Shown: in pieces, positions 1-64,000 of the stretch | Numbering within the stretch: position 1 is the stretch's first letter | How the letters are laid out: each line of letters begins with the position of its first letter | Assembly (NCBI GenBank): GCA_037893245.1 | Contig: JBAIAA010000258.1 | Coordinates: forward strand, 868,001 to 932,000 | DNA: 64,000 nt | From: Crossaster papposus | Taxonomy: Eukaryota > Echinodermata > Asteroidea > Velatida > Solasteridae | Direction of reading: 5' to 3' | Translations under genes and position numbers: made by a program | The notes under the pieces: generated by a model | Told to the model about the DNA's origin: nothing | The model's database searches: none | What the model saw: only the letters and a program-made list of their open reading frames with translations

Positions 1-1350
1 AAGATAGGGCGGCTGCTCATGGCCAAAGGTGCTATCCATCCAGATCACCCCTACACCCCAAACTGTTCCCCACTCACCCCGTCTCATGTCCATGCGGTTT
101 AGCCTTAGGAGTGGTCTGGTCACTGTCATCATCGGCATACGCTCCTACTCTGATGGCTACTTCTGAGGAGAAGGATGAATTCTACCAACTCCTCGACAAT
201 ATTCTGCTCAGCATTCCAGCTGGGGATAACATTGTGCTTGCCGGAGACTTCAATGCACGCAGCGGATCTGATTACAGGTCATGGAGTGGTGTAATACTAG
301 GCCCCCACGGTGTGGGCAAAATGAATGACAACGGGCAGCGCCTTCTCGAGTGCTGTGCTGGCCACGATTTGTGTCTCACCAGCACTTTTTTCGCAGGTTC
401 TCCTCGCTCCAAAGCCACCTGGATGCATCCACGCTCACACCGATGGCATCAACTCGACCACATTATCGTCAGGAAACGACAGTTGTGCGGTGTCAAACAA
501 TGTCGTAGCATGCACTCAGCAGACTGTAACACTGACCATGCCCTTGTCCGTAGCAAGCTCAGAATGCACCCCAAACAATTTCGCACAGCTCAGCCGAAGC
601 CAATCCCTGCAGTTAACACCTCTGCTACCCGTGACATCAACCGCGTCACCACGTTTCGTGAGCTCCTCATCGATCGTTTTGGCTCATCTCCCACGCCTGA
701 CAAGTCTGGTCCCGCATGGTCTAGATTCAAGTCCTCAGTCACGGACTGCGCTCTTACCGCCTTTGGTCGACGTACTCGAACGCAACCCGACTGGTTCCGG
801 GATAGTGCTGACATCCTGATCCCGGCTATAGAGGCCAAACGAACTGCCAGAATCAAAGCTACCGTAATTCGTACCCGCTCTTCGGCGTCTGCGCTCCGCG
901 CTGCAAAGAGTAACGTTCAACGCCTTGTCCGTATCGCCCTCTGCCGTTACTGGACTGGTCTCAGTGCCCGCATCCAACACTGCGCTGACTCTGGGTATCA
1001 CCGTGGCCTGTACAATGGTATTAAGGAGGCCATCGGTCCTACCCCAAAGAAGAGTGCTCCACTGCTGTCAGCTTCTGGCATATCTATTACTGATCCATCA
1101 GCACAGCTTGACCGCTGGGCAGAGCACTACAGCTCTCTCTTTGCTAGCAATGTAGAAGTGTGCTCCGATGCATTAGCCTTTCTGCCACAACTTTCCGTCC
1201 TGCATGAGCTTGACTGTGCCATCACCTTGTTTGGAGTGACACGTGCAATCAGTGGTCTTAAAAACCACAAGTCCCCTGGTGCAGACGGCATTCCTCCTGA
1301 AGCCATGAAGTGCGGTGGTGCTGCCCTGTCAACTGAGCTACTTTCTTCTA
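1..1350 (+). pseudogene. RTE-like non-LTR retrotransposon fragment (endonuclease to start of RT)
   Basis: The open frame from about 111 to 1373 encodes an apurinic-type endonuclease of a non-LTR retrotransposon. GDFNARSG lies near residue 46, a TWMHPRSHRWHQLDHI tract follows, and SADCNTDHALV is the terminal catalytic motif. A linker then leads into the first RT block, SPGADGIPPEAMK, near residue 386. The frame loses homology just after that (about 1350) and stops at 1373, so all catalytic RT blocks are missing. The first 110 bases look like earlier endonuclease sequence in another frame, so the element enters from the left edge with at least one frameshift. The SADCNTDH style matches the RTE-type elements often annotated craniofacial development protein 2-like, and the same lineage recurs at 60566-62578. 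Dead copy. Confidence 0.85.
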
Positions 1351-1373
1351 ACTCTTTGAATCGAATTTGCTAA

Positions 1374-3240
1374 ATTTCTCTTGGCATGATTTATTGCATT
1401 TGTTTTTTGCGGAGCGAAACTCATCAAGATCCCTGCAAAATTGCCTACTTTTATCAATTTACTGTATAGTGTACACATTGTATATAGGCCTATTTCACCA
1501 GTCAAGGTTAAGATTTTAGACTTATAGTTCTGTGGAAACTTGAACTTGGGTAGGACATTAAGATTTAGTGTTCAGCTGTGGTAACTTTGAACTCTCTGTG
1601 ACCTGCTTAAATCCGGTAAACGATCACTTATTCTCAAGTCTCGCAAGAACTTAGGGTCAAATGGGGGTCAATGTACACCTGATGATAGACGATGATTTTA
1701 AAATACGTTAGATAATTACTGAGAGGGCTTTATGTGTTATTTCCCTCAGTCGGCATTTAGATCCTCAGTCGGCAAACGGGCCACCGAATTATTAATTGTG
1801 ACCTGCTCCGACGAAATGAGTGTAAAGTCGCACAATGCCATTTCACAGTACAGCGGACCAAAGTCAAAATTCGAAGGGGTGGTCATTTTTAAGTTTTGGG
1901 GTTATTTCGTTTCTAAATATATCCCTTTAGCAATTCCTCAATTTTGAGTGGGATCTGAAACCAGAAAACTGTTTTTTATGTCAATTTTGTTGATGACTTC
2001 GCTGGTGATGTATCAAATATCCTTAGACAAAGACGTTAACAAAGACGAAAATCTTTCCGATGTTCACCCTGTTCTTAAAACAACACCCTGTGCATGTTTG
2101 GTATCGTCTGAAAGCTAAAGACGTTGCCTGTTTATTTTTTAGTAATATGACCTCTGACCGTTCATTCAATAAAGCATTACAACATGTAAAACAAAATAGT
2201 AAGGTTGTCATCGACGTAAACAACGAGCTTTGTTGCTATGCCTTGCCGTGTTGAGTTCTATGATTCGCTTAAACCTACCACGTGTTCCCGTGCGCATGTG
2301 CCGTGCAGCGATGTGGCCTCTGCTAGTGGACGTGTACGTACGGCCGTGTGACGGTAATACGTTTTGCAAAGCATGCGTTTATGTGTGCTTTTTTATACAA
2401 CATTAGCAGAAAATGGCCGATAAGAACAGAATAACGAGTGCTCTTCACGATTCTGTTATTCTTGGGCTCAATGCTGCTGACAATGATGCGCTTGGGGAGC
2501 TTTTCACAGACTCCGAAGACGAGCTCTCGGATGCCGACGATGATAGTGACGCCGAGACAGACGGGGAAGGCAGCCATGATGAAAGCGTCGAAGAAATGGA
2601 ATTGGAAAATGATACTGACACAGTGACAACGAGCCTGTCGTTCCAGAAAATCCTGCTCAGGACATAATCGATGTCGTTGGGATGGACGATTAAGCATCTC
2701 TTAATTAATTCTTAATTAAAGTTTGCTTTTATACTAGTACTCACTACTCAGTAAAACAGACAAAATACATACATTATAGAGTTACATTAATTCAAATTTA
2801 TTCAAAACTTCTGCTTTTTAATATTTTATGGTCAAAAATAGTTTTTTAAATGCTTTAATTAAATATGCAAATAAGTACCCAATATCCATTAAAGTGATTA
2901 ATTTATTACATTGCAATAATGTCATTTTTTATATTTCTTGAAAATTTAAAGTGAAATAATAATCACAACGTGGTCATTGCTAAGGAAACAAAACCTACTT
3001 GTTGTATGTGTTGCATTATTGTGTGTTGTTTTCTTGTACACAACTCTAAAGGCTATTAATCTCCAAAACTAATTGGTGCAATATGTGTCGACTCCGTGAC
3101 TTTCTAAGGCTGTAACGTTCTTATTGAGTACTAAACTTTAAACATTTCCGACTTTATGCTCATTTTGTGGGAGCAGGTCACAATTTGGTGGCCCATTTGG
3201 TGGACTGGGTTGTTGTGGTCCAGTTGCGGAATGAGGGAAA
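1374..3240. other. No gene recognised; AT-rich flank
   Basis: Apart from the short acidic frame at 2413-2667 I see no supported gene. The stretch 2690-3130 is AT-rich and of low complexity. There is a small cluster of CACGTG-like words near 2278-2340. Confidence 0.4.
2413..2667 (+). CDS. Small acidic open frame, hypothetical
   Basis: This 84-residue frame opens with ATG and ends TAA at 2665-2667. Its centre is very acidic (DSEDELSDADDDSDAE near residues 36-50), followed by more Asp/Glu, and the end is hydrophobic. Acidic N-termini like this occur in piggyBac-type transposases and many nuclear proteins, but nothing else of such a protein follows and no splice site was confirmed. It may be an isolated exon, a transposase remnant or chance. 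I do not assign a function. Confidence 0.25.
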   Translation: MADKNRITSALHDSVILGLNAADNDALGELFTDSEDELSDADDDSDAETDGEGSHDESVEEMELENDTDTVTTSLSFQKILLRT

Positions 3241-3249
3241 CACCCTCCC

Positions 3250-3485
3250 CCACACATACACGTCAACAGCTTAAGGGAGAAGCACACGATCAGAGGGCAC
3301 CGAATGCCTTGCGACACGCGCTTATCACCCGCTTATATACCCGCACCGGGTACCAATCAGTCGCGCAATTTGCGCTCTGTATAACGGACAGCAGTCCGCG
3401 TACCAACTTACTAAACTATGGCGAGCCTAGCGCGCCAACATTAATTGTTCCCTTAAACAGCCGTGCCCCAAGTTTGGTCAGTCCC
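3250..3485 (-). repeat. LTR-like repeat, 3' copy of the Gypsy element
   Basis: The region around 3256-3480 repeats 13826-14040 in the same orientation with small indels. Shared words include ACGCGTCAACAGCT-like, CGCACCGGGTACCAATCAGT, TACCAACTTACTAAACTATG and GCGAGCCTAGCGCGCCAACA. Its place beyond the integrase tail fits a 3' LTR. Exact LTR ends were not fixed. Confidence 0.6.
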
Positions 3486-4281
3486 TTGACCTAAAAACTG
3501 ACAACAATAAGGAACTGTTGCAAAAAAAACCATAACCAGGTGCTCTGCCACCTTCAACTAAACTAAATAAAGCTTAGTGTCAGGTCAACAGGTTTTGATC
3601 TGGAATTCTTATACATCATAATGGTCTGACCTACTTAAGTCCTTATACAATGAAACAAAACTCTCCCTAACTTTACAAAGGAAAGCAACATTTTTACAAC
3701 ATCTCTGATAAAGTCTTGTATAAACGATAAACTTCTCAGATGGAGAAACACACTGTGGCACCTCGGACAGTCTACTGTATTTGACTCGTGGGGTCCAGCG
3801 GGGTCGTCTTTGCGAGTGAGTCTCGACCCATGTTTATCTTCTGCCAAATAATGCTAAGAAATGTATCTTGTTAATTTATCTTTGTTACAGGTACAGAAAT
3901 GGCATTATTCGCATCTTCGCTCGCACTCTGCTCAACACTTTAGGTCTTTAGGCCTTTAGGTCTCTGCTCCGGCTGCCCCTCACAACCTTACAAATAGCGT
4001 TGTGGCCTTCGACTGTGCCTATATGTTGGTTTCTTCTTACTGTAGGCATAGGTGTCCTATCTTGTTCTTCGTCAGTTGTTGCTGTAACATAAATTATTCC
4101 CCTTCTGTGTCTAGCACTTCCCTATTATTTTCCTGTAATTCTGTATCCAAGTCGGTTCTTTGTACATCGCATCATATGTCTCCTTGATCTTCGGTGAATG
4201 TTTCTTGTCTTTGTGGATGGAAGAATGTTTTTGCTGCGTTACTTGCCGTCCTTGGCTTTAGCGGCTGACCTTGGTAGGGCT

Positions 4282-4551
4282 TTAGTCGGTCAAAGTGTAC
4301 GACTTTTTTTGTGCCTCTTGTTTTTTCTGAATTATGTAGGTGGCATTTGACAGCTTTTGTAATATCAGGTAAGATCCTTCCCAGCGTCGCTGTAATTTTG
4401 GTGATAGACCCTTTGTCTTGCTTGGGTTATGAGGCCACACAAAATCTCCTTTATTCAGCGTTGTTTCCATCATTCTCTGATCGTAGAATTTCTTCTGTCT
4501 CCTTGTGCTACATTTAAGGACTTCCCTTGCCCTCTCGTGGGCTAACTGCAT
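4282..4551 (-). pseudogene. Gypsy integrase C-terminal fragment
   Basis: The 89-residue minus frame carries REVLKCSTRRQKKFYDQR, then KGDFVWPHNPSKTKGLSPKL and RRWEGSYLILQKLSNATYII. This is the DNA-binding tail (GPY/F-like) of Ty3/Gypsy integrases. The expected glycine-proline pair is GS here. The frame breaks after TLTD, and the following bases look like the family's next block in another frame. No zinc-binding or DDE core is seen nearby. Confidence 0.8.
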
Positions 4552-4563
4552 ATCCTCTCTAAG

Positions 4564-4652
4564 TTAAAGTGCATAGATCTGTCCTTGTAGGTCCCGAAAG
4601 TTTTTTAGCCATCGAAGTGCCCCGTGGTCCGCACTGATTGTGACCTTTCTAC
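4564..4652 (-). pseudogene. Gypsy RNase H fragment, part 2
   Basis: GRKVTISADHGALRWLKNF is the RNase H block containing the TDHGALRWL-type motif of Gypsy pol. It is directly preceded on the minus strand by the insertion 4657-5724, beyond which the first half of the same domain continues. The end near 4564 runs into the integrase side with a large deletion. Confidence 0.75.
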
Positions 4653-4740
4653 CGTATGTGGAGGCAGTGATGTGCCGTCTTTGATGCAGTAAAGGTAGAA
4701 CGGTGAGTTGGGAGGGCGCCACCATGCGGCGGAGTCTGGT

Positions 4741-4795
4741 TATGCCATTCTCTCGCCTCCGTCGCTGGTCGGTTGCCTTCCGACTTACAGGTAAA
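4741..4795 (+). repeat. Dispersed GCCTCCGTCGC repeat, copy 1
   Basis: A short repeat around TCTCGCCTCCGTCGCTGGTC recurs at 5584-5632, and in longer forms at 6336-6440 and 10796-10846. Copies 1 and 3 share an upstream part (GAACGGTGAGT, then GGCGCC...GCGGCGGAGTC). Its origin is unknown. Confidence 0.5.
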
Positions 4796-5583
4796 TTTTC
4801 TTCTTTTTGCAAGTTTGATTTAAATATATAAACTAAAGGACAATAAACCGGTTATAACAAGTATCATTTAGATTTATCCATTACCCATTCAAGCTCAGGA
4901 TTATATTTATTTTTCAGCAATTACAGTTCAGTTAAAGTTGTAAAGTTTTGCTAGTACATGTGCATTTATGAACACGAGTCTGAGCTTTATTGTATGTGGA
5001 GAATTGATCCCTGTAAATTAATGCAATCTGTGAAATAGGTAGTTTACAGTACAGGCATCGATATTAAGTCTAAGTTGATTGAGCAACGTGGGCATATTTT
5101 GACAAATTAATGGTAATCCATAGTCTAGTTTATGCTACAACAGCGCCCTCTATGTCATTTGTAGACTAGTCAAATTGGTATTGGCATAGTGTGTTAATTA
5201 GCTTGCCAAGGTATATTATTTGGTGCAAGATGTCTGTTAAGCTGATGACTTTTAGAATAAGCTTTAATATAGATCTGATAATTCTTAAGGAATTTAAGAC
5301 AAGATGATCAAAACAATCCCATATTGTTTTGATTTGTAAAAACCCGCTGTACTGCTGGATATATTGTTTAATACAGGTCTTACAGATACAGGTGTATGAT
5401 TCAAAACAAAACGTTGCAAGTATTTGTACTAATTAATTATTTTGTAAAAGAGTTGCATTATTTCAGCCGAAGTATTAACTTTATTGGATAGACTTTGGTG
5501 AACACACACTACATGTATTTATTGTACCAATGATTTCATTTATTTTCTCTTTCCTCTCTACTTGTTAATTGTTTACTGTCAAA

Positions 5584-5632
5584 TTTGATGCCATTCTCTC
5601 GCCTCCGTCGCTGGTCGGTTGCCTTCCAACTT
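5584..5632 (+). repeat. Dispersed GCCTCCGTCGC repeat, copy 2
   Basis: Near-identical to 4741-4790 for about 40 bp, and inside the same TG...CA insertion. It may mark an internal duplication in that LTR-like segment. Confidence 0.5.
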
Positions 5633-5728
5633 CCAATTACAGGACAGAATAAAAGAGTCAATCTGAACCCACTGATTTAGAGGTTTCAGTCATTTTGTAG
5701 CCTCCATATAACCCCTCCTCCACACGTA

Positions 5729-6190
5729 CACGTAGGGTCTGAATTGTTTCAGAAAAAACGACCACGGCTAGTAGTTACCGACGTGTCATACAATAGTTCC
5801 TTTCTGATTTACAACAAATGTATCTAGAACTCGGCTATCGTAGGCGATAATCCTTTCCTGACCATCAACCACCTGTGAAAGGACAGCGCCTATCCCGAAG
5901 TTGCTTGCATCTGTGTTGGTTACGTAATCTCCCTCTGGACTTACATACGCTAAGATAGGTGCTTCCTGTAGACGTGTTTTCAACATTTGAAACGCATTTT
6001 CGCACTGGTCGTCCCATTTACACTCTTTTCCCTTTTCTCTAAAGGCGATGCAGTGGTCGAGCTATATTGGCAAAACTATTTGTCGACATTTCTCCGATTG
6101 TTGTTGCAATGCCTTGCACTGGAAACAATGTGTCCAAAGTACAAGACCTGCCTCCGAAAAAGTTTACATTTCTTAGTGTAGGGATTTGAC
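5729..6190 (-). pseudogene. Gypsy reverse transcriptase end and RNase H, part 1
   Basis: Minus-strand reading gives decayed RT C-terminal sequence (KCKLFRRQVLYFGHIVS near 6170-6110) and a shortened thumb region. Then comes AFQMLKTRLQEAPILAYVSP, and TDASNFGIGAVLSQVVDG with ERIIAYDSRVL, the start of RNase H. A frameshift and an in-frame stop follow before the insertion point at 5725. An internal deletion removes part of the RT-RNase H linker. Confidence 0.8.
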
Positions 6191-6335
6191 ATTTGAGGCT
6201 AATCCATTTAAAATTATGTCGTTACCATTTTGTGCTAGTTTTCTTTTTCTGTGTACATGTATAATGAAGCATCACCTTTTTGTAGGCTGTTGTACCGCTG
6301 TCAGCTGTGTTTCCTAAAGTAAAGTCAATGAATCC

Positions 6336-6440
6336 GACGGCGGTTCCGAACGGTGAGTCCAAAGGGCGCCGCCGTGCGGCGGAGTCGGGCAATGCAAATG
6401 TTCCGCCTCTGTCGCAGGTCGTTGCCTTTTTGACCACTGT
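6336..6440 (+). repeat. Dispersed GCCTCCGTCGC repeat, copy 3 (long form)
   Basis: About 105 bp: a GAACGGTGAGT part, a small GCCGCCGTGCGGCGG palindrome, then CCGCCTCTGTCGCAGGTCG and a TTTTTGACCACTGTTCCACA tail. That tail matches the copy at 10796-10846. Confidence 0.5.
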
Positions 6441-7698
6441 TCCACAGGTAAACCTTTTAAAAGTTGTTCGTGTTTGGAGTACAGATATCTGATATAATTT
6501 TAAGCTGGAAAGACCAAGGAATATTTGTAATATTTTTAATAACGCGAACTGATGGATTTTCACTGTCATTTTATGAGTTTTATTCTTACAAACTTTTGTC
6601 AAGATGGCGATCCTGTGGAATTGTTATGGAGACCTCATGGCACTTTGAAAATGTCGTAACTTTTCCTAATTATTATTTTGGCCAGTATTGTGAGTCCTTA
6701 TTGACAATTGTACATTATTTCTGTCGGTAATTATGAGTTATTGCGGAATGTCAGACTGGAATCTAGAAGTTTCGAAAAGCCAATTCTGAGTTTTTATTGA
6801 TATTCATTTATCGGTTGTGCTCATTAAATAGCGCCCTCATTGTTTAGTAAAGTTGCTAGCCATAGAGTGAATGATTTTTATGCTTCTAATTATGCCTGAG
6901 GAGTTGAAATGTTAAGCTGAAATGCCTTTATTTGTGGGAAATAGGGGACTTGAGCATATATTTGTTCCCCTTATTTTTGCTTTAGGGTCATTCTATGTCA
7001 GACCAACGCACTTTTTTACCTTATCTACTCCGATTTTGCTAAAAATTGCTGTGCTTGTAGGTCCTAATGAGCAATAAATGCAAACCATTTTTTAGCCCGA
7101 TCTGACCTACCATGTGGTCACAGCAGAAACCACACAAATCTGACATGCTCAAATCAATTCTTTTGTCAAAAATAAATGTTGTGAAAAGTAGGTCACCGTG
7201 ACTTTGCATATGTTACCATGACCTTTGACCAAATTGTTGTAATAACGTATCATTTCGAAAATCATCGAAATTAAAATGACTTGATAGAGCATGTCTTCCT
7301 CTATCAGGATCTACTAAGAATCAATTAGGGTCTTTAACATTTAAAATGTGTGTACAGTTGGTAGGTTACAAATTCGTCAATTTATAGACTTCACATTAGA
7401 AATCCACTAACACAACTTACTGTTCTGTTTAAATTGTTACTAAAATTATTCTTGGTTGGGAATTTCTCATGTTGAGGGCTAATTTAGTCTAACCAGACTC
7501 ATACTCTAAATTATTAGCAGTGGCGCACCCAGGATTTGGCTTTTTGTTTGGGGGAGGGGGGCTCATTTTTGTTCTTTCAAATTTCTTTAGAAGACGTACT
7601 ACATTATTATGTGTTCCACGAGCGCAAGTGGGATAACAAATTCATTTTCAAGCAAACTTGACGTCGAATGCGTATGTGGTTAGAATGTACGTGCATAC

Positions 7699-9062
7699 AC
7701 TCTAAAAACAGATTGGTTAAAAGACCAACCAATCTAATTGGTTGACCAAATATTGGTTGTTTTTAACAACATGTGTTGGCTAAAGCGTAACCAATGCGTT
7801 GGTTGTCCGTCGACCAGTCATATTGGTTGAAGGTATCAACCAATCTATTGGTCATTTATAACCAATATATTGGTTGTCCGTCAACCAGTCATACTGGTTG
7901 AAGGTTTCAACCAATGTATTGGTCATTTATAATCAATATATTGGTTGTCCGTCAACCAGTCATATTGGTTGAAGGTATCAACCAATCTATCGGTCATTTA
8001 TAACCAATATATTGGTTGTCCTTCAACCAGTTATATTGGTTGAGCTTGCAACTAAGGTATCAACCAATCTATTGGTCATTCATAACCAATGTGTTGGTTG
8101 TCCTTCAACTAGTCATATTGGTTGAGCTTGTAACCAAGGTATTAACCAATCTATTGGTTATTCATAACCAACATATTGGTTGTCCTTCAACTAGTCATAT
8201 TGGTTGAGCATGTAACTAAGGTATTAACCAATCTATTGCCAATAGATTGGTTGGCCTTCAACCAGTCATATTGGTTGAGATTGTAGGAATGTACCAATTA
8301 CAGCAACTGATCAATCAGAGGTGAGGAAATTTGTATTGACAATAGTTGATGCTAAATTGTAGTATTTAGTCCAAAATGCAATATTGTTGACCATAATATG
8401 TAATTATTCAAACTATTCCATGATTCAATTTATATTTTTGTGCAAACATAGTGAACAATTCACATTACATTTCATTCGTATTCAAATTTTGACATTATTC
8501 ATAACAAACTAGCTATATGACTTCGTCGTGGACAAAAAAGCGAACTATAAAACTAACAACGGCATTTGCCAAGTTTGTAGTAAGTGTTCAGTAGGTAATA
8601 TCTAATAGGTTGTTATTGTATGTATGCGTAATTGCAATGTGTAATAAGTTAATTCCATTGGTATTATTTCATTACGTAATTTGTCCACGTAGGAACCAAT
8701 ACATATTGGTTGTAGCCTAACCATTATAAATTGGTTAAAATAACCAATATTGTATTTTTGCATTTGTTATAACCAATGCAATTGGTTGCGTGTTAACCAG
8801 TATGAATTGGTTGCAGCCCTACCGTTATGTATTGGTTAGTGCTATAACCAATATGGATTGGTTACGTGGTAACCAATACAAATTGGTTGGAGTCCTACCA
8901 TTGTGGGCTGGTTAAATTAACCAACATTACATTGGTTGGTGTTATAACCAATATCATATTGGTTATTTTAACCAATATTTTGGTTATTTACATATATACC
9001 AACTGGATTGGTTGAAATCGACCAATATATTGGTTATTTTTCAACCAATCTGTTTTTAGAGT
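7699..9062. mobile_element. CCAAT/ATTGG palindrome element with perfect 20-bp TIRs
   Basis: The element starts ACTCTAAAAACAGATTGGTT (7699-7718) and ends with its exact reverse complement (9043-9062). The left part (7711-8290) and right part (8690-9050) consist of AACCAATnnATTGGTT-type imperfect palindromes, dozens of CCAAT or ATTGG words in alternating orientation. A 400-bp AT-rich middle (8290-8690) lacks them. No coding frame is supported. Outside the TIRs, GTGCATAC on the left and TGTGCATG on the right look faintly symmetrical; no clear target duplication was found. Likely a non-autonomous DNA transposon with subterminal motif arrays. Confidence 0.8.
7805..8263 (+). repeat. Tandem repeat, three 71-bp units then three 82-bp units
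   Basis: Units start at GTCCGTC or GTCCTTC: 7805, 7876 and 7947 (71 bp each), then 8018, 8100 and 8182 (82 bp, the last diverged). The longer unit carries 11 extra bases (AGCTTG.AACTA-like) after TTGGTTG. Each unit contains four CCAAT/ATTGG palindrome halves. Confidence 0.9.
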
Positions 9063-9562
9063 TTAGTGTGCATGCCGCAGGAAATAAAAAGCACACAATA
9101 CAGCTGTGCAATATGGATAGACTAATCAGGATCTACATGTAGAATTCAAGTTTGCTTAAAGATAATACTCAATATCGCAATCAAAGTTACCTTAATACTC
9201 ATTCATTACTGCGCTTTTTGAAACTTAACGACTCTCATAGCCTTAAATTTCACCTGGATGTGAGTCCGCTGAACTGGGTGCGGGTAGAAAGCATGGAACT
9301 GTTGCGTACCCAGAACAGTCACTTCTGATGAAAATCATCTCTCATGGAGTTTTCCGCACTGTACTGTTGCACTTTACTCTTGTCCACAAAATCAAACTGT
9401 ATTCCTGGAATATTCACCTTGGCCCACGAATACAGCGGCTGAGCATTCAAGATTTGGTCTTCATACGGCCCCAAAAGCCAAATCCTGGGTGCACCACTGC
9501 TAATAATTTAAATGTAATAGAAATTCCCCAACCAAGAATAACAATTGAAACAGTAAGTTGTG

Positions 9563-9910
9563 GAGTGCCGTGGCCTCGTGGTCTGGAGCATTAAATTTGT
9601 AATCTGTAGGTAAAGCTACAGGTTGTGGGTTCGAGTCCAGCCTAGGACTATAGTGCGTGTGCCCTTCGGCAAGGCACTTTGTCACTCATTGCTTCTCTCC
9701 ACCCAGTAGTAAATAGATACCTGTGATGGCTGAGATGGTTATTGTGGTTGATTTAGCTGCTTTGCGCCAAAATGGCAGCATCGAGCTGTTATACTCCCCA
9801 GGAAGCTGAGATGATAATTGGAATGTTTCATGGGCCCAATGACCGGGGTAATAATCTTAAGCGTTTTGAGACTTTGGTGATAAAGCGCTATATAAGCACC
9901 GCACATTTTT
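9563..9910 (+). repeat. tRNA-derived SINE, copy 1
   Basis: A head with A-box-like TGGCCTCGTGGTC and B box GGTTCGAGTCC (about 9628-9638) is followed by CTCTCCACCCAG and GGTACCTGTGA-like core words, ending in AAAGCGCTATATAAGCAC. The sister copy at 36460-36770 is collinear over about 300 bp. It interrupts the right arm of the foldback element, whose uninterrupted left arm shows the pre-insertion sequence. Confidence 0.85.
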
Positions 9911-10738
9911 TAGTGGATTTCTAATGTAAAGTCTGTAAATTGACTAATTTGTAACCTACCAACTGTACAAAAATAATCATAAATTTTGAAGACCCCAATT
10001 TCTTTTTAGTGGATTCTGATAAAGGAAGACATGCTCTATCGAGTCATTTTCATTTCGTTGATTTTTGAAAACATATTTTCGGTAACATATAAAAAGTCAC
10101 GTTGACGTACTTTTCCCAAAACAATTTTTGACAAAAGAATTAATTAGAGCATGCAATTCTCATTATTTTAATACCAAATTTGCATGTATTTGATGAAAAT
10201 TAACATGGTCATGACATATTGTACCAAAAGAGTGGTATTTTACTTACAAATTTCAGATTTTTGTGGTTTCTGCCCTGACCACATGGTAGTTCGGATCGGG
10301 CTAAAAATTGGTGTGCATTCATTGCTCATAAGGACCTACAAGCACAGCCATTTTTATAAAAATCGGAAGACATAAGGTAAACAAGTGCGTTGGTCTGACA
10401 TGGAATAACCCTTTAATGAATTATGTACTTGAATTAGCATTGTGAGGCAAAACTGTCAGTTATGCTGATTTTGGGGTACAAATAATATGTTTGGAATTTT
10501 GCCATATAAATAAGGTGGTTTTATCTGTATTCTGGCCTGCTAAAAATATCGCAATAGTATTATTTTGCGGCTTGATATTTTGTTTTTGACAGAACCCCCT
10601 TGGCCTGGGGACATTTTATGCACTCGTTCACATGTACAAGTAATAATTGTATTATTTAATTGCACACGTTTACATCATAATCTGTGTATTTATCTAATTA
10701 TTGATTTCATGTTTTTTGGGTTATACCCCTAAGTGTAC

Positions 10739-10930
10739 TTATGATGCTTTTATTAGTATTTTTCTCCTCGTGTGCTGTTTGATTTCGAATGCAAATCCCC
10801 CGCCTCCGTCGCCGGTCGTTGCCTTTTTGACCACAGTTCCACAGCTGAATAAATCAGACAGCATCAGCCGAACCCAAAGTGTCGAGTTTTTTTTTAATAC
10901 CCCCCCCCCCCCCCCCTCGAGTAAACAATC
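10739..10930. repeat. GCCTCCGTCGC repeat copy 4 and a poly-C tract
   Basis: Bases 10796-10846 match the 3' part of 6336-6440. A C tract of about 18-20 lies at 10898-10917. Together they separate the foldback element from the Gypsy pol start. Confidence 0.5.
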
Positions 10931-11068
10931 TTCCCGGGAGAAATATAATGGTTGTCTCTCAGTAACAATTTCACAGTGGTACTTCTGATCAACTTCCCTC
11001 TTACAATGGTTAAACAAATCAACAAGGTGTTCAGGCACGTCCAGCTTGTTCGCTGCTTGCGACTCCAT
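10930..11068 (-). pseudogene. Gypsy pol fragment before RT
   Basis: The minus frame reads LDVPEHLVDLFNHCKREVDQ, resembling the linker between aspartic protease and reverse transcriptase in Gypsy pol (VPEHL.DL motif). The next residues lose homology at a poly-G run. Position and strand fit the 3250-14045 element. Confidence 0.55.
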
Positions 11069-11099
11069 ACCCTGTGTACTTTCAATCTCCGTCTCCCAA

Positions 11100-11930
11100 G
11101 CTTAATAGTTGAGTGAAAAGGAGGGGGTACCGAGCACCCTCGGAAATTAATGTATAACTAGTCAGAAAAAATGCGTTACAAAACAATTTGCTATGTTAAA
11201 CAATTCAAAAATGTCCCACGTATCATTTGTATGCAAATTAGTGCCGCCAATATCGACAAATCAATGTTCACTATATCTCAGCCAATACTGCAGTTAACTG
11301 AATAAAGAAGGTGGCTAGAACCATGTTTTGAGGGTCGAAGATCACAATAAAACTATTCCGGAAGTGACCCTATGCATCTGTGGCATAGTAGGCCTATGCT
11401 AATCAGGGCCGCTGTTATCAACTAATCATTTGTATACATATTTCGGCCAATATTGACATAATTGCACAGGACAAGTAAGGTGTCTGCACCCACGTTTTGT
11501 CAGGGTCAAGGATCATCAGAATACCATTCATGAAGTAACTACACGTGTTATTGGCGTGTGTAAACGTGTATATTATGTGCCGGCAATTAAATCTGATTTG
11601 TTATCTTGGCCAATAGTGTAGTTAAGTTGACAGATACGTTTGGAAAACAAATTGCCCTCAAAACCTAACTTTTTCCCATTCTTTTCCCCATTCCAGATAA
11701 CTAGTGGTGATAGTGTACATTAACCCCTTGAGAAAAAGGAAAACGTGCCCATAGCGCAGATCCTGCAGCAGCTCCAAAACACTCTCCACTGCATCCTTCA
11801 TGTACTATTCATACCTGATCATGGTAGTTTTACAACCCTCAGCGAAATGGTCCTGTAAGTTCAACTTTGGCAGCTTCACAAGATCTGAGACCGACGTCTC
11901 CGCCAATCACATGAGTCCCCATATCGTATG
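11100..11930. other. No gene recognised
   Basis: I see no domain or TIR pair here. It lies between Gypsy pieces and may be unrecognised insertion sequence. Confidence 0.4.
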
Positions 11931-11933
11931 CAA

Positions 11934-12321
11934 TTAGTCAGGTGCGATAGGGTCTGAAGTAGGGACCGGCACATAACCTTGGCCACCGAGCTTCCATCCA
12001 TAGTTCATGACATCCAATGATGGAGTTTGCAGCAGCAGCTGATCTATAGTCTGGAGATAAGCCCGGAGACAGTGTTGTGCTGCAGATTCTGTTGTCGGGG
12101 GCAGTTTCTCAGGTTTGATGCTCCCAGCAGCGAGCCCGCTTGCTGAAGATGTCAAATCTCAAGTCCACCAAGTCTTTGGATGGTTTCCCGCGGAACATGA
12201 GCTTGAATAGTTCACAGCCGGCTTTGATAATGTCATCTTTCTCGGCTCGGATGTCCAGAAACACGTCCATTGCCCTCTCCGCTTGTTTAGCAAAGTTGTT
12301 GGCTAAAATGCCCTCTCGCAA
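11934..12321 (-). pseudogene. Frameshifted fragment of a widespread invertebrate element-linked protein
   Basis: Two overlapping minus frames give KAGCELFKLMFRGKPSKDL with LRFDIFSKR (12321-12109), then LPPTTESAAQHCLRAYLQ and NYGWKLGGQGYVPV (12155-11934). The order resembles a conserved segment (KAGE..F...YNG, LR, LPPTS.AA..HSLR.Y.Q, WGWK) common in uncharacterised, apparently transposon-linked proteins of invertebrates. A frameshift lies near 12115-12150. It sits between Gypsy gag and pol but does not look like Gypsy; origin by insertion is likely. Confidence 0.5.
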
Positions 12322-12424
12322 GGCATTCCTTCCCTCCGTCTGCTATTTTTTTAATAAGCCAATGTAGTCAACTCTCTTATTGACTGACCCAGCTCTCTCG
12401 GCGTCTTCTTAGGGCCCTTTCTCT

Positions 12425-13373
12425 TCAACGTAGCTCCATCAGATGGTTTTCTGACAACTGGCCTGGTCCAAATCGCCGCTCCAGCCTGTCTTTCAACGCT
12501 TTGTACGTCATAGTTTGACTACCTTCCGGTCTGTTCAATAGCACCTTTACCGCTTTCCCCTGCAAATTCGCAGCAAAGAAGACTCTAGCCTGCTCATCTG
12601 TCCATCCATTAGCTAGTCTGCATGCCTCAAAATGCTGCAGGAAGTCTCTCAATACCGTTTTGCCATTGTACCGAATGGCCCTCAAATGCATCTCGACTTT
12701 CTAGGCGACTACTCTGTCCTCACCCAAAGCTCGTTTCTCTGGCTCTGATGCTCTCTTTGTTGTATTTAATGAGAAACTTCTCTCCGTTTGCCATCCTTTT
12801 GTTGCATCAGCACTATTATTGATTTCTTGATTGGATGGTTATACTGATGTCCAGGTCGTGACTGGTGCGTTGTTAGGAGCCACTAACGAAGACGATAGTG
12901 TAGGGTACCTGGTTCTGGGCTTTGGTGTTGGTCTGTACCTCGGCGTAGGTATTGACTATGTTTCTAGGCCGTTCAACGGATCTCTAGCAGTCTCAAAGTA
13001 CCCGAAGCTCGGTGGCGGCACATCCTCCTGTCGACTTTCGAGCTGTACCCTTCTAGTCTCCATTTCGTATAATTGTTCATGTAGTTGACATGAAGTCTCG
13101 ACCTATAGGTGTTGTTTTTCTTCAGTTTACTGGGAAGTTTCACCCTTGTTCCCGGCCATAAGCAATTCCTCTAGCAGCACCTGTCGATGTCCAGGTTGAC
13201 CTGCTTCCTGTATATCCATAAAGCCTATCTGGGTGACTTGTTCCTAGGTAGGTGACGACTGTTTTCTCGCAGTTTGTGATGGGTTCTAAGTTGTTTAATT
13301 CTGGCGCCATTCCCACTTCTGACACCCATTTGTGGCGTTCTCCTCCCCTCGAATCAACCTCGTCGTCGTCCAC
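12425..13373 (-). pseudogene. Gypsy gag, decayed
   Basis: Bases 12691-12425 encode YNGKTVLRDFLQHFEACRLAN, WTDEQARVFFAANLQGKAV and ALKDRLERRFG, the retrotransposon gag domain. Upstream on the same strand (13373 to about 12700) is a proline-rich, poorly conserved stretch with stops (TPRYRPTPKPRTRYP near 12940), consistent with a gag N-terminus. A stop between the two parts shows decay. No zinc knuckle was seen. Confidence 0.75.
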
Positions 13374-13379
13374 CTATTC

Positions 13380-14045
13380 CTGCGGGTAAGTAAGGAAGAG
13401 AACGGACCCGGAGTGTGACCTCAGCAGTCCTACGATCAGTCTGATAAGAATACGGGAGGAGCAAACTCGTTACGGGGCAGTCTACCACCTGAAACACAGG
13501 CAACTCACTCTCGTTCTTATTCTCACACTACACAAACGCATACAGGGGCACTCGGGCAAAATCAAGTACTATGGGTATCACTTATTTATTAGTTAACGTA
13601 ATGACATAATAAGGTGTGTCCTAAACAGGTGCAACTCGGTTTAGCTACAGCTATGAGTTCCGATTTGAGCTTTTCCTAATCTTTGAATGATAACCCAAGG
13701 CAAGTATAACTGCTCCCGAGGTTTCCAGTCGGGTTTTCCAACTCACTGGGACCAACGTCCAGGGTTCCTTTTACATCAGACCAGACTGACTAGACTCCAG
13801 GTAGGAACTTTGTGCGAGCGTACGCGTCAACAGCTCAAGGGAGAGATCGCACGATCAGAGCGCACCGAGGGAAGTGAGCGAATTCCTCGCGACACGCGCT
13901 TATACCCGCACCGGGTACCAATCAGTCACGCAATTCGCGCTCTGTACAAAACTACAACGGACAGCAGTTGGGCGTACCAACTTACTAAACTATGGCGAGC
14001 CTAGCGCGCCAACAATAACTGTTCCGTTAAAATGCTATACTCGTA
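13380..14045 (-). repeat. 5' LTR-like repeat and leader of the Gypsy element
   Basis: Bases 13826-14040 repeat 3256-3480 in direct orientation. The rest (13380-13825) is probably LTR remainder or leader, but no boundaries were fixed. The minus-strand start near 14040 (GGAACAGTTATTGTTGGCGC) matches the other copy. Confidence 0.6.
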
Positions 14046-14120
14046 CCTCTCGTCCGTAAAATTAAAAGTTTGTTGCATTTAGATCAAAAACCACCCCAAG
14101 TCCAAATTGAATAATTTAAA

Positions 14121-14390
14121 ATGGCAAAACAACAGAATTATACAGAGTTAACAAATTCTACTCGAAATACGAATACGCCTGTTGAGGTCTCGTCGAACAT
14201 ACTACCTTCGAAAAAAGCGTTATTGCGCGGAGTGGGTTGGCGTATGTATTCACCGCCGATCGCGGTCGTAAGACAAAAGAATTGGGTACGTCCACGATTG
14301 ACAAAACGTCTACGATTCCGAATCGTGTACAAATCCTATGGAGGTCATCCGAAAACGTTAGAGTATAAACAAAAGAAGGGAAGACGGTAG
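14121..14390 (+). CDS. Hypothetical 89-residue basic frame
   Basis: ATG to TAG, rich in Lys/Arg toward the end (RPRLTKRLRFRIVYKSYGG). I do not recognise it and both strands are open here, so it could be chance in a repeat-rich region. Confidence 0.15.
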   Translation: MAKQQNYTELTNSTRNTNTPVEVSSNILPSKKALLRGVGWRMYSPPIAVVRQKNWVRPRLTKRLRFRIVYKSYGGHPKTLEYKQKKGRR

Positions 14391-14610
14391 GACAATGCCC
14401 CGTCCACGATTGGCGGTGTTTACCAACCTTAATGTTCGCGCAATTGGCATCGTGAAATTGTCAAGTTTGCTACTAGTCTTGCACCAAAAATGGGTTTTTC
14501 ATTTTGTTCCCAGGGCGCCCTGCGCGCGCCGTCCTTCTACTCAGTTTTATTATCAATGTGTTAAAAAACAGGCTTATTGAGGGCGCCCCCGATTGTACGC
14601 GCGATCTGTT

Positions 14611-14945
14611 CAAACCACTGACCTCTACACCTGGACGGACCATTGTCCATATTCTGCTGTGCTAACGCTTAAAGTCGGCGCGAACTGGAAGTGCAACATG
14701 GCGGACCCAAGACGTCGCTTCTGTAAGCCAATTAATGTCTAGGTGTAGAGGTCAGTGGATTTACTCTATACATTTTTTATTTATAAACATTACGTCATAC
14801 GTAGCGTACCCACTGAAATCTACACCTGGACATTTCATTGGCTCAAAGAGTGACGTCGTGGGTCCGCCATGTTGCACTTCCAGTTCGAGCCGACTTCAAG
14901 TTTGAAACAATGATGATCTGTCCATGTGTAGAGGTCAGTGGTTTA
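14611..14945. mobile_element. Palindromic MITE with CCACTGACCTCTACAC TIRs
   Basis: Bases 14611-14636 (CAAACCACTGACCTCTACAC) are inverted at 14920-14945. The halves are broadly inverted copies: AACTGGAAGTGCAACATGGC (14681) pairs with GCCATGTTGCACTTCCAGTT (14867). A short spacer lies near 14760-14805. It has no coding content. Confidence 0.8.
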
Positions 14946-15104
14946 AACCCAGTCTTGTCGCAAACTATACCCAGCACGATATGGGGCAGAGGGGTACCCC
15001 CCTCTTATCCCTATACCCTATACACACTCAACACTATTGTTACCTAACACATCCCCCCTTGAAACCTAAAAAGAATTCCTGAGATTCCGGAAGCACAATG
15101 GTCA

Positions 15105-15165
15105 ACACAAAAGAGGGTGGGGTGGGGGGGGGGGGGGGGGGGGTGGGGGGGGGGGTGGTTTCTGC
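15105..15165. repeat. Poly-G tract
   Basis: A nearly unbroken G run with three T interruptions at about 15119-15158. Confidence 0.9.
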
Positions 15166-15380
15166 CACATATCGTGCTGCATATGTCGCAAACACCCGTG
15201 AAATTCCGAGGACATTCCAAGCATAGCTCAAATTAAATAGCTACTTGTATTGCATGCGCTGTGACATGTGACATTGTACATGTATAATGCGAAGTTGCAC
15301 TATGACCTGGAATCGGGTAGCCCAATTGGCTGGGCTACAATGAAAACGCGTTTCGATGATATTCATCGGAAAGAGTACTG

Positions 15381-15783
15381 GACGTTTTCGTGTTTTTCTT
15401 GTGTGGAACGAGTTTCGAGAGTCACAAATTAAAGTGACTCCCCGAAACTTGAGGTATTTGGATCTAATTCCTTCCTTTGTGGGTGTAGTCATGGTTCTAT
15501 GGCAGCTGGAAAGTGTTCACCTTTTGCGGACGTGTAAGAAACCACATTTTGTGCATTGGTGCCGTGTGCAATTTATGGAAAACACAGCGTGTATCGTACA
15601 TTGAATGAAAACGACATGCCACAGCGCATGCGAGAAGCTATTTGAGCTATGCTTGGAATGTCGAGCTTTGCGACAAGACTGTGTTTTGAACAGATTACGT
15701 GTACAATCGAGGGGCGCCCTCAATATGTATTGATATTTTAACTGCCCCAGATTAAATGGAAAAACCAAGTCTTGGAGCAAGAA
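15381..15783 (+). repeat. Direct repeat copy 1 of a 400-bp sequence
   Basis: This matches 23577-24392 in the same orientation after two insertions are removed from the latter. Shared words include CGAGTTTCGAGAGTCACAAA, GTGTAGTCATGGTT-like, GTGCCGTGTGCAATTTATGG and AGCTATTTGAGCTATGCTT. Unknown repeat family. Confidence 0.75.
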
Positions 15784-16093
15784 TAGTTTGCTACGGTTTC
15801 GCGCAAGTCGGATTGGTCCGCTTTTAAAGTGCTAGCACCGCAGTTCGGTACTCCTTGCGCGGAGGTTAAGAATCAACGTGTTTGCGCTTGGTTTTTATTT
15901 TAGTAGTAGGTGCAATGCTTGCCGAGGTTTGTTGCGTGAGACCAGACACGTCTCTGTCTATAGCTGCTGCATGAATGAGCATTCGCTTTCTTATTAATCT
16001 ACATGAGTGTTGACCTAGTCTTCCATGTGATAAATGTAGTGTGCATGGCCACGAGCCGCGGCCCGGAGGCGACGTGTGGTAACAATACCCGAA

Positions 16094-16765
16094 AGTATCT
16101 GCACTGCCGGTGTGGACGGTAATTCTGTCCCCCGGTAAAATTGTCCGGGGGGACAGAATTACCTAGGTAAAAGTGTCCCTCTGGAGACGTTAATTCTGTC
16201 CCCCTCCAGTTTATTCTGTCTCCTCTCTGGGTAATTGTGTCCCCCAATGTCCCACACATAAGTGGTTATTTTGATGTTATTTCAATGAAAAGCCCACATG
16301 GTATTTATTATTTGGACTTCTCTTCCCTTCATCGATTTATCAAAATAAAAAAAATAAAAAAATAACTTTATTAATTAAATCAACCGATCTACGTTTCTGC
16401 GCGAAAGAGAAAATGGCAGTAATCAGTATTTTTAGACTTCTTGCACGCGTACAAATTCTATATACCCAGCACGATTGCGGCAGCACTTTTGACCGCCTGT
16501 AATTTGTAGGACTATACACATCCTACAGTCTGCCACAAATGATGCACCATGGAGGGGTGAACCTGTAATACACGGGTTGTTGCGTCTAGTGGGTGCTAGA
16601 CTTGTGACGTTGCACGGGACAAATTTACCAGGGGACACGTTAAACGTTGGACAGGGAGACAGAATTACCTGGAGGGGACAGAAATACCTAGGTAAATGTG
16701 TCCCCCCAGACAGATTTACCGGGTCACGGCCTGGGGACAGAATTACTTTTCACACCGGCGATACT
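16094..16765. mobile_element. TIR element with repeated GGGGACAGAATTACC motif
   Basis: Outer inverted sequences are AGTATC plus CCGGTGTG (16094-16114) and CACACCGG plus CGATACT (16751-16765). Inside, TAATTCTGTCCCC occurs several times at 16119-16235 and its complement GGGGACAGAATTA several times at 16640-16745; a short inverted pair closes a hairpin at 16119-16167. The middle (16260-16590) is AT-rich without the motif. Non-autonomous DNA transposon is the simplest reading. Confidence 0.7.
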
Positions 16766-16989
16766 GTCTTAACTTGTAGAAATCAAACTATATGATTTGC
16801 TGTGCTTATCAGCATACATGCATATTCTAAATCTGTTCTTCTTATTCTAAATGTATCAAGGCTAAACCAAGTAAAAACAACAACATTCCTGCACTATAAT
16901 GTTAAATGGCAACAAGTACAGTGCTACATTATGCATTATGCTACCGCCATCACAATGTAGGCAGATCTGTTATATATCTTATCTATAAG

Positions 16990-17900
16990 CTATGCAGGCC
17001 CGTGCGCAGGGGGGGGGGGGGATTTTAATGTAGAAATAACGGTACTGGCCAGGAAATTGTTGGTTCCATTTTTGCTCTCATCAGTACAAATCCCCCCCCC
17101 CATAATACGGGCCGAACATATTCGCAATTCGTAAACTTGGATGCTTTTTTATAAACTTGGATGCTTTTTTAATTCGGATGCTTTTCTAGTTTAAATGCTT
17201 TTTGTAAACTCGGAACGATGCTTTTTGCAAACCGAACATATTCGCAAATCGGACGCTTTCCCAATCCGGCACTAGGGTGGCCCTGGAAGAACATCACACA
17301 TCGCAGATTCTGCGCGAATTTGAACGATGACAAACATGTTATCGCATATATCTAAGCATATATCTGAGATGTGGAAGATTTTATTGCAGATTTCTGCACA
17401 GATTTATATGATGGCGAATATTTCCTGCGCAGATTTTTGAGAAGTAGCATATTTTTATTTTAGATTTCAAGTTCTGCGCAGATTTCTCAGTACGCAAAAT
17501 TGTGAGAGGTCACACGGATGGGCACCTACATGTACATTTTCATTGAACATTTCTGCGCAGCTATATGTCGTACTCTCGTACAGCAGATTTCTATGCAGAT
17601 TTATGTGCACATTTCTGCGATGTCAGCACATAAAGTTAAATTTGTATCGCACGATCATGTTTTTAACATGCAATGGAGCATGCTACGACCACGTACTTTA
17701 ATACAATTTTATTTTTTTTAAACTTTAATATGACCCTATAAGTTACGCTAAAAATGTTTTATATTTTAAAAACTAAAAACGCGTCGTAGTCTAGTATACG
17801 AAGGGAATGAGATGCGACCGAACGTTGATGGCACCCCCTGACCCCTCTCCCCCCCCCCCCCCCCCCCCCCGTCCCCCGGCTCATCGTGCTGACATCGCAG
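16990..17900 (+). repeat. CTGCGCAG repeat cassette, copy A
   Basis: The order is a G run, a C run (17090-17101), an array of AACTCGGATGCTTTTTGTAA-like 15-20-mers (17125-17260), CCGGCACTAGGGTGGCCCTG, then a TTCTGCGCAGATTT-rich block (17300-17620) and an AT-rich end with a C run (17848-17870). Copies B and C share the same order. Confidence 0.75.
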
Positions 17901-18214
17901 AAATGTGCACAATTATGAAGCAGAATCAGTGTCAAAAAGATCGGACGTGTTTTTACAACTCGGATGCTTTCCTAATTCGGATGAATTCGTAATTCGGATG
18001 TTTTTTGTAAACTCGGATGCTTTTTGTAAACTCGACGCTTTTCTAATTCGGATGAATTCGTAATTCGGATGCTTTTTGTAAACTCTGATGCTTTTTGCAA
18101 ACTGAACATATTCGCAAATCGGATGCTTTCCAAATCTGGCACTACGGTGGCCCTGAAAGGACATCACACATCGCAGATTCTGCGATATCGCGCATTCTGC
18201 GCGAATTTAAACGA
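17901..18214 (+). repeat. CTGCGCAG repeat cassette, copy B, left part
   Basis: A second GGATGCTTTT array (17925-18130) and CCGGCACTA-type block, ending GCGAATTTAAACGA where element 18215-21069 is inserted. The cassette resumes at 21070 with CGACAAACATGTTATCGC, as in copy A at 17325-17345. Confidence 0.75.
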
Positions 18215-21069
18215 TAGGCCGTGTTACGTCCCCGTTTTTCGTGTTGCCTGGTGGTACCTGACGGGGAACAGAATGAAAATTCCCTTACACATAAATTGAA
18301 CCACTGCGAATTCAAAAATCCACCTTGTCGGAGCAAGGGAATGGAACAAAGGGGTGAAATTAGGCCTCGAAAGACCCGTTTTTGGTCCTTGAATCGATGA
18401 CGTCGCAACAGGCACAGTATGGACAGCCATATTGACAAAAAGAAAAGAAAAGTGATAATGAATTTATTTAGGCTAATAATAGTAGCCCCCACCCCCACTT
18501 ACATTTCACAAATTGATATACATTTCGAAATCATTTTTGTGAAAAGGATGCGCATCTTAAAAATAAATTTAAACTATACAAAGTTATGTCCCCCATCCCA
18601 TTATTTACGATCGATTTCTAAAAGATGCGGCTATCCATACAAAAGTGTGTCGATAGGTGGCGCACTATATGTAAACAAATGCATGCGCCATGCGTGAGTC
18701 AAATTTTCTCGTCAACATCATATAAGCTTCTGCCGATTGCACACCTTCAGAAACCGCATTTTTGTGTGTGAAGAAGTAACTTAGTACCTGGAGAGTTAAG
18801 ACAAAAGACTGACAAGTGTAAATAACAAGAAATTGTTGTATGAAAATCAATTCCACGACGCAACCAGCTCGGCGAAGGCGAATACAACCGATTTTGTACT
18901 TATGCCTGGTCGGAGTTGTGTCGTCGTGTGTCGCATTTTTTTCCACACGGGAGTTGCCACGGTCTGCAGCGAAAAGGACTTAATTGGAAAGTAGGAAAAA
19001 ACAAGGAATGGAGCTATATTATTATATTAAAAAATATATTTGTCGTATTTTAGGCAAGGCTTTTTTTATTTATTTTTATTTTGAAATCGGTTCCCGATTT
19101 TCCAAGGCGCCAAAAGAACACACGGCATCGTCAACAACACAAATGCATCAGCAAAGTGGTTCGCAATACTTCCCATAACCACAGAAGAATCCACCCAAAA
19201 CTGTTAACCACTAAATATGGAAATGCCATTTTATTGCAAAGTATGGGGGAAGGGTCAGACAGGGGATGTTTATACTCCTACTATTCTACTAGGGTGCCTT
19301 ATGTTATATAGTTCTAGCACTATCGTAATATTTTTTTGCCATTGGTGATTTGTATTGATTTTTCTAGGCAACAACGTAGTAGCTATCTGATTCCCTGAAA
19401 ATAGCAATACTCTAGACCTTTCACTCTTGGAACATGGCTAGTATCAACCAGTATGGTTCCAAGATCGATATCCAAATATTATTGTCAATGTGTCGGCCTG
19501 GGTATGTCTGGGAATCAGCTCGTCAACTGCCGTAGGCCCTAACGATAGCCACTGCGTTTTACAGGCAAGTTAAATTGCACTCCGAAATTCTCTTCTGATT
19601 AAAATATCTTTCTTGAATGAACAAATTACAGTTTTTGTTTTTATTTATTTTTTACAGCATATCTTCTGGATCATTGGATGAACATTTCAATCTGGAATTA
19701 GAGTAGCTCTTCAGTGCAGTACTTGACTGTACCGACAGCACCAATTTCATTTACCGGATGATGACACAGGAATAGACCCCATCTGAACAATTATATGTAG
19801 CTGTAAATAAACTGAATGTTATTTTGTGCGAGTCATACATGTGATGTTTTGTATAAGCTGTGGTATTGGTCAGTTTACTCCAACTGCAACATTATGATAG
19901 AATTGTTTACTTGAGGATAAAAGCATGAATTTTGGCACACATTCAGAGTGTGTTATAAGAAAAAATATTTGGCTCTACGCTCTCGGGCCATCGTAGATTT
20001 GACCTTAGGAAAAATATAGGTAGAATAACATGCAATGGTAGCCATTTAGAAATTTTTGAAAATGCCTGTTATTTTTGTTTCAAGGGGCAAATGTAGAATG
20101 GCCCTATACATTTATATTCTAAAGACATAATATTTTGATTGTGTGACAAATTCCATGCTTTTATCATTTTTACCATGTTTGTTTCACCAATCTGCCTGAC
20201 TTAACAGCAAGACTCCAATTTATGTATGCCAGTAGGCAGTATAGTATAGTCCTGAATTGTTTTGGCATGTTGTATATTATTGCTACTACCGACCACCTGT
20301 AGGAAGTACAATTGCCAATAAAGTATCCCATGTATAGCATAATATCAACCGAAAATTGTTTTTGGAAAAATGTTTGGTAAACTGAAATATTAACCTACCC
20401 TCTTTTACAGGCTTCATATGAAAATCATGACCAACTATAGGGTTCAAAGAAGTGCCAATTAGACCAGACTATATTAAATGCAAAAATAAGTTACATGAAG
20501 TTTTTTGGAAAAGCCAACTGTCATTTTTACATTTAGGACAGATTTAGAACTCTGTTGGGCGCAATTCAGTCTTTCTGCGCGGCGCGAACTGCTGATCTGT
20601 ACGAACTGCTAATCTGCGCGAACCGTCCATCGCGTGCGCTGCTGTGATCATGGGGAGGTACAGGTAGGCCCGAATCGGATCGCGCTGCATTCGTTGTCAG
20701 TCGATCGTGCCTCAATTGGCCGATCGTGCCACTACCAGTCGATTGCCTTCTATTTAGCTCTTCCATTTAGTTCCAATGCACGAGTAATTTGGGGGTTGTT
20801 CTGCAAAAGAGAATTAAGTAAAAACTGAGAAATAGGCCGACGGTACTTGTGCAAATGCATTTTTGATAGCGCAGATTTAGAGACTGCGCCCAACATTCTG
20901 ATTTTGGACCCCAACAATTAAGTTATGTTCCATTTCCTGCATCCGACAACGTTGATTTTCGGATTCAGGACATCAATCTGAGTCGAATCCACAAAGTTGC
21001 TTTTGTTCCCAAACTGGTACCACGAATGTCATTTTCTGAGCATATTTTTGTGTCACGTAACACGGCCTA
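18215..21069. mobile_element. TIR element, 2.85 kb, inserted in cassette B
   Basis: The ends are TAGGCCGTGTTACGT and its exact inverse ACGTAACACGGCCTA. CGA borders both ends, and copy A (around 17332) shows the uninterrupted site. No open frame inside is recognisable as a transposase; frames of 60-118 residues at 18142-18498 and 18419-18946 look like chance. It carries its own nested MITE at 20543-20897. Confidence 0.7.
20543..20897. mobile_element. MITE with TGTTGGGCGCA ends
   Basis: Left end TGTTGGGCGCAATTCAGTCT near 20544, right end the inverse of TGTTGGGCGCAGTCTCTAAA near 20895. The interior has ATCGATCG-like short palindromes (20690-20745) and no coding frame. Confidence 0.55.
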
Positions 21070-21965
21070 CGACGACAAACATGTTATCGCATATATCTAA
21101 GGCCACAAGAATGAAAGTTATAGATTTGCGTCCACCGCCCGCATGCCTGAAAAGCTACCGCACATAAATGTTCATTATTTAACATTTTTTCATTATTTAA
21201 AAAAATATAAAAAAAAAAATAAAAAAAATATTTGATTACATAAATTCTGTTCAAAATCGCCCCTTATATTAATAATATTAACGGAAAGATGATCTATGAA
21301 CAGCTATGAACGCAGTATCATCATCTTGCCAATATCTCGCGGCGGCGTCGGGGTCATTGTTGAAATATTAGGGCTAAACAATAAAGAAGTTTATTGACAT
21401 TGCATATACTGATATTGATCGATGGCATGATCGAAATGTGAAATTTTACGATTCATCACTGATCAATGTTCGGCGGTGTTTTCAATCGCCTCCTCTGTAT
21501 TTATGTCATATAGAATCATGTGCGTGTTTGTGTAATTTACATAGTACATGGGACGGGTGCATATATGTATAAACTCGGGCTACACCACTGCTTGTATATG
21601 TAAAACAACAGTCATTAGGAAATAATGAATAATGAATAATGAAAAAAAGCCTCATGTGTTTTCAAAAAGGTCCGGACACAAATCTATAACTTTCATTCTC
21701 GTGGCCTAAGCATATATCTGAGATGTGGAAGATTTTATTGCAGATTTCTGCACAGATTTATGTGATGGCGAATATTTTTTGCGCAGATTTTTGTTGCAAA
21801 AGTTCTGCGCAGATTTCTCATTACGCAAATTTGAGCGATGTCGAACGAATGGGCACCAACATGTACATTTTCATTGCACATTTCTGCGCAGCTATGTCGC
21901 ACTCACGTACAGCAGATTTATATGCAGATTTATGTGCACATTTCTGCGATGTCAGCACGATGAGC
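21070..21965 (+). repeat. CTGCGCAG repeat cassette, copy B, right part
   Basis: Continuation of copy B after 18215-21069, itself split by the MITE 21101-21706. Bases 21707-21965 are the TTCTGCGCAGATTT-rich block. Long translated frames here (around 21723-22072) are repeated short peptides caused by the DNA motif, not a gene. Confidence 0.7.
21101..21706. mobile_element. MITE with 33-bp TIRs and TAA target duplication
   Basis: Ends GGCCACAAGAATGAAAGTTA and inverse TAACTTTCATTCTCGTGGCC. TAA sits at 21098-21100 and 21707-21709. Copies A (17351) and C (near 23190, inverted) show ATCTAAGCATATATCTGAG without it. The 3-bp TAA duplication suggests a PIF/Harbinger-type mover. Length 606 bp, no transposase. 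Confidence 0.85.
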
Positions 21966-21971
21966 CGGTAA

Positions 21972-22005
<34 letters not shown>

Positions 22006-22200
22006 GGGGCGCCATCAACGTTCGGTCGCATCTCATTCCATTACTAGACTACGGCGCGTTATTAGTTTTTAAAATATAAACCATTTTTATCGTAACTTAT
22101 AGGGTCATATTAAAGTTAAAAAAACAATAAAATTGTATTAAAGCATGCTCCATTGCATGTTAAAAACAATTGGGCAATTACATGTTTTCGTAGAACAATG
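21966..22200 (-). repeat. Inverted copy of 17640-17880, with a 31-base G run
   Basis: After GATGAGCCGGTAA and a G run (about 21971-22001), GCGCCATCAACGTTCGGTCG begins the reverse complement of the 17640-17835 end of copy A. The inversion starts at the homopolymer. Confidence 0.7.
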
Positions 22201-22379
22201 TATATACAATGTATATATATCTAAACATTCATACCGAAGAAAAGCTTAAATAATGTTGGTCGAAACAAACAAATATATAAAATACCATTTTAAAACAGAT
22301 ATTTAATTTCTCTTTATTTCGAGCACCCCTATTTTTTTAATAAAAGAGTCACACAAGACAGCTGTTCGTACTCGGCTCA

Positions 22380-23560
22380 GCCCCCCCCCCCCCCCCACCC
22401 TCGTGCGATACAAATTTAACTTTATGTGCCGACATCGCAGAAATGTGAACATAAATCTGCATATAAATCTGCTGTACGTGAGTACGACATAGCTGCGCAG
22501 AAATGTTCAATGAAAATGTACATGTAGGCAGTGTGACCACTCATTATTTTCATTTCTTTCAAGATCGGCACCCAAAATCTTTCAAGATCTTTCAAGCCTA
22601 TGTAAATCAGTATACAACCAGTATACAATCAGTATACAAAAATACATGCACATTCACATTATGCATATACGTACGTACATGTACATATGCTGCTGCATAA
22701 ATCCGTACAGTAAACTGGCGCCATTTTATGCACGGACTTGCCCATGTTGTACGGCACAGCTGATAAGTTGGGTACTATACAATAGCCTCCCGTCGCAAAA
22801 TTAAAATAATACATTAAGATAAAATTCCCATAACCGTTAAAAAGTCCAATTTAATGGAAAATGTATCAAATTTCTGCATGAAATTCAATATTTTTGCACT
22901 TTTGGGAAATCTTTCAAGATTTGTGGCTTTTTCAGATCTGTTTTTCAAGTTTTCAAGATGGGTCTTATCTTCCAAGATCTTGAAAGATCTTTCAAGGAGT
23001 GGCAACACTGCATGTAGGTGGAGTGCCCATCCGTGTGACATCGCACAATTTTGCGTACTGAGAAATCTGCGCAGAACTGGAAATCTAAAATAAAAATACG
23101 CGACTTCTCAAAATTCTGCGCAGAAAATATTCGCAAATCTGTGCAGAAATCTGCAATAAAATCTTCCACATCTCAGATATATGCTTAGATATATGCGATA
23201 ACATGTTTGTCATCGTTCAAATTCGCGCAGAATCTGCGATGTGTGATGTTCTTTCAGGGCCACCCTAGTGCCGGATTGGGAAAGCGTCCGATTTGCGAAT
23301 ATGTTCGGTTTGCAAAAAGCATCGTTCCGAGTTTACAAAAAGCATTCAAACTAGAAAAGCATCCGAATTAAAAAAGCATCCAAGTTTATAAAAAGCATCC
23401 AAGTTTATAAAAAGCATCCGAACTAGAAAAGCATTCGAATTAAAAAGCATTTGAGATTGCAAAAAGCATCCGAGTTTACAAAAAGCATCCGAATTACGAA
23501 TTCATCCGAATTAGAAAAGCATCCGAGTTGTAAAAACACGTCCGATCTTTTTGACACTGA
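22380..23560 (-). repeat. CTGCGCAG repeat cassette, copy C, inverted
   Basis: A C run (22380-22396), then the reverse complement of copy A in order. The early part is replaced by a CTTTCAAGAT-rich patch (22555-22990), then GTGCCCATCCGTGTGACATC, the CTGCGCAGAA block, CAGGGCCACCCTAGTGCCGG and the AAAAGCATCCGA array (23315-23545). With A and B it forms a roughly 6-kb inverted arrangement. Confidence 0.75.
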
Positions 23561-23576
23561 TTCTGCTTCATACTAG

Positions 23577-24392
23577 ACGTTTTGTGTTGTTATCTGGTGT
23601 AGAACGAGTTTCGAGAGTCACAAAATTAAAGTGACCCCCGAAACGCGATGGAGTTATGCTGCGTTCCAATCGCGTCGTGTTTATCGTGTTCACGAGTTCA
23701 CGAGTCGTATAATGGCGTTCTAATCGCCTGGTAACTCGTGTTCACCAGTGGTGAACTCGAGGTGGAATTTTTTTCTCCATGTTCACGACTTCATAAACGA
23801 ATGAATACTCGCGCATGCGTGTTGGTTCACATACGAGTTCTTGCGCGATAAAGAATGTCATTACCGCCCGACTAACTCGACTGTGCGCGTGCGTCTTGGT
23901 GAGTAGCGTTTGGAACGCAACCCACTCGTGAACATGGAGAAATTCACGGTGAACACGATAAAAACGACGCGATTGGAACGCAGCATATGTACCGTGAATG
24001 TAGTCATGGTTCCATGGCCGCCGTTGCAGCCGTAAAGTGTTTCCCTTTTCCAGACGTGTAAGAGACCACATTATTTTGTGCAATGGTGCCGTGTGCAATT
24101 TATGGGAAACACACAGTGTCATCGTCTCGTATACATTGAATAAACACGACTCACCGCGCATGCGGGGGGGGGGGGGGGGGGGGGCGAGTAGCTATTTGAG
24201 CTATGCTTTGAATGTCCTCGGAATTTCACGGGTCTTTTCGACTCTTGCGTCAAGACCACGTTCGGAAACAAATCGCGTGGCAATCAAGGGCGCCCTCAAT
24301 AAGAACGTTTACGGAGTACTGATGATTATTGAACTGCAAGGACGGACGGCTTGCCCCGGAACAAAAGAAAAACTCAGTCTTGAAGCAAGACT
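23577..24392 (+). repeat. Direct repeat copy 2 of the 400-bp sequence, interrupted
   Basis: Second copy of 15381-15783, split by MITE 23657-23985 and by a G run at about 24163-24184 in place of a few bases. The 149-residue frame at 24037-24486 comes from this repeat. Confidence 0.75.
23657..23985. mobile_element. MITE with TGCTGCGTTCCAATCGCG TIRs, TA flanks
   Basis: TIRs of nearly 40 bp: TGCTGCGTTCCAATCGCGTC with TTATCGTGTTCAC, and the inverse ending GATTGGAACGCAGCA. TA flanks both ends (23655-23656, 23986-23987). Length 329 bp, non-coding. Confidence 0.8.
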
Positions 24393-24399
24393 AACTGAC

Positions 24400-27389
24400 T
24401 TGCGGAAATTCTGGGCTGAACTTATAACATGGGCAATTATAGTCTTGATTCCAAGACCTTCGTTTTGTTCATTCCGCGATCACTGACACAAACCACCGAT
24501 GTTATAGAGGGCGCTATCTCCAGACGAACCGCTATCACCCGCGAACTTGACTCACTCGAAGGTCTTGGATGAGTTGGCTCATTAGGGGCACGGTCAGACT
24601 ATTGCAACATATGCAGTATTCATATCACGTGATAATGATGGACGGTTAAGCAAATACGTGCAGACCTGAGGGTTATTGTGTTACGCAAAACATGTCCAGA
24701 CACGCCGCGATTTACCCGTATCGTGTACACATGTACATGTGCAATGTAGTAAATCGACACAGCAAATCATGGCTGCCCTTGCGTTTATTTGTGACTGCGG
24801 GGGCAGAGGTTTTTCTCTTTGGTGTTTACTTTGTGATAAGTGAAACCACTTTGCTGTGGTGAAAACCTCCTTAACGAATGATAATTTCCCCTTTGATTCC
24901 AGGGAAATGACGCATGACCTCACTAGATTTGAGGCTAATAATGACGTACGTTCGATACACTTAAATACAAAAAAAAAACGTCCCCGCGACGCGGCTCTAC
25001 ATTACTAACTACGCATGCGTGAGACCAGACGCACACGAAGCCGGGATTTGAAAAAGAAACACGACGTTAACGAATCTGCGCGCGCGCGGGCGGAGAAATA
25101 ACACACGGGTCTTGGGCAAGACTAGGGTAATTACAGCATACCTCCATGGTTACAGCCACCTATAAGTGGAACGTAAATATTAAAAGTGGAACCAGTGCAC
25201 ATTTCTTTTCCTGGGATTTCAAGCTATTTTACTGTTGGTGTGAAAAACATAAACATGTATTTATTTACATTGATGAATATCTTTTTATTCACAGAAATTA
25301 CATGACATATTGTAATATTGAAATGTTTGAATACCGGTATTAAACTCAAGAAGATGCAATTTTGCATTTCTACCCTGTTTTTAACTGATTTTATACTTAA
25401 CCCTATGTATACATATATATATTTGGTAATCTGTTTTGCTCGGTCTTCTTAAGTGTTCTTATTTTCTGTTGGCCTATGTGATTGTGTACATATTTCTTGT
25501 CTTTGTAATCCTGTAAAATAATGAAAACGAAATGATATACTACGCATAGAGACTAAAGATGTGAAATTTTGACAAATTATTTTTTTCCTCCGTTTGTAAA
25601 TTTAACGGTGGATAAAATGAAAATGGTAAAAGTTATACAATGGATACAATCACTTACATAATTATATCCTTACATAATTATGTTCACCAGACAACAAACA
25701 CGCATTCAATCAACAAAAATATTAGTTTACAATCGAAAATCAAGTAAAGGTATAGGACACTATAATTAAACATTATGATACATTAATCAAACTTATTGTT
25801 TTGAAGGTTTGGTAGTCAAATGGCATTGAATACCATTAGCAGGTACGAAACTGGCTTACTTTTTTTCTTCAAAGCGAGGCACATGCAGCCAAGCCTGATG
25901 TGTATAATTTGTTTAGTTGTGAAAAGTGAATTTTATTTTGTCCTTTTGTTTTCTAAAAAAGGCTGAAAATTTTGAATTATTAAAAGACACATTAACATTT
26001 AAAGTACTTGATAATGAACGTATGTATGTTAAAATTTTGATAAACTTAAATAGAAAATAGCTAAAAATACGCCCATTTTTTTTTTGGGGGGGGGTTGGTT
26101 TATTCCTGCCTGGCCCCACCCCACACAACTGCAACGATTTATTTGGAAACAAATACTTGCATTTCTTTTTAATCACTTTTCCACCAGCACCAATGCCAAC
26201 CTTATAACTTTTAAAAAGCCTCGTGTCTTTGTTTTATACAAGTAGTTAAATGGTAGCAATGTTCAAAACGGTGAGATCGACAAAACACCATAAATAAGTA
26301 CAAAAGAAGTCATTGTATCATCTGATAACAACTCATAATGCTAACGTCGGTAAATAAATAATTCAAATGATAATTCAACTTGTAAAAATGTCATAAACTT
26401 GGTCAGATGTTTGATATAGACTGTGCACTATTACCTGTCAATTGAGTTGTGCTCCCTGAAACACACTGCATGAGTTGATAAACACAGTGTGTTCCCTTTG
26501 CGCAAGGACCCTCCTCAATACGCTGATGCAGTAAGCCACGCCCACAATAGCAACTGCTTAGTAACATAACACTTGCCTAATTGGTACATGCACAGTGTAT
26601 TACATCCGAGTGCAATTGCATAAAAACTTGTATGTAACGTCTTTAGCTTAGGAAATAGCCCCAAAACTTGTTTAAGTGCACTATGAGTCAGATTTACAAT
26701 TAACATAACAACACCGCAATTACCATGACTATGATACAATTCAGAGCGTACAAAAGTGAAACAAACGTAAAATCAACAGAAACTGCAGTAAACCATGCTA
26801 AAGGAATTTATAAATACAAAATTCCTACATTTCTATTTTGGAACAAACTGCAAAATATAGGATTGTTATCCTTTTTTATTTCAATTTTTTCCCCCGAAAA
26901 ACTAGTTTCTCAAAATTCAATGAATTTCCATGGGGAGAATCGCATCACCGGTTACCAGCAATGCATATTGCAATGTACAGCAGGGAGCCAAAGATGGGAT
27001 ATTTGTACAGGGTGGTAAAATTAAAATGCAACCTCATAATTTTAATATCCAGGAATCTAAAAATCTTTAAAATCATTGATATGTATTGCTAAAAAATTGT
27101 GTTGGACGAAAAAACGATACCAAGATCTCCCGATTCGGTTTAGTAGTTCAGTAGGTTCAGTAGGTCTAGTGCTTTTTTGTGACAAGGTCAGGGGTTATTT
27201 GGTCTTAAATGTTCACTGTGTGGGAATAATTCTAATTGACCTTATTCACAAGAAAGTCATTTTGGTCAGGTTCCCTAAATGTATTTTATAAATTGTGAAC
27301 TTTTCTATGGAATGGTGCTAGACTATTTTTTGCATTCTAGCCTCAGTTTCAATATTTGTTTTTAAAGTGGCTTAAAACATTAAGGTATC
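24400..27389. other. No gene recognised
   Basis: I find no domain, TIR pair or splice-supported exon. Bases 24990-25100 are CpG-rich (CGCGCGCGCGGGCGG near 25078); 25300-26420 is AT-rich, with a T then G run at 26075-26095. Confidence 0.4.
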
Positions 27390-27393
27390 TTAA

Positions 27394-28114
27394 AGGTAGG
27401 ATACACGGTCATACACTAGTTGCAGATATCAAAAATATTTACTACCGAATTATTAAGAAATATCTTACTCATTTTAATAGTAAATGATGATTCTAGGCAT
27501 CCAGCAAAATTATTGCGAGAGATATCCAGTAATTATTTCGAGAAATAACATTTTATAAAGAAAAATTCGCAATCGCCGTACGGTGATTGCGAAGAAACAA
27601 AAATAATATAAAGAATAACTGCTCGACGCCGGTTAAAACAAACGCTGTTTTTCATGCTTTTTTCGGCATTCATGATTGTAAAACTTTGGACAGGTCAGTT
27701 AAAGGTAGTATACACCATTTGCAAATATCGAAAATATTTACTACCGAATTATTAAGAAATATCTTACTCATCTGAAAGTAAATAATGATTCTGGGCATCC
27801 AGCAAAATGATTGCGCTAGATATCCTGTAATTCTTCCGAAAAATAGAATTTTATAATGAAAAATTCGCGATCGCCGGACAGTTGAAAAAACCGCTGTTTT
27901 TCGTGCTTTTCTCGGCATCCATGATTGTAAAACTTCGAACAGCTCAGTTAAACGATATTTACTATAAATACAACCCCCCAAATCTACTCATTCGTGATAA
28001 TTCAAGCAATGACCAATGGTGTATACTACCTTTAAACGATATTTACTATAAAATACAACCCCCAAATCTACCCATTCATGATAATTCCGCAATTACCAAT
28101 GGTGTATCTTACCT
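27394..28114. mobile_element. TTAA-flanked MITE, outer copy
   Basis: Begins AGGTAGGATACAC and ends GTGTATCTTACCT, with TTAA at 27390-27393 and 28115-28118. It contains a second copy of itself (27703-28031) at an internal TTAA. Internal words TTTACTACCGAATTATTAAG and GGCATCCAGCAAAAT occur in both copies. TTAA suggests a piggyBac- or Kolobok-type source. Confidence 0.85.
27703..28031. mobile_element. TTAA-flanked MITE, inner copy inserted in its own family
   Basis: TIRs AGGTAGTATACACCATTTG and inverse AATGGTGTATACTACCT. TTAA at 27699-27702 and 28032-28035. The host copy continues on both sides (GGTCAGTTAA, then TTAAACGATATTTACTATAA), and the same uninterrupted stretch is visible inside the inner copy near 27945. 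Confidence 0.9.
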
Positions 28115-28118
28115 TTAA

Positions 28119-29179
28119 ATCACAAATTAAAAATTATTCAGAGAAGACTGGTATTAGTTTATACTTAAATTTAGGTCATTGCTTGCTTTTCTATCCACAA
28201 GTCAAAAGAATTAGGATTTTCCGTCAATTTATTTTCTATTTAGAAGCCCTGACTATTAAAGTTCAAAATATTGGTGAATCAAAACTACTAGATCAAATTG
28301 AAAGTTCTTGGCATCATTTTCATGCGAACAAAATTTCAAAGATCCATGATGTTGTGTTTACTATGGAAGGTTAAAGGTTATCTTGTGTGCGGGCGGACAT
28401 GTTGTACCTATAGGCAATACAGTTGATGTTTAGTTTGTGTGCGATATGAACAAAAACATGACTTGCGGAGCAAAAAAGCTATTTGTCTGCAGTCTGTTTA
28501 TTGGTTCAATCCAAAGAGTTACACAGAACTTAACACATACAGTACATGTACATGTATTGTGTCGGTCTCTGAATAGTGGAAGTACGAGGCTGTGTTTTTT
28601 GTTACCACCCTGTATTGCTTGACCTGGAATTAATTGTTGCTATTAATGCAGAATCAGCCAATGATTGATGACGATTCTTACGTCTTTCCGCATTAGGGAA
28701 TGCTACTGGAACGTGCTTGTGCAGCAGGTCACACAGAAAATAAGGATAAAAACAATGAAAAATGGATGAAGATATGCCGCTTACAATGCAGGGTATAAAA
28801 GTGGTATTTATGACATACAAACATATAAAACTAGAAACTAATTCTATTCATTATTAATTATTAACAGCCTTAATATGTACAGCACCAGTTGAACGCAGGG
28901 TTAAATTACTGTATAAAAATAAATATTATCTTTTTGTTTTTACTTTTTTACTTTTTCATTTTTTTGTTGTAACTGGCATTTGTCTATGGAGTTTGGAATG
29001 AACTAAAATGGTTGTGTAACAGTGATTCAGGATTTATGTCATTATTGTACATCCAGATATCACCTTCCTAAAGAACCCTTTATCACACATTTAACAAGAT
29101 TCCAGTTTCACTGGTACGTATGACAAAGGTTAACAACCAATGACCGTTCATCCCTAAATTAGCTTTTGGTTTTTCTTTA
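28119..29179. other. 3' flank of the xylosyltransferase gene
   Basis: Downstream of the XYLT stop on the minus strand. A possible AATAAA signal (TTTATT on the plus strand) lies near 28497. No other gene recognised. Confidence 0.35.
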
Positions 29180-29851
29180 TCACCTAATCCGACCATCTGG
29201 TTTGACGTGACTCAGATCTGACTTGGGATCCGGTGACAGTGTGCTCCATGACTGATGGTAGCACGGTTTGAACTGCCGGCAATCGGCCATTTTTGTGCCA
29301 TTTGTAGGAGCCACGCAGAAGCCCATGACAGACCAGTGCTGGCCGACGATCTCGTCCACCCAGCCGTGGAGAGCTTCCCCCACGCTCTGCGCTCGCTTAT
29401 TGGCCTCTGCGACCAGCGCAGCCGAGTCTCCTAACTGGAAGATGGATTTCATGCTGGAGAAGTCCTTCTCCACGTAACTGTTGTTTGGCACACCCGAGTT
29501 GAGCATGATCGAGTCATGCTGCTGCATCGGCCGGCCATCTGCGAGGGCTTGCGGCACGATTAGGAACTCCACCTCCGCGACGACCATCCACTGATACAAC
29601 AGCTTGACGTACCACTTGCCCGGCCGGAGCGTTTTTTTGAACGATGGACTGTGGTGCGTCTCCTCTTTGTCGTGGTCCACTGTGGTGTCGAAGGATGCTG
29701 CGATGTGATTGGTGGGATCAATCCAGGAGATGGTCACCTGGACTTGTTCTCCCGGTTTCCATTTGATGAAGACGACGGGACTGTCCTCGGGACCCATGAT
29801 GTTGGCAAAATTGCGCAGGATGCGCTCCTTGAGGTCGTATTGAGTACCCAC
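29180..29851 (-). CDS. XYLT: XYLT last exon with stop
   Basis: 672 nt, acceptor TGTACACAG, stop TGA at 29182-29180. Encodes VGTQYDLKERILRNFANIMG, VFIKWKPGEQVQVTISWIDP, LRPGKWYVKLLYQW and the conserved end SWSTLSPDPKSDL...VKPDGRIR. 223 residues. The VGT.YD.KER.FRNF and DPKS.L blocks match XYLT closely. Confidence 0.95.
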   Translation of the reverse strand: MGTQYDLKERILRNFANIMGPEDSPVVFIKWKPGEQVQVTISWIDPTNHIAASFDTTVDHDKEETHHSPSFKKTLRPGKWYVKLLYQWMVVAEVEFLIVPQALADGRPMQQHDSIMLNSGVPNNSYVEKDFSSMKSIFQLGDSAALVAEANKRAQSVGEALHGWVDEIVGQHWSVMGFCVAPTNGTKMADCRQFKPCYHQSWSTLSPDPKSDLSHVKPDGRIR

Positions 29852-32007
29852 CTGTGTACAGATAAACACTTCTTAAAATATGCGTATCGTCTTGTCCAGT
29901 TGATTTGAAGTCGGTCAAACGTCAGGTTGGAATTACTGTTCTTTCAACGCCTTCCAGTGACCCGGGTTCGAAAACATCTTATCTTATTGCCTTTTCACCA
30001 TACACACCTTAATATCTTACTCCATTTATGCCAAAGTTTTAACGATAAAACGCCTAAGGTTCATGCAATTGTTCACTATGCAGACTTTCAAGCATACCCA
30101 GGTGAAAAAGTAGAACAGTAAAATCAAGATAAAAAGTAGGACTTTGGAGGCCAACATCAGCATAAAATTACATTTGTATGGCTTTTGTGGCTTTTAGGTT
30201 TGTGTTAAAAGGAAATTCCAGGCTCAATAATATTTTACCTAGTTTATATGGTAACATACTAACTCCGCATAGAATTTGTTTTGATTTGTTATCGAGAACG
30301 ACTCACGCGCCTATTATATTCATGATTCCTTGCCATTCAGGAGTACAAGAGCGCGTCCATATTGTTCAAATTTCCCACCTAATCCAGGACATTATGACCT
30401 AGTGTCTGCACCTTAATGCACATCGCTTTATTGCGTGCTGTTTGCACTGGTATCCTACCTTGGCGCGACCAACTAAATTATGCATACACTGTACAAATGT
30501 TGTACAGTGCCCGACTATTGCGAGTTACATGTATTGCATTTCTGTGCAGAATATTGACTTGACGCGCCACAAACTATCGTTTATTTTTGTATTTTCTGAA
30601 AAGAATAGAAAAACTGTGAGCTAGTAATTATGGCATTGGGTCCTTCTCCGTATGATTTTGAGCCCACTTTCACACATACAGTACACATTATGTATACGAT
30701 ATGCCGTACACAAAAGGGTTCACTTGCATTCCTTGCACGAGCAGGGCCGCTATCGATCAGGCTTTGCGTGATGGTGCAGACACTACGTCACAATATCCCG
30801 GATGTACCGATAAACCAGAACAAAAGGGTGGCTCGCATAACGGTAAGCGCAGTGCGAGAACATTTTCTGTTTTATATGATTACCGAAACCGATCACAATT
30901 AAATAAAATTCAAGTCACAATGGCAATTGACACTCTTTAGCATTATGCCATCATAAAATATGGTGGAGTCTCCCTTTAATACCCCTGCCCACAGCATCAC
31001 AAGTCTCATTTGGCATGTTCTACTCACATTACTTGTGCTTCATTCTCAACCAGGTTCTTGGAAGTACAGTTGCAGTACTCCTGTATCCAAGCCCTTCATT
31101 GTGTTTAGTTACATACAAAAGTGTGTTTTACTGTTATGAACAAAATATTTATTGAGATTTCATTTTTCAGCATAGTACGACATACATGTAAACGTAAACA
31201 AACCTATGAATTAAAAAAAAAGTTAAAAAGTAGGAGCATGGTAAAAAAACTAAACTAATATTGCAAGATGCAAAACAAATGACACAATAAGTTATGTTGT
31301 TTGCGGCAGCACCATGTGATCAATTTATTTTGTGAGTTGTGTGGTCTGAAATAAACTGGAGGGAACTGTTCCCAAAGCAAGCCCGATCATTGTGTAACAC
31401 TGTTTTGAAAAATATTCTTAGTATTTGGACATAAAAGTAGAACAACTTAGGAATTTAACAAAAAGGTATAAAAGTACATGTAGGAGCACGGTGTTCCCTC
31501 CGGTTCTTTTCAGAACCACACAACTCGCAAGGAAGAATTTTATGGTGCTAGCGCAAACAACTTATCTCACCTTAAAGCAAACTTGATTCCCTCAATCCTG
31601 ATCTAACTTATTATGTTTTAACTCCACGAAATAACTCCTGCGCAATACGTTAAGCGCAGTGCTGCACAATCCATTGGAAATTTGAAAGCTGGGCAGATAG
31701 GTCCCATGCCGTTCGTTACATTCTGCGAACTGTTATTGATATTCTGGTTTTGTGTACAGCACCATCTGTGTTTATCTTTACTGCGCGTCAAGTTTGCTTG
31801 AAGAAAAATTTGTTATCCAGCTCGCGCTCGTGGATCACTTCACTGAAAATGTGGTGCGTCTGTTTCTTATATACCACTCGGGCCTCATGGTATCTGGGAC
31901 ACAGAAGACACACTACATTATTTCGTGTTTCCTTCACGCTTTTGATATAACTTATCTTATTGCCTTTTTACCATGCAAATTTTCAAATCTCATCAAATGA
32001 CACCAAC
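29852..32007 (-). other. XYLT intron with a MITE
   Basis: Apart from the element at 31290-31572 I see only unique-looking AT-rich sequence. Confidence 0.5.
31290..31572. mobile_element. MITE with GAGTTGTGTGGT TIR arms
   Basis: About 80-bp inverted arms: AAGTTATGTTGTTTGCGGCA, then GTGAGTTGTGTGGTCTGAAA and GGAGGGAACTG at 31293-31370, mirrored at 31487-31572 by GTTCCCTCCGGTTCTTTTCA, ACCACACAACTCGC and GCGCAAACAACTTATCTC. No coding frame. Confidence 0.7.
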
Positions 32008-32226
32008 CTGCAATTTCTGCAGCCGGGTACTGGGCCCAACGTAGCTGACTATTCGGTATTCCCTGGACAATGACAACCACACCTCCAGCACATCTGTGGC
32101 ACCGTTTGGTGTCTGGCCCTCCACAGATAACACCACGCCGCGGAAATCGTCGTTCTGGAATAACAAGGTGACCTCAGTTGGGGAAGACTTGATGCTGTAG
32201 GCACAGTGGTTGTCGAACGAATTGCC
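32008..32226 (-). CDS. XYLT: XYLT exon 6 of 7 seen
   Basis: 219 nt, phase 0 at both ends, acceptor CTCCCAAG, donor GTTGGT. Encodes GNSFDNHCAYSIKSSPTEVT, LLFQNDDFRGVVLSV and LEVWLSLSREYRIVS ending RLQKLQ. This stretch is less conserved but collinear with XYLT (FQGF/RGVV and LE.W segments). Confidence 0.88.
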
Positions 32227-32966
32227 CTTGGGAGTAAAATAACAAAACAAAGTTTTAAAGCCTAACCAGATTTAAGATGCATTCATAAATAAAACAAAGT
32301 ATTGATTTTAAGTATTAAAGGCAAAACCTTGTATTGAATTTACATCGTCCTGGCATAAATTCCATCTTGTGAGATACTAAACTCTCTAAAAATTTTGTTC
32401 CTTTAGCAAGCTGTTATCTTGAAGAAAAAAAACCAATTCAATTTTTTATCAGTAGGCATATGCTTGCTATTCGTATACGCATTTTTAGCTGTCATGAAAT
32501 TTTGGGCTGTATCTTGTATAATCGGTGCGGTGACAGAATCAAAATGGTTCCGCAAACTGTGCATTGAATACACAACCAATATCACACTGGGAATTGAGGT
32601 TTCATGCCACTGTAGTGAATGAGATAGCAGCATCGCTGCATCTACGTACATGTAGGTTGTCAAGGAATCGCGACTACTCCCAAGCAGCTCAAGTTTTGGG
32701 GGTCAGAAAAGTGATCACAGAAACTTGTTTTTACACAAGGATAACACAAAAATACCCACTTTGTAAAGAATGGTTGTGTGGATGTTTATATATCCTACTT
32801 TTAAATGCTCCTTCCAATGCGTTTCGTAGCCCAACTGGGCGATTTCAGAACAGTGTTCCATCAAAACTGGCCAACCTCGTTTTTATTCCCATAGTAAAAG
32901 TGCCAATGGGTTGCCACAAGACTTCTAAACCAAATTTGGCCGAAAAGACAGATGTCCAACTGTTAC

Positions 32967-33206
32967 CTGGGAGACCAGGTTAATGTGAGCAGCCATCAGC
33001 CGGACAAAGCTCTGATAGACAGTCAGCGCAATGTCGCCGGCGGCCTCCGTCGGTCCGTCGGCATGGTGATACAGGCTCTGCCAATAGGAGCGCTCGCCCG
33101 GGGTGCCAGCTGGGTAGGCACCGTACAGGTAGGTGTCTAACTGGTTGATGACGGCCTGGTTGATGACTGGCTCAAACTTGCGGGCGAAGTATGCTGGACG
33201 GTTTGG
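32967..33206 (-). CDS. XYLT: XYLT exon 5 of 7 seen
   Basis: 240 nt, phase 0 at both ends. Encodes [20 protein letters not shown] then [20 protein letters not shown] and [13 protein letters not shown]. The FARKFE..VNQ and YPAGTPG..SYW blocks are conserved in XYLT and start the C-terminal domain. Confidence 0.94.
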
Positions 33207-33256
33207 CTGCAGATGACAAGAAAATACTACGGTCCTACAAAGTATTTGCTGTTTAA

Positions 33257-33479
33257 CCAGTTCGCCCTGGGATTATTTTAACATCACCGAGCGAAGGCGC
33301 AAAATTATTTTTAACGAAACTCGATCCAAAGCAGGTTCAGGCCAATGGTACCGGGAAGAACACCCACACATTTCTTGCTGCTAACAGACATTTCGGCCTT
33401 GCTCTTGACGTGTTTATGCGTCATCCGTTTTGAATCTGGGGAAAACTGGACGTGTACGTCCTCTGGTGCGAACTGGTAG
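33257..33479. mobile_element. TTAA-linked MITE (CCAGTTCGC family), copy 1
   Basis: Starts CCAGTTCGCCCTGGGATT after TTAA (33253-33256) and ends GGTGCGAACTGG before TAG and TTAA (33480-33483). Collinear with 48439-48674 (shared TTTTTAACGAAACTCGATC, GTGTTTATGCGTCATC, TTTTGAATCTGGGGAAAAC). Confidence 0.75.
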
Positions 33480-33599
33480 TTAACCACAAAAAAATGTTGA
33501 AGCGGGTGTACAAAATATGCCAGCTCAGTATGTATCTTAATGAAGTAGTCCAGGTCAAAGGTAAATTGGAATAAAATCACTAAAACTATGTTACGTTAA

Positions 33600-33880
33600 C
33601 GCCAATTCGGCGTGGTGTCCAATGGTGCGTGGGTTCGAACCCTGCCAGAAACATGGTGTTTGTGCCCTTTGGGGAAAAAACTTCATTACAATTGCCTCTC
33701 TCCACCCAGGAGTATAAATGGGTACCTGTGAGGGTCGGGGTCGATTGAGCGCCTATAAACGGCCGTCGCAAGGTCCAGGACCTGATGAACGGGGTAATAA
33801 TTTATTTATATTTATCTATTTAAGCCCTTTCAGATTGTTGATGCAATGGAATTGCTATATAAATTTATGTAAGCATTATT
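33600..33880 (+). repeat. tRNA-derived SINE, copy 2 (diverged)
   Basis: B box GGTTCGAACCC at 33632-33642, then CTCTCTCCACCCAGGAGTA, GGGTACCTGTGAGGG, CGGGGTAATAAT and a TTGCTATATAAATTTATG tail, in the order of copies at 9563 and 36460. Confidence 0.75.
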
Positions 33881-33886
33881 TTACTT

Positions 33887-34140
33887 AATGGGCACTTTGG
33901 GAGACAAATTAGCGATAGTTTTGATTCACTTGGGAGACAGTGGCACTTAGGGAGACATTTCAATGTCTCCCTAAGTGTCTAGCTACAAAACGATATTTGG
34001 GAGTTATTTTTGCTCGGAGAAGACAGATTTGGGTCTAAATAGCATAAATCTCGAAGATCATAGAAAAAAGGGTTAGGGTAAAAAAGGGCACTATCCATTT
34101 TCTGCACGACTCTATGGGATTGTCTCCCAAAGTACCCATT
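33887..34140. mobile_element. MITE with AATGGGCACTTTGGGAGACA TIRs
   Basis: Left AATGGGCACTTTGGGAGACA and right inverse TGTCTCCCAAAGTACCCATT. A further small hairpin of GGGAGACATTT/AATGTCTCCC lies at 33950-33973. The nearby ATT microsatellite is at 34149-34172. Confidence 0.75.
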
Positions 34141-34304
34141 TGGGCATTTTATTATTATTATTATTATTATTATAAATAATGTCTGATGCTCGGACGAGCA
34201 AGGTGGAAAAAATAAGAAGTGTAGGAAAACTTGAAAGTCCGACTTACAAACCAAAATATACTATGTAATGTTAGCCTCAAAGCAATTTCCCGAAATGAAC
34301 AAAC

Positions 34305-34481
34305 CTTTGTTTTATACATGTCTTCTGGTTTGAAGTCGTTGGGGGAACAACCGCACCAGTCCACAATGTGCTTGTACTGGCACTGGCATCCCAGCTTACG
34401 TTTCCAGTTGGTCACGCGCAGGTTGTTGTCCACAAAAGTCTTGCACAACTCGCTGTTCTCCAAGACTGTGTGAAAGAAGGA
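34305..34481 (-). CDS. XYLT: XYLT exon 4 of 7 seen
   Basis: 177 nt, phase 0 at both ends. Encodes [40 protein letters not shown] and [19 protein letters not shown]. The cysteine-rich [19 protein letters not shown] tract is diagnostic for XYLT. I chose the GTTGACAG acceptor because it restores SFFHT; a closer CACACAG would break the phase. Confidence 0.94.
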
Positions 34482-34649
34482 CTGTCAACAACAAAGACAT
34501 AGAAAAAATGTAGAAAATTATTAGGAGAATTTGTTTTCTTTTATAATATATCGATTGAACATACAGGTGAATAAAAAGAAAAGTGAATATTTCTATGCAC
34601 TGGAATGCAAATAAAATTCCATCCTTAATTATTAATTGACCCTAATTAT

Positions 34650-34908
34650 TGTAACGAAACGCGTTGTCTGGGGTCGACACACACACAGGAAGGAAACTGA
34701 CACAAGTATTCTGTGGTTTCGGTGATTCTAAGGTCGTTTTAATGCACTCCTTCTCTGGTCACAAACACTGACATGACGCTAATGGAACTTGTCTAAACCG
34801 GTTCGGCGTATGCGCTATCCAGAATGGGTTTCCCTGGCGTACCGTCAGGGGATTACACCATGGAATCGCTCTAGTGCCCTCTATCGGCCAACCGGCACAA
34901 ATGTTACA
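34650..34908 (-). repeat. 3' LTR
   Basis: 259-bp LTR with TG...CA ends, about 95% matching 36179-36454 outside the insertion. It includes TTGTCTGGGGTCGACACACA and CTCTAGTGCCCTCTATCGGC. Confidence 0.88.
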
Positions 34909-35137
34909 CAGCCCCCCCACGAAGACCTTGTTTGCCCCCAAACAAGACGGTGGGCTCTGCCGCCGCACACCTGGAAGACCCGCACCGGAAAGCGCACAAC
35001 GCCAACAATTACACAACAATTTACATTACAAAAAAATGAAAAGTTCAAAAGTTCCCGCCTAGTAGGTGGGAGGTGGCCTGAAGCTGCTCCCAGAATTCCG
35101 GTGGAATGTCTCTCCACGCCTGGGCCGTCTCCCCGAG

Positions 35138-35275
35138 GCGCGTGCGTGGTCCGACTCCGTCGCGCATGCGCAGTCCGACTCTGTGCGCATGCGTGGTCCA
35201 ACTCCGAGGCGCATGCGTGGTCCGACTCCAAGGCGCATGCGTGGTCCAACTCCAAGGCGCACGCGTGGTCCGCCA
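35138..35275. repeat. 24-bp tandem repeat inside the LTR element
   Basis: About five units of GCGCATGCGTGGTCC.ACTCC. The unit is a multiple of three, giving open frames on several strands (RMRGPTPR on plus, LESDHACA on minus), so those frames are repeat artefacts. A second, looser TGGCTCCTGCGACTG-like array follows at 35325-35515. Confidence 0.85.
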
Positions 35276-35846
35276 GACGACCCCTAGCTCTGGCACACCC
35301 CCAGCTCCGGCACACCCCCAGCTGTTAAGACTTGACTGCGACTGTGTCTGGCTCCTGTGACTGGCTCCTGCGACCGGTGCCTGCGACTGCGTCTGGCTCC
35401 TGTGGCCGCGACTGTAACTGCCTCTTGCGACTACGACTGGTTCTTGTGACTGATTTGACTGTGACCGTGACTGGTTTCCTCTGACTGCAACTGGTCCCTG
35501 CGGCTAACGACTGGCTTAGAGAGCGTGGGCGTCCTGGCGAGGCCCCGCCCCCGCTGCGCCGACGGACCCGGCTCGGAATCGTTCCGAGTGGAACGAAACG
35601 TCTGCCGCGCCGCCGTTCACAGCATGGGCCGGGCCCCCCCCCCCGGACTCGGTTTAATTCCTGCAGAAGATCCAGAGAATGTCTGGACGAGGCCCCGCCC
35701 CCCACTGCATTCACGGGCACAGCTCGGAATCGCCCCGTGTGGAGCGAGACGTCTGCTGCGCCGCCGTCTACAGCATGGGGCGGCCCCCCGACACAAACCT
35801 GGTAGCGGACCCGGACAAATATGGGGAAGGGCGCCCTCTCTCCAAA

Positions 35847-36178
35847 TCAGAGTGGACGCACTGAAGCCCCCAGCCATTGGCGCATGTCCCGAAATTCCCC
35901 GCTATCCTTCTCTAACTCCTCCCCTAGGAAACATCCAGACTCCCAGGTCCCCATAATCTCCCTAGAGTTCCCCAAAACATCCCTAAAGAAGGCCTCTAAC
36001 TCCGCCAGCGTGATGTACGGAATGCACCGGCTCCTGGGCCCCGCTCCCCGGGCTCGCACTCCAGCTCGCCTCCCCGCCGCAGGGCGAGTCGGCCGCCACA
36101 CCATCATGGTTTCGTGAAAACATGAAACAACTTCACCTGGTTTCCTTAGTCCTCCTGCATGCCAACCGCTGCCACCAA
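35847..36178 (-). other. Possible gag-leader frame of the LTR element
   Basis: Right after the 5' LTR a minus frame contains ITLAELEAFFRDVLGNSREI and EELEKDSGEFRDM, helical and charged, with an Ala/Arg-rich N-side. It may be a gag remnant; no diagnostic motif was seen. Confidence 0.3.
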
Positions 36179-36454
36179 TGTAACGAAGCGCGTTGTCTGG
36201 GGTCGACACACACACAGGAAGGAAACTGACACAAGTATTTTGTGGTTTCGGTGATGCTAAGGTCGTTTTAATGCACTCCTTCTCTGGTCACAAACACTGA
36301 CATGACGCTTACCGCTATCGCGCGGCCCTGGAACTTGTCTAAACCGGTTCGGCGTATGCGCTATCCAGAACGGGTTTCCCTGGCGTACCGTCAGGGGATT
36401 ACACCATGGAATCGCTCTAGTGCCCTCTATCGGCCAACCGGCACAAACGTTACA
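36179..36454 (-). repeat. 5' LTR
   Basis: 276 bp. It differs from the other LTR by an extra TACCGCTATCGCGCGGCCC-like stretch near 36310 and a few substitutions, implying a fairly recent element. Confidence 0.88.
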
Positions 36455-36459
36455 TTATT

Positions 36460-36770
36460 GTGGAGTGCCGTGGCCTCGTGGTCTGGAGAATTGAATTTGT
36501 CGTCTGTGGGTAAAGCTGCAGGTTGTGGGTTTGAGTCCTGCCTGGGACTATGGTGCATGTGCCCTTGGGCAACGCACTGTGCCACTCACTTCTTCTCTCC
36601 ACCCAGGAGTAAATTGGTACCTGTGAGGGCACAGATGGTTATTTTGATTGATTTAGCTGCCTTGCACTGAAATGGCTGCATCGAGCTGTATACTCCCCAG
36701 TGAGCAGAGATGATACAGGTACATTTAGAATGTTTAATTGGCACAATGACCAGGGGTAATAATAATGTAC
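36460..36770 (+). repeat. tRNA-derived SINE, copy 3
   Basis: Starts GTGGAGTGCCGTGGCCTCGT directly beside the LTR element; B box GGTTTGAGTCC near 36528. Collinear with 9563-9910 through the CTCCACCCAGGAGTAAAT and CGAGCTGTATACTCCCCAG blocks, ending in GGGGTAATAATAATG. Confidence 0.85.
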
Positions 36771-36779
36771 ACTGGATCA

Positions 36780-37258
36780 GAAACACATTTTCTAATTCGT
36801 GGCTTTATTGTTTGCTTCAGGCAATTCCTTTCCAACTTGTTATTTTTAGTGTTCAAATATTTGTTACTCGAATTGACTCGACTATACACCGACTCGAATC
36901 AACTCCTTCATTGAATGAGGGACAGTTCATACTTAGTGCGAATGCAAATATGTGACGTCGGGGCAATCTTTTGCACTGCAAATTCACTAAAGTTGAACAC
37001 ATTTCTAATGATTAATTTGCATACAATTATCTAATTACATGTAGCACTGCTTTACAAAGAGATTTTGTGCGTGCTCGCCAACTGACATTTTGCAATCGCT
37101 GATTGGCTCCTTATAAAGGTCTGTTGTAGGTTTGTAAAGACGATAGTAAGACTGGGAGAGCTGGTCTATAACCGTGTTGTTTGCAGGCACACTGCGTGAA
37201 ATGCTCACAGCTAAACCTATACCCACTACGTTACTAACACTTACTAACCGCTACCTAC
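36780..37258 (-). other. XYLT intron sequence
   Basis: No repeat or exon recognised beyond the XYLT splice signals at the border. Confidence 0.4.
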
Positions 37259-37475
37259 CTCGGCAGGCAGCAGCGTGTACTTGTACATTTGCTTCAGTCC
37301 CGTCAGGAGCTCGTTCTTGGACATGATCAGGTACTCCGCAAACTGACGGTTGATGGTGATCCAATCTGAACCCCCATCCAGCGTGATACCAGTAGGCAAC
37401 TTGCGGTCCCCTAGCCTCCACATGTGGGTATCGCACTCGTAAAACACCTTATCCAGGCCTTGCTTCTTTATAAAC
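37259..37475 (-). CDS. XYLT: XYLT exon 3 of 7 seen (substrate-binding core)
   Basis: 217 nt. Encodes [20 protein letters not shown], then [24 protein letters not shown] and YKYTLLPAE. The final Glu aligns with the catalytic base of XYLT1 (E529) and of GCNT1 (E320), known from crystal structures. The intron falls directly after that Glu codon (donor GTAGGT). Confidence 0.93.
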
Positions 37476-38034
37476 CTAACGAAGAACGAACAATGTTACA
37501 AAATTCAGCATCGCATGAAAACTCTCAAATGTCGCAAGTATCCCTTCACCGACAAAATGTTATAAGCACAGCATACCATACCGACAGATTGTTCGTACTA
37601 CCCCAAAAATTAAACACGGTGAAACATTTGATGTAAACAAGGAGGCTTTCATGAAAAAAGCTACAGCTTTCATGAAGCTACAGCTTTTATATAAAGCTAC
37701 CGGTAGCTTTTATACACATGTGTAAAGCTAGCTTTCGTGAAGTAGGGCAATAGTGGAATTACAATTTCCTGAGAAAAAGAGACACAAGTATAAAACTCGA
37801 AGGACAAAATCAGAATAAAAGTAGGATTTTTGTTTGTTTTCAGGAATACTGTTTTTGTTGATATCGCCCACATTCACAGCATCATAATAAAGTGCATGCA
37901 TCTCTACCGATATTGGTGCTCATCAAGGCGCTATACAATGTACAATATCCTCATTTGGGATGTTCTGTACTCGCAGCACATGCTCCATCCTCAACTATAA
38001 ACTACATGTACATCTTCATCTTTTGAGGAGATGG

Positions 38035-38180
38035 ACAAACCGGAGGAGGGAAAACCAGAGGACTCAGAGGAAAAACCCTTGTGGCACAGGAGAGAATCAA
38101 CGACTAACTTTACTTATATAATGGTCCGAGCAGGGAATCAAACCCGGGCCACATTGGTGAGAGACAAGTGCTTTTGCACA
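38035..38180 (-). repeat. tRNA-derived SINE of a second family
   Basis: On the minus strand: CTTGTCTCTCACCAATGTGG, B-box-like GGGTTTGATTCCC, then TGATTCTCTCCTGTGCCAC and GGTTTTCCCTCCTCC. This order (CTCACC..TGTGGCCCGGGTTCGATTCC..CTCTCCTGTG..TTTTCCTCC) is a common marine-invertebrate SINE type. Confidence 0.7.
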
Positions 38181-41100
38181 CTCATGGGCAAATAAGGGTT
38201 ACCATAAAACTAGTTTTCGTTTAACTTTCTGTGACTTTTGAGAATAGCTTAACCCCAAAATAGTATGAAACATATAAAACAGAAATTGATGTAAAATATG
38301 TTACATGTAGTATTAAAACAGACAATGAATCAAAAAAGCACACCAGGTTAGTTTGTGCCAAAAAAGTTAGTTGAAAGGTGAAATGAATAACCGTATATAA
38401 AGTAATATACCGTACTAGGAACAATATACACTTCCTTGAAAATATATCCCTTGGACTTTGATTCTGGAGGTACAGTATGCCTAACCGGACTTAGTGTAAA
38501 AGACAACCAGCTTAGGGGTCCAGTACCCGTCCTAACAGATTCCAACAAAGACTGTAGGGCCAATTTTATTGTGCTGCTATAAGCAAATAAAATTGCTCAG
38601 CATGAAAAATCTTCCTTGGCTAAGACAGGCGGTGTACTTGTGGTTTGCTTTATCAGCTGGTTTTTGCTTAACATGAAAACCACATAAAGTTTTGATTGGT
38701 AACCTGATTTTACTGAGCAAGATTATTTTGTGCTAAAAAAAATTGTGTGCTGAGCAGCTTCGTAAAATTTACCCTTGGTGTTGGAGTTTGGCTGGATGGG
38801 GATTGTTAGGGTTAAAGCAGGGACATTTACAAGAAAATTAAAATAGTTCCGATTTCCCCTCAGGCATGCAAGAAACAAAACGGGCAGTGTCAGTGTATAC
38901 TTACACATGCAATAATTAACCGAGTCAGTTTTGTAAACACAGCAAAACATGAAGTGGGAAGTAGAAATTAGAACAACAATGACTCAATGTAAGTAATCTC
39001 CTTTTTGAAGGGAAAAAAAACATCAAATTATTTTAAGTATAAGCCTAAATGAGGGTTAATTGTTAGTAATATTTTTCCAATATGATCAGGAAAGGAAGGT
39101 GAAACAGCTAAATGTAGTATTCGAAAATAAATTAAAATGAGTTTGAAAAGATAAGAAGTCACCAGAAATGTGATGAGTCATTGAAACGATAAAATATACA
39201 TTGTAAATGTTAAAACTTTCCATTTCCCCAAACTTTTAAAATTGATTATTTCCCCCTAAAAAGACCACACATTTACTCTTACCCAGGTTTTCGTTTTCCT
39301 TTTTTGTCTTTCCTGTCCAAATCAGAATAGTTTTGTTTAAAATTAATGCAAATATTAATATTAATGCAAATATTAATATTAATTCTTTCAAAATTATTAT
39401 AGGGTCCATGCCACAGATTTTGTGTAAAGAGGCAACATTTGCAAAAATAGATATATTTGGGGGTTAGTAATTGTGTAGCAAATATTGTTACACTGACTTG
39501 TTTGAAGGTTTGTGTTAAAACCTGTTGATGCTGGAAAAACCACCAAAACAATTACATTTTTGTAGTCTGGTTCCCTGGGCTCACTTGAGATGAAACAGAG
39601 CTACATTTGTATTTATATATGTCAGGGAAATGTACGGTCCGAGAACCAGTCTAGCCGGCTTATGCCAATTCATATCGATTGCTAACAAAATGCGGCCTAA
39701 CTAATTATGGTAAATTGGGGGTATCGATAGTTGATATGCTGGTTGAAAACCACTTTTCCTGAAAATGACAGAACACCAGGTGCCATCATTTTACATGATG
39801 CTTTAGAATGACATTCACCAACAATCCATTAGGATATTTCATATTAATTTGGTTGTTATGTTTGCAAATGTTGTATATTTCATCTTATCTTTTTTTGTCA
39901 GTTTCAAGGGTATTTTGTTGCCTTTTTGGTTTTATGCTAATATTTGTATACGTGAGCAAAAAATGTGATGTCATTTCAGGCAGATACCTTAATGTTACAG
40001 TCATTTCAAAACCGAAAGTTGTCAGAATTTGCAGTCATAATTTTCTTTATTCAATGACTTGCTGTTTTCAGTAAAAGACGGTATACACATACATGTATAA
40101 GCCAACGAGCAAAGTTTTCTTTTAAGAAAATGTTTCCAGTGAGCAAAGTGTTGGGCTTAATTTAACAGAACTTAATTCGCACACTTAACAGTGCCTTCCT
40201 AAAACGACATCACGGCACTGGCACCCTCAATTGTCCTCCAAAAACAAGGATTTTTTCACCTAAATAAACCAAATGGAATGTCAAATAGTTTTCACACATT
40301 TAAAAAGAAGAAGAAAGTTTCACAAAAATACATTGTAAATACAAATTTGTCTTGTGATCCCTTTAAGTCCAAATTGTTAACAGTAAATTAAGCAGGAAAC
40401 TCAACGTAACGTACCGCCATGCTGGGAAAAAATATCAATTATGTTAGGAAATGCGCAGGGAAATTCCCCCAAAACACTGCAAAAAACAAAGTTTACTGTC
40501 CAGTTTTTTCCCCTATAAAAAAATATTTTCACATGTATCCTGTTTATTTTGGCAACTAAATATAAATATTGTTCTTCAAGTCTAAAAATGTGTTCTTTTT
40601 ATTATTATCTAATCACAACAACTTTCTATTTCCAGCTAAATTTCATCAGCTTCCTGGCGGTATGACTAGAAAGCAGGAAGAGCAAAAATAATAATTTTGT
40701 TAAAGCAGAATTGTTTTTTAAAATAGTTCGTTTAAAATTATAAAACAAAAGTATATCCATCATCCTGTATAGACTCATGCTTTGTCAGAATGCAGAAGTA
40801 TGAACTACCGGTACAATACATGTTGTCTTTCAAGACAACATGCGATCACTTAGGAGGCATGCTCGTACACGCCCCGTGGCAGAGACTGTCATGCGGTACA
40901 CCACATATACCTCACATTTCATTGTTTTGTTTATTTTAGGTCAAAACCACATAGGCCCCCTATTTTGTTTTTCTGTTCGCCCTGTAGTGCACCGCCCGAC
41001 ACAGTCTGTGCCACTAGGCGTGCACGAGCACGTTGCCCGGAAAATCACGGGTGTTTTTTTTGTACGGTAGGCTACTGCACATGTATGTGGATGTTTTCGT

Positions 41101-41989
41101 TAAATCAATTCAACATCCAGCGGTAAGCTCAGCAATTTCTTTTCATGGAAAGTATCTTATTCTTTTTTCAATCACAAACGAGATATTTCAGAGCAGTTCT
41201 TACTTCACCTTCAACATAAAAACTAATTCAACTCCTTAGCCATCACGGCTATGATTCGGCTATGATTTTGACGAAGGCATTCGTAATAACATTTGCCAGT
41301 TGTGCATTGTTATCGTTTGAAGCAGTAAAAGTTCTCAACATTTAAAGAATGGTGCTTAATTGACAACAAACCTGACAATGTTTTAGCTCTGTGAATTCTA
41401 CATAAAAATCTTAGAGAAAATGTTCAAAGATTTCGATTTTATACGCATTGCTGATGGACATTTCCAAAAAATGCATTTCTAGAATGCATCTTGGGATTTT
41501 TTTCATTATTTTTTCAAAATGACATCATGCCAGAAGGAATAATTTTACAGGGAGTTCATCAGAGTCATAAGTTTACATCAAGTAAAGTTAGCTTTGAACA
41601 ATAATTTGGTTGGTTACTTTTTGGATAGTTGTAAAAGGTAAATATTGTTAATTCCCACCTGAAACCAGAATTGTACCAGTCTTTGTCCTGTGATTTACAT
41701 GTGTCTGGACTTCTGATGACCTGGACAACGTAGAACATGCCAATTTTTCCCAAATGTTGTAGAAAATGTATTCAAATTATCAAATCATGCAACATGCACC
41801 ATATTCACATCCAATCATGCAATATTAAAGAAATAAACATGGTTTGAGGGTGGGTCGTTGATATAAGCGTTAGCTTCCCAACGTTTGGGAAGTTTGTCAA
41901 CTTTTTACCTGGCTGATATGATATACATGTACAAAATAAACCATGTTATGTACATGTACCTGTACTATGCCTTATCCCCGAGAGTATAC

Positions 41990-42160
41990 AAATAACACGG
42001 TTTAAGGGTGGGTAGTCGATATTAGCTTCCCGAGGTATTGGTAGTTGACAAACTAGGCCGAGGAAACTAGTTTGTCAACAATAGTTTGTAAACCAATATC
42101 GAGGGAAGCCAATATCAACTACAGTACATTGTACCCACCCGAAATAAACCATGTTATTAG
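41990..42160. mobile_element. MITE with AAGGGTGGGTAGT TIRs
   Basis: GGTTTAAGGGTGGGTAGTCG with ATATTAGCTTCC (42000-42030) is inverted by GGAAGCCAATATCAACTACA and GTACCCACCCGAAATAAACC (42104-42150). An inner GACAAACTAG/CTAGTTTGTC hairpin lies at 42047-42080. A related half-copy (GGTTTGAGGGTGGGTCGTTG) is at 41841. Confidence 0.65.
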
Positions 42161-42702
42161 TTGTTTTACTATACCTCATACATATCCAATTCATTACAAT
42201 TTAGCTCGGGAAAACGCTGCCATCTTTTCATGTGTAGCTTGGGGGGGAATTCGCGCATGTCTACTACACCCGTGTGCTAGTTCCACGATTGCATCGTAAA
42301 GCGCATGCATAGTAGACGAGCCATGGTGCACTTGTCTACTACATACTGTACCGGTACGCATGCGTAATTTACATGTACCCTGGTGTGTGAAAACTCTAGT
42401 GCGCGTTCGGAAAACAGCAAAAATAGCGTCTGGCACATGATGGTGAATGGAACAGTTAAAATGTGGCTCTCAATCATGAATATGAAGTACCGTACGTATA
42501 GTAATTGCCATCACAATTTTAATAGGAACACAAATTAGCATTTACGTGTGCATCCATCTGTGTAGCCAGGGCAATGCTTGGGACTGGAATTATTTTGAAG
42601 AATTAAAAGCCTTAGAGAGTTTTGATTTTCGACAAAATTTTCATTGAGCTTCTGAGCAGACCCCAGATGGGGACCTTTGACCTTTCGGGGCGCAACACCC
42701 AC

Positions 42703-42783
42703 CTTTCATCGTCGTTCCCGTGCGCCTTCAAGAAGTTGTATTTGCGGTAGCGACTAAGGAAGTTCACCAAGTACTCGTTGGTT
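42703..42783 (-). CDS. XYLT: XYLT exon 2 of 7 seen
   Basis: 81 nt. The leading A completes a Lys codon from the previous exon; the trailing AG is completed by G of the next to give Arg. Encodes TNEYLVNFLSRYRKYNFLKA then HGNDDE. Acceptor CGTTACAG, donor GTGGGT. Confidence 0.92.
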
Positions 42784-42843
42784 CTGTAACGAGAGACACA
42801 AAACAGAAAGAACCCAGGAATTATTTGGGTTGAAACAACAATT

Positions 42844-43158
42844 ACACTAGGAATAGGTACATGTATGGTGTGATTTTGCATTCAAAGCAGACACGGTCTT
42901 TAGCAAGATGTGATTTCAGCAAAAGATTTCAAAAATCACATCCAAATGCTCCAAATTCACATCCTTAGTCTAAATTCACATCCTGGGTTAAGTCGTTAGG
43001 ATTCAAAATTCACATCCACTGGATTTGCATCCACTTAAACCAGGATGTGAATTTGGAGCATTTGGATGTGATTTTAGAAATCTTTTGTTGAAATCACATC
43101 CTGCTACTGGCCGTGTCCGCTTTGAATGGGAAATCACATTATGCTCATTCCTAGTGTC
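42844..43158. mobile_element. Palindromic MITE, ACACTAGGAAT ends
   Basis: ACACTAGGAAT at 42844-42854 is inverted at 43147-43157. Inside, CATTCAAAGC..GACACGG (42879) and its inverse (43105-43128) start arms of about 85 bp with repeated AATCACATCC words. It begins about 60 bp upstream (transcript sense) of the 81-nt XYLT exon. Confidence 0.75.
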
Positions 43159-43535
43159 GGTTCAACATTAAAAAAGTATCCCTTACCTAACGTGTATTGA
43201 TACTGTATACTGACTGATGTTCCGAGGGATTCTTTCATTTTTTTGGTTAAATCACCAACTTAAATTATATTTTGAATTATATTTATATCATACTTCCTAA
43301 TAGTTCTTTCCTTTGATCTTAACCCTGGACCCTTTCCTTGTGGTTTTACCCCTTCCGTTTCGGTTCCCAAGCCAGGTTTGCACCCCTTTACCCCTTTGGT
43401 CTGTCTTTGAATACCCAGTATCTGACCTCATCTTTTATTCCCTTGGCCTTAATCCTCCTTTTGTTGGTTGTTCCACTCTACTCTGATATTTCTCTTCTGT
43501 GTTTCTTCTGCCAACCATGTTGTGCATCATGTTTG

Positions 43536-43626
43536 TAAAATGGCGGTGTACATGAAACAAACATACCGGTATGTAAAAGGTACATACCGTACATGTACGT
43601 CTGTTTCATGTACACAGCCATTTTGT
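43536..43626. repeat. 90-bp hairpin
   Basis: AAAATGGCGGTGTACATGAA, then AACATACCGGTATGT and the inverse ACATACCGT, TTCATGTACACAGCCATTTT. Perfect or near-perfect stems with a short loop. Confidence 0.7.
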
Positions 43627-43629
43627 CTC

Positions 43630-45136
43630 CGAGGTAGATCTTGTTAAGATCGAAATATTAGGTCCGCTTATTTGATTCATTAATTTTGTTCTGAAAGAAT
43701 CCTTCGGGATAACACTTGGTTAAGGGCAAACAGTCTAATATTGAATGTGTACATCTTCTGACGCAAATTGCTTCTTATGAAACAACTGTGAGGTGCTTAT
43801 ATAAATCATCTGTAAATATCTTCTTTTTTGTACAAACATCTATTATCCTTTGAAAATTCAAATACTTTTAGTTTTCTCATTACTACCAGTACGTCAATGC
43901 ATACCTAATGGTGGCACTTTCCTATACTACCGGTAATTAAATTTTTCTTTAGAATCATTCTTAGTTCCAAAAATATGGCATCACTTTAGCAAATTGTGTG
44001 CCACATGAAAATACAGTGGAGAGTCCCCTAACATGGCACAGTTCAACACTTCCCTATGTTTTCTTTGTAATGGGTAGGTAAACTTAAGATGTATAAACAA
44101 GAGTGTCAGAGCTTGATGCAATTTCACTCACTGTGAATTTTGAGGTGAGCAAATCCAAGTGCGCCTCGTTAGGAGCCACGCCACGTTATTAGGGGCCGTC
44201 AAATAATTTTAAGGTAGAGAAGAACGGCCTGCCCTATTTTACATGTAAGTTACAGTGAGTATTATGAAATCATGTGCAGGGATTGCAACTTTAACCCTTC
44301 TATGCATAATTATGCAGAAGTCACTTTTTAGGTCAGTTGGTCAGCAGCACAAAGATACATGTACACTGTGTCTTTTTGTGCATGCACTATAAAAGTACCC
44401 CTCAGAGGGATAATCAGATTACAGTTTGTGCTGTCCAACAACTGTGCTTCACTGTTCCCTGAGAATAATTGTGCAGTCAATGAACTGTAGTGATGAGGAT
44501 GTGTTGTTTTACGCATAGTGTGTACAGCATCTACCGGTACCTGGAGAAATTCCTGTCCACTGTAGTCCACCCCGCGAGTCATTTACAGGTACCAACTGTA
44601 CATTAAAGCTGTGCAGAATTGTATTCCAAATAGGAGCATATTTTGTTCTGTCAAACCATAGGAGAGTATACAAATATTTAGTGGCTCAGAGTGGAATGAG
44701 AGAATTATTACCGTGAGTTAGAATCTAGACTTTTTAATTTTAGGAGGCGAGGCGGGCTACGTCCAGATAATATTCCTCCCATTTCACAATTTATAAATAA
44801 ACCCACTCAATATCTGTTTTATATAACTGACATACAGATCCACAAACGTTGGCTCATCTGTTGACGTCGCCGGCTGCCATGATTCTCAGCACAAATCGGG
44901 TCACAACTTTCTTCGCCAGGTTTTGGAGTGAGGGCCGACTGTTCAACAGCAGTGGGAACAAGGATGATTTTAACTATTGAATAGTAAATCCCATTCACCA
45001 TGGGCGAATAAATCTTTTTGAGCTGCGGCGTGAATGGGAGTAATAATGAATGTCACGTGATGTGAGTTTCACCAATCAAATGTGACCTGTTCTAACGAAA
45101 CCCGGACAAAGTCGCACAATAGGTTTTATTAGAATG
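43630..45136 (-). other. XYLT intron sequence, nothing recognised
   Basis: No TIR pair, SINE or exon recognised. Confidence 0.4.
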
Positions 45137-45138
45137 TA

Positions 45139-46743
45139 CCGTAATTTCCTGCGGTAAAGCCGCACGGCGGTTAAGGCGCAGGTCCCTAAAATCACCCAAA
45201 CAAATTCAAACGCCAACAGATAAGGCGCACTGCCGAATAAGGCGCATGCTTGAACGCACCCAAAAGAACACCAGGCGCCACCCGGTGTAGGTACATCGCC
45301 AGAAAGGGGTCATTTTGTTGCCTTAGAACGATCCCATTATTCCAAGCATGAATTAAACCGTAACCCCATGGGCTGGTCCCATGAAGAAAAAACCCAAAGT
45401 ACCTTTATCCATCGAGCCAACGCTGTGCATGATTGGGGTCATTTTGTTGCCTTAGAACGATCCCACTATTCCAAGCATGAATTAAACCGTAACCCCATGG
45501 GCTGGTCCCATGAAGAAAAAATCCAAAGTACCTTTAATTATCCATCGAGCCAAAGCTAGCTGTGCGTGATTGCGGTTTCTGACCCTGCAATGGTGCGTCT
45601 TTTTCAAAAAGAAATAAGGTTCAATGAACTAAAACCATTGAGTGAGCCGACACGAAATGTATCAACAATCGCAAACACCAGATGTTCCTGACCGCAGAGT
45701 TTATACAATGGAAGCCGATACACGTGCCTCTCCCACAGATATCGGATTTCAAAACCACGTTTAATGTTTTGGTCCGTGGGATTATAAATTAATTCAGTAC
45801 CGGTAGTACCGGTAAGTTCAGTCAGTCAGTGATTATAGTTTCTTTCCAGACAACGTAATCAGACAACATAGAGTTGACTTAATATATGGAAGGGATTTTT
45901 AGAGGGGATTTGTTTTTAAATAAAGTTATTTTCCTTTATTTCAAACCTATAATTTGTTAATCACGTTCATAAGATATTTGTTTAATACATCACTACACTT
46001 AGTGTTAGTTTTGTTTTGAAGATCATTAAACTTATTTACAACATTTATTGAGAAGCAGTTTGTGTTGAGAGAACGTCAACACCCAATGGTAATGAAGATT
46101 TTTTTAACTGGACTTCAGGGTTGGATAACGATTTTGTCACTGGGGAAGTAGTGAGCGGTGCTGAGGGCTTTGATGTTGGTCTTTTCAAGAAACTTGGTCG
46201 GCTCATCACTCAGTCACCCTGAATAATAAGATAATATTACGTTAAATTCTTATAATACTTTCTCAAACAAACATCTAAAATGAAGATATAATAAAACACC
46301 CTCAACGTTCACACAATAGAGGTTGGGTGAATGCGAATTCCAAACGTTTAAGTAATTCTGTTGCAGCATTTTCGGAATGAAAGAAAACGGCCAGAAAGAA
46401 AAAGGGGGTCGACACATTGCGGCATTGTTGGAATAAAAGCACGGTCGTGGGGGGGAGGGGAATCAACACATCGTGGCATTGTTGGAGGGTAAGCACATTC
46501 ATAGGGGATCAACACATCACGGCATTGTTAGAATGGAAACACGGTCACAATGTCCGAAGAGTTGAGCTAATTGGTTGACCGCATTATTGAGTAAGATTAC
46601 GGCGTTCAAAGAATTCTTCACACAAAGACCGTCACTTTGAAATCAAGCGACATCATATAAGGCGCACCGAAAGATAAGGCGCGGCGATGTTTTTGTGGTC
46701 TAGAAAGTCAGATAAGCCGCGGCTTTACCGCAGGAAATTACGG
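45139..46743. mobile_element. TA-flanked TIR element (Tc1/mariner-type), 1605 bp
   Basis: Ends CCGTAATTTCCTGCGGTAAA and the inverse TTTACCGCAGGAAATTACGG, with TA on both sides (45137-45138, 46744-46745). Subterminal AAGGCGCA motifs recur (45173, 45221, 45239; 46659, 46675). The interior has a 129-bp tandem pair (45306-45434, 45435-45563) and a three-unit repeat of CAACACATC..GGCATTGTT (46408-46530). No transposase frame: a non-autonomous derivative of a pogo/Tigger-like or other TA-specific mover. Confidence 0.85.
45306..45563 (+). repeat. 129-bp tandem duplication
   Basis: Two units starting GGGGTCATTTTGTTGCCTTA, nearly identical. The 63-residue frame across them is a repeat artefact. Confidence 0.9.
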
Positions 46744-47181
46744 TACCTGTGAAGTCATTTTGGAGGGGATTTACCATTTTGAGGTTTTGGGTTTTTCTGA
46801 ATCACGAAATATTAATCTACAATCTTCCTAAATTTTAACATACAGTAAATCATTACCCAGAAGTGTGTTTTTTGTGAAAACAACTGTGTATAGAAATAAT
46901 ATGCTTTTATGAACTTCAAAGCTGTTTATCTCATAATTACAAAATGTAGTTTGTCAGAGTTGTATCACTAAATCCTTCCCCCAGGGGAGAGAGGGTGGAG
47001 GTACATACATGTATGCAAATGATATATCATTTTTAAGCTGAGAACCTAGAGAATTTGAAAAAGCTAAATCTAAAAAACAAACAAATTGTCAACTTTATGT
47101 CTAGGTTTCGTTGGAGCAGGTCCCAAATGACATTGATCTGTATGCCAGTTATATCATTAAAACTAAGTGTCCCGTGCATAC

Positions 47182-47384
47182 TTGATGGGCATGTCAGACT
47201 CGCTCAGATTGATGAAGAAATCCCACTCCCACTCTTCCATGTTAAGCAGGTCCTCCATACAGCGTAGGTAGACCTGCAAGAGACTGGCCCCGCCCCAGAT
47301 GGTAGCCAACCGCCAGGGTGTCAGGCGGATGTTGCTGAAGGCCTGGGCCGCCTTGCTGAGCTCACGGTGGAGGTAGTCTGACCT
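47182..47384 (-). CDS. XYLT: XYLT exon 1 of 7 seen (GT14 domain)
   Basis: 203 nt, starting phase 0 after CACTGCAG and ending with two bases (AA) before GTATGC. It encodes [35 protein letters not shown] and [16 protein letters not shown], blocks strongly conserved in XYLT. RSDYLHR normally follows the HVD motif, which must be on an upstream exon not found here. Confidence 0.93.
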
Positions 47385-48438
47385 CTGCAGTGAAAAAAGA
47401 TGGGAAATTAATGGTCTTTAAGGTTTTAGCCAAGCAATCTATTAATTAGGCCACTGCTATCAAAGGATTGTATCGGTTTTATTGCAAGGGGTGCACACTA
47501 TAGAGTTGACAAATGAATATTTAATTTATTTTTATCAAAATGGCCGCCAATATGCTTGTTGCCAGATTAATTATGTGTAGTAACAAGCCAATACAGTAGG
47601 CGACCATTTAACAAAAAAACAGTGATAACATTCAAAAAGCTGTCACCGCTGCAATGCTACATGTATCACATATTTTATATACTATAGGGGTGCATACATG
47701 TACATGTACATGGGGGTGTACCGGTACATGTACATGTACCTTGCCAAAACAAATCACCATTCATGAGCATTAATTATTCCCCTCATCGCCTTAAAAATTT
47801 TCCTTCATTTTTTGTATTGTGGTCTCCTTAAATTGTCTAGAAATTGTCTGCCGATATCATGAGAGTCAGGATAAAAGTTGTGTTGACTTGACACAAAATG
47901 AACCTCATTTCCAAATGATGTGTCCGTGAAGCAAGTGAAAGACAAGAACATATTATGGACAAAACCTTAGCTTTAATAATAGAAGGTGGGGAGGGGGGTG
48001 GGTGGGGAGGGGGTTGTTTTGTTTACAAATTTAGATTTGAGTGCAGCTGTCTTGAAATCGTATACATGTTTTGAAAATGAAAAGAACTCAAGTTATGTTA
48101 ATTCAGAAAAACTCTTGGATGAAAGTGAGGTCTTGAACTGAATAATTCACAGTGGAGATTTAGTGATCAGGTGTCGTGTCTGGAAGGTTGTTAAGGTAAT
48201 CAGCATCCAGCTTAAGAAATATCGTTTGAGGTGCTTGAACCGCATCACGGCAAAAGAGTCACGCAAATTTACTTTTTTGCAAACCCCAGGGGCCTCATTC
48301 ACATGGTTGAAATATGATACATGTATCACATTTTCAGACCCAGTTATACAGGGCAAGCTAAAACTAAAGTGACCCGAATTTAACATTGTTTTTCTTAAAA
48401 AGCAATCAAATATGATACACCAATCAAGCATGTCTTAA

Positions 48439-48674
48439 ACCAGTTCACGCCGGGATTATTTTAACATTACCGAGCCGATGCGAGGGATTATTTTTAACGA
48501 AACTCGATCTGAAGCAGGTTCAGGCCGCCAGTACCGGGAAGCACACCGACGCATTTCCGGCCTTCCTCGCTGCTGACAGACATTTTCGGCCTTGCTTGTG
48601 GTGTGTTTATGCGTCATCTGTTTTGAATCTGGGGAAAACTTTGCGTTTATATTCGTCATCCGGCGCGAACTGGT
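48439..48674. mobile_element. TTAA-linked MITE (CCAGTTCGC family), copy 2
   Basis: ACCAGTTCACGCCGGGATTA at the start (TTAA at 48435-48438), inverse GGCGCGAACTGGT at the end. Collinear with 33257-33479 at roughly 85%. Confidence 0.75.
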
Positions 48675-50129
48675 TACAGAGCTTGTTCTCTTGATTTTAA
48701 GAAGCAAAAAGAATTGATCCGAAGTTTTACATGTTTTACAAAAGAACCCATTTTTATAGCTGTCCATGGAGTGCAATTGGAAGCTAATGAGCATTGAGAA
48801 TTCATATACAAATGAGAGTTTAATATTTGAAATTAAGACTGATACCTTATTTGTACTGTCAGATGTTGTGTTGTTAATGAGGAACATGTAAACTCCTTTT
48901 TCCTCGAAATATTAGTGACGATTTTTGTTTGTTTTCCTTTGCAAGTTCTTGTTCATTCATATGCGGTGGGAAAACGTCCAGTATGTATTGTACTCAATGG
49001 GTATTCATGAGTTCGTAGAATGGTAAATGATCAGTGGTGGGAAGCAACATTTTGTGATTTTTTTATTGAAATATACATAACTTTGGAATGGAGTATGCTA
49101 ATTTACGTTACATTTTCACAGTTAAATGTCAATAAGATGTACATGTACTGTACATGTATCCCCATTAAAATTTAAATATACATTAGAGCAAGCAAATTTT
49201 TTTAAAAACTTCAGTCACTTATTTTTTGACTCGCACATGTAACTCAAATAAATTATAAAGAGGGCCTAATATTTGTATCTTATTTTTATCTTAACAAAAT
49301 CTTCTTCGGAGGCAAAATGACAGTTTAAAAGACAAACTCAGCTCTTCCCAAAATTTTTCTGATTTTCTGTTGGACAGTATAAAAATGATTGAATTCATTT
49401 ATTCTCCAATTGTTTTTATAACTACCGGTACATGTGTGTTACAATTTAAATTATAATCTTTATTAATTGCACTTCCGGTACAACAGAAAGTAATTGTCCT
49501 ATCACTTGTATGTACATTTCAGGAGATGCGTTTTTAGTCCAATACGAGGAAAGATGTAAAAGGAACGTATTAAAGAAAACAATTGTCAAAGTGGCTTGCA
49601 GAATTAAAACGTGTACAAAACCTATTCGAAAAGTGGGGGAAAAAAGAGAAAAAGGGGGAACGAATAAACTATTGAAAACAAAATCAGTTCCCAATTGGAA
49701 ATGAAAACAGCTAATTTTATTTTCCAGTTTAAATTTTTCTTTTTTTGAAACAGGAACTACAGACACAAAAGCAAACTTTTACTACCATTATTTTATTTAA
49801 TTCAAATGAATTAAGAGGGCCTGATATTATTGTATAAGATTATATTTCAATTTATGTCAAACAGGCCAAAGTCATCTGATTGTGTTAGCAGAAGGAAATC
49901 ATAACAAAGTGTAATCAGTTGGAATGACATTTCTCCTCAACTTCGCGTCTCTAAACAAAACCCCCAAAATCAATGAGACAAGTCATCTTCTATCGATGGC
50001 CGCAACATTGCGTGACAAATTAACTGCCCCACCTGCAGACAGTCGTTATTCCCAAGGTGACCAGTTTAGTAATAATTGTCTACTTATTCTGCATTCTATT
50101 TTCCAAAGTTTGCCATTTTAGTGTTGTGG

Positions 50130-50240
50130 CCAGGTGGTCTTAAGCATTGAATTAGTAGTCTGCAGGTAATTCTGCAGGTTTGCGAGTTCGAACCCAGCTT
50201 TGGCTATGGCACTTTTAGTCTACACATAATGGGTAGAGGC
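50130..50240 (+). repeat. SINE head fragment
   Basis: GTGGCCAGGTGGTCTTAAGC with B box GCGAGTTCGAACCC near 50187, like the heads at 9563 and 36460. The body is truncated. Confidence 0.55.
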
Positions 50241-50252
50241 ATTATTAACTCT

Positions 50253-50804
50253 AAAGCCCTGTTCGCACTGGACTTAAAATGATAAAACGTACCTAGACGA
50301 TGGGTCCTTCTCCCATTTTAAGTCCAGTGCGGACAGCCTAGGACGTTTTCCTCTCAGGTACTTCTCCCGAGTCCAGTGGGTACTTCTACCGGCCAACTGC
50401 TGGCCAGGAAAACGTCCCTGGTCCCTTTTCCCTAGACGATAAGTCCAGTGCGAACAGCGCGACTTGGTAACTTCGTCCCAGGAAAACGTCCACAGGCCTC
50501 GATCCAATGCAAGGTCACGCTATACAAGGCACTGCGCATGCGCTCTTTGCATTGTTTACGTGCGGGCGCCGCACGCTGATGCATGCAAATCGCATCGTTA
50601 TCACATTCGGGGTCAATGCAGAAAGGTCACGCAAAGCGCCCTCTCGAGTCATTATAATGACAGCTCGGCTACTTCTCCCACGGTCTCGGTAAAATTTTCC
50701 CGTGTCGAAAGTCCAAGTGCGAACAGTGGTTACATTTGACCATTTTTTATTTTACCATCGTCTCAGTAAAACCTTCCCCAAAATAAGTCCAATGCGAACA
50801 CGGC
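50253..50804. mobile_element. MITE with 8-bp target duplication (hAT-like)
   Basis: Left AAAGCCCTGTTCGCACTGGA, right inverse TCCAATGCGAACACGGC. TTAACTCT is directly repeated at 50245-50252 and 50805-50812. Inner AAGTCCAGTGCG and GGAAAACGTCC words repeat in both orientations. 8-bp duplications are typical of hAT elements. Confidence 0.8.
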
Positions 50805-51833
50805 TTAACTCTCTAGGGTGTGTGTATAATCATATTGCTTTTGGAAGATGGACTGTTATGGTTAATGCCTTGCAGTGGACTACATGTAGTTACCCATTCC
50901 AACTCTATATTCATACTGTAAATACTTGTAGATCAGATTTTCTTGTTTCAGTGTGAATGGCTGGTTTATTCACACCTTCATCTGTAGCCCACACCTCGAG
51001 TGTGAGCTCACAAAGGGAGTTTAGAGTAATTAATATCTTTACATCAATTAAGCTTTTGAGCAATAATTTGGTTTGCTAATAAATACTTTATGAATAGTTG
51101 CAAATGGTATACTTTGTTTTTTAAAGGTGGATTATACCTTTTGCAGCTATAATCCCCCCCCCCCAAAAAAAAAGCTTACTTTTTGTAAAGATATATTGAT
51201 GATTTGGTAAACTCCTCGTGAATGCCATTTTCAAAGATGCGTCTTGGAGACGCACTTTTGGAAATTTCTGCAAATACATGTAGTTCGCTCAAGCGTTCTA
51301 ACAATGCACAGCGCACATGTGGGCACTATTATTAGCCTGTTCAGTGTGTGACATGCTTGTACCAGTAGCTGCAATCTGCTAGATGAGAACTCGGCCCTTA
51401 ACGCAGATTGCGGTCACAATTCAAATTTTCACTCAGTAAATTTTGAATTGAAATTAAAATCTTACAATCTCAGAATATGCAGCATTCACAGGGGTAACAA
51501 CTTCATGAGGTTTAGTTGTCAAGGACCTTTCTTTAAATTGTGTGCATTTTTGCTGCTTCAAATGATAAAAAAAACCAGATACCAGTACTTCTGGTAGAAT
51601 TTGCCAAATAACGTGTCCTATCCGAGTCTAGCAGGCCAGGACAGAGTTACAGAGCAAGTTATGCATTTTAGTAGACTTTATTGTGGAAAAAAAGATTGTA
51701 TTGTTGCTCAGCTCGAAATTCGGTTTACAACTGTATATTTCAAACTATTTATGCATTCCCTTCGGAAAAGAATTCACCAAAGTTTACTGTACCACTGAGA
51801 ACAAATCAAAATTAAAACAAAAATAAAATGCAA

Positions 51834-51985
51834 AACACGTCACGAGCAGCGAGCAAAGCCAGAAATGCATGCTAAGTGTGCTTCCCAAGAAAATCGGCCT
51901 GAACCCGCCTCGGAAAGAGTTTTGAGTTTTAAAAAAATCCTGCGCCTCGGCTCGGTGATATTAAATAAATCCCGGCGCAAATGGG
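51834..51985. mobile_element. CCAGTTCGC-family MITE, copy 3 (inverted, partial)
   Basis: Ends AATCCCGGCGCAAATGGG before TTAA (51986-51989); internal GCCTGAACC and AAAATCC..GGTGATATTAAA match the family in reverse. The other end is degraded. Confidence 0.6.
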
Positions 51986-52289
51986 TTAATTGCTCTTACT
52001 TTCCTCGATAATAATACATGTGCCCCATGCCCTAATGAACACCACTCCCCCATCATAAAATTCAGACATACAAACCGACTTCCTTTCTCGACATCAATTG
52101 TCCGAACCCTCCAAGAATAAAACACCTCGTGGCTTCATGATTAAAATCTAAACCATGACACGAGTCCTGCGAAAAAACCCTCAAGCAAAATTCTCTTTGA
52201 GATGCGGACAAAACATTTGTCCAGCAAAGCTTTATGAGAAGAAAAAAAGAAAAAGAAAGAGAAATGAAATATAAAAAGATGGGAAACGG

Positions 52290-52570
52290 CCAGTGAAGGA
52301 AATGGATTCTATCGTAGGTCAGTCGAGAAGAATATAAACACCGGGTAATTAAGTTTCATCTGTCGTTACTAATATCCGGGAGATCTCCACGGCACGAAAA
52401 CAGGCCGAGTCGTCACGTGGAATTTACGAGGCAATTACACGCAGCTGGAGAGCCTCGACCCTCTAGCGCTCTCTCCATTCCCGGAGAACCCGGTGAAATG
52501 TCACAGAAGTCGCGGCTAGATAAAATGGTCGTAACGCTTGGAAAGGGGGGAAAGCGGAGTTGTTATATTA
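52290..52570. promoter_or_regulatory. Candidate conserved non-coding element
   Basis: A 280-bp stretch of balanced composition without repeats, set in AT-rich DNA. It contains GGGTAATTAAG, CAGCTGGAG, TCACGTGG and CTAGATAAAA words that resemble homeodomain, bHLH and GATA sites. Purely compositional judgement. Confidence 0.2.
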
Positions 52571-53311
52571 GTCTTCGGTCAGTGAATTAAGCGTGGCCAG
52601 CTATCATCATGGTAATGCATTTTTTTCACACAATTTTTTTTTGCACAAATTTATGCATATGTGTGTGTATGCTCGAATCCCAACAAACAATTCCTGACAA
52701 ATTCATGAAATTAAATTTGGAAATTTGGGGACTGTTTTTTATTGGGCACTGACACGTTTTCTTAACACCTCGATTTTCTTTCACATAAAATGGTCAGACA
52801 CATTCCAAGGCTGCTATTAAAGTTAATATTGATAGCCAGTGTCATGCCCTCAGGGTACAATGTACATGTATCTGTGTCCCGAAAAAAAATTGTTTTTGAA
52901 AAGAAACCGACCTTTGTGGTATTCTTATGTATGGCCATGGTAGCGAGGTTGGTGTGAGACTGATCACGTAAGCAAAGATACAAGATGAATATACTATAAT
53001 CGTACAGGTAGCTAGAGGGGCCTTTCACAAAATATGAAGTATAACCGTTGAACAAAAATATTGTTTTGACCTTTTTTTTTTTAATACCGAATGGTATGGA
53101 AATACGTGGTTGGCCGGTATTGCGGGGCCTGCAGGACATTGCTAATGACCCCCACCTTTGGCTCGTACGTGTCATTAACTTGTTCAGGCCCACTTGACAC
53201 ATTGAACCAAATTATACAAATCTTGTTCAGTTCGGGATGTGGCATTTTGCAACGTCCCCATGGTGGGAATGGGTCGATGATTTGGGTTAGATACATGTAT
53301 GTACATGTATG

Positions 53312-54295
53312 TGGGTCTTTCCATAAATAAGGGGGCCAAAGCGTGACATGGTGTTATTTCTCAAAATGTGATTTACTTTCTATATTCTTTGCATGTTCGT
53401 ATGGTGGGGATAGCTCATACGTTTAATGTATAACTTCAATTTCTCGAATCAGATTTTTTGTTTTCATATACGATCCAAAACTATCCATCACACTGTAATG
53501 GAGACACCGATGTCTCAGTTACAGTGTGAAGTGTGAAACTTGTGACTTGTTTTGCCATAAATTAGTAGGTTTTCATTGAAAATTTAAATTTTAAAGGGTA
53601 ATATGTAAACATCATTGGTATACTGTAATTCAGCTATTTTCAATGAAAACCTTCAAACGTTGGCCAAGCAGTAAAGGCCGACAGTTTTACGCGTAACCGT
53701 GACACTGGTGTCTTTGTTACACCGTGACTCAAAAAGTCCTGTCTCTCTTATTATGCATCATAAATGTCTGAATCAAGCAAAGTGCATAGTAATACATGCT
53801 ACATGTACATGTATGATAGATTCAGACATTTATGATGCATAATAAGAGAAACAGGACTTTTTGAGTCACGGTGTAACAAAGAAACCAGTGTCACGGTTAA
53901 GTAGTCACGGTTACGCGTAAAACAGTCGGCTTTTACTGCTTGGCCAACGTTTGAAGGTTTTCATTGAAAATAGCTGAATTACAGTATACCAATGATGTTT
54001 ACATATTACCCTTTGAAATTTAAATTTTCAATGAAAACCTACTAATTTATGGCAAAACAAGTCACAAGTTTCACACTTCACACTGTAACTGAGACACCGG
54101 TGTCTCCATTACAGTGTGATGGATAGTTTTGGATCGTATATGAAAACAAAAAATCTGATTCGAGAAATTGAAGTTATACATTAAACGTATGAGCTATCCC
54201 CACCATACGAACATGCAAAGAATATAGAAAGTAAATTACATTTTGAGAAATAACACCATGTCACGCTTTGGCCCCCTTATTTATGGAAAGACCCA
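53312..54295. mobile_element. 984-bp near-perfect palindrome (foldback MITE)
   Basis: Arms 53312-53774 (463 bp) and 53819-54295 (477 bp) are inverted copies around a 44-bp spacer holding TACATGTACATGTA. The 14-bp length difference is one duplication in the right arm (TACTTAACCGTGAC-type, near 53900). Only scattered mismatches were seen elsewhere. Ends are TGGGTCTTTCCATAAATAAG and its inverse. Smaller palindromes sit inside each arm (CACTGTAATGGAGACACCG..CAGTTACAGTG; GACACTGGTGTC). Frames of 71-80 residues at its edges are not genes. Confidence 0.9.
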
Positions 54296-54299
54296 TGTA

Positions 54300-54840
54300 C
54301 CCTGCCAGATGCAGCAAAATGCATTATTTGTCAAAGTGACAACCCTGCCCCAAGCAGCAAGATCCATAAAAAAATCTCAAGGTCAAATTGCTTCAGAGTC
54401 TGCAGCTACCCAACACGTACAGCACAGCAGAATCTATCTCTGGCATTGTTCATTGGGGAATACATGTAGCTCTAAATGGTCTTAGACTGTTGTTTTTATG
54501 CACTGGTGCTGACTGCTGAATGCATCAAAGTGCACCAGACTTTGTTGTCCCTGATGCACTGTGCTGCTTCTGGCAGAGTTATAGGGTTAAGAAAAATCCA
54601 GGAGCTGCAAGTTCATCAAAAGTCCTCCAGTCCCAAGTTTAAATCACAAGCAATTCAAACGAGCTTTGACAAAAGCATTTCTTTGTCATTGTCCAACAAA
54701 TTGTAATGCAAGCAGGACCCAAACTGCAATGCAGACATGTGGAAACATTTCATTTCGAAGTGTCGCCGGCAACGCAAACTGCCTTGCAGAGAATCGGCAA
54801 AGTTGAACTGGGTTCAACTTTGCAGATGGCTCCATGAATT
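54300..54840. other. No gene recognised
   Basis: Unique-looking sequence; no domain, TIR or splice-supported exon. Confidence 0.4.
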
Positions 54841-54844
54841 GTCG

Positions 54845-55405
54845 GCGTCCACGAATTGTCGGCGTCCACTCGATAGTCCGAAGGTTCGATAGTCCATACA
54901 CCCATTTCCTATAAGCGGGGATTCATTAGTCCGAAAATTAAAAATAAAGCTCGTTAATCCAAACATTTGATGCAATTCGTTCGTTTGTCAGAAGGTTTGA
55001 TAATTCGATTTTAGAATGAGGTTAATTAGTCCGCCTTTGTAATCGAGTCTGCAAGTCCTTGCACAAGTCTTTTAAAATCTTGCCAGACACAAGTAAAGCC
55101 TAGCTTCCATATCAACATAAAGCGTACATCTTTAGACTAGCATAGTGTGCAGACAGTTTGGGGGTCGCTCGATATTCCGAACGTTCAATAGTACAAAGGT
55201 TTGATAGTCTGAAAGGTTAATTATTCCGAAAATAGAATAAGATTAAATAATCCGAAGGTAATTGAACAATAACATTTGATACTCCGAATCGACAGTGAGG
55301 TTTGATAGTCCTGATTTGGACTATCGAACCTTGTGGGCTTTCGGATCAATAAACCTTTGAACTATTAAACCTTATTTTCATTTTGAACTATTGAACCTTG
55401 ATAAA
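54845..55405. repeat. Degenerate GGTTCGATAGTCCGAA array
   Basis: Many variants of GTTCGATAGTCCGAAGG occur on the plus strand (54868-55310), then inverted forms (GGACTATCGAACCTT at 55318-55334, CTATTGAACCTTG at 55385). Spacing is irregular, about 20-40 bp. Function unknown. Confidence 0.7.
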
Positions 55406-55409
55406 CTTT

Positions 55410-56750
55410 GTTATAAGTCCAATCATATTCAGTCACAAGTAATTCAGGAGTCGAGTATCAAATAACACTGAATAAACAATGCCAATATAATGCGTTTGAC
55501 AGAGTTTATTACTCAGCACAAGAATTACTTGTGACTTGATTTGAGACTAAATCACTTCTGATAGAAATGATAACTGACTAGCCTTGATCAAGGCGTTCGA
55601 CTACATACCTCCATGTACCTGGTACATACATTGTATAATGTCAGATGAACAGTGCACTATAAAGGTGGAACACCACTAAAACTTAAATCACAGGATTCAC
55701 AGATTTTGTTTGGTATGTGTTCGGTATAGCAATTTTTAGCCGCCGGGCCATTGGGTGCCATCTTGTTGCCTACTTCAAGTGCAACCTTTTTTATTCATCA
55801 CACTTATTTCTTATTCATTACACCAAATTCTAACGCAGCAGTTGGCTTTTCCCTCCTATTTATTGGAACAATAATAACCACCTGTCACTCGTTAACATAA
55901 AGCATCGGGACACATTGGCCAGAGACGAGTCCTTTTACAAACTTTTCACCCATGTCACCCAGTAATACTATTGCCGAGACAGTTTTGTTACCATTTTCTT
56001 AGAAACCCACTTTACCCCTTTAACACAATAGACTGCTTCAGTGGCAATTCTAAGTGATCCCTCTGCACGAACATTACCCAGGACGCACATCGCTAAGTGA
56101 CGAGCGATTGACTGACGAGCATTTACTACATACAATACAGAAGCACAGCACCTACGAGTAATTAACTTTAGTGCATCTGAAACAAACTTCCTCTCTGTTC
56201 GCGCATGATACAGAGAGGTGCACAACACACGCGCACCAAGGAACAATGTTGATCGTCATCACACCGTTCACACCGAGCAATTACGCTCGGGCAAAGCTCA
56301 GGCGAATCTTCAATGACCGATGTGTCAACAAGAGTTCCCGAGAAGTGGAGCGCGCTCAGTTTAAGAGTTTAAGAGACGACAGTCAAAAATAATCTCTCTC
56401 AATTTATTTTTTGTTGTTAATCCAATTTGGTTAAGAACCCGAGGCAAACAGTTAATAATAGGAATCACCGAGAGTCAGCCATAAGGTAAACACAAACTAA
56501 TCAAATATAACTTTTCTATTTCAATTGCTGAAATTTATCAGAAAACTTTTGTGAAGTTTTGTTTGTTTGTTTGTTATAATTCAAACAATGTGTTTTTGTT
56601 TTATTGGCAAAACAATACATTAAAACAAATAAGGCAGTACTAACGAAATGTAAAGAGTTTTGAGAACTTGAGGAGGAACAATAGGTATGTTCAATGTACA
56701 TGTACTGCTCACTACAATACTTCTAAACATTTATGAAACTTCCAAGTCAA
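55410..56750. other. No gene recognised
   Basis: Flank below the GCNT gene. A minus-strand AATAAA (TTTATT at 56751-56756) may be the GCNT poly(A) signal. A GTTT microsatellite is at 56557-56573. Confidence 0.4.
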
Positions 56751-57145
56751 TTTATTAAACTTTTTAATAAATATTTTATCTAATACAATGTCAAGGTTTG
56801 ATAAATTACTGTACCTTTTTGTAATAAAAATGTAATCAAACATGTACGGTAGCTCAATAACTGTTTTCTATGGTTGTACAATACATGTACATGTACTGCT
56901 ATATATGACCCAAATAAAAAAAAAAACCATCGTTTCAAAAATGACCATTTAAAAATAACGGACAAAAGTACTATGGAACAGATACAATGTACATGAACAC
57001 AAGCCAGCAAATTATTATGTAAAAAATAAAATTACAATTAGATGTACCAATGAAATTACAAGTTGTGATGTAAGTTGAAAATAATTACGATTAAAATTCA
57101 CATACGTACACCTGTACATGTACATGTACATTATGTTACTTTGTT

Positions 57146-58454
57146 CTAATTGTGACGAGCTCTAAAGTCTAGCGCCATCTCGAGGCACTGCAAGCTCACC
57201 GGGTCCTCCTGATAGTAGAACTTATTGGCAAACAGATGCGGTTGTTTATAGACATACTGTAGATCTGCAATTGTGAAGATGCATAGCAAACGCACGTAGC
57301 GGCCACGACATTTATGCAACCTACTTGAGTACCAATTGACATAACGAATGTTTAATGGTCGGGTTTGTTCTGTTGTATTTGGTAAACCTCCAGGAACGCC
57401 TGGTGCTCGTTGCAGAGTAGCCCAGTAGGTCTCTTCTGGCATGTGTGTATTCCTCGACCAATGCAGCAAGTCCCTGGAAACTGGATCCCTTAAGATGTGC
57501 TCAACGAAGTCCCTTGTGATTGCGTAGTAATTCGAACCGGTGTAAACCTTTAATCCGTGGGGTGCAGGACTCTTTTTGAGCTGAGTTTTGACGACAGCTC
57601 CGTTTCGCTCAAAGAATTTGAACTGCGTTCTTTTTCTCTTCTTCGTGCTTGATACATTGGATGCGATACCATTGTGGCCGTTGTAGGCCTTTAACTGCCG
57701 GACAATCTCCATGTTGGTCTTCAATGGGAAGTCTTGTCCGCATAGGTTCATCACATACCGCCACGGGTAACCAGACGCTGGCCGTCCAGTCAGATCCTTC
57801 ATGCAGTTGATGTTGGACAACAGCAGCGTGAACCCGGAGTACACGACGTCTTCCAGTTTCGAAGCTATAAAGACATTGTCAAAGCATTTTGCGAGACTGG
57901 CCATTGCTTGCAAAAACTCTCTGGGCGATTTGGAATCCGGGTGAAGACAGTAGATGTTCTGAGGCTGGTAAATTGCCTTTAGTAGTCTCTCCACTTGGGC
58001 TGATCCCTTGTGAATGACAAGGATATAAGCAAGTGGAAAACTTGCCTCTTCGTTTGAGTTAGGTCGTGTAAGATACCCTCTGTGTTTCTTGTATAACGCG
58101 CAGTCTTCAGTCCACGTCACCACAGTGCTATCCGAAGGCATCAGGGATTCCTTCTGTCGCTCCTGTCGTATTTCTTTGCCAACGCTGGCGATGACTGTCT
58201 CATTCCCGGCAAATATTCCTGAGCAGTTGACATCCCAGTGCTTGTGGTACTTCGGGTTTATTGGTAGATGTTGACCCGAAGTTATGTTGGTTTGATTTGA
58301 ACGCATCAGATCTTCCACTCGAACATTGCCAGTGGAAGTTCCGTACATGTACATCAGAGGTTTTATCACACGGTCGGTAAGATCGCCATTTTGCTGGTAC
58401 ATGAAAAACACGAGGCTCGCAAAAATTAGTGCCAGTACCACTACGTATACCTTC
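57146..58454 (-). CDS. Core-2/I-branching beta-1,6-N-acetylglucosaminyltransferase (GCNT-like)
   Basis: A Golgi type II membrane enzyme (GT14) that adds GlcNAc in beta-1,6 linkage to O-glycans. The frame runs from the acceptor TTTTTTTTGCAG (exon starts 58454) to TAG at 57148-57146, about 435 residues; GCNT1-4 are 400-450. The membrane segment VYVVVLALIFASLVFFMY is at the very start. The branch domain covers about residues 135-400 (numbering from the Val codon at 58441): FPLAYILVIHKGSAQVERLL, AIYQPQNIYCLHPDSKS, YVMNLCGQDFPLKTN, HMPEETYWATLQRAPGVPGG with catalytic Glu337, and HLFANKFYYQEDP. All nine family cysteines are present (73, 114, 165, 186, 213, 234, 378, 387, 419), as are four N-X-S/T sites. 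No in-frame ATG precedes the membrane segment before a stop, so a short 5' exon with the start is expected upstream. Which GCNT paralogue is unclear. Confidence 0.92.
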
Positions 58455-59514
58455 CTGCAAAAAAAACCAAAACTTCATTGTGCACACAGACACAGGCGGC
58501 GTGTTGAAGTAAAATCGAGCTGTTGAGTCTTCAAAACTCGCCAAAATGTTTGATGTGCTTGTGACGGGGTTTGTTGATGAACTACACAAACAAAACTCGG
58601 GTCTAAAGTCTGGTTTGTTAACCACATGAAGAACAAAACTATACTGACTATTTTCTTACACGTACATGTATCGGTACATGTACTGTACACATACAGTACA
58701 GTACAACTAATCTATACATTTGGGGTGTCCTTAATAAGGTTAATTTCCTTTCAACATGTTCAATAGTACGTATAGTACCACAAAGCATATACCGGTATAT
58801 ACAAAGATTAAATGAAAACCCTGACCCTTACCTTACCAATCAGTCGAGTTTACTCAACCGTTTTGGGCATACATGTACCGGTAGTATTTGGTAAAGAAAG
58901 GGATTTTTGTGATCTCCTTTCACACCCAGAAAACAATTCCATACAAATTTTACCCAAAGCAGTCCTGAGTTGAAAATCACAGGTGTGTGGAAAAGGGTAC
59001 GCCCTTGATTTTTCTAGGCGTGTGATTTTTCTAAGCATGTGATTCCGTGGTCCAAGCTGTAACTGGACAATATGGCCACTTTTTAAAAATATTCATCTTG
59101 GTTTACAGTAAAGCCCATGATGGTGTGGGCGTCGGCATCCAATCGCATACCTAAAACCAATTATCATTGATAAAGAGAGGGGAGGCTTATAAGTTTGGTA
59201 CCCTGTGGAGACCGTACACAATTGGGGCAATAGGAGTCTCAAAAGGTCTATACACTGTCTTCTTGCATTTTGGATGTGAGGCATTCGCTATGTTGACAGC
59301 TGCTACATGTGCAAGGAGGCTTATCATTGGAACTTGGAGTTTTGGTATGCTAGCTCTCCTGATGTTTCGGCTGATGGCCGTTTGAAAAATTCTACCCCGC
59401 CGTCTTGTTCTGAACTACGACTATATTATGTCTTTCATCGGACATGCTATCATCCATCTTGTATCCCACACTAACATCGTACACGAAGAGCTGTTTTTAC
59501 GTGTACATGTAGTA
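58455..59514. other. GCNT 5' flank or first intron
   Basis: Should contain the first GCNT coding exon or intron on the minus strand. I could not pick it: the minus frame 58690-58475 has no convincing donor. TACATGTA/TACCGGTA words are common. Confidence 0.35.
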
Positions 59515-60565
59515 AGCGTGGGTACACATACATGTCTATTTGTACCAGCTCGACACGATCCTACAATAGATATCTATGGATATTTCAATACACCCAGGTC
59601 CACGTAACGGTGCGGCACAAGTTCAGAATGCTGACTTGATAGACTGCAAGTCCAATGCACAACCAGGTAAACGTCAATATTCTCGATCTCAGTTGCTCAG
59701 CTTGCATCACAAACATTTTTCATGTGATTCTGGTATACTTCACTTGCTCAAATTAAATAACTTTTTTTCGGTATAGAGGTAATTGTGCAGGCGTGCGTAG
59801 ACGTAAGATTCCAGTTATTGTGAATCACTTTGACCGTGAAGTACATCTGTGGAAGCGTGCTCTTACAACGAATAATTAAACTTTGAGATACATATCGTGT
59901 GACCCTCAACAGCCATCTATGCAAGGGCATGCTATTCCTGATTTTGGTTTCAAACTTTGTACTCTTAATACAAGATCAGTGAAGAGTAAATATGCAGATT
60001 TTGGATTGTGTGTCAACAAGTCGAGCCGACATTAACGCGCTAATGGAAACATGGTTTACTGTAGACGATGCAGCACACAGAGCTGAAATTACTCCACCTG
60101 GTTTTCATCTTAAGGATCACCCTCGTACTGGAAGGACTGGGTGCGGCACAGCTGTTCTCCTCAAGCAGAACATGAACATTACAGAGGTTTTAAGACCAGA
60201 ATGCACATCTTTCGAACAGTCAGAATGGATTATCGACTGCGGACGTAGTACGTGTACTCTGAGACTGGTCATTATTTATAGACCACCGTACTCCAATCAG
60301 CATCCTGTGACTACCAGTCTGTTCTTTGATGAATTTAGTACGTATTTGGAATATATTGTGCTTTCATTGGATCCGGTTGTCGTGACTGGTGATTTTAACA
60401 TACACATAGATACTCTTGATGACCGGGATGCTCTTCGTTTGCAGGAAGTTTTAGAATCAATGGGATTCCAACAACACGTTACTCAGCCAAAGCATGAACG
60501 GGGACACATACTGGACTTATTTATCAATCGTCGTTATGATGATTTACTTCAGGATTTGCCAATTA
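59515..60565 (+). pseudogene. CR1/L2-like non-LTR retrotransposon, 5' part (endonuclease)
   Basis: GDISIHPGPRN (59575) and the YSRSQLLSLHHKHFSCDSGI block (59677) are the usual start of a CR1/L2 main frame. Then LCTLNTRSVKSKYADF, a one-base frameshift near 60000, and ADINALMETWF, GCGTAVLLKQN, IIYRPPYSN, VVTGDFNIHID and ILDLFINRR, the endonuclease motifs. The protein stops matching at about 60565, where an RTE-type fragment is inserted; the same element resumes at 62579. Confidence 0.85.
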
Positions 60566-62578
60566 ACACCGGCGCGATGTCTGCAAAACTCTGGCAATGC
60601 GAGGTGCTGAGTGCAACACAGACCATTTGCTCATTCGTACCCAAGTAAGGCTTCATATCCACACTTCACGAAATAAGTCTGCTGCAGCAACTAGGCGCCA
60701 GCTAAATCTCTCCAAACTTGATCTAGCTAAGGGTCGTGTCAATTTGCAGGTTGCAATCACAAACGCCATTAGCCAGGCTACAAACATCAGCAATACTGAT
60801 AATATTGATAGCCATTGGGACAGCATTCAGAAGACTGTATATAGTGCATCATCAGAGGCACTTGGTTACCCATCACGACAGCATGCTGATTGGTTTGATG
60901 ACTCCCAGATCCAGGACCTTCTCACGACCAAGCATGCTGCTCTTACAACACATCTTTCTGATCCGTCGTCACGCATCAACCTCGAACGCTTTCAGGAAGC
61001 CGGGGCTGTTCTGCAGAGGCATCTTCGTCATATGCAGGATAGTTGGTGGGACTCCAAAGCAACTGAACTACAACAGATGGCTGATGCTCATGACTCCAAA
61101 GGCTTCTATAGATCTTTGAAAACCATATTTGGACCTAGGAAATCACCATTCTGTCACATTCTATCGGCTGACGGAATCACTCTCCACACCAAGAAAATTT
61201 TAACTCGTTGGCGTGAACATTTTGAGGTTCTCCTGAATAGGTCTATGCCAACACAAGAGGACCTTCTCGACCTGATTCCACAACGGGCAGTACATCCAAA
61301 TCTCACTAGCCCACCTACTCTTGGGGATGTACAACATGTAGTGAGAAGCTTGTCCACGGGGGAAAGCTCCTGGTCTGGACAGCCTTCCAGCGGAGATCTA
61401 CAAGCATGGAGGCACACTCCTTCAGTCGACACTTCATAACTTGTTTCTCCGTTGCTGGGAGACTGAAGAACTACCCTCTGCTTTTAAAGATGCCCTTATA
61501 ATCACAATCTATAAGCGAAAAGGCAACCGTCAAGATTGTGGCAACTACAGAGGTATTTCCCTACTTTCAATTGCTGGAAAGATTCTTGGGAAATTGATCC
61601 TCAAGAAACTGCAGACGGTAGCTGCCATCATTCTTCCTGAAAGTCAGTGTGGCTTTCGAGCCGGGCGCAGTACCATCGATATGGTCTTCACCCTTAGACA
61701 ACTTCAAGAGAAATCACTGGAGCAAAACATGCCACTTTTCATTGCATTCATCGACTTTTCCAAAGCTTTCGACTCAGTGCCTGGACATCTACTATGGCAA
61801 ATCCTTTCCAGATATGGCTGCCCAGATGAGTTAGTCAACCTGGTTAGAAAGTTCCCTGACGGCATGTCCGGCCAAGTATCAGTTTCTGGAACCTCATCTA
61901 CTCCGTTTGTGATCAACCATGGAGTAAAGCAAGGATGTGTACTGGCGCCTACCTTATTCACAATCTTCCTTTCGGCTGTATTGGAGGTTGTCTCCTTAAA
62001 TGCGGCTGAAGGGGTTTACATCAAGACGCGTTTGGATGGCAGCCTATTTAACCTGAAGCGGCTTCAAGCCAAGACAAAAACACATGAGATCCGAGTACAG
62101 GAATTACTGTTTGCTGATGATGCTGCATTAGTAGCGCACTCTGAGGAAGATCTGCAGAGCCTTGTCGGTAAATTTGTTACAGCATCGTCTGCTTTCGGGC
62201 TAACCATAAATGCCGGGAAGACACAAGTTCTGTTTCAACCAGTGCCGGGTGTGCCAGGCACTCGACCTGCTATTCTGGTCTATGGTGAACCCCTTGAGAC
62301 AGTGGATGGGTTCACCTGTCTCGGCAGTATAATAGCCAAGGACAATAGGCCAGACGATGAAGTAACCTCACGCATATCTGCTGCAGCTTCAGCCTTTGGT
62401 CGCTTGAAAAAGCGACTGTGGTCACAGCGTGGTGTCAAGACATCCACCAAGTGCAGGGTCTACCAGGCAGTTGTTCTGTCCGGTCTGTTGTGTTCCGCCG
62501 GGTCATGTGCGCTGTACCAAAAACACATCCGCAGATTTAACCATATCCAACTCCATATCCAACTCGTCTGCGAGTGAC
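60566..62578 (+). pseudogene. RTE-like retrotransposon fragment inserted in the CR1/L2-like element
   Basis: It begins inside the endonuclease end (RDVCKTLAMRGAECNTDHLL, frame at 60570) and runs through a linker to a reverse transcriptase: ALIITIYKRKGNRQDCGNYR, SQCGFRAGRSTIDMVF, FIDFSKAFDSVPG, NHGVKQGCVLAPTLF and ELLFADDAALVAHSEEDL with the catalytic FADD. One frameshift lies near 61400 (in the ADGI-type block, before the frame opening at 61441). It ends IRRFNHIQLHIQLVCE and a stop, short of the usual C-terminus, after a CCATATCCAACT duplication. TGCCAAT borders both sides (60557-60563; 62579-62585). Confidence 0.85.
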
Positions 62579-63350
62579 TGCCAATATATATATTTATTTT
62601 CGGATCATTTTTCAGTTGTTTGTAACTTGAAAATGTCAAAACCTGTGCTGCCTGTTAAATCTGTTTCAATTAGACGAGTAAAATCAATTGACATCGAATC
62701 CTTTAAGGATAATTTGGCTCTGTCAGAAGTCTGTTTAAATCCACTAGAAAACCTTGATGATCTTATTGACTGCTATAATGAAAGTCTTTTGAATGTTCTT
62801 GACCGCCACGCTCCTGTGGATAATAAAGTTATCAGCTCAAGACCACTTGTGCCCTAGTTTAACCAACACATTAAACACATCAAACAGTTACGTCGTAAGA
62901 CTGAAAAGAAGTGGCCACTTTCTGGTAAAGACTCTGATTTGATCAGTTTCAAGATCTTAAGAAATCGGACCATTTTTATGATGTACATTATAAAGCGCGT
63001 CAAGAATTTTATACTAACATAGTCAGTGATAATAGTGGTAATTTTCGTAGACTATTTAGTTCAGTCAATAAACTTCTGAAACCCTGCGACAGGCATATTT
63101 TGTCTGATAACACTGTCAACCAGGAATGGGCTAATACAGTAGTATGGGCAATTTGTTTGTCCTGAAAATTAAAGGTATTCATAATCAATTACCGGTATAT
63201 ATCATTTCGACAGGTGGTGCATGTACATGTAATTTGGTTAATGAACTTGATGTGCAGTTTGATCGTTTTGTCTCACTTACCCAGCATGATGTAAGGGCTT
63301 TTATTCAAAATGCCTCTAAAAAAACTTGCTTTCTGGACCCCATGCCTACA
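62579..63350 (+). pseudogene. CR1/L2-like retrotransposon, continuation
   Basis: YLFSDHFSVVCNLKMSKPVL ends the endonuclease domain begun at 59515. The linker LIDCYNESLLNVLDRHAPVD, LRRKTEKKWP, FSSVNKLLKPCDRHILSDN (frame-broken) and the first RT block FDRFVSLTQHDVRAFIQNAS with KKTCFLDPMPT follow. Homology is lost at about 63350. Confidence 0.8.
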
Positions 63351-63549
63351 TGTACACAGTTTCAATCAATCAACTCAACATTTATTTTAACATTGACATC
63401 CTCAGTTACAATTCTTATGCACATAAAGGAGAAAACATGTATGTATTTACAGAGTATTCATCAGACATTACATAATCGAAAGCATAAAAAGATGTCAACA
63501 TGCAGGAAAACGGTGAAGCAAAGCTTTTGTACCTTTCCCTGGGAATAAG

Positions 63550-64000
63550 CCATCCACTTATTTTGACAAGTTCAATATTAACATTTTTAATGGCTGTATC
63601 TACATCATGGTGATTATAAATTAAATTGGTATCATCTGCAAATAGACAAAAAGACATGAGATCGGAAGAACTACATATATCATTGATATAAATAATAAAT
63701 AACAATGGACCTAACACACTGCCTTGAGGGACTCCACAAGTGATGGACTGCTCTAAAGAATGTTGGGAATTGTAGGAAACAAACTGCCTTCTATCAGATA
63801 CATGTACATAACTACTGAACCAGTCCAAGGCTAACCCTCTGACACCAAAATGCTCTAATTTATTTAAAAGGATATCATGATTCACAGTATCGAAGGCCTT
63901 TGAAAAGTCCAGGAAAATTCCAATAGAAAACTGCTTGTTCTCAAAAGCATCAATAATTTTACTAAAACACATCAAGAATAGCCAGCTCCATGGAGCGATT
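63550..64000 (-). pseudogene. Non-LTR reverse transcriptase fragment, opposite strand
   Basis: On the minus strand: IIDAFENKQFSIGIFLDFSK with AFDTVNHDILLNKLEHFGVR, ITCGVPQGSVLGPLLFIIYI and FCLFADDTNLIYNHHDVDTA, then KISGWL where homology ends (about 63570). FADD and the PQGSVLGP block are intact. A frameshift near 63968 and continuation past the right edge are likely. CR1/Jockey-type. Confidence 0.88.

Follow-up and report, generated by a model that had tools for sequence, protein, structure and literature searches.

What is the sequence at positions 7698-9063 of the window (the whole 64,000-nucleotide stretch of Crossaster papposus DNA analyzed here), and what might its many CCAAT/ATTGG palindromes do? 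An earlier note had described a transposon-like element in which perfect 20-bp terminal inverted repeats (TIRs) enclose two blocks of palindromes, and the window sequence confirms this layout: a perfect 20-bp TIR is present at 7699-7718 and 9043-9062, with no further match in the window at up to three mismatches (0.01 expected). Comparison with other copies places the true element ends 1 base beyond the TIR pair, at 7698 (C) and 9063; the latter position is T in the window copy and G in the other paired-end copies, except at one of three candidate right ends of locus L168. The window copy is flanked by TA on each side, and its features are as follows.

7696..7697, no strand: left 2-bp target-site duplication TA (from sequence; 15 of the 16 distinct sites have 2-bp duplications)
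7698..7711, + strand: left TIR core CACTCTAAAAACAG (from sequence and copy comparison)
7712..8285, + strand: left subterminal palindrome array, 16 palindromes, half-site AACCAAT, spacers 2-3 bp
7788..8285, + strand: tandem 71/82-bp units within the left array, three palindromes per full unit
8290..8680, + strand: AT-rich middle segment without palindromes (none in the window copy or in any of the 19 aligned sequences)
8681..9049, + strand: right subterminal palindrome array, nine palindromes, half-site AACCAAT, spacers mostly 3-5 bp
9050..9063, - strand: right TIR core, last base T (G in other copies)
9064..9065, no strand: right 2-bp target-site duplication TA

The nine Rfam matches for 6500-10700 all fall below their gathering scores, and a reading of the region as an RNA gene was dropped for that reason.

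A dispersed family with fixed ends and 2-bp target duplications

The source genome (1,023,315,904 bases in 1,841 contigs) contains 661 exact matches to the 20-bp end (323 forward and 338 reverse, vs. 0 and 0 for a reversed-pattern control), which rules out a sequence that is single in the genome and whose TIRs are not conserved. Among the first 100 listed of these 661 places, 26 plus/minus TIR pairs lie less than 20 kb apart, 24 of them spanning 0.9-1.6 kb and two spanning 6.7 kb. A whole-element search, in which 40 of 2,725 candidates were scored, gave 116 match rows, with long matches at 83-94% identity among the scored candidates; the 39 places that we fetched besides the window come from these candidates and are therefore not a random sample. 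Of the 39, 32 carry the complete end pair, CACTCTAAAAACAG..CTGTTTTTAGAGTG, altered at few positions, and the ends found in fetched copies read CACTCTAAAAACAG[A/T]TTGGTT or its complement, again with few changes. We aligned 18 sequences from 17 loci with the window copy (19 sequences); all 14 columns of the left TIR core are invariant in this alignment, and the unaligned copies L163, L164, L171, and L173 differ.

To count flanks, we grouped the 32 fetched both-end copies and the window copy by shared flanking sequence into 16 distinct sites; L153, L168, and L171, which span more than 2 kb, were included in this count and left out of the alignment, and the count excludes six loci without a clean end pair (L144, L155, L159, L161, L167, and L172) and L169, whose end pair, flanked by TT/TT, lies 2.4 kb apart at the edge of the fetched stretch. 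Identical 2-bp flanks are found at 15 of the 16 sites (TA at 10, CA at two, and TT, AT, and TG at one each), and a copy at L201 adds a further matching duplication, TG/TG. The exception, L137, is flanked by TG and CA; at this locus (1494-4142) two copies in the same orientation, of 1,417 and 1,232 bp, abut with 0 bases between them. The copy at L158 lies within a tandem repeat, in which the preceding unit reads GAGAATCCTAGGGTC and the interrupted unit reads GAGAATCCTA-element-TAGGGTC, so that an empty site lies adjacent to the insertion and comparison of the intact and interrupted units defines a duplication of 2 bp. Three copies at unrelated sites (L135, L136, and L140) share 99.4-99.6% identity, which suggests recent movement. 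Aligning copies to define ends and target duplication, as the earlier note had proposed, thus gives ends CACTC..GAGTG and 2-bp duplications, and its "transposon-like element" is borne out by many copies, fixed ends, target duplications, and an empty site. We conclude that window positions 7698-9063 hold a single member of a non-autonomous family of cut-and-paste DNA transposons that is dispersed in the genome.

Some copies are carried by other repeats. At L141 (86-3497), one family insertion with a TT duplication lies in a larger repeat that has itself been multiplied, with relatives that include L142, L143, L145, L146, L151-L154, L157, L166, L170, and others; 12 fetched both-end loci have the common flanks of this TT-duplication insertion. 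Frames of the carrier resemble a Penelope-type reverse transcriptase by eye, and Pfam gave no match for two pieces of it. Elsewhere, the exact 20-mer had no match in viral contigs and the palindrome pair had none in the viral/bacterial contig collections; a 14-mer matched in at least 120 stretches of those collections and an 18-mer in 6 (about 7 expected by arithmetic), matches that we read as chance.

Two palindrome arrays around a palindrome-free middle

The element contains 52 CCAAT/ATTGG pentamers; other overlapping segments of equal length (1,364 bp, n = 1,198) average 3.1 and never exceed 9. Palindromes, defined as CCARY-N2-5-RYTGG, number 25, vs. 0.13 in shuffles (maximum 2 in 1,000 shuffles), with 16 in the left block (0.08 expected from shuffles), nine in the right block (0.06 expected), and none in the middle 380 bp (8301-8680), which has a GC content of 0.29 and contains no CCAAT and one ATTGG. 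The dense arrays of the earlier note are real, but its "dozens" of palindromes amount to about two dozen in the window copy and 12-34 per copy in the 32 other fetched both-end copies; its palindrome-free center of about 400 bp was found in the window copy and likewise in all 19 aligned sequences. Across those 18 sequences and the window copy, palindromes number 7-23 in the left array (286-658 bp long) and 5-10 in the right array (346-423 bp), on either side of a middle of 368-395 bp that has none. Left-array spacers in the 19 sequences are 2 bp (n = 168) or 3 bp (n = 100), and right-array spacers are 4 bp (n = 72), 3 bp (n = 32), 5 bp (n = 31), or 2 bp (n = 13). Spacers and flanking bases differ between the two blocks, but in the window copy the half-site consensus, AACCAAT, is identical in both; and, since the TIR terminates in the half-site ATTGGTT, the array begins inside the TIR.

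We next consider conservation. In the left-array units of the window copy, 9 of 235 motif-column cells differ, vs. 21 of 251 cells elsewhere (Fisher p = 0.04), and in the left array of the 19 aligned sequences 1.8% of motif-column cells differ, vs. 4.5% in other columns (p = 0.0017); the corresponding right-array values, 1.7% and 2.7%, are not significantly different (p = 0.38). The motif mask used for these comparisons was derived from the consensus, which biases them towards conservation. One explanation of the arrays is that they are passive minisatellites that expanded within the transposon and play no part in its movement. The tandem organization of the left array and its range of lengths are consistent with this explanation, as is the non-significant conservation in the right array; however, a single half-site recurs in both blocks despite their different spacers and contexts, the array starts within the TIR, the left-array motif columns are better conserved than their surroundings, and the middle is free of palindromes in every aligned sequence. 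On this evidence we consider passive expansion unlikely.

A further explanation is that the family is a foldback element, selected for hairpins in single strands and moving as a single strand. In silico single-strand folding indeed places both blocks far below shuffles (z of -15.6 and -10.0, vs. +1.8 for the middle), a result that follows from the presence of the palindromes. The short TIRs and 2-bp duplications, however, are in cut-and-paste style, and the pattern of changes within palindromes argues against selection for pairing: among 459 palindromes with at most one change per half in the 19 sequences (related copies, and thus not independent), both halves are intact in 173, one half is changed in 270, both are changed differently in 15, and both are changed alike in 1. 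The self-folding structure suggested by the earlier note therefore holds insofar as the blocks fold, but selection for hairpins is unsupported, and we regard a foldback element as highly improbable. It is the half-site, and not pairing between halves, that seems to be kept by conservation.

Palindromes as candidate docking sites

CCAAT is the recognition core of the transcription factor NF-Y, whose full consensus is RRCCAATSR. An array that loads NF-Y and acts through this host CCAAT-binding factor, another proposal of the earlier note, would account for the density of 52 pentamers in 1.36 kb and for the shorter partial matches in the element (11 of RRCCAATS and five of SATTGGYY). Motif scoring does not bear it out: the full consensus has 0 sites on either strand of the element, vs. 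4 and 3 elsewhere in the window, and half-sites 2-5 bp apart would hardly be co-occupied by a bulky, DNA-bending complex. We consider this explanation very unlikely.

Most likely, the dense CCAAT palindromes are candidate docking sites for the family's transposase, a reading consistent with the AACCAAT consensus common to both blocks and the lower variation of left-array motif columns. According to this model, AACCAAT half-sites, two per palindrome, would be bound by a transposase acting in trans or by a partner of the plant TnpA kind, in docking arrays that start inside the TIR. With both arrays occupied along their length, the two ends would be drawn together, and cutting would follow at CAC/GTG. 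The tandem left array would gain and lose 71/82-bp units with mobility retained, a tolerance that we propose reflects a requirement for no more than a subset of the sites. The difference in spacers between the blocks (2-3 bp vs. mostly 3-5 bp) counts against the model, being a poor fit to a rigid dimer. The earlier note's subterminal transposase sites thus stand as the best reading, but as a role that we infer, because no partner with family ends was found in the stretches read.

To our knowledge, most described examples of subterminal docking arrays come from plant CACTA and hAT elements. Here, an animal family with 661 exact ends and near-identical copies has a left array of 7-23 palindromes, and this three-fold variation could serve as a natural dose series for the number of sites that a transposase needs. 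The family also spreads many CCAAT-core palindromes genome-wide, as possible binding sites for host factors.

Provisional assignment to the CACTA/EnSpm-like elements

The termini, duplications, and subterminal repeats bear on the superfamily. CMCT elements, including CACTA/EnSpm, are described in passages of PMC12730594 as having mostly CA..TG ends and 2-5 bp duplications. Termini of the CA..TG form are found in the 32 fetched both-end copies (CACTC..GAGTG, few changes); the 2-bp duplications seen at all but one of the 16 distinct sites, together with the empty-site unit at L158, are within the CMC/CMCT range and equal the 2 bp of animal TRC elements; and short subterminal repeats occur in both orientations, as in CMC/CMCT elements. 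The combination suggests a CACTA/EnSpm-like transposon with docking arrays, and we judge it probable that the family is a non-autonomous cut-and-paste family of this kind (CMC clade) with docking arrays bound in trans. The assignment is provisional, because no partner with family ends was found in the stretches read. Two further observations count against it: the end pentamer is CACTC, and published animal relatives, in excerpted descriptions, start with CCC; and the abutted copies at L137 lack a matching duplication. Plant-type CACTA elements have the pentamer CACTA and 3-bp duplications, and with CACTC and 2 bp the family is not filed among them.

The TA flanks of the window copy hinted at Tc1/mariner, a candidate ruled out by TT, AT, CA, and TG at other copies: five of the 15 matching duplications are not TA (TT, AT, CA, CA, and TG), L201 adds TG, and the variety of 2-bp duplications excludes strict TA insertion. 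More broadly, the family could be a non-autonomous element of another superfamily, such as Tc1/mariner or a TA-targeting Harbinger-like MITE, with minisatellite arrays. MITEs are typically short, TIR-bearing, and non-coding, which is in keeping with that alternative, as is the predominance of TA among the matching duplications (10 of 15); and Harbinger-related elements with TA duplications (PHISTA) occur in fungi, alongside EnSpm-like ones (ESTA), according to passages of PMC12730594. The non-TA duplications stand against it, however, and canonical PIF/Harbinger and ISL2EU elements have TWA and AT duplications and hAT elements duplications of 5-8 bp (PMC4482050, in part), vs. AT at 1 of the 15 matching sites and a uniform length of 2 bp here. 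We consider membership in another such superfamily doubtful. It is also conceivable, if rather improbable, that the family represents a hitherto undescribed lineage of DNA transposons outside CACTA, whose transposase polymerizes along AACCAAT palindromes at both ends and picks 2-bp targets; the array would then be a tunable loading platform, its length drifting without loss of mobility. Literature text searches, judged by their result lists, showed no description of the family, and the one that used end and palindrome strings brought up two unrelated papers; the unusually dense palindromic subterminal array would be new unless Repbase or Dfam already name the family.

For a CACTA/EnSpm-like family, the plant CACTA elements with TnpA-bound subterminal repeats would be the closest functional parallel. 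Plant CACTA/En-Spm elements (Spm, and LsC1 of lettuce) share a CACT-start TIR and direct and inverted subterminal short repeats, their members are mostly non-autonomous, and the repeats, in both orientations, are bound by TnpA (PMC8195511, in part). The family differs from them in the length of its duplications (2 bp, vs. 3 bp), in its end pentamer (CACTC, vs. CACTA), and in its animal host, and no tnpA/tnpD partner was found for it in the stretches read. Its palindromic AACCAAT sites also differ from the motif of Spm. Animal TRC elements (SmTRC1, and Spongebob, which is listed with EnSpm-4N1_HM) share 2-bp duplications and differ in TIRs that start with CCC (PMC1636069 and PMC4298943, in part); in SmTRC1, 2-bp flanking repeats are reported for 7 of 14 copies, and a tandem-repeat region and a motif repeated in the TIR, but no palindrome arrays, appear in the excerpted text of PMC1636069. 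A further link to TRC elements is that Transposase_21 matches exist in the family's genome. Maize Ac/Ds (hAT) resembles the family in its many short subterminal motifs and non-autonomous derivatives, and its AAACGG motifs are bound cooperatively by transposase (PMC3260210, in part), but with 8-bp duplications and other ends it is a functional parallel only. The ATon elements of Aedes aegypti are likewise short and non-autonomous, with TIRs, subterminal stem-loops in some families, and no autonomous partner found; unlike the family, they have ATAGGCC ends and a fixed AT/TA target, and passages of PMC3422177 describe no long palindrome arrays.

Search for an autonomous partner

The source genome contains 27 Transposase_21 matches, 26 of them above the curated cut-off, vs. 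0 in the 14 named control genomes; 10 of the 27 fall within open frames 637-930 aa long, and there is near-identity among several of the stretches. The 14-bp end core (at most one mismatch) is absent from the 27 stretches, which at 3.2-3.5 kb each would not extend to the termini of a large element, and none of these stretches, some of which overlap, contains more than one palindrome. An autonomous element with family ends was found neither among them nor in the one of the two 6.7-kb TIR pairs that we read. The length of these two pairs had made them candidates for the autonomous element, but the pair that we read, on contig C7, proved to be a normal element (L201, G000:C7:2457200-2464000) with 27 palindromes, one of them inside an insert of about 5.4 kb (L201 293-5720) that splits the right array. 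The insert carries split direct repeats (293-430 = 5194-5331, 138 bp, identical; 5039-5200 = 5559-5720, 162 bp, 99.4%), one RVT_1 match among four frames in Pfam, and an HSLRSGG..R...GY stretch that is tyrosine-recombinase-like by eye; Pfam gave no recombinase match in two frames before this stretch. We take the layout to be PAT/Ngaro-like. The insert is a passenger retrotransposon, not a partner.

Other features of the window

The element sits between the arms of an outer inverted repeat, with a CAGTGGCGCACCCAGG stretch near the inner edge of this repeat.

6955..7553, + strand: left arm of a long, diverged inverted repeat that is distinct from the family
9469..10489, - strand: right arm of the outer inverted repeat, broken up by other sequence

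Related direct and inverted segments at 17128-18184 and 21706-23572 contain arrays of 17-19-bp units around TCGGATGCTTTTT, a further repeat-rich arrangement. Nearly 1 kb at 53312-54295 is self-complementary, being 93.6% identical to its own reverse complement, and a weaker self-complementary stretch lies at 42869-43138. A retrotransposon remnant at 59983-62577 has endonuclease and RVT_1 matches in separate frames. Open frames of the window match a Core-2/I-branching enzyme (PF02485; N-acetylglucosaminyltransferases in PDB), a xylosyltransferase C-terminal domain, and a reverse transcriptase with an endonuclease domain.
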